Shown here piece after piece: positions 1 through 21,803 of a stretch of 21,803 nt of DNA. Source of the DNA: a virus; the IMG/VR virus record IMGVR_UViG_3300022858_000643, positions 1 to 21,803 of that record; one strand, written 5' to 3'. Under the pieces are notes generated by a model. It ran no database searches. It was not told the DNA's origin and saw only the letters and a program-made list of their open reading frames with translations. Position 1 is the first letter of the stretch. The number at the start of each line of letters is the position of its first letter. Position numbers and translations under genes: made by a program.

Positions 1-298
1 CTTTTTGTAATGCTGTGAGATATCTCACTTTATCTAAAGGTAAACCACGAAATGATAATAGATTTTGTGCATTCCATTTACCATCAAACTTGTTTGTAAA
101 ATCTTCTAAAGGAATGCTGCCATCAATATATCCAGCTATTACATCGTGTAAAATATTACCAGCTTTACCATAACTTTGATTAACAGTATCTGATGCAGAG
201 GACTTTATCAAATACTGATAATAGAATTGAAGCTGTGATTGTTTATATGTATTAAGAGCTGAATAGCTTAGATTGAATTTTTGTAATATATCTGTCAT
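1..298 (-). CDS. PD-(D/E)XK (RecB/Cas4-like) nuclease, N-terminal fragment
   Basis: The first 99 codons are present; the gene runs off the left edge. The start is ATG at 298, preceded by GGAGGAATATAA, which lies in the end of the upstream gene. The protein opens with an SYSALNTYKQSQLQFYYQYL segment. This matches the S-x-S-x-L-x-x-Y motif and the following [FY]-x-[YF]-x-Y helix that begin RecB-like PD-(D/E)XK nucleases (Cas4/AddB/PDDEXK_1). The second family motif, G-x-x-x-H, is visible as GKAGNILHDVI. The catalytic D/E-x-K part lies outside the window. The CxxC-type first cysteine of Cas4 (an iron-sulphur ligand) is absent here. In viruses such enzymes act as DNA exonucleases in replication or recombination, which fits the leftward replication block. 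The family call is from motifs alone. Confidence 0.7.
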   Translation of the reverse strand, partial: MTDILQKFNLSYSALNTYKQSQLQFYYQYLIKSSASDTVNQSYGKAGNILHDVIAGYIDGSIPLEDFTNKFDGKWNAQNLLSFRGLPLDKVRYLTALQK

Positions 299-712
299 TT
301 ATATTCCTCCAACACTTTCATGAATTTCACCATCAGGTGATACTGATATATAATAATTTAATCTGTGTCCTGGGTATGGACCATTAGATAAGACACATTT
401 ATTTTTTTGTAATGTTTTATTAACTATATATTTTGGTTCTCCTTCTTTATTTCGCCTATTGTGTAATTGTAAATGATATGTACATAGTGTTTTTCCCTTT
501 AAACGTTTTTTATTACATCCACTTGCTTTACAAACTCCAAAACAATGTTTGATATTTTTATCTTGTCTTAATAATTCAACAGAAAGTTGATGCTTATTTT
601 TCTTAACATCTTCTTGAAATGCTTGTAATAGATTGTTTGCATCCCAATGTCTGCCTTGAGCTTTAAGCTCAGTTATTAGGTCAATATTTATTTCTTGTAT
701 TTCGTATTCCAT
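299..712 (-). CDS. small zinc-finger protein of unknown function
   Basis: A 137-residue protein ending in GGAGGAATATAA, which also supplies the ribosome site of the nuclease that follows, so the two are translationally coupled. The middle holds a metal-site cluster: C57, C61, C66, C77, H80 and H84, in a basic context. It resembles the compact Cys/His knots around the cores of phage HNH-like or zinc-binding proteins, but no HNH catalytic pattern is visible. The N-terminal 50 residues are predicted helical, and the C-terminus ends in a short beta-rich stretch. I do not recognise a family. The position just upstream of a PD-(D/E)XK nuclease suggests a nucleic-acid-binding partner, which is inference. 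Confidence 0.75.
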   Translation of the reverse strand: MEYEIQEINIDLITELKAQGRHWDANNLLQAFQEDVKKNKHQLSVELLRQDKNIKHCFGVCKASGCNKKRLKGKTLCTYHLQLHNRRNKEGEPKYIVNKTLQKNKCVLSNGPYPGHRLNYYISVSPDGEIHESVGGI

Positions 713-722
713 TTTGTTAAAA

Positions 723-754
723 GGTCTAGAGTTGGAATCGAACCAACTCTAAAC
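723..754 (-). other. tRNA acceptor/T-arm minihelix-like hairpin
   Basis: On the minus strand a perfect 12-bp helix (724-735 with 743-754, one G-U) closes a seven-base loop TTCGATT, the canonical T-loop sequence. The helix reads as a 7-bp acceptor stem stacked on a 5-bp T stem, with a C at position 73. The D and anticodon arms are missing, because the 5' acceptor strand directly abuts the T stem. Just 5' of it, a second fold is possible: GGTG/CACC (788-791 with 757-760) enclosing CTGAA/TTCAG. I tried to build a full tRNA using an acceptor strand 41 nt further upstream. The acceptor paired at 6 of 7 positions, but no anticodon arm formed. It may be a decayed tRNA or a tRNA-like element. Confidence 0.4.
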
Positions 755-837
755 ATGGTGCCCCCGTCTGAATCTCTTCAGTTTCAACACCAAACATATA
801 TGAGTTTTACGTCACATATACATTTTGTTTTCAAAGC

Positions 838-952
838 TAACCGACAAGCTTCCTTCAGCCAGATTCGAACTGGCATTCATAGTTCGACATACTATGGTGA
901 TACCAAATTACACCATAAAGGTTGGAAGTCTCAGACTTCCGAAGGTCGGTTA
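838..952. repeat. 8-bp inverted repeat bracketing tRNA-Asp
   Basis: TAACCGAC (838-845) and its exact complement GTCGGTTA (945-952) flank the tRNA-Asp gene. In a precursor transcript they would form a stem bringing the leader and trailer together. A further hairpin, GGAAGTC-TCA-GACTTCC (924-940), lies between the right arm and the tRNA 5' end. The pairing is seen directly; a role in tRNA processing is inference. Confidence 0.5.
850..922 (-). tRNA. tRNA-Asp (anticodon GTC)
   Basis: A complete 73-nt cloverleaf reads on the minus strand from 922 to 850. It has T8; D arm GTGT/TCAC (three pairs plus the usual 13-22 mismatch); A14, G18 G19 and A21; anticodon stem ATAGT/ACTAT around the seven-base loop ATGTCGA with T33, anticodon GTC (plus-strand 886-888) and G37; a four-base variable loop; T arm GCCAG-TTCGAAT-CTGGC; and a 15-48 A-T Levitt pair. 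The acceptor ACCTTTA/TGAAGGA pairs at six of seven positions, with an A-A clash at 1-72 and A73 instead of the usual G73 for Asp. It may be slightly degraded, or edited. No intron is needed. An 8-bp inverted repeat lies outside both ends. Confidence 0.8.
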
Positions 953-1010
953 AATAATATTGAAAACAGCTGCACATGGCATTCTTGTTTTTCATGCTGC
1001 TCCAGGGGCA

Positions 1011-1030
1011 TAATTAAAAAAATAAAAAAA
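1011..1030 (-). terminator. T-run terminator of the small leftward operon
   Basis: Immediately after the stop codon of the gene ending at 1031, the minus strand reads two runs of seven T separated by one A. Oligo-T without a strong hairpin is the typical archaeal terminator. It would separate the operon 2180-1031 from the tRNA region. Confidence 0.5.
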
Positions 1031-1633
1031 TTACTGTTCTTTGCTCACTTCTTTCAAGTCATTAATACCTCTATCGATTTCTGTAATTGTTGCTACTTTA
1101 GCATCAATTTTTTTCTTTGATGTTTCTTGGTATCTTTTAAGGTCAGTATCAGCTTCATTAAGAGCTGCAACTTGTTTCTTTTTCCAATCTTGAAACTCAG
1201 CTTCATAACCTTTTTCAGCTTCCGCAATATCAGTTTCTATCTGTATTTTCTGTCTATTGAAATCTTGCGTTAGTAATTTCAACTGAACCTGTTTTTCTCT
1301 TTTCCAGTCTGCATGCACACGTTTATAATTTGCTGTCTTATCTTCTACTTGTCTCTTAACTTCTGTAATCTTTTTCTCAGATTCATAAACGTATGTATCT
1401 ACTTCTTTCTCTATATTTGTAAGCTTCTCTTTCTCATTTATCTTACGGTTATTAAGTTGCTCCATAATACCATATCTACTTGTTATACCCATATCTTGAG
1501 CAAGTTTCATATTTTCATCATTTAAATCTGCTTTAACCATCTTGAAAAGTGTTAAGTTTTCAGTAGCCCATTCTATTGCTTCTGGACATTTTGGGCACAT
1601 AGTTGTTGTAAATAATATAATTTCTTCTTTCAT
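1031..1633 (-). CDS. CPxC thioredoxin/glutaredoxin-like domain fused to a long coiled coil
   Basis: A 200-residue protein. The first 55 residues look like the start of a glutaredoxin/NrdH fold: a beta strand (EEIILFTTT), the redox motif C13-P-K-C16, a helix, then a second strand VKADLND. Where a full glutaredoxin would have its cis-proline (usually GITSVPT), this protein reads GITSRYGIMEQ, so the C-terminal half of the fold appears to be missing. It is replaced by about 140 residues of charged heptad-like sequence (roughly 60-195), a predicted long coiled coil. The start codon overlaps the upstream stop (ATGA). Disulphide exchange, metal binding or scaffolding are all possible; function is not established. 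Confidence 0.75.
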   Translation of the reverse strand: MKEEIILFTTTMCPKCPEAIEWATENLTLFKMVKADLNDENMKLAQDMGITSRYGIMEQLNNRKINEKEKLTNIEKEVDTYVYESEKKITEVKRQVEDKTANYKRVHADWKREKQVQLKLLTQDFNRQKIQIETDIAEAEKGYEAEFQDWKKKQVAALNEADTDLKRYQETSKKKIDAKVATITEIDRGINDLKEVSKEQ

Positions 1634-1944
1634 ATTATTTTCAACTCCTTTAGTAATACATTTATATCAATTAAAGCATTTCCTTTGCCATCACTTATCC
1701 AAGGTAGTTTCTTGATAGCATCCGTAACTTTCTGTTCATCAGACAAATATTTTTGTTCTCGTTTATTTTTTTCTTTCTCAATACATTTATAGCATATTGA
1801 ATGAAAATTTTCACCATCAAAATATTCTATACCTTCTCCATAAACTCCACACAAATCACAATAGTCTTCATAATCTTTTATTTTAGTTTCTGGCATCTTT
1901 CTTATTTCATCCAGCGTTTGTATACCTTCTTTCTTAATTGTCAT
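1630..1944 (-). CDS. zinc-ribbon protein, unknown function
   Basis: A 104-residue protein with one four-cysteine site: C29-x2-C32 and C51-x2-C54, joined by an 18-residue beta-type linker, a classic zinc-ribbon or treble-clef spacing. A lysine/glutamate-rich helix follows, then a short C-terminal domain. It overlaps both neighbours by ATGA, so the three genes 2180-1031 form one translationally coupled operon. Nothing in it identifies a precise role; nucleic-acid or protein binding is the usual use of this fold. Confidence 0.75.
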   Translation of the reverse strand: MTIKKEGIQTLDEIRKMPETKIKDYEDYCDLCGVYGEGIEYFDGENFHSICYKCIEKEKNKREQKYLSDEQKVTDAIKKLPWISDGKGNALIDINVLLKELKII

Positions 1945-2180
1945 AGTCCCAACTCTTTTTCAAATTCATCTGCTGCATATTGGTCTATCTCTGATGAATA
2001 AAAACGGAATTTATCCCATGCTTCCTTAACCTTCTGCTTATCAAAACATAATAATTGTAATCTTTTCTGTATGGTTTTAATACAATATTCATCACATACC
2101 CATCTTTCAACCTCATCATTAAAACTTGGAAACTCTTCTTCAAATGTCATAAGTCCTAACTCCTCTAAAAAATCAGTCAC
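1941..2180 (-). CDS. small acidic helical protein; 5' end uncertain
   Basis: The longest version with a standard start begins at GTG 2180 and has 79 residues, acidic and helical, with two cysteines (CDEYC) but no known motif. The same reading frame stays open upstream to about 2300 and reads like real protein (GYHEADIKKYCRDNQ...), yet it contains no ATG, GTG or TTG. A good ribosome site, GGAGGAA, followed by ATG at 2287, lies there, but one frame off. Either a single-base frameshift (natural or a sequencing error) separates the start from the body, or translation begins at the internal GTG. The 3' end overlaps the zinc-ribbon gene by ATGA. Confidence 0.6.
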   Translation of the reverse strand: MTDFLEELGLMTFEEEFPSFNDEVERWVCDEYCIKTIQKRLQLLCFDKQKVKEAWDKFRFYSSEIDQYAADEFEKELGL

Positions 2181-2329
2181 TATAATAAGTTTATTTGGTT
2201 CGTGTTGTGTTACTTTGTAAATTGTTTCAATTATTCTTTGATTATCACGACAATACTTCTTAATATCTGCTTCATGATAGCCTTCATTTCCTCCGTTAAA
2301 TTTTTTAATTAAAAAATAAAAAGGAGTAA

Positions 2330-2923
2330 TTACTCCTTAATAAATTCTCCTACTACATTCTTGTTCACGGCTGGACTGCCAGGGAACTGGAATGATTTTG
2401 CTGCTATCTTTGCTTTTACTCCACTGTTCAAGAAAGTATAGAAAGTTCTTGGGCTTAGTTCTTCAGGTTTTACATCGAGATGTTTAGCTACGGTTTCCCA
2501 TAACGTTGCAACTTGACTCTTACCATTTGGATACCAGAAACTAACTTCTGATAAGCTGCCATCTTTCTGAACAAACTGTCTTGCACCACTTAGATACTCT
2601 CTGTGGTAGATGTCATCTGCATTCTTTGCATCGTATGTTATGATTACTGTGCATGCACAATATTCGATGCTCTTGTTATTCATTGCTGTCTGACGTTCTG
2701 TTTTGTCATCTGCTTTGAATAGCTGGAATGATTTGACTTTCAAAGTCTGTCCGTTCAAGTCTTCTCTAACGTATTTCTGCTTTTCTCCAACAGCTACATC
2801 ACTAAGTTCATTCATATCTATTTCTGTTGGTGTAGAAATTGCTGCAGGCTTAGGTGCTTCGGCCTTGTCCTGAATTACTCCCTCTTTCTCTAGTTTCTCA
2901 AAGGTGTTTTGGTTTTCTGTCAT
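2330..2923 (-). CDS. replication-block protein of unknown function, possible ssDNA-binding
   Basis: A 197-residue protein if started at ATG 2923, which has GAGGAAAT nine bases upstream. An in-frame GTG at 2959 would add 12 residues but lies almost at the predicted transcript start, so 2923 is preferred. The first 50 residues are charged and proline/alanine-rich, probably disordered. Residues 60-190 alternate beta strands and loops (VKSFQLF, CTVIITY, EVSFWYP) and then a helical end. The general shape, and its place next to the primase operon, resemble single-strand-binding or annealing accessory proteins of viruses, but there is no motif proving this. It has its own promoter at about 2990. Confidence 0.7.
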   Translation of the reverse strand: MTENQNTFEKLEKEGVIQDKAEAPKPAAISTPTEIDMNELSDVAVGEKQKYVREDLNGQTLKVKSFQLFKADDKTERQTAMNNKSIEYCACTVIITYDAKNADDIYHREYLSGARQFVQKDGSLSEVSFWYPNGKSQVATLWETVAKHLDVKPEELSPRTFYTFLNSGVKAKIAAKSFQFPGSPAVNKNVVGEFIKE

Positions 2924-2983
2924 TTTGGTATTTCCTCGTATTATGTATTCAAACGACACATAATAATTATTTTAAATTGCCAT

Positions 2984-2997
2984 AGTATTTAAATATT
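2984..2997 (-). promoter_or_regulatory. archaeal TATA box for the 2923 gene
   Basis: The minus strand reads AATATTTAAATACTATG here. A TTTAAATA core of this type normally sets the start about 25 bases downstream, near 2960. That leaves a leader of about 37 bases containing the GAGG site before ATG 2923. Confidence 0.55.
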
Positions 2998-3018
2998 ATT
3001 GTAATATATAACAATATA

Positions 3019-3183
3019 TTACGATATATTTTTCTCTCTTAGCATAACCCATTTTTTCTTAAAGGTGCTCTCGCTGTAGTCTTTACTTCCACACGCTGGA
3101 CAGTTATCTAGTATCTTATGAAAATTTAGTATTTCAATATAACCGCAATGTTTGCATACAAATTTCTTTTCTGTAGTTATCAT
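3019..3183 (-). CDS. 54-residue zinc-ribbon microprotein
   Basis: A short gene from ATG 3183 to TAA 3019, coupled to its upstream neighbour by an ATGA overlap. The 54 residues hold C10-x2-C13 (CKHC) and C28-x2-C31 (CPAC), the arrangement of a minimal rubredoxin-like zinc ribbon, followed by a basic tail (FKKKWVMLREKN). Such ribbons are common in archaeal transcription and replication accessory proteins. Its place as last gene of the primase operon suggests a nucleic-acid role, which is inference. Confidence 0.75.
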   Translation of the reverse strand: MITTEKKFVCKHCGYIEILNFHKILDNCPACGSKDYSESTFKKKWVMLREKNIS

Positions 3184-3374
3184 CGTTTCTGTCTCCAAAA
3201 TGGCGTGATTGTATCAGCATCTATATTTGTTGTATGCAATTTATCAGGCATTTGATTATCTTCCTCACATTCAAATCTCTGCTCCATCCAGGCATAAGCT
3301 GCATCAGTCTTCATACCTTTAGCTTCTAGTTTCTTCATGATAGCCTGCCAGTGTTCAGACGTTATCTTTTTCAT
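3180..3374 (-). CDS. small protein of unknown function in the primase operon
   Basis: A 64-residue protein with ATGA overlaps at both ends, so it is certainly part of the primase operon. The N-terminal half is amphipathic helix (HWQAIMKKLEAKGM...AYAWMEQRFE). The C-terminus is polar and ends TPFWRQKR. No motif is recognised. The tight coupling on both sides is the main evidence that it is expressed. Confidence 0.65.
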   Translation of the reverse strand: MKKITSEHWQAIMKKLEAKGMKTDAAYAWMEQRFECEEDNQMPDKLHTTNIDADTITPFWRQKR

Positions 3375-3676
3375 TCTAATTCAAAAAATTCATTGATTTC
3401 TTTATTTACTTCACTAAATATTTCTCTGATATAGTAATCATTCTTTGAAAATGATTTATTTTGTACTTCTTCTAATGGATAACCTTTCTTTGGTTCGCCA
3501 CAGTGTCTGGCTCTTGGACCATTACCTCTAGCAAATTCCATTCCTATAGCACCATGTCTATGTTTTTCACCACAAAAAGGACATGGTTCTATAAATTCTA
3601 AAAGTCTCCATGTTTCTTTATCTCTTTTTACATTTATGATAAGCATTTCATAATCTTTATCAGTTACTGTGTTCAT
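3371..3676 (-). CDS. small phage-type zinc-binding protein (CPFC...H.H...HC)
   Basis: A 101-residue protein with C32-P-F-C35-G-x3-H39-x-H41-G, then R-A-R-H58-C59-G. The CPFCGxxHxHG...HC pattern is widespread in small uncharacterised phage and mobile-element proteins and looks like one compact zinc site. The flanking helices are charged. Start and stop overlap the neighbours by ATGA, directly downstream of the primase-helicase. The biochemical function of this family is not known to me. Confidence 0.75.
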   Translation of the reverse strand: MNTVTDKDYEMLIINVKRDKETWRLLEFIEPCPFCGEKHRHGAIGMEFARGNGPRARHCGEPKKGYPLEEVQNKSFSKNDYYIREIFSEVNKEINEFFELE

Positions 3677-5814
3677 TTCTTTCCCTCAAATATTTTTTTA
3701 TATATTTCATTTTTAAATTTTGTATAATACCATCTTAATTCATAACCCGTTGCTATTCTTTTACGTTCAACAGGTGTGCCATGGTTACCAAGTATCTTTC
3801 TAAAATTCAAATCACTTTCAACTTTCAATTTACTTGTACTAGCTATACAATATTTTCTATAAAAACAATACATATCATCATTGGTTACATATTCATCGCC
3901 GTCGTTTATAAATTCTATACAATCTTGCATAAATGCTATTGCTGATGATTCACGTTTCTGCATCATCATTTTTGTTTCATCGTATGATTTATCATATGAA
4001 AAATCTTCATTCTTTAATATTCTATGTAAACCTTCTAATGCCCAGTTAAGTACACCACTAAGTTCTTCATCTGATGTAAGTTTTTTTGTCATTTTAGTAT
4101 CAGCAAGACGATGATTATCTTCTAATGTATTATTTGCTTTTCTTCTTTCATAATCATTCTTAGGTAAAAATGCTACAGGAAAATCGATATATATCCATCT
4201 TCGCCAAAAGCCATCAGTGTTTTCATCTATATATGGTAATGTATTTACTGCAAATATCATCTTTGCATAATTTTTAAAATGTATAGGCTCTAAAAATTTA
4301 CGTTGTGCTGTGACTAAATCTTCTCCTGTTAATTCTCTAAAGGTTGATGTACTTTTTAATTCTGTTTTACCAAGGTCTGCACCAAGATTAGCAAGTTTCT
4401 TATGTAGTGCAGATTTAATAAATTTGTCTTGTTCAAAGGCATGCAATGAGATGTTTGTTACATTGTTTATACCTATTACACATTTCATCTGGTCGATTGT
4501 TTTTCCTTTGCCATTTCCACCATCGCCAGAGAATAAGATAGCTCTTTGAATATTATAATCTCTATAAAGAAGATAACCATATATTTCTTGCATAAGAATG
4601 ATATCATCATGCTTTAAGATGGTATTGAAGTGCTTCTTTGTTATCTCGCAGGTTGCCTCAGAATTATACGACACAGGAAGTTTACTAAAGAATTTATATT
4701 TTTCTGAGAAAGGTTCAAGAGTGTTTGTTTGTATATTTAAGATGCCGTTTTGAACACATATATATTTTATATCTTCCTCTTGAAAGAAGACATCTATATC
4801 TTCATATGTTTCTTTTCTAATGAAATCAACTATCTTATTAACAATATTTATATCATAATTGCTTTTTAAAATAACACTTACCATTTCTTGTATATATGTT
4901 ATTGCTTGAGGGATATAGATGCCATTACGATATATCCACATCTCAAGAATCTTATCATTACGGATTGAGACGATGATGTTCTCATCCATTATTTTTTTAG
5001 CTATCTCAGGTATGATTTGTTTTCTGGTTTCGCCTACTAAAGCTGGCCGTGTATCAAAAACATATGATTCAGCCTTTTTGAATGTATAATCTTTGTAAGC
5101 TTGCGGCGACTCTTTCCATTTACTAAAGCTTTTCATATGATTGTAGATATAGTCTTTCTTTCTGCCTGAGAACAAAAGCTTAATAATTTCCTTATACTCT
5201 GCAGCACTTCTTGATGTGTCTTTCTTCTTAGGTTCTTCAATATTTTCTACAATATCAGTAAATTCTACAGCATTTTCGTTATAATAAGCATCTACATCAT
5301 ATGATAGATAGCATGCTCTACTTATATCTGTTGTAGATGAATCAATTGATGAGATGTCAATCTCATATTTTTTATGAAGATAGTTGTATATTGTAAATAC
5401 TCTATCTTTGTATTTGCCAACATCTTTAGGGATAGAAAATATAAGTTTAAGACCAGCGCCAGAAGGTGAGATGAACATTAGCTTTATATATGGGTCAACT
5501 TTAAGTTTCTCTTTTAATTCTATGATATTATCAATATAATCTACATCTATAGTAGTATATCCAGACATTTCTATAAGTGCATTGTTTCTTCTTTCTTTAA
5601 ATATACCTGCTGTAGTGATATATGAGAGATGTTTTTTTATCTTATTTCGCTCTTTCTTGAGCTCTTTTATATCATCATTTTTGATATTTTGTATCTTTTC
5701 ACAGATGTTTTTGAACTCTTCTGATACAATTTTGTTAAAAACAAAGAATAAATCGGCTTCTCCATCGGGTATTATTTTAGTAATTCCACCATAAAATATG
5801 CTAAATTTGCTCAT
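3673..5814 (-). CDS. primase-helicase (VirE_N/BT4734-like primase domain plus D5-type SF3 helicase)
   Basis: A 713-residue replication protein. Residues about 60-190 look like the BT4734-like (VirE N-terminal) domain, an archaeo-eukaryotic-primase relative: TTID90-V-D92 is a likely metal-binding pair, followed by the SPSGAGLK loop (116-123) and DISRACYL (163-170). Residues about 350-420 fit a D5 N-terminal region. Residues 426-550 are an SF3 helicase: Walker A GDGGNGKGKT (430-439), a weaker Walker B around ANLGADLGK, sensor-like motif C AKMIFAVNTLP (517-527), then the arginine-bearing DGFWRRWIYIDF. The C-terminus has a winged-helix-like tail. Together these parts would prime and unwind viral DNA. 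The gene starts the leftward operon; the ribosome site is GAGAGGAAATG. Confidence 0.9.
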   Translation of the reverse strand: MSKFSIFYGGITKIIPDGEADLFFVFNKIVSEEFKNICEKIQNIKNDDIKELKKERNKIKKHLSYITTAGIFKERRNNALIEMSGYTTIDVDYIDNIIELKEKLKVDPYIKLMFISPSGAGLKLIFSIPKDVGKYKDRVFTIYNYLHKKYEIDISSIDSSTTDISRACYLSYDVDAYYNENAVEFTDIVENIEEPKKKDTSRSAAEYKEIIKLLFSGRKKDYIYNHMKSFSKWKESPQAYKDYTFKKAESYVFDTRPALVGETRKQIIPEIAKKIMDENIIVSIRNDKILEMWIYRNGIYIPQAITYIQEMVSVILKSNYDINIVNKIVDFIRKETYEDIDVFFQEEDIKYICVQNGILNIQTNTLEPFSEKYKFFSKLPVSYNSEATCEITKKHFNTILKHDDIILMQEIYGYLLYRDYNIQRAILFSGDGGNGKGKTIDQMKCVIGINNVTNISLHAFEQDKFIKSALHKKLANLGADLGKTELKSTSTFRELTGEDLVTAQRKFLEPIHFKNYAKMIFAVNTLPYIDENTDGFWRRWIYIDFPVAFLPKNDYERRKANNTLEDNHRLADTKMTKKLTSDEELSGVLNWALEGLHRILKNEDFSYDKSYDETKMMMQKRESSAIAFMQDCIEFINDGDEYVTNDDMYCFYRKYCIASTSKLKVESDLNFRKILGNHGTPVERKRIATGYELRWYYTKFKNEIYKKIFEGKK

Positions 5815-5897
5815 TTTTACATTTCCTCTCTATTTTTTATAAAAATATATTTTCACAATTTTGGTTTTTGCTCGAATATTAATAGATAATTTTTCAA

Positions 5898-5912
5898 AAG
5901 TATATAAATATA
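5898..5912 (-). promoter_or_regulatory. archaeal TATA box for the primase operon
   Basis: The minus strand carries TATTTATATAC at 5910-5900, placing a start near 5875 and giving a leader of about 60 bases. A second AT-rich candidate (TTTTTATAAA at about 5838-5848) would give a nearly leaderless message, so the exact promoter is uncertain. Confidence 0.4.
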
Positions 5913-6086
5913 TTTATTATTCAAAGTATGTTATCAAAGATATAGGAAAACGTTTGAATACAAAGTGTAACGATTACTACTAAATCCTTACTTTCTATAT
6001 TCTGTAAGAAAACAACTTAAAAAAAAATAATAAATAAAAAAAAGGTAAAAGGGGTATTATATACGGAATAGGAAAAGTCAAATTTA

Positions 6087-6113
6087 GTGGTAATTGTGGT
6101 ATTTGTGATATAG
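6087..6113. repeat. three 9-bp tandem repeats (GTGRTADWK type) upstream of the rightward promoter
   Basis: GTGGTAATT, GTGGTATTT and GTGATATAG follow one another without a gap, 18 bases before the rightward TATA box. The 9-bp period is close to one helical turn. They could be operator half-sites for the ribbon-helix-helix protein encoded just downstream, or origin iterons. Confidence 0.45.
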
Positions 6114-6128
6114 CTCCTTAATAATAAA

Positions 6129-6141
6129 TATATTTAAATAT
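6129..6141 (+). promoter_or_regulatory. rightward archaeal TATA box giving a leaderless message
   Basis: TATATTTAAATAT sits with its core ending 25-26 bases before ATG 6166. There is no ribosome site before that ATG. Together these indicate a leaderless transcript, a common archaeal arrangement. Confidence 0.6.
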
Positions 6142-6165
6142 ATGCTCATTATTTATTTATTTATT

Positions 6166-6306
6166 ATGGAAGAAGATGAAAGGAAGACAGCAATAACAGT
6201 ATCATGTTCAATTAAATATATTAAGAAAATGAGAGAGTTGGGGTTGTCGCCATCAAAGATATTTGATGCTGGATTAGAAGCTAAAGGGGTGAAAGATGAT
6301 ATATGA
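6166..6306 (+). CDS. ribbon-helix-helix (CopG-like) DNA-binding regulator
   Basis: A 46-residue protein, M-E-E-D-E-R-K-T-A-I-T-V-S-C-S-I-K..., fits a minimal RHH domain: a short strand (TAITVSC), a first helix (IKYIKKMRELG), a turn with LSPS, and a second helix (KIFDAGLEAKG). The LGLSPSKIFDAGL segment matches the usual L-x-x-S-E-x-F/I-x-x-A turn of CopG/MetJ-type proteins. It is the first rightward gene, apparently leaderless, with tandem repeats upstream that could be its operator. It probably controls the divergent region. Its end overlaps the next gene by 11 bases. Confidence 0.65.
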   Translation: MEEDERKTAITVSCSIKYIKKMRELGLSPSKIFDAGLEAKGVKDDI

Positions 6307-6463
6307 AATAATATCTATAGTGTCATTTATTATTGGAATAGTAGGTGGTGTGATTATCATGGGATATTTGATGGAAGTAAAACAATTAAAGTATTTAGAG
6401 AAATTACAGAATGAATATACTATAATTGATAATGAAACAAAAATACCAGTAAGGATAATATGA
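6296..6463 (+). CDS. small single-span membrane protein
   Basis: A 55-residue protein from ATG 6296. Residues 3-25 form one hydrophobic helix (IISIVSFIIGIVGGVIIMGY); the rest is a charged, probably cytoplasmic amphipathic stretch (EVKQLKYLEKLQNEY). It overlaps the RHH gene and ends 10 bases before the next start. Small one-span proteins like this are common in viral early regions (holin-like, superinfection or host-takeover peptides); no specific role can be assigned. Confidence 0.6.
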   Translation: MIYEIISIVSFIIGIVGGVIIMGYLMEVKQLKYLEKLQNEYTIIDNETKIPVRII

Positions 6464-6473
6464 GGTGAATCAG

Positions 6474-6806
6474 ATGGAAAGCTATAAAGGAGATATGAGA
6501 TTGGGTAAACAATACAAATGGGAAGACATTGAAGTAAATGAAGTTTTTGCTATTGAAGGGTGTTGGACCGTTTTATGTAAAACAAGCTCAATGTCTGCAA
6601 TGTTTTTAGCTACAGATTGGAATCATTCTGGTTATTGTGATAGTATGGAACATAGGGATGCAGATGTAGGAAAGAAGCTACTTATTAGTATAGACAGAGG
6701 AGAGTTTATACCAAAAAAGTCTCCTTTTTATCCACTCTATGCTATATATCCACACGCCTTTTACAGATTACCTGAAGAAGTTCAAGCACATTGGAGGACA
6801 GAATAA
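6474..6806 (+). CDS. protein of unknown function
   Basis: A 110-residue protein started at ATG 6474, which has GAGGTGA six bases upstream; an in-frame GTG at 6465 lies inside that ribosome site and is rejected. The sequence looks globular, beta-rich at first (WEDIEVNEVFAIEGCWTVLCKT), with aromatic residues and the cluster PFYPLYAIYPHAFYRLP near the end. It is followed immediately (TAA-ATG) by the terminase small-subunit candidate. No motif is recognised. Confidence 0.7.
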   Translation: MESYKGDMRLGKQYKWEDIEVNEVFAIEGCWTVLCKTSSMSAMFLATDWNHSGYCDSMEHRDADVGKKLLISIDRGEFIPKKSPFYPLYAIYPHAFYRLPEEVQAHWRTE

Positions 6807-7247
6807 ATGGGAACGAAGGACCTTATTCCGCTCAATACACGGTCAATTGCAGAGCAACGAGCAATTCAAAGCAAGGGAGGAAAGACAGTAACAGACAAGC
6901 AAAGATATAAAGCAAAGCTTATTGCAATCAAGAAACGAGTAAAGAAAGGACAGCTTAGAACATTAGATGCTGATTGGTTATTAACAAGAGTAGAGAATAA
7001 TAAAGATATGGGTCTTGATATAATGGATTGGATTGACCAGATACGAAAAGAGACTGATATTAATAAGCAGACAGGATTGCTGGCTGTATATAATCAGATT
7101 TATAAATCTATTCATGGTCAGAAGATACAATTAGATGTCAAGGTCCATCATGTGATAGAAGACATTGATGTTTTCTTTGATAAGAAGGCAAAGGTTATTG
7201 ATGTTGAAGCTGTTGAGGTAAATGAAGGAGGGAATGAGAATGAGTGA
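6807..7247 (+). CDS. terS: probable terminase small subunit
   Basis: A 146-residue protein beginning GTKDLIPLNTRSIAEQRAI, then QSKGGKTVTDKQRYKAK. The N-L-I-P-(F/L)...R-S-x-x-E-x-R-x-x-x-x-K-G-G-K pattern followed by a basic helix is typical of small-terminase-like DNA-binding proteins of phages that carry GGxxSG/GGK motifs. The middle (about 55-110) is helical and the tail is acidic. In that family the protein recognises the packaging site and recruits the large subunit. It lies over 5 kb upstream of the large terminase here, separated by accessory genes. The call is from pattern memory only. Confidence 0.55.
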   Translation: MGTKDLIPLNTRSIAEQRAIQSKGGKTVTDKQRYKAKLIAIKKRVKKGQLRTLDADWLLTRVENNKDMGLDIMDWIDQIRKETDINKQTGLLAVYNQIYKSIHGQKIQLDVKVHHVIEDIDVFFDKKAKVIDVEAVEVNEGGNENE

Positions 7248-7479
7248 AGGAACAATAGCTGGTATAGGAGCAGTATTAATTGTATGTGCTGTTGTAGTAT
7301 TAGGTATGGTGTGGATATATTCAGATTCGCATGAGTCTATTAATGTTTATGCTTTGGATAATGTTTGTCGGCATTATACAGGGAATGAGACAGCGGTATA
7401 TTATGAAGAGTTTGGTCATCAAGATAGTTTTGTTTGTGAATCAGGAAACATGCTTTATATTATAGGTGGTGGTAAGTGA
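7240..7479 (+). CDS. small membrane-anchored protein
   Basis: A 79-residue protein from ATG 7240 (in-frame ATGs at 7234 and 7222 are possible; GGAGGG at 7227-7232 favours 7234 or 7240). Residues about 5-27 form one transmembrane helix (IAGIGAVLIVCAVVVLGMVWIY). About 50 polar residues follow, including two cysteines that could pair outside the cell, ending MLYIIGGGK. It overlaps the preceding gene by ATGAGTGA. Function unknown; a surface or host-modifying protein is possible. Confidence 0.65.
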   Translation: MSEGTIAGIGAVLIVCAVVVLGMVWIYSDSHESINVYALDNVCRHYTGNETAVYYEEFGHQDSFVCESGNMLYIIGGGK

Positions 7480-7616
7480 CCAATAAACTATGTCCTTATA
7501 GGAAACAATGCGACCAGTATGATGGTGGCAGGACGTGTATCATGAAGATAGATTGTGGGCTTAGAGATAATTTTAAACAAGACGATGAAGAGCTTGAATG
7601 GCCAGAGGAGGAATGA
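7476..7616 (+). CDS. 46-residue four-cysteine microprotein
   Basis: A short gene starting with GTG at 7476, whose GTGA overlaps the upstream stop, with GGTGG just before it. The cysteines C6, C12, C21 and C27 lie in the first 27 residues (CPYRKQC...CIMKIDC), consistent with one small zinc site or two disulphides. The tail is very acidic (DDEELEWPEEE). The end of the gene supplies a GGAGGAATGA ribosome site to the next gene. Function unknown. Confidence 0.6.
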   Translation: MTNKLCPYRKQCDQYDGGRTCIMKIDCGLRDNFKQDDEELEWPEEE

Positions 7617-7619
7617 GAA

Positions 7620-7814
7620 ATGACTGAATTTGAAACATTTATAATTTCTGATGGAAGAAACAGTATAGAAGGTTTTATTGGAGAGATTAAATTGAAAAAG
7701 AAAGTTGTAGACATGCTTAAACAGACAAGTTTAACTCTATCTGCAGCTATTAATGGGAAGAAAGAGATTGTTGGTTTGTTTTTAAGTCCAATTCCTATTC
7801 GTAAGGAGGAATGA
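7620..7814 (+). CDS. small protein of unknown function
   Basis: A 64-residue protein with GGAGGAATGAGAAATG as its start region. It reads as a mixed alpha/beta sequence (ETFIISDGRNSIEGFIGEIKLKKKV, then SAAINGKKEIVGLFLSPIPI). Its last codons carry AAGGAGGAATGA, which ends this gene and starts the ASCH gene in an ATGA overlap. No motif recognised. Confidence 0.6.
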   Translation: MTEFETFIISDGRNSIEGFIGEIKLKKKVVDMLKQTSLTLSAAINGKKEIVGLFLSPIPIRKEE

Positions 7815-8350
7815 TGAAATTAATTAACTTCACAGCAGTTGAGATACTGCCTGCATTATTGGATAAGAGCAAGACACAGACTATCAGGAAAGCATGGGGG
7901 GATAAACTGACTTGTTTTTGGTGTCAAAAGAAATTCAAAGATTTGATTAAGCATACAAAAAAACAACATCCTAAACTTAATGCAAGAAGTTATGATACAT
8001 TAGAAAGACCTGCCAAGTTCAAGGTAGGAGAGAAAGTACAGATAATGTGGACAGGTGATATGACTTATTTAAATAAACTTATGTCTTGTCCAAGAGAATA
8101 TATTGTTGGGGATTTAAAGAAGTTTTCTTTTGGCACTGTAGAGATAACAGAAGTGTTCCAGATTGAGATGAATAAGATTACTGAGTTCTGTGAAGATAAA
8201 TTCTTTATTAGAGGAAAACATATAGATTCAAAAGCATTAGCAAAGAAAGATGGCTTCAAATCAGCAGAAGAAATGTTCAAGTGGTTTGATAAGAAATATG
8301 ATTTAAGCACACCCAAGAAATTCTGGGTGTATAGATGGAAGTGGATATGA
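7814..8350 (+). CDS. ASCH-domain (PUA-like) protein with inserted C2H2 zinc finger
   Basis: A 178-residue protein. ATG 7814 is preferred to ATG 7811 because it leaves a normal gap after AAGGAGGA. (Residue numbers below count from 7811.) The start, LINFTAVEILPALLDKSKTQTIRKAW, matches the opening of ASCH proteins (F-x-x-x-x-x-I-L-x-G-x-K-T-x-T-I-R). Near residue 70 it resumes with the ASCH beta core: KVGEKVQIMW, FGTVEITEVFQIEM, and the final FWVYRWKWI. Between these is an insert with C35-x2-C38-x9-H48-x4-H53, a C2H2 zinc finger. ASCH domains bind RNA or nucleotides and often occur in viruses; the inserted finger would add nucleic-acid binding. The exact substrate is unknown. Confidence 0.8.
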   Translation: MKLINFTAVEILPALLDKSKTQTIRKAWGDKLTCFWCQKKFKDLIKHTKKQHPKLNARSYDTLERPAKFKVGEKVQIMWTGDMTYLNKLMSCPREYIVGDLKKFSFGTVEITEVFQIEMNKITEFCEDKFFIRGKHIDSKALAKKDGFKSAEEMFKWFDKKYDLSTPKKFWVYRWKWI

Positions 8351-8361
8351 AGAGGTGAAAA

Positions 8362-8577
8362 ATGAAAATAACGAAATCTAAAACAGTCAGAGCAGGTGAC
8401 CTTATTTCATTGAAGAACAATAAAATCTGTAAAGTAAGAAAGAACACTAAGAAAGGACCAGATGGTATTTACTTTTCTCCTGCTGCTGAAACAAGATTAG
8501 ATATGAATGGAAAGATTCAGAAGGTTTATATTCCTGAACATATTAAGTTGGAAGGAATGGTAATATTGAGAATATAG
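8362..8577 (+). CDS. small beta-barrel-like protein, unknown function
   Basis: A 71-residue basic protein with a strong archaeal ribosome site, GAGGTGAAAA, before ATG 8362. It is likely all-beta (VRAGDLISLKNNKICKVRK... KVYIPEHIKLEGMVILRI), similar in feel to SH3-like or PUA-like barrels, but without a specific signature. It is followed 13 bases later by the membrane-protein gene and probably shares its transcript. Confidence 0.65.
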   Translation: MKITKSKTVRAGDLISLKNNKICKVRKNTKKGPDGIYFSPAAETRLDMNGKIQKVYIPEHIKLEGMVILRI

Positions 8578-8590
8578 GAGGGAACAAAGA

Positions 8591-8890
8591 ATGGCAAAAA
8601 CAAAACCAGTAGGCATGAAGCTTCAACTTGGGACTGCGATATTAGAAACATTGTTTGCAATACCAGTTATAGGAGCAGTAATCATTGTCGGTGGATATTG
8701 GATTCCAATGTTAATAGGGCTTGTTGCTCATATAGTAACATTGGTATTAACAACACAGACAGGTGGTAGAAAGTTAGGTCCTATCATGGGAATAGTAGCA
8801 TGCACAGTAGGAATCATTCCATTTGTAGGATGGGTCTTACATGTATTAGCAGCTATCTTCAATTGGATAGGAGCATTTAAGGAGGAGTGA
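8591..8890 (+). CDS. multi-span membrane protein, holin-like candidate
   Basis: A 99-residue protein started at ATG 8591 after GGAGGGAACAAAG. It has three hydrophobic helices (about 15-35, 36-55 and 63-90, the last two rich in glycine and isoleucine), short loops and a charged C-terminus (FKEE). The size and helix count match viral holins, but they also match small host-like membrane proteins of the DUF4870/tripartite type, so the function is open. No endolysin is recognisable nearby. A hairpin with a T-run follows at 8879-8908, so a transcript may end here. Confidence 0.65.
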   Translation: MAKTKPVGMKLQLGTAILETLFAIPVIGAVIIVGGYWIPMLIGLVAHIVTLVLTTQTGGRKLGPIMGIVACTVGIIPFVGWVLHVLAAIFNWIGAFKEE

Positions 8891-8908
8891 AAACTCCTTT
8901 ATTTTTTT
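8879..8908 (+). terminator. hairpin plus T-run terminator
   Basis: AAGGAG (8879-8884) pairs with CTCCTT (8894-8899), followed by TATTTTTTT. It overlaps the end of the membrane-protein gene. Confidence 0.5.
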
Positions 8909-8949
8909 CACCACGAAACAGCACTAAACAAATATGAACGGAGGAAAGA

Positions 8950-9282
8950 ATGGTACATAATTGGATAAATGAGAATAAGAAGTATGGATTTTATATGCTT
9001 GGTTTTTTTGATAAAAAAAGAAAGTCTGGTATATCATTTCAGATAGAAAAACCCTTTGAAATTGATAATATCGCTGGTGAAGTATCTGCAAGGTGTTTTC
9101 ATAGTTATCCTCGAAATATGTTTCCAAAAGAATGGTTCTTTATTGAAGGATATAGAACTAAGGAAGTTAATACAAATAAAGAATTACAAGAGCTTATTGA
9201 TGAGATTTGGGAAGAATGGTGTAAAAAGCATAATAGAAAATATAAACCAATATTTAAGATGCAGAGTTGTACGGATAGGTGA
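8950..9282 (+). CDS. protein of unknown function
   Basis: A 110-residue protein with a clear GGAGGAAAG site before ATG 8950. The first half is beta-rich and aromatic (KYGFYMLGFFDKKRKSGISFQIEKPF). The second half is helical and charged (LQELIDEIWEEWCKKHNRKYK). No known motif. It begins a series of very small genes (9288, 9460 and 9642) that share ribosome sites and short gaps. Confidence 0.65.
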   Translation: MVHNWINENKKYGFYMLGFFDKKRKSGISFQIEKPFEIDNIAGEVSARCFHSYPRNMFPKEWFFIEGYRTKEVNTNKELQELIDEIWEEWCKKHNRKYKPIFKMQSCTDR

Positions 9283-9287
9283 AGCAA

Positions 9288-9434
9288 ATGAAAAAGATAT
9301 ATATGGTTAATACAGAAGGATATTGCACTCAAGAGAAGTTATATTGGGATTTTATTAAGTCTATGAATCTTGATAAAGAGTATAAGTTATGGCATACTGC
9401 TATTGTTGAGAAAAGTATTGAAGTACATGATTGA
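9288..9434 (+). CDS. 48-residue hypothetical protein
   Basis: ATG 9288 is preceded by GGTGAAGCAA. The 48 residues are mixed polar and aromatic (KKIYMVNTEGYCTQEKLYWDFIK...), with no motif. The spacing to both neighbours and a standard ribosome site are the only support. Confidence 0.5.
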   Translation: MKKIYMVNTEGYCTQEKLYWDFIKSMNLDKEYKLWHTAIVEKSIEVHD

Positions 9435-9459
9435 ATGAAACAACGCACGGAGAATGAAG

Positions 9460-9597
9460 ATGGAAAAGAAAAGAAAATTTAAGAACTGTAATTGTTCAGA
9501 TGAAGAACATGAAAGACTTAGTAGACTTTCACCAGAAGAACAAGAAATAGAATCAATTTCAAGAGGATGTGAATTAATAGAAGATGATGATGATTGA
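9460..9597 (+). CDS. 45-residue acidic-tailed hypothetical protein
   Basis: ATG 9460 is used (an in-frame ATG at 9454 is closer to the CGGAG site). The protein is basic at first (MEKKRKFKNCNC), then strongly acidic, ending in four aspartates. It has a CNC pair and one more cysteine, too few for a clear zinc site. Function unknown. Confidence 0.45.
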   Translation: MEKKRKFKNCNCSDEEHERLSRLSPEEQEIESISRGCELIEDDDD

Positions 9598-9641
9598 GAA
9601 AGAACTTACACAAAATGATGGATAAATGAAGGTGGAATGAA

Positions 9642-9815
9642 GTGGATAAAAAGGAAATAATAATTAATGAAGGAAGTGTAAAAGGACATTTGTTTAAATG
9701 TATAGAATGTAACATTAATTTTACAAGTGCAAAGAATAAAATATGCCCTTTGTGTGAAGCAAGGATAAAAGGGGATAAAAAAGCTATTAAGGAATGGAAA
9801 AAAATACTTGCATAG
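9642..9815 (+). CDS. 57-residue zinc-ribbon microprotein
   Basis: The gene starts with GTG 9642 after GGTGGAATGA and ends at TAG 9815. It contains C20-x2-C23 (CIEC) and C35-x2-C38 (CPLC), a minimal zinc ribbon, followed by a lysine-rich helix (RIKGDKKAIKEWKKILA). It is probably a small nucleic-acid-binding protein, one of several unrelated CxxC microproteins in the window. Confidence 0.6.
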   Translation: MDKKEIIINEGSVKGHLFKCIECNINFTSAKNKICPLCEARIKGDKKAIKEWKKILA

Positions 9816-9863
9816 TTTGATGGATGGATAAATGAACGGAGGAAATAAAATGGGGAGTGATAG

Positions 9864-9896
9864 TTTATAAAGGACACAAAAGATACCCTTTATAAA
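9864..9896. repeat. 10-bp perfect inverted repeat before the S-layer-like gene
   Basis: TTTATAAAGG (9864-9873) and CCTTTATAAA (9887-9896) flank a 13-base spacer and sit just upstream of the TATA box at 9907. They could be a terminator hairpin for the small-gene cluster or an operator for the next promoter. Confidence 0.5.
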
Positions 9897-9906
9897 TGAA
9901 ATAAAA

Positions 9907-9919
9907 AAATTTAAATACC
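9907..9919 (+). promoter_or_regulatory. archaeal TATA box for the S-layer-like gene
   Basis: AAATTTAAATACC would start transcription near 9943. That leaves a leader of about 50 bases, with a small GGCA-TTTT-TGCC hairpin and a GGTGA ribosome site before ATG 9992. Confidence 0.6.
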
Positions 9920-9991
9920 ATCAATAAAAATATAGATAAATTGAGGCATTTTTGCCCAGATTAGTAAAAAAATAGCAAATGGTGAATAACT

Positions 9992-11557
9992 ATGAGCATG
10001 AAAAAGATACTCACGACTGCAGCGTGTGTGTTAATTCTAGTTCTAACTTTATTCTGTGTGGGATGTAATCCTAAGTATACAGATGAATCGGTTAGTACTT
10101 TAATTAATGATAACGTTGCGGAAGTAGTAGCAGAAAATGATGTTGTAGTTGCCAACCTGAATACTAATATAGCGGACCTTAATGGTAAGCTTGAAGATGC
10201 AGGAACATCTCTTGAAGACGCACAGGCAATAGCAACACAAGCAATAGCTGATTTAGAATCAGCTAAGGACACAGAGATAGATACCTTAAATAGCAAGTTA
10301 TCTGAACTGGAGGCTGCACTTTTAGCAATAGAAGATGAGGCTAAAGCAACTGAAGCGAAGTTGGAATTAGAATACACCAAGGATGAACTTAATTTAGATA
10401 ATGCATATAACTATGTGATATCTGATAGAGACTTAAAAAGTTTGTTTGATGGTGAGATAGATTTCGACGATGACGACTATGACGCAGAAGAAGTTATTGA
10501 GGCAACAGCAACCGTTACAATAAACGAAGCAGATTATGAAGATAATGTATACATGACCCTTGCAGAAGGCGATATATCTTACAGATTAATCTTTGAGAAT
10601 GACCTTGATACAAGCAAGATTGACCTTGACGAAACTCTTGAATTTAGTTTTTTAGGAGAAACAGTTGAAGTAATCGATTGGGACAATGATAAAATAACCT
10701 TTTTCAAAGGCACAGAATATCTTATCTACGAAGGCGAGACAATCGTTGTTGATGATAAGACTGTAACAGTTGAAGCAATAGGTGAAGAAAAAATCTTTGT
10801 TAAAGTTACTTGCGATGGCGTTTCAGAAAGTTCAATGATTGAGCAAGACGAGACAGATGAACTTTGCGACATAGAAATCAGAGCAAAAGACGTTTTCAGC
10901 GATGAAGACATTACAGATTTTGTTACTATAGAGATTGGTAACGATGTCAATAATGAAGTTGAAGACGGTGATGAATACGAAGAAGATTCAATTTGGGAAT
11001 GGTCAATAGATGCAAATTCAATAGGCTTAGTATTAGCTGAAGATTTTGATGAAGTTGATGAAGACGAAGATTACCAAGCTATAACAGCAGGTGATTCAGT
11101 ATGTCTACCAAATGATTATGTTTGTGTAAGATTTGATGGTGTATCAGAAGAAGATTCAGAGGATTATTTCTTTGAGGAAGACAACGATTATGCAATTGAA
11201 TTAACAGGCGAAATCATAAGCGGATTGAATGATTACGATAGAGTATTCATTGATGGTACAGGTTTTTACGACGAAGACGATGACCTTATAGATGCAGCTT
11301 CAGTAACATTAGGCGATAGTGGATTAGTTCTTAATATTGTAGGCAGTGGATTAACTGTTGGTGATATAAAGATTAATGCAGCATTATCTGATGTTGAGGT
11401 AGACGGTGTTTCAATAGCAAACGAGGATGATAACTTCATCACAGCGTATGGTATTGTAATCGAAAACCCTGAAGACAGTCTTGAGGACAACGAAGTAAGT
11501 CTGATAGTACCAGAAGAAGCTTTGGAAGCAAGTATAACTTTTGTTGGATTGGCATAA
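9992..11557 (+). CDS. secreted acidic S-layer-like surface protein with coiled-coil stalk
   Basis: A 521-residue exported protein. Residues 1-25 are a signal peptide (MSMKKI, a long hydrophobic core, ending FCVGC25); the cysteine could be a lipid anchor, though the lipobox is imperfect. Residues about 28-135 form a heptad-like coiled coil with alanine and leucine (NLNTNIADLNGKL...). Residues 150-521 are beta-rich and extremely acidic. They contain segments such as LEFSFLGETVEVIDWDNDKITF and the closing EDNEVSLIVPEEALEASITF. These are strikingly like the repeated modules and C-terminal end of S-layer-type proteins of DPANN archaea. It has its own promoter and a long T-run after the stop. Codon use (many GAC, GAA and GCA) differs from neighbours, suggesting acquisition from a host. 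Role in surface remodelling or attachment is inference. Confidence 0.7.
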   Translation: MSMKKILTTAACVLILVLTLFCVGCNPKYTDESVSTLINDNVAEVVAENDVVVANLNTNIADLNGKLEDAGTSLEDAQAIATQAIADLESAKDTEIDTLNSKLSELEAALLAIEDEAKATEAKLELEYTKDELNLDNAYNYVISDRDLKSLFDGEIDFDDDDYDAEEVIEATATVTINEADYEDNVYMTLAEGDISYRLIFENDLDTSKIDLDETLEFSFLGETVEVIDWDNDKITFFKGTEYLIYEGETIVVDDKTVTVEAIGEEKIFVKVTCDGVSESSMIEQDETDELCDIEIRAKDVFSDEDITDFVTIEIGNDVNNEVEDGDEYEEDSIWEWSIDANSIGLVLAEDFDEVDEDEDYQAITAGDSVCLPNDYVCVRFDGVSEEDSEDYFFEEDNDYAIELTGEIISGLNDYDRVFIDGTGFYDEDDDLIDAASVTLGDSGLVLNIVGSGLTVGDIKINAALSDVEVDGVSIANEDDNFITAYGIVIENPEDSLEDNEVSLIVPEEALEASITFVGLA

Positions 11558-11594
11558 GCTTTTCCTTTTTTTATTTTTTTTAATTTTTATTATA
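11558..11594 (+). terminator. T-rich terminator after the S-layer-like gene
   Basis: Successive runs of 7, 8 and 5 T follow the stop codon with no strong hairpin, the typical archaeal terminator type. Confidence 0.55.
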
Positions 11595-11599
11595 CAGCT

Positions 11600-11675
11600 A
11601 TAATGAGGCCAGGACACAGGTTCGATTCCTGTCGGCTCCTAGAGCTGTAGTGTAGTGGTTATCATCTGGCCGCGC
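11600..11675 (+). tRNA. circularly permuted tRNA-like gene (3' half before 5' half)
   Basis: The parts of a tRNA occur here in the order 3' half, then 5' half. The 3' half has: anticodon 3' strand GGCCA (11607-11611), variable loop GGAC, T arm ACAGG-TTCGATT-CCTGT (11616-11632), acceptor 3' strand CGGCTCC (11633-11639) and T73. The 5' half follows without spacer: acceptor 5' strand AGAGCTG (11641-11647), T8 A9, D arm GTGT...TCAT with A14, G18 G19 and A21, C26, and anticodon 5' strand TGGCC (11667-11671). The acceptor pairs at 6 of 7 positions (A-C clash at 1-72). The anticodon stem pairs 5 of 5, plus 26-44. The G15-C48 Levitt pair is present. The break falls in the anticodon loop, so the anticodon is unresolved. 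ATAATGA before GGCCA would supply T33 and G37, but no convincing bulge-helix-bulge is visible. A functional tRNA is unproven; the permuted arrangement is direct observation. Confidence 0.65.
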
Positions 11676-11693
11676 TTTTTAAAGGTGATATAA

Positions 11694-11774
11694 ATGACAG
11701 ATAAACCGACTAAGAATTGTTTTAAGTGTAGAAAAATATGTTATGGATATTTATGCAACGTTTGTAGTCGGTAG
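11694..11774 (+). CDS. 26-residue five-cysteine zinc microprotein
   Basis: ATG 11694 follows a very good archaeal ribosome site, AAAGGTGATATAA. The 26 residues contain C9-x2-C12, C16, and C21-x2-C24 (CFKCRKIC...CNVC), enough for a single tiny zinc knuckle. An 8-bp inverted repeat (ACCGACTA 11705-11712, TAGTCGGT 11765-11772) brackets nearly the whole gene in its message. It lies right after the permuted tRNA-like element in an otherwise non-coding stretch. No known family. Its shortness leaves real doubt, but the ribosome site and cysteine spacing argue for expression. Confidence 0.5.
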   Translation: MTDKPTKNCFKCRKICYGYLCNVCSR

Positions 11775-11948
11775 CTCGCATGGTTCAAGAGGTAGTATAG
11801 GAAGAGCAATATCACGAAGAAAGAAAAAAATTATTTAAACTACAAGTTAGTAACTTGGATAACGTCATTGGGCAGACTGTAGAAGGTATTAACTATACCA
11901 GCCCTTATTTAAATTCGAGGAATCTCATCCTCGACACAGTTTACCTTC

Positions 11949-12029
11949 GCCCTGTATGGTTTTTTACATTTCCAGCACCTCATAAATCAAAAGAATGGAA
12001 ATGTTTTTTACGTGCAGGGCACCCTTTTT
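11949..12029 (+). ncRNA. candidate structured small RNA with closing stem and T-run
   Basis: A 7-bp closing stem (11949-11955 with 12014-12020) and a perfect inner stem CATTTCC/GGAAATG are separated by nearly symmetric T-rich internal loops that share the word GTTTTTTAC. CACCCTTTTT follows the closing stem. The layout resembles an acceptor stem with arms, but no tRNA T-loop is present. A TATA element lies at 11905-11915. The pairing is visible; expression is not. Confidence 0.3.
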
Positions 12030-12078
12030 AAAATAATAGTTAAGTCATCACTTGACAAGATTGCCAGGTACGGTATTT

Positions 12079-12117
12079 AGGTTGAGGCGAGGTTAAACTC
12101 CCTCAACCTTTTATTTA
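12079..12117 (+). terminator. strong hairpin plus T-run directly before the terminase gene
   Basis: AGGTTGAGG (12079-12087) pairs perfectly with CCTCAACCT (12101-12109), continued by GAG/CTC around a GTTAAA loop, with one bulged C; TTTTATTT follows. It ends only a few bases before ATG 12120. It either terminates upstream transcription or acts as an attenuator or translational-control hairpin for the terminase. Confidence 0.55.
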
Positions 12118-12119
12118 AA

Positions 12120-13373
12120 ATGGAAGTAGAATATAGAGGATGTGTGTTAAATCAAGACAAGCTATTTCAGAGAATAGGCTATCAACCACATCCTACACAA
12201 AAAGTTATACATGATTCTAATGCAAGATTTAAATTTCTTGCTTGTGGCAGAAGATGGGGTAAGAGCCTAGGAGCTGCGCATGAAATAATTAAAGCTGCTA
12301 TGGTTCCAAACCAGATGTTATGGGTTGTTGCTCCTACATATGAACTGTCTAAAAAAGTCTTCAGAGAAATCTATAAGGTTTTTACAAGAAAGTTTCCATA
12401 TTGGATAGAGACTAAAAGCGAATCTAGGTTGCATATTAAACTTCTTAATGGCACTGAGATTGTAGGCAAATCAGCAGATAATCCAGATTCTTTGATAGGA
12501 GAAGGTGTTACTGGTATGGTCATTGATGAAGCTGCTCGTATTAAGAAATCAGTATGGGAAGAATGTCTTAGACCTACATTATCTGATAAACTTGGTTGGT
12601 GCATAGCGATTTCAACACCACGTGGTAGGAATTGGTTCTTTGAAGGATATTTAAGAGGACAAGACCCTTTAGTAAAGAATTATGCATCATGGTCATTCAA
12701 ATCTATTGATAATCCATATTTCCCTGACGAAGAGGAAGAAGAGGCAAGAAGAACAACAACACAACGTGCATTTGAACAGGAATATCTAGCAAAATTCCTT
12801 ACAGATGCAGGTGGAGTCTTTAGAGGTGTAAGAAAATGTATTAAAGAAGAGTTTAGAGACACCGAGGGCTCACTTAGGTATGTTATAGGCGTGGATTTAG
12901 CAAAATATACGGATTACACAGTCATAATAGTTATTGACCTTAGAGATAACCAGGTTGTGTTCTTTGATAGGTTTAATCAGATAGATTGGAGTTTACAGAA
13001 GAAACGTATCATAGAAGTAGCTAGAACTTATAACAATGCACAAATTGAGATTGATGCTACTGGTATTGGTGATGCTATCTTAGAAGACCTTAGAGCAGAA
13101 GGACTTAATATTGCTGGCCATGTATTTAATAATAAGAGCAAAAACGACCTTATTGATAATCTTTCAATCATGATAGAAAAGCAAGAAGTTCATTATCCTG
13201 ATATACCAGATTTAATAAATGAACTGCAGATATATGAATATGAAATAACAAAAGCTGGTAATACAAAACTGAATGCTCCAGAGGGATATCATGACGATTG
13301 TGTTATTGCATTGGCTCTTGCTTGTTCTAATCTTGCTAGTTTTAAAACCAATACTAGCTTCGCAATAGCATAA
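12120..13373 (+). CDS. terL: terminase large subunit (ATPase plus nuclease)
   Basis: A 417-residue DNA-packaging motor protein. ATPase motifs: Walker A CGRRWGKS (42-49), Walker B GMVIDEAA (132-139), and the coupling motif AISTPRGRN (163-171). RNase H-like nuclease domain: GVDLAKYTDYTV (257-268) with the first metal-binding aspartate, IDATGIGD (311-318) with the second, and GYHDDCVIALALA (389-401) with the third. The length is normal for the Terminase_6 type. No ribosome site is visible before ATG 12120; the start directly follows a hairpin and T-run, so regulation through that structure is possible. The small-subunit candidate is far upstream at 6807. Confidence 0.95.
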   Translation: MEVEYRGCVLNQDKLFQRIGYQPHPTQKVIHDSNARFKFLACGRRWGKSLGAAHEIIKAAMVPNQMLWVVAPTYELSKKVFREIYKVFTRKFPYWIETKSESRLHIKLLNGTEIVGKSADNPDSLIGEGVTGMVIDEAARIKKSVWEECLRPTLSDKLGWCIAISTPRGRNWFFEGYLRGQDPLVKNYASWSFKSIDNPYFPDEEEEEARRTTTQRAFEQEYLAKFLTDAGGVFRGVRKCIKEEFRDTEGSLRYVIGVDLAKYTDYTVIIVIDLRDNQVVFFDRFNQIDWSLQKKRIIEVARTYNNAQIEIDATGIGDAILEDLRAEGLNIAGHVFNNKSKNDLIDNLSIMIEKQEVHYPDIPDLINELQIYEYEITKAGNTKLNAPEGYHDDCVIALALACSNLASFKTNTSFAIA

Positions 13374-13393
13374 TTATATAATTAACATAAAAA

Positions 13394-13406
13394 GATTTAA
13401 ATATAA
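13394..13406 (+). promoter_or_regulatory. archaeal TATA box before the portal gene
   Basis: GATTTAAATATAA lies about 40 bases before ATG 13444, placing the start near 13430 with a very short leader and no ribosome site. It gives the structural module its own promoter despite the tight gap to the terminase. Confidence 0.6.
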
Positions 13407-13443
13407 GTAAAAATATATTTTTCTATAATTCATTTTTGCAATC

Positions 13444-16400
13444 ATGAGAATTCCATTCACCGAAAAGTTAGATAATTCAATCAGTATAGGAATTGGCGGA
13501 GTGCCAACTAATTATAAAGAGGCATCTAAAGGTAAGGTTCCAAAGAATACTGTAAAATTTCCTTCTGAGTTAGGCGAAGCACATTTATTTGATTTAGCTA
13601 TTGCCGATGATTTGTATAAGAATTTCGGTTTAGTTACAGCAGTAATCGATAAATATGTAGATTTTATCATAGGTCCTGGTCATTTTATTAAAATTGATGA
13701 GAATGATGAATTAGCAAAAAAGGCTAAAGTTATTCTAGATGATTGGGAGAATGATATTGGAGCTGATAGTTTGTTAAGAGCATGGACTAAAGAAGCTCTT
13801 AAAAAAGGTCAAGGTTATATGGAAATTGCTGGCATAGGCGGTGGCATAGAACGTGCAAAGATTCTTGATGCAAAGTATATGTATAAAAAGATTAATGACG
13901 AAGGCGAAGTTGAAGAATATAATCAATATGCAGGAGCTTTTGACAAAATAGATAAAACTAAGATTATTCCAATTGAACCAGAAGATATTGCAGAGATTTC
14001 TTTTAATAAGACAGGCAATGATGCATATGGCATAGGTATTATATATCCAACAGTAAAAATAATTGATAGTTTTTTAGGAAACAGAAAAGAACGTGATATA
14101 TTGCTTAAACGAAAAGCTAATTCTCCATATCATGTTAAATTAGGTAATGCTGAGAAAAGGATATTACCAAAAGATTCAGATGTAGAAGCATTTGGACAAA
14201 AATTAGAATGGCTTAATAATAAGCATGAATGGGTAACAGGACCCGATGTTGAAATAAAATCAATAGATTTTGGTAATCTTGGCGATAAATTTAATGCGTC
14301 AATAGAAAGTGATGAAGAGCTTTTATTCTATTCATATCAAGTTCCAGCAGTCTTAATGGGTAAGGGCAGTATTCCTGAAGGATTGGCTAAGGTTCAATTA
14401 AGAGCTTTCCAAATGAGAATAAACAGTTTCCAGGAAGAGATAAAAAAGGTTATGGAAACTCAAATATATAAAAGGATTCTTGAATCTCATGGATTTTCAG
14501 CTAAAGTAGAAGTTGTTTGGGGAATGCCAGATGATAGTGAGACTAACGACAGGATAGACAGGATAAAAGAAATAATGAAATCTCCTACAATTTCTATGAC
14601 TGCTGCTGAGATGTTAGAAGCAGAAACTATGAAGTTATTAGAAATTGATATGGATGAATATAATAAAAGATTAGATGAAGAGAAAAAGAAAGATGAAGAA
14701 GAACGAAAAAAGATAGAAGCTCAAATGAATCAAATTGAAACAGAGGATGAGGAAGAAAAACTTAATCCTGAACGTGAGAAAGAAGAAACTGCGTCATTAC
14801 CGAAAGTTCCAGGAGAAGAACGAGAACATTTGCATGAAGCATGTGATTTTAGTATATGTAATGAAGGAGCAGATTTTGATAAAGATTATAGTTTAAAAGA
14901 ATGGTTAGGATTTGATTATCAATCTTTAAAAGATAATATAAAAAATGTTATTTCTACAGATAGATTTAAATTTTTACGAGCAATAACTAAGCAAGACCAG
15001 ATGTTAGGATTGTTACGGGAAACCCAGATTAATAAACTTAGAGGAGTTCTACATGAAGCGTTTGATAAAGGAAAAAGTGTAAGATGGATAGAAGGTCAGA
15101 TTAAGAATAAGGTTAAACCAGGAAGCAGATACAGAATAGCAAATAATGGTAAGGTAGTTAAATCTGTTAGTGATAGATTACGACCGATATTGATAGCAAG
15201 GACAGAAACAACGAGGGTGGCATCAGAAGGAACTCTTAATAGTTATAAAGAGAAAGATGTAGAAAAAGTAAGATGGTTATCAAGTGGTGGTGAGAGAACA
15301 TGTCCTGAGTGTGATGATATGAATGGTCAGATTATGACTTTAGATGAAGCAAGTGGTATGATACCATTACATGCAATGTGCAGATGTTTTATTGATTTCC
15401 AAACACCTGTTTATACAAGCAAAGGATGGGAACAAATAGGAAAAATAAAAAAAGGAGATTTAGTATTAACTCATAGAGGAAAATTTAAATTAGTAACAGA
15501 TATAATGCCAAGAATAAGATATCACGATAAAATAATTTCAATAGAAACAGAAAAATATAATATGGTAAAAGGTGCAAAAAGGAAAGGTATAAAATTATCT
15601 ACTACTCCAGAGCATTCACATTATATACAAGGGAAAGGATGGGTAAGAGCAGATAAGATTGAAATAGGTGATAATTTGGTTGTTCTTGGAAAGAAATGTA
15701 TTGAATGTGGAAATTTATTTCCTCATATGGTTCATTATGAAAATAGTAATTTTTGTTCAAGTAAGTGTGCAAATAGATATACAGCAAATATTCAATTTAA
15801 AGATAAATATCAGCATGAAATAAGAAGTATTAAAGCTACTCAACAAATGCAACGAGAATATGCTGATGGAACAAGAGATAGGTTTGAAATTGTAAAAAAA
15901 GCACAAGAAAAAAGTAAAGAATTATGGGATGAAGGTATTCATCCATTGATAGATTGGCATAAAAGTAATGATATTTGGAATAAAGGTAAAACTAAATATG
16001 ATAATGAAAGTTTAGCTAAATTATCAAATGATAGAATTGGTAAAGGAAATCCTATGCATAAATCAAAGCATGATAAAGAATATTGGGAAAAAGTTTCACA
16101 AAGACAAAAACAATATTGGAGAGAGAATCCAGAGAAACATCCTAATCGAAAAATGCCAAATGTATCAATTCCTCAACGTAAGATGTTTGAACATTTAAAA
16201 TTATATTATCCAGATGCTGAATTAGAATATTCTGTAAAAACTAATAAATCTGTTAGATTTATAGATGTTGCAATACCATCATTAAAGATAGGATGTGAAT
16301 ATGATGGTGAATATTGGCATAAAAATAGAGAAAAAGAAGATTTGCAACGAGATAAAGAATTAGCAGAAGTAGGATGGACTATATTACATTTCAATAAAAA

Positions 16401-16623
16401 AAATATTGAAAACAATTTAAAAGAATTTTGTTTAGTTGAAAAAAATCATACAAATCAATATGAGTTTATGACAATGAAAATTAAAAAAACAAATGAATGG
16501 TATCCAAAAAGAGGAAAAACATTATATAATTTTAGTGTAGCAGATGATGAAAGTTATATTGTAAAAGGCGCGGTTACTCATAATTGCACGTGGACACCAA
16601 TTACAGAGTTGAGTAAACTATGA
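13444..16623 (+). CDS. portal-MuF fusion protein interrupted by an intein
   Basis: A 1059-residue precursor. Residues 1 to about 400 are a phage portal: LYKNFGLVTAVIDKYVDFIIG at 57-77, QVPAVLMG at 299-306, and helical stem and crown segments. Residues 405-450 are an acidic/lysine coiled linker with DEEEE patches. Residues about 500-660 plus the C-terminus are the MuF/SPP1 gp7-like head-morphogenesis domain: LIARTETTRVASEG (583-596), WLSSGGERTCPECDDMNG (611-628), and PLHAMCRC. After removal of the intein (648-1047) the motif reads HAMCR-CTWTP, the usual H-x-x-C-R-C ending of MuF. The spliced protein would have 659 residues. It forms the portal ring and helps DNA entry and head assembly. Fusion of the two proteins is known in some phages. 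Confidence 0.9.
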   Translation: MRIPFTEKLDNSISIGIGGVPTNYKEASKGKVPKNTVKFPSELGEAHLFDLAIADDLYKNFGLVTAVIDKYVDFIIGPGHFIKIDENDELAKKAKVILDDWENDIGADSLLRAWTKEALKKGQGYMEIAGIGGGIERAKILDAKYMYKKINDEGEVEEYNQYAGAFDKIDKTKIIPIEPEDIAEISFNKTGNDAYGIGIIYPTVKIIDSFLGNRKERDILLKRKANSPYHVKLGNAEKRILPKDSDVEAFGQKLEWLNNKHEWVTGPDVEIKSIDFGNLGDKFNASIESDEELLFYSYQVPAVLMGKGSIPEGLAKVQLRAFQMRINSFQEEIKKVMETQIYKRILESHGFSAKVEVVWGMPDDSETNDRIDRIKEIMKSPTISMTAAEMLEAETMKLLEIDMDEYNKRLDEEKKKDEEERKKIEAQMNQIETEDEEEKLNPEREKEETASLPKVPGEEREHLHEACDFSICNEGADFDKDYSLKEWLGFDYQSLKDNIKNVISTDRFKFLRAITKQDQMLGLLRETQINKLRGVLHEAFDKGKSVRWIEGQIKNKVKPGSRYRIANNGKVVKSVSDRLRPILIARTETTRVASEGTLNSYKEKDVEKVRWLSSGGERTCPECDDMNGQIMTLDEASGMIPLHAMCRCFIDFQTPVYTSKGWEQIGKIKKGDLVLTHRGKFKLVTDIMPRIRYHDKIISIETEKYNMVKGAKRKGIKLSTTPEHSHYIQGKGWVRADKIEIGDNLVVLGKKCIECGNLFPHMVHYENSNFCSSKCANRYTANIQFKDKYQHEIRSIKATQQMQREYADGTRDRFEIVKKAQEKSKELWDEGIHPLIDWHKSNDIWNKGKTKYDNESLAKLSNDRIGKGNPMHKSKHDKEYWEKVSQRQKQYWRENPEKHPNRKMPNVSIPQRKMFEHLKLYYPDAELEYSVKTNKSVRFIDVAIPSLKIGCEYDGEYWHKNREKEDLQRDKELAEVGWTILHFNKKNIENNLKEFCLVEKNHTNQYEFMTMKIKKTNEWYPKRGKTLYNFSVADDESYIVKGAVTHNCTWTPITELSKL
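15385..16584 (+). mobile_element. intein with zinc finger, NUMOD-like region and Vsr/DUF559-type nuclease
   Basis: A 400-residue intein from C648 to N1047 of the precursor. Block A: C-F-I-D-F-Q-T-P-V-Y-T-S-K-G, then the GDLVLTHRGK strand. Block B: TPEH at 721-724. Blocks F/G: YNFSVADDESYIVKGAVTHN, then the +1 residue C1048. All splicing residues (Cys1, TxxH, penultimate His, terminal Asn, +1 Cys) are present, so it should splice. The insert holds a four-cysteine finger (C752, C755, C771, C775) and a NUMOD3-like stretch (GKGNPMHKSKHDKEYWEKVS). A nuclease domain at about 905-990 reads IDVAIPSLKIGCEYDGEYWH...RDKELAEVGWTILHF, the DUF559/Vsr-like PD-(D/E)XK pattern, not LAGLIDADG. The codons are more A/T-rich than those around it, in keeping with recent transfer. 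Confidence 0.93.
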
Positions 16624-16688
16624 AAATAACACAAACAATACCAGATGCTTGGTTAGAAATACGATGTGATGATGTATGGTCATTTTAG
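16620..16688 (+). CDS. possible 22-residue peptide
   Basis: ATG 16620 overlaps the portal stop (ATGA) and runs 22 codons to TAG 16688, overlapping the next gene by 13 bases. The coupling is suggestive, but the peptide (MKITQTIPDAWLEIRCDDVWSF) has no motif. It may simply carry ribosomes to the next start. Confidence 0.25.
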   Translation: MKITQTIPDAWLEIRCDDVWSF

Positions 16689-16864
16689 GTCAAGAACCTT
16701 TAGGAAAACCTAAATGTGCAAGCCCTGGTTGTGAAAATGATGCACTTATCATGATAGGAAAGAATTTTTATTGTGGTGAATGTACAGTATTATTTAATGA
16801 TGCAAGAGATAAAGCATTAGAAGAGGAAATGAAGAATGCCCGTAAAAATTTGCCCACGATGTAA
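16676..16864 (+). CDS. zinc-ribbon protein of the head module
   Basis: A 62-residue protein with C14-x4-C19 and C33-x2-C36 (CASPGC...CGEC), a small zinc-binding site, followed by an acidic helix (FNDARDKALEEEMKNARK). It lies between the portal and the next zinc-binding protein, overlapping both. Such small zinc proteins beside head genes are common in phages and have no assigned role. Confidence 0.65.
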   Translation: MVILGQEPLGKPKCASPGCENDALIMIGKNFYCGECTVLFNDARDKALEEEMKNARKNLPTM

Positions 16865-17156
16865 TCAGAGAATAGTGGTTGATGCTAATAATAGTGATGT
16901 TGTCCATGAATGTAATAGTGGTAATGATACACTTGACCAAGAAGATGTTTTAGTTATTGGAAATTGGACAGATTATACAGGAAGTGGCGTTTCAAAATCA
17001 AAATTGATGCATGCAGGATTAGGTAATAAGGCATTTGGAACAAGAGCAGGCATTCAAGGCGAAATTATAAAGGATAGAACTGACCGAGGCAATCCAAAAG
17101 ATATATATCGGTCCAGGCAACATTTAGAATTTATAGAATTTGAAAATGGAAAATAA
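16836..17156 (+). CDS. zinc-finger protein, head-module, unknown function
   Basis: A 106-residue protein with GAGG nine bases before ATG 16836, overlapping the previous gene by 29 bases. The start carries C6-P-R-C9 and, after a short beta hairpin, H24-x-C26, a rubredoxin-like half-knuckle. The rest is polar and glycine-rich (GNWTDYTGSGVSKSKLMHAGLGNKAFGTRAGIQG), ending RSRQHLEFIEFE. This C-terminal GTRAGIQG...R pattern suggests a structural protein that touches the head or DNA. Function unknown. Confidence 0.65.
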   Translation: MPVKICPRCNQRIVVDANNSDVVHECNSGNDTLDQEDVLVIGNWTDYTGSGVSKSKLMHAGLGNKAFGTRAGIQGEIIKDRTDRGNPKDIYRSRQHLEFIEFENGK

Positions 17157-17541
17157 AAAAGAAGCAGTTGAAGTAACAGTAAATGAGTTACCTGATAATA
17201 AACCCCTTATTAACGAGATTATAGTAGAACTCAATACATTAGAAAGCACAACTGCAGATACAGCAACTCCATTCATCAACGGTATTTTAGATGCTGGAAT
17301 AATATCTAGCAATCAAGAGGTTCATATCACAATAGGTTTAATAGACCAGCCTGATATAATAATATATGAAAAAGAAGATTTTAAAGGAACATATTATTTA
17401 CCTTTCAGAATATCAAGCGTGAGCCATTCTGGAAACGAGTTCAATTTTGGTCCAGCATCATGGTGTTTGAACAATGCGTTGTTTGTTTCTATAATTGGCA
17501 GAAAAAATACAAATGTTAAGATTAAATTAAGATATAGGTGA
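17146..17541 (+). CDS. beta-rich structural protein candidate
   Basis: ATG 17146 is preferred over an in-frame TTG at 17140, giving 131 residues. The sequence alternates strands and turns (HITIGLIDQPDIIIYEKEDF, TYYLPFRISSVSHSG, NALFVSIIGRKNTNVKIKLRYR). The final K-x-K-L-R-Y-R and the layout resemble the next protein's end (VVVKYR), suggesting related folds. The position after portal and zinc proteins fits a decoration, head-completion or tail-neck protein. No family is recognised. Confidence 0.6.
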   Translation: MENKKEAVEVTVNELPDNKPLINEIIVELNTLESTTADTATPFINGILDAGIISSNQEVHITIGLIDQPDIIIYEKEDFKGTYYLPFRISSVSHSGNEFNFGPASWCLNNALFVSIIGRKNTNVKIKLRYR

Positions 17542-17547
17542 TAAAAA

Positions 17548-18000
17548 ATGACATTTCCAACAGTATTAAAAGACAGAGAATATGCAAAGTTCGTATCAGT
17601 AGGAGTAAACGGTTCAGTAGCAATGTTAACTCAATCTGTAGATATAAAATCAGTAACATTAACAAACACATTTACAGCAGAAACGAGTGGTATTGCAGCA
17701 TTTTCATCAGTCCCAATCAACGGTGAGATTTTACAAGTAGAAAAATCAGCATTCTGGCAAGGTGGAAGTTTAGCATTAGTTCCATCAGGATTAACAGGTC
17801 AAGAGGTTTGGAGAGTAAATGCATCAAGCGGAGCTGCAACTACAATATCATATCCAGCACATTTTAATCAAAGCACAACAGGTAGTATAGCAGGAGCGAG
17901 TAATGTTCCGTTCATAATAAACGATGTATTGAAATTAACAACTGGAAGTACAGCGAGTGGAGCATCACAGACTTTATCAGTAGTAGTAAAATACAGGTGA
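17548..18000 (+). CDS. beta-rich structural protein, possible capsid-surface or neck component
   Basis: A 150-residue protein with GGTGATAAAAA before ATG 17548. It is rich in Ser, Thr, Ala, Val and Gly (SVTLTNTFTAETSGIAAFSS, GSTASGASQTLSVVVKYR) with few charges, typical of viral beta-sandwich structural proteins. The ending matches that of the preceding protein (KLRYR / VKYR, then TGATAA). It could be a decoration or head-tail connector protein. Codons and start signal are normal. Confidence 0.65.
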   Translation: MTFPTVLKDREYAKFVSVGVNGSVAMLTQSVDIKSVTLTNTFTAETSGIAAFSSVPINGEILQVEKSAFWQGGSLALVPSGLTGQEVWRVNASSGAATTISYPAHFNQSTTGSIAGASNVPFIINDVLKLTTGSTASGASQTLSVVVKYR

Positions 18001-18006
18001 TAATGC

Positions 18007-18450
18007 ATGTCAGAACAAATCATGTCTGCATCAGGAGTACAATATGGTTTAATCATAAATTCTGATGGTTCTTTGAATATAAGTGGTACTGTCACAAGTA
18101 ATATAGTTGGCAGTATCGTTATTGGCAGCGTAAGTTTAAATGTCGATACCACATATATCCAATCTGGCGCAGCATTGTTTGGTTACAATAATAACGAGAT
18201 TATTAGAAAAGCATCAGGCAGTCCAGCAATAAATTATGTTTTCGGTGCTAAAGCAGAAGCTTTTATGATAGATAATTTAGGTAGTAGCCCTGTATATTAT
18301 GCTTTAGATGCTACTGCAGACCCTTCATCGTCTGGCACAGGTTATTTAAGTGAGTATTCTTTCAGAAGCTTTGATGCACAAGTAGGAAGCGTTAGCATAC
18401 AAGGCAGTGGAACCACAACTCCATCTGTCCAAGTGGTGAGGATAAATTAA
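18007..18450 (+). CDS. beta-rich structural protein related in style to its neighbours
   Basis: A 147-residue protein from ATG 18007, six bases after the previous stop, with GGTGATAATGC as ribosome site. It begins with strand-turn repeats (YGLIINSDGSLNISGTVTSNIVGSIVIGSVSLNV) and ends QVVRIN. The Gly/Ser/Val-rich strand pattern is of the kind found in phage decoration and collar proteins. The stop overlaps the next start (TAATGG). The exact role is unknown. Confidence 0.65.
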   Translation: MSEQIMSASGVQYGLIINSDGSLNISGTVTSNIVGSIVIGSVSLNVDTTYIQSGAALFGYNNNEIIRKASGSPAINYVFGAKAEAFMIDNLGSSPVYYALDATADPSSSGTGYLSEYSFRSFDAQVGSVSIQGSGTTTPSVQVVRIN

Positions 18451-20324
18451 TGGCTAAGTTAGGCGGTGGAATAGGCGGAATAGGATTTCTCGATGGTCGT
18501 TACTATGTAAGAGAAAAATTAAATTCTGTAACTTCTCCATCTGGTGCATCATTAATAGGCATTGAAGATTCAGAAGCATATTTTACTGGAACTGAGGTTG
18601 AGACTGCTTTACAAGAAGTTGGTGATAAGTTTGATGCCATGAATGAGCCAACTGGGTTTCCTAATCGTAATGATAGTGTTATTACTTGGAGTGATAGTGG
18701 TCCAAATTATACACTTTCTATTGCACCTGATAGTACTAGTTTTTCTTTTTATCAAGATGGTTTAAAGTATACTAAATCAAGTACAGAGACACATCAAATT
18801 AGTGGAGCAGAAGGAATACATTATATTTATTATGATAATGGGAATCTTACAAGCACTGCTAATCCTACATTTGCAGAACAATTTGTTATTGTTACTATGA
18901 AAGTGTTAGTATCAATTGTTTACTGGGATGCAGCTAATAGTGAGGGAATTTATGTTGGTGAAGAAAGACACGGTATCACAATGGATGGAGATACTCATGC
19001 TAACTTACACTTTAGTGTCGGTCTTAAATGGTATACTGGAATAGCTTTAAATACTATTGATGCGGACCAAAATGGGTCTCTTAATGCTCACGCCCAATTT
19101 GGTGTAGATACTGGTAGTGTGGCTGATGAAGACCTTGGAATAATAACCGATGCAGTTACTTCAACTACAGGACTTCCTGTTTATTGGAGAAGCGGAGGAG
19201 ATGGTGATTGGCGTAAAAATACAAATTCTGGGTATTCATTTTTAATAAGTGGAACAAGACCTAATTGGAATCAATTTATTGGTGATTCTTGGCAACAAAC
19301 AGAAACAGGTGATAAAGATTTTATGTTAGTTCACGTTTTTGCTACTACTGAAAAGGATAATCCAATAATTGCTATTATGGGTCAAGCAGTATATGAAAAA
19401 AAGAAACAAGCAAGAGAGGGTGCAACTACAGAAGTTGGAAACTTATTACTTGGTAATTTGCCAGGACCAGAGATAACTCCTATTGCCTCAGTAATATTTG
19501 AATGTAAAGATAGTTATACTAATGATGTTAATGCAAGGATTGTAACTACTGACGAAGGTGAAGATTATGTTGATTGGAGGGAGTCTAATATTACTCGGAC
19601 TGCAGCAGGCGGAGACCACGGTAGTCTTGGCGGGTTATCTGATGATGACCATAATCAATATCTATTGATAGATGGCACAAGGGCTATGACCGGCGATTTG
19701 GCTATGGGTGGCAATAGTATTACTGGTGTTACTAATTTATTTTTAACAGGTAATATTGAAGCAGATGGTTATATTGATGCTAAAGGTGGTATTTTAACAA
19801 ATGGTCTTGCTTCTGATGCTGATATTTACACAACAGGAGTAGGAGATGATTTATGGTTAGGAACAGTTACACAAGGAAACTCCTTATTTCGAGCTTACGC
19901 AAATGGAAATCTTATTGCTGAAGGAATTACATCATTAGGCTCAGCAGCTCAATTAGAAGTAGATGCTGACGGTAATTTAACAACAATAGGAACAGCATTC
20001 TTAGGATTAATTGACTTAGGTACAAATACTATTGATGATGGAAGTTTAGTTGGTAATTGGGCAGTGACAGGAAATATTACTCCAGAAGCAGACGGTACAA
20101 GAGATTTAGGAACTCAAACAACTTATCAATGGGCTAATATATGGACCGATTTAATTAATGGTGGAACACTATCAGGTAATAATTCTGGTGATGATGTTAA
20201 TAGCTATTTATTAGATACAACAGATACTTTTACTGGAACACTAACTATAACAGGCGATGCTGATATAACAGGAGAAGTAAACAATGATGAGTTCAAAAGA
20301 TTTTCAATATTAATGGGTGTATAA
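18450..20324 (+). CDS. tail-fibre / receptor-binding-like protein
   Basis: A 624-residue protein. Residues about 1-50 are a glycine-rich attachment region (MAKLGGGIGGIGFLDG, SASLIGIEDSEAYFTGTEVETALQE). Residues 60-380 form a beta-rich body. At about 388-430 it carries the classic tail-fibre motif: GDHGSLGGLSDDDHNQYLLIDGTR, then AMTGDLAMGGNSITGV. Residues about 430-600 repeat G-x-I-x-x-x-G units and end with TRDLGTQTTYQWANIWTD, a common fibre segment before the trimerising end. No catalytic chaperone domain is visible. It probably binds the host surface. Confidence 0.85.
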   Translation: MAKLGGGIGGIGFLDGRYYVREKLNSVTSPSGASLIGIEDSEAYFTGTEVETALQEVGDKFDAMNEPTGFPNRNDSVITWSDSGPNYTLSIAPDSTSFSFYQDGLKYTKSSTETHQISGAEGIHYIYYDNGNLTSTANPTFAEQFVIVTMKVLVSIVYWDAANSEGIYVGEERHGITMDGDTHANLHFSVGLKWYTGIALNTIDADQNGSLNAHAQFGVDTGSVADEDLGIITDAVTSTTGLPVYWRSGGDGDWRKNTNSGYSFLISGTRPNWNQFIGDSWQQTETGDKDFMLVHVFATTEKDNPIIAIMGQAVYEKKKQAREGATTEVGNLLLGNLPGPEITPIASVIFECKDSYTNDVNARIVTTDEGEDYVDWRESNITRTAAGGDHGSLGGLSDDDHNQYLLIDGTRAMTGDLAMGGNSITGVTNLFLTGNIEADGYIDAKGGILTNGLASDADIYTTGVGDDLWLGTVTQGNSLFRAYANGNLIAEGITSLGSAAQLEVDADGNLTTIGTAFLGLIDLGTNTIDDGSLVGNWAVTGNITPEADGTRDLGTQTTYQWANIWTDLINGGTLSGNNSGDDVNSYLLDTTDTFTGTLTITGDADITGEVNNDEFKRFSILMGV

Positions 20325-20325
20325 A

Positions 20326-20661
20326 ATGGGAATGACAGAAAAACAATTAGGACAAGCACGACCTGCAGATACAAGTAATGCAACACTTTATACAGTACCT
20401 GCAGCAACAAAGATAATTATCACATCGATAAGAGTTTGTAACACAACCGCAAGTGATGCAACTTGTAGAATATTTTTAACTCCTACTGGTGGAACTGCAG
20501 ACCAATCAACAGCAATATATTATGATTATAATGTTCCTGCAAATAGTACACTTTCTGATGATGGAAAACATATTCTTGATGCTGAAAACGATACTATTGT
20601 TATAAGGAGTGGGACAGCAAGTGCGTTAACTTTTACAGCAAGCGGAGTGGAAGTGGTATAA
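20326..20661 (+). CDS. small beta-sandwich structural protein
   Basis: A 111-residue protein from ATG 20326 (ATG 20332 and in-frame GTG 20317 are alternatives), started two bases after the fibre stop. The pattern LGQARPADTSNATLYTVPAATKIIITSIRVCNTTASDATCRIFL is a frequently seen phage protein type: a T-L-Y-T-V-P-A strand followed by I-x-x-I-x-V-C-N. It occurs next to tail fibres, probably as a collar or fibre-associated beta sandwich. Function inferred from neighbours. Confidence 0.7.
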   Translation: MGMTEKQLGQARPADTSNATLYTVPAATKIIITSIRVCNTTASDATCRIFLTPTGGTADQSTAIYYDYNVPANSTLSDDGKHILDAENDTIVIRSGTASALTFTASGVEVV

Positions 20662-20662
20662 A

Positions 20663-20953
20663 ATGATTGAAAGAAAAATAGATACTGATACAATTATAGT
20701 TGGTAGAGAGATTAAAATAAGTGACTTAGAAACTCGTAAAGTAGATTTGGAAGCTAATCAAATAGCAACTCAGGTTGACCGAGATGAATATGATGCTTTA
20801 ACTGATAATATGAAAGAGAAGCATATGTTGCCCATTGATTTTACAGAAGAGATAGAAGTAGTCACCACAAGAATAACAAAATACAAAGACGCTAAAGTTG
20901 GCGAAATAAAAGAACCAATAGAAGTTCCAAAGTTTGAGGCAATTAATAAATGA
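20663..20953 (+). CDS. small helical protein next to the tail module
   Basis: A 96-residue acidic/lysine-rich protein started one base after the previous stop. It begins with strands (IDTDTIIVGREIKISDLETRKVDL) and continues as charged helix (QVDRDEYDALTDNMKEKHMLP, TTRITKYKDAKVGEIKEP). Its TGA overlaps the next ATG. It may be a tail-assembly or fibre-attachment chaperone; no motif is recognised. Confidence 0.6.
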   Translation: MIERKIDTDTIIVGREIKISDLETRKVDLEANQIATQVDRDEYDALTDNMKEKHMLPIDFTEEIEVVTTRITKYKDAKVGEIKEPIEVPKFEAINK

Positions 20954-21803
20954 CTATAACTTATGACAACAATTTGAATGTGGCAAGAATGTCTTATCAC
21001 GATGAATCAGCAGGAACAGATGCATTAAGGACTGCTCCATATGCTACTGCAGACTTCTTTGATGATAATGCTACAGTAGAGGATGCTATATACTTTCACA
21101 TTTATAGTCCATGTGTCCCTTATCATAATCTTTATCTTAATGTAGGAACTCAATTAGTTGCAGATTCTATTACAGTTGTTTGGGAATATCCAAAGGAAGG
21201 AGTATGGACTGCTATTCCAAGTGTTACAGATAATACAAATGGATTTCAAAACGCAGGAGCAAACTCAGTTTTATTTGCAGTGCCTGAAGATATGAGTCAT
21301 TCATCTAGTTCATTTTATGCAAGTAATTTTCCAACTACAGAAGACGACCTTATGATAAGATGTAGGATTACAGCAGTTACAAATATATCAGAAGGTGGAG
21401 CAAATCAAACAACTACACCTTATGTAAGTGACCATACTATAACTGCTACAAGTGAGGCTTCTTTAACAATGACTGATATTTATGATGCAGATGTTGCTGG
21501 AAGTTGGGGTGTAGTTACTAAAGCAGGAGTTAATCAATATTTTGTAAATTGTAGTTTGAAATTAAATGCAAGCGATTTAACATCTGTTAAAGAACAAGTA
21601 GAATTAGGTTCTGATAAATATAGATGTGGTATTATTACGAACAGTACTTCTTCTGTGACATTTGGAGCTAAGAACTCAGAAGGTTATGGGTATAATGGTT
21701 GTGGAGTTAAATATTGGACTAAATATTCAAGAGGAACATCTCTTTATAATCTATCTTTATATGGGAGTGTATTCTGGAAAGACTTAGGAGCCTGGACATC
21801 TCC
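20950..21803 (+). CDS. large virion surface protein, 5' part
   Basis: The frame from ATG 20950 stays open for 284 codons to the right edge. It is coupled by ATGA to the preceding gene. The residues are rich in Ser, Thr, Asn and Tyr, with repeated beta-strand segments (FHIYSPCVPYHNLYLNVGT, VVWEYPKEGVWTAIPSVTDNT). This is typical of viral structural or adhesion proteins, with few charged residues and several cysteines. It belongs to the same structural transcript; no family is recognised. Confidence 0.75.
   Translation, partial: MTITYDNNLNVARMSYHDESAGTDALRTAPYATADFFDDNATVEDAIYFHIYSPCVPYHNLYLNVGTQLVADSITVVWEYPKEGVWTAIPSVTDNTNGFQNAGANSVLFAVPEDMSHSSSSFYASNFPTTEDDLMIRCRITAVTNISEGGANQTTTPYVSDHTITATSEASLTMTDIYDADVAGSWGVVTKAGVNQYFVNCSLKLNASDLTSVKEQVELGSDKYRCGIITNSTSSVTFGAKNSEGYGYNGCGVKYWTKYSRGTSLYNLSLYGSVFWKDLGAWTS

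Follow-up and report, generated by a model that had tools for sequence, protein, structure and literature searches.

Why would a tailed virus encode a secreted protein built around part of an archaeal S-layer, and what would such a protein do for it? Little is settled about how viruses handle the archaeal S-layer, and knowledge of the viruses that infect DPANN archaea is scant. The question arises from a single IMG/VR virus record of 21,803 bases, referred to here in its full length as the window. One open reading frame of this record (ORF 9992-11557), with a block of small genes on one side and the terminase gene on the other, had been singled out in an earlier note as a secreted protein resembling DPANN S-layer proteins, and as a possible means of remodelling or masking the host envelope or of blocking superinfection. 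The reading frame is real; it encodes 521 amino acids on the plus strand and is 100% identical in three more IMG/VR contigs. The window also carries PHROG hallmark proteins, and the features that bear on the argument are collected in Table 1.

Table 1. Features of the window, with positions counted from its first base
Feature	Position	Strand	Basis or remark
D5-type primase	3673-5814	minus	
TATA-like TTTAAATA, possible archaeal promoter (weak)	9910-9917	+	upstream of ORF 9992-11557
S-layer-module protein ORF (P0001), 521 aa	9992-11557	+	identical in L002, L003, L004
N-terminal secretion/anchor segment to Cys25, near-lipobox F-C-V-G-C	9992-10066	+	sequence, hydrophobic segment
Predicted helical stalk, residues 32-132	10085-10387	+	AlphaFold2 helices
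S-layer central module, residues ~131-517	10382-11542	+	homology to DPANN S-layer proteins, fold
Small beta domain within module, residues ~239-318	10706-10945	+	model residues 115-194
T-rich stretch, possible archaeal terminator	11558-11593	+	27 T in 36 nt
Permuted tRNA-like element	11607-11671	+	directly behind ORF 9992-11557
Terminase	12120-13373		in window
Portal fused to Mu-F-like domain	13444-16623		interrupted by intein-like region with DUF559 or REase-like insert

A module homologous to the core of DPANN S-layer proteins

The likeness to DPANN S-layer proteins turned out to be full-length homology of the region following the stalk to the central module of these proteins, an identity that we hold with high confidence. 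The profile search of DPANN genomes suggested in the earlier note returned many strong matches, in proteins that also bear the S-layer domain PF05124. With a profile made from five viral sequences, matches were found in 75 of 371 genomes from the phylum of a Woesearchaeota genome, while a profile of ten modules (A9) matched in 111 of 351 genomes from that phylum and in 39 of 96 from the phylum of an Aenigmatarchaeota genome; the same profile found nothing in 146 genomes of a Micrarchaeota phylum and a single, marginal match in 200 of a Bathyarchaeota phylum. Because shuffled cellular sequences never matched the profile (0/380), the relationship extends over the whole module and is more than a common acidity or a common ending. 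By BLASTP, the window module matched every one of 46 cellular modules, at E values from 9e-29 (26% over 466 columns) to 1e-4. Ordinary virion proteins, the outcome that would have spoken against the idea, did not appear: no family in Pfam, PHROG or NCBIfam, virion families included, matched the protein at a meaningful score, and nothing useful emerged from 50,697 phage records or from PDB sequences.

One of the module matches, in genome G001, sits amid core cellular genes such as those for ribosomal proteins (names assigned by eye). In a smaller survey a strong match was found in one of 35 archaeal genomes and four other Woese- or Pacearchaeota genomes were without one; thus the family is patchy. 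An early scan with a four-sequence alignment gave 591 pattern stretches and no relative, a result overturned by the later profile searches.

The remaining anatomy proposed for the protein is largely upheld. For the N-terminus, claimed to be a signal peptide with a possible lipid anchor, a hydrophobic segment does run up to F-C-V-G-C25, but the lipobox is a near miss, with Cys at -3. AlphaFold2 predicts the stalk as helices at residues 32-69 and 74-132, at the modest confidence of a poor whole-protein model (mean pLDDT 51.7). The body was foreseen as acidic and made of beta structure, and the fold of ten aligned modules is accordingly predicted to be all-beta (mean pLDDT 89.5, pTM 0.75), with D+E at 30%. 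The V-P-E-E-A-L-E ending recurs in relatives, and the small beta domain within the module also occurs alone in other DPANN proteins (lone matches, profile columns ~112-186).

Comparison of the predicted fold with known structures is supportive of an S-layer identity, though not decisive. Foldseek gave no match at E <= 0.001 in PDB or BFVD, and a re-check of its list left 3u2h and 3u2g as the only high-rank matches spanning the full model; both are solved structures of the DUF1608 domain (PF07752) from the S-layer of Methanosarcina acetivorans. VIA-align scored 3u2h at Z 9.8 over 211 residues (rmsd 6.2) and 3u2g at Z 9.3 over 224 residues (rmsd 7.9), values that a match of 77 residues equals to within 1. 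The viral proteins have no Pfam match to PF07752, and hhalign against PF07752 domains was weak (probability 30%, 99 columns). Matches to envelope proteins of alphaviruses, flaviviruses and bunyaviruses, nearly all of which cover only model residues 115-194, were discounted as reflecting a widespread beta arrangement; the same likeness to envelope proteins has been reported for the Methanosarcina S-layer, according to a passage of the review PMC5744192.

Codon usage and a promoter of its own, two further marks attributed to the gene, contribute little to the S-layer identity. Synonymous codon use does differ from that of the rest of the window (z -4.4), but it is no distinguishing mark, because other genes deviate too (ORF 2333-2959 at z -5.5, the portal gene at z +5.3), and codon bias was dropped as a sign of recent transfer. 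Similarly, the TATA-like site is present but belongs to a class of sites found 17 times in the window against 10.4 expected. Ahead of the ATG stands GGTGA, which resembles a ribosome-binding site of archaeal type. The long T-run described after the stop codon is unusual, as only 3 of 21767 overlapping plus-strand windows are as rich in T.

The permuted tRNA-like element behind the gene has its T-arm/acceptor half followed immediately by its acceptor/D-arm half. It scores 28.7 bits with the Rfam YrlA (Y RNA-like) model, below the cut-off of 69, and is called a tRNA by ARAGORN once the halves are reordered normally and the loop is typed in. Two of the identical contigs, L002 and L004, also have the element, its folding energy is ordinary (z -0.47), and the same pattern did not find it in the loci of the ten other viral lineages. 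Elsewhere in the window (700-1020, minus strand), a T-arm-like motif at about position 744, downstream of a tRNA-Asp (850-922), is not part of a called tRNA and perhaps belongs to another structured RNA. Several miRNA-family matches on both strands of L006:10308-10511 most likely reflect one long inverted repeat.

Viral and cellular forms of the module

The module is kept in all eleven viral proteins of the family. Ten distinct IMG/VR lineages came from scans of viral contigs, namely the window with its three identical contigs, L005, L006, L007, L016, L176, L177, L178, L189 and L190. The eleventh, L139, is a virus contig of 31.7 kb that is binned in the archaeal genome G268 and carries terminase, tape-measure-like and connector-like genes, all except the terminase named by eye. 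A PHROG scan of ten proteins from viral and related loci, which took in eight viral lineages besides the window as well as an integrated element in genome G141, placed 10/10 in virus families. PHROG hallmark proteins are accordingly found in eight of the ten other viral lineages, L006 and L007 lying outside the scan.

In L016, as in the window, the S-layer-module gene lies upstream of the terminase gene, and in both of these as well as in L139, L189, L190, L005, L177 and L178 it adjoins packaging, connector or tail genes. In L139, L189 and L190 it belongs to a structural cluster, with a secreted fibre-like gene on one side and a connector-like gene on the other, and in L006 and L176 it is near glycosyltransferase genes (named by eye). 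Tail or structural clusters of L005, L178, L189, L169 and L170 also encode large secreted-looking or TM-anchored proteins, some longer than 1000 aa, hinting that several proteins of these viruses act on the host surface.

The cellular and viral proteins differ in what surrounds the module. Of 17 full-size cellular proteins, 16 pass the cut-off for PF05124 (S_layer_C, 'S-layer like family, outer domain'), 8/8 in one set and 8/9 in another. The PF05124 match usually opens ahead of the module and closes behind it, so that the module lies within this domain. Among the matches listed (25 of 30 families), PF05124 is found in none of the eleven viral proteins at E up to 1; thus the window protein is an S-layer-module protein and not a full S-layer protein. 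A full module is present in 44 of 56 distinct cellular ORFs, with median flanks of ~115 residues before and 132 after, and the C-terminal flank contains VGG[PS] in 35 of these 44 versus none of the eleven viral proteins. The chain of the eight N-anchored viral proteins stops 0-4 aa past the module, with anchor and stalk preceding it. A canonical lipobox (pattern PS00013) occurs in four of eleven viral proteins (L006, L016, L176 and L177) versus none of the 56 cellular ORFs, although L177 has no hydrophobic segment by the hydropathy cut-off. Three others (L005, L007 and L178) have a TM-like N-terminal anchor, and the window protein its near-lipobox. The L139, L189 and L190 proteins begin with a signal-like segment and continue beyond the module into a Pro- or Cys-rich linker and then a C-terminal TM-like helix. 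Mean D+E is 27% in the viral proteins versus 16-18% in the cellular ones.

An anchored layout is not uniquely viral, for a cellular protein from the Aenigmatarchaeota phylum (L260:8146-9993, G619:C24) combines a TM anchor with a Thr-rich linker and a partial module and lacks PF05124, and cells too can therefore make such a form. The 491-aa NAN_L224, considered as a protein of viral type, rather resembles a broken S-layer ORF.

For the tree, 57 rows were used, comprising the 11 viral ones and 46 of the 56 cellular ones after ten partial cellular rows had been dropped; its midpoint root serves for drawing only, and VIR_L178 is a long branch. The viral rows fit one clade with one change needed (support 87/61, 86% of bootstrap trees), and a core of eight is supported at 100/99. 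Judged from these sequences, the module was probably captured once, long ago, and has been re-anchored since. Repeated recent captures are not favoured by the tree, with the reservation that eight viral rows have an unusual amino-acid make-up, so that attraction by composition is possible.

Kinship with S-layer proteins, together with the bin of the L139 contig, points to a DPANN host, and the module offers a sequence marker tying uncultivated tailed viruses to such hosts. Remote relatives of the window terminase occur in 3 of 351 and 1 of 96 DPANN genomes, one of them in G141, near primase-like and integrase-like genes (named by eye). Beside this integrated-element terminase, L257:10864-11742 (G141:C25) encodes a secreted-looking protein of 293 aa with two copies of the small beta domain. 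Archaeal-type 16S stretches on contigs titled Campylobacteraceae and Gammaproteobacteria (L050, L079) suggest mixed bins.

Possible roles of an anchored S-layer core

Any account of the protein has to accommodate what computation found, that is, a module homologous to that of S-layer proteins, a lost outer domain, anchor-type segments, a family spread across viruses, and a neighbourhood of packaging or tail genes. The account preferred here is that a tailed virus cut the central module out of its outer domain and set it on a membrane anchor and stalk. The protein would be exported and fixed in the host membrane through a lipid or a helix, standing beneath the host S-layer or inside it, where the module may dock with or replace host subunits on the infected cell while presenting no outer domain. 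The receptor face or the lattice would thereby change, and the adsorption or injection of other viruses, or of sister virions, might suffer. Because tailed virions, to our knowledge, lack a membrane, the infected-cell surface is the simplest place for an anchored and secreted S-layer core, and the suggestion that the envelope is remodelled or masked, or superinfection blocked, fits the predicted anchored and surface-facing anatomy. Several findings weigh against a surface mimic, namely the non-canonical lipobox of the window protein, the similar layout of the cellular Aenigmatarchaeota protein, the position of the gene directly ahead of the terminase gene in the window and L016, and its structural-cluster position in L139, L189 and L190, with which exclusion and a late or virion role agree equally well. 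Taken as a whole, the statement that an anchored host S-layer core acts from the infected-cell surface as a mimic, for exclusion or masking, earns from us a little less than even confidence. More speculative is its extension to a clade of DPANN tailed viruses that captured the host S-layer core once and re-anchored it repeatedly, by lipid or by N- or C-terminal helix, with copies that assemble together with the host lattice and thereby recast the infected cell's surface; this we put forward as a tentative conjecture.

Loss of the outer domain could also serve egress, if a late anchored module were to become a capped subunit of the host lattice, weaken the S-layer and free virions from a cell without peptidoglycan. 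The missing outer domain (0/11 viral proteins among the matches listed) and the three relatives within a structural gene cluster would suit such a factor, and S-layer-degrading enzymes of archaeal viruses are unknown according to part of the review PMC4456609, but the lattice-forming part may not be the module alone, and the window gene, with its own T-rich end, lies outside any clear lysis cassette; on balance a role in egress seems unlikely. Similarly improbable is a place in the virion, with the S-layer fold decorating the particle or acting as a spike that binds the host, and with the hydrophobic N-terminus functioning as a signal or assembly segment. The neighbours of the gene in the window and seven other lineages, which are packaging, connector or tail genes, speak for it, as does the hydrophobic start of other large tail-cluster proteins of these viruses, yet a tailed virion has, as far as we know, no membrane to receive the four proteins of the eleven with a canonical lipobox or the three with a C-terminal TM-like helix, and no PHROG structural family matches.

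The protein might instead benefit the host, as a moron that mends or changes the cell surface, for example where a DPANN cell attaches to its archaeal partner. There is a TM-anchored cellular relative that lacks PF05124, and every cultivated DPANN archaeon needs contact with an archaeal partner, as a passage of PMC11291902 states; nevertheless, at least 11 diverged viral lineages keep the gene while its anchors change, which suggests that the virus itself makes use of it and leaves a moron as a poor candidate. Finally, homologues are common enough in DPANN genomes to raise the question of whether the contigs are host DNA miscalled as viral and the protein a cellular S-layer paralogue, but terminase, portal and other hallmark genes lie on the same contigs and the viral rows group apart from the cellular ones on the tree, so that this explanation is scarcely credible. 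A viral S-layer core without its outer domain offers a tool for telling the receptor part of an S-layer from its lattice part.

Comparison with known systems

No report of a virus-encoded S-layer protein was found in the open-licence PMC literature, as partially covered by titles and the beginnings of abstracts. The closest known proteins are the DPANN S-layer proteins with PF05124, which share with the viral ones the same all-beta central module in order and at full length, predicted secretion and the host group. The viral proteins differ in lacking the outer-domain halves and ending at the module, in bearing a lipid or TM anchor with a stalk, and in being more acidic. For the DUF1608 (PF07752) proteins of Methanosarcina, the likeness is that 3u2h and 3u2g are the best whole-model structural matches, and the differences are the missing Pfam match, the weak profile-profile comparison and an rmsd of 6-8. 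The major Methanosarcina S-layer proteins, as described in part of PMC3361143, consist of a signal peptide, tandem DUF1608 domains, a linker and a C-terminal TM segment, a layout resembling that of the C-anchored viral subclass.

With respect to function, the nearest parallel may be found among exclusion proteins, which, according to a section of PMC3952083, often sit outside the membrane by means of a helix or a lipid anchor, some with an N-terminal TM segment, and among which Ltp of phage TP-J34 combines a lipid anchor, a spacer and an active domain. Like Ltp, the viral S-layer-module protein is virus-encoded and has a predicted tripartite structure of anchor, spacer and outer domain; unlike it, exclusion by the S-layer-module protein is a proposal, and the active domain of Ltp is an unrelated repeat domain, in a system of bacterial hosts. 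We rate the virus-encoded, surface-anchored protein as a known kind, and the use of a host S-layer core as its business end as what is new here.
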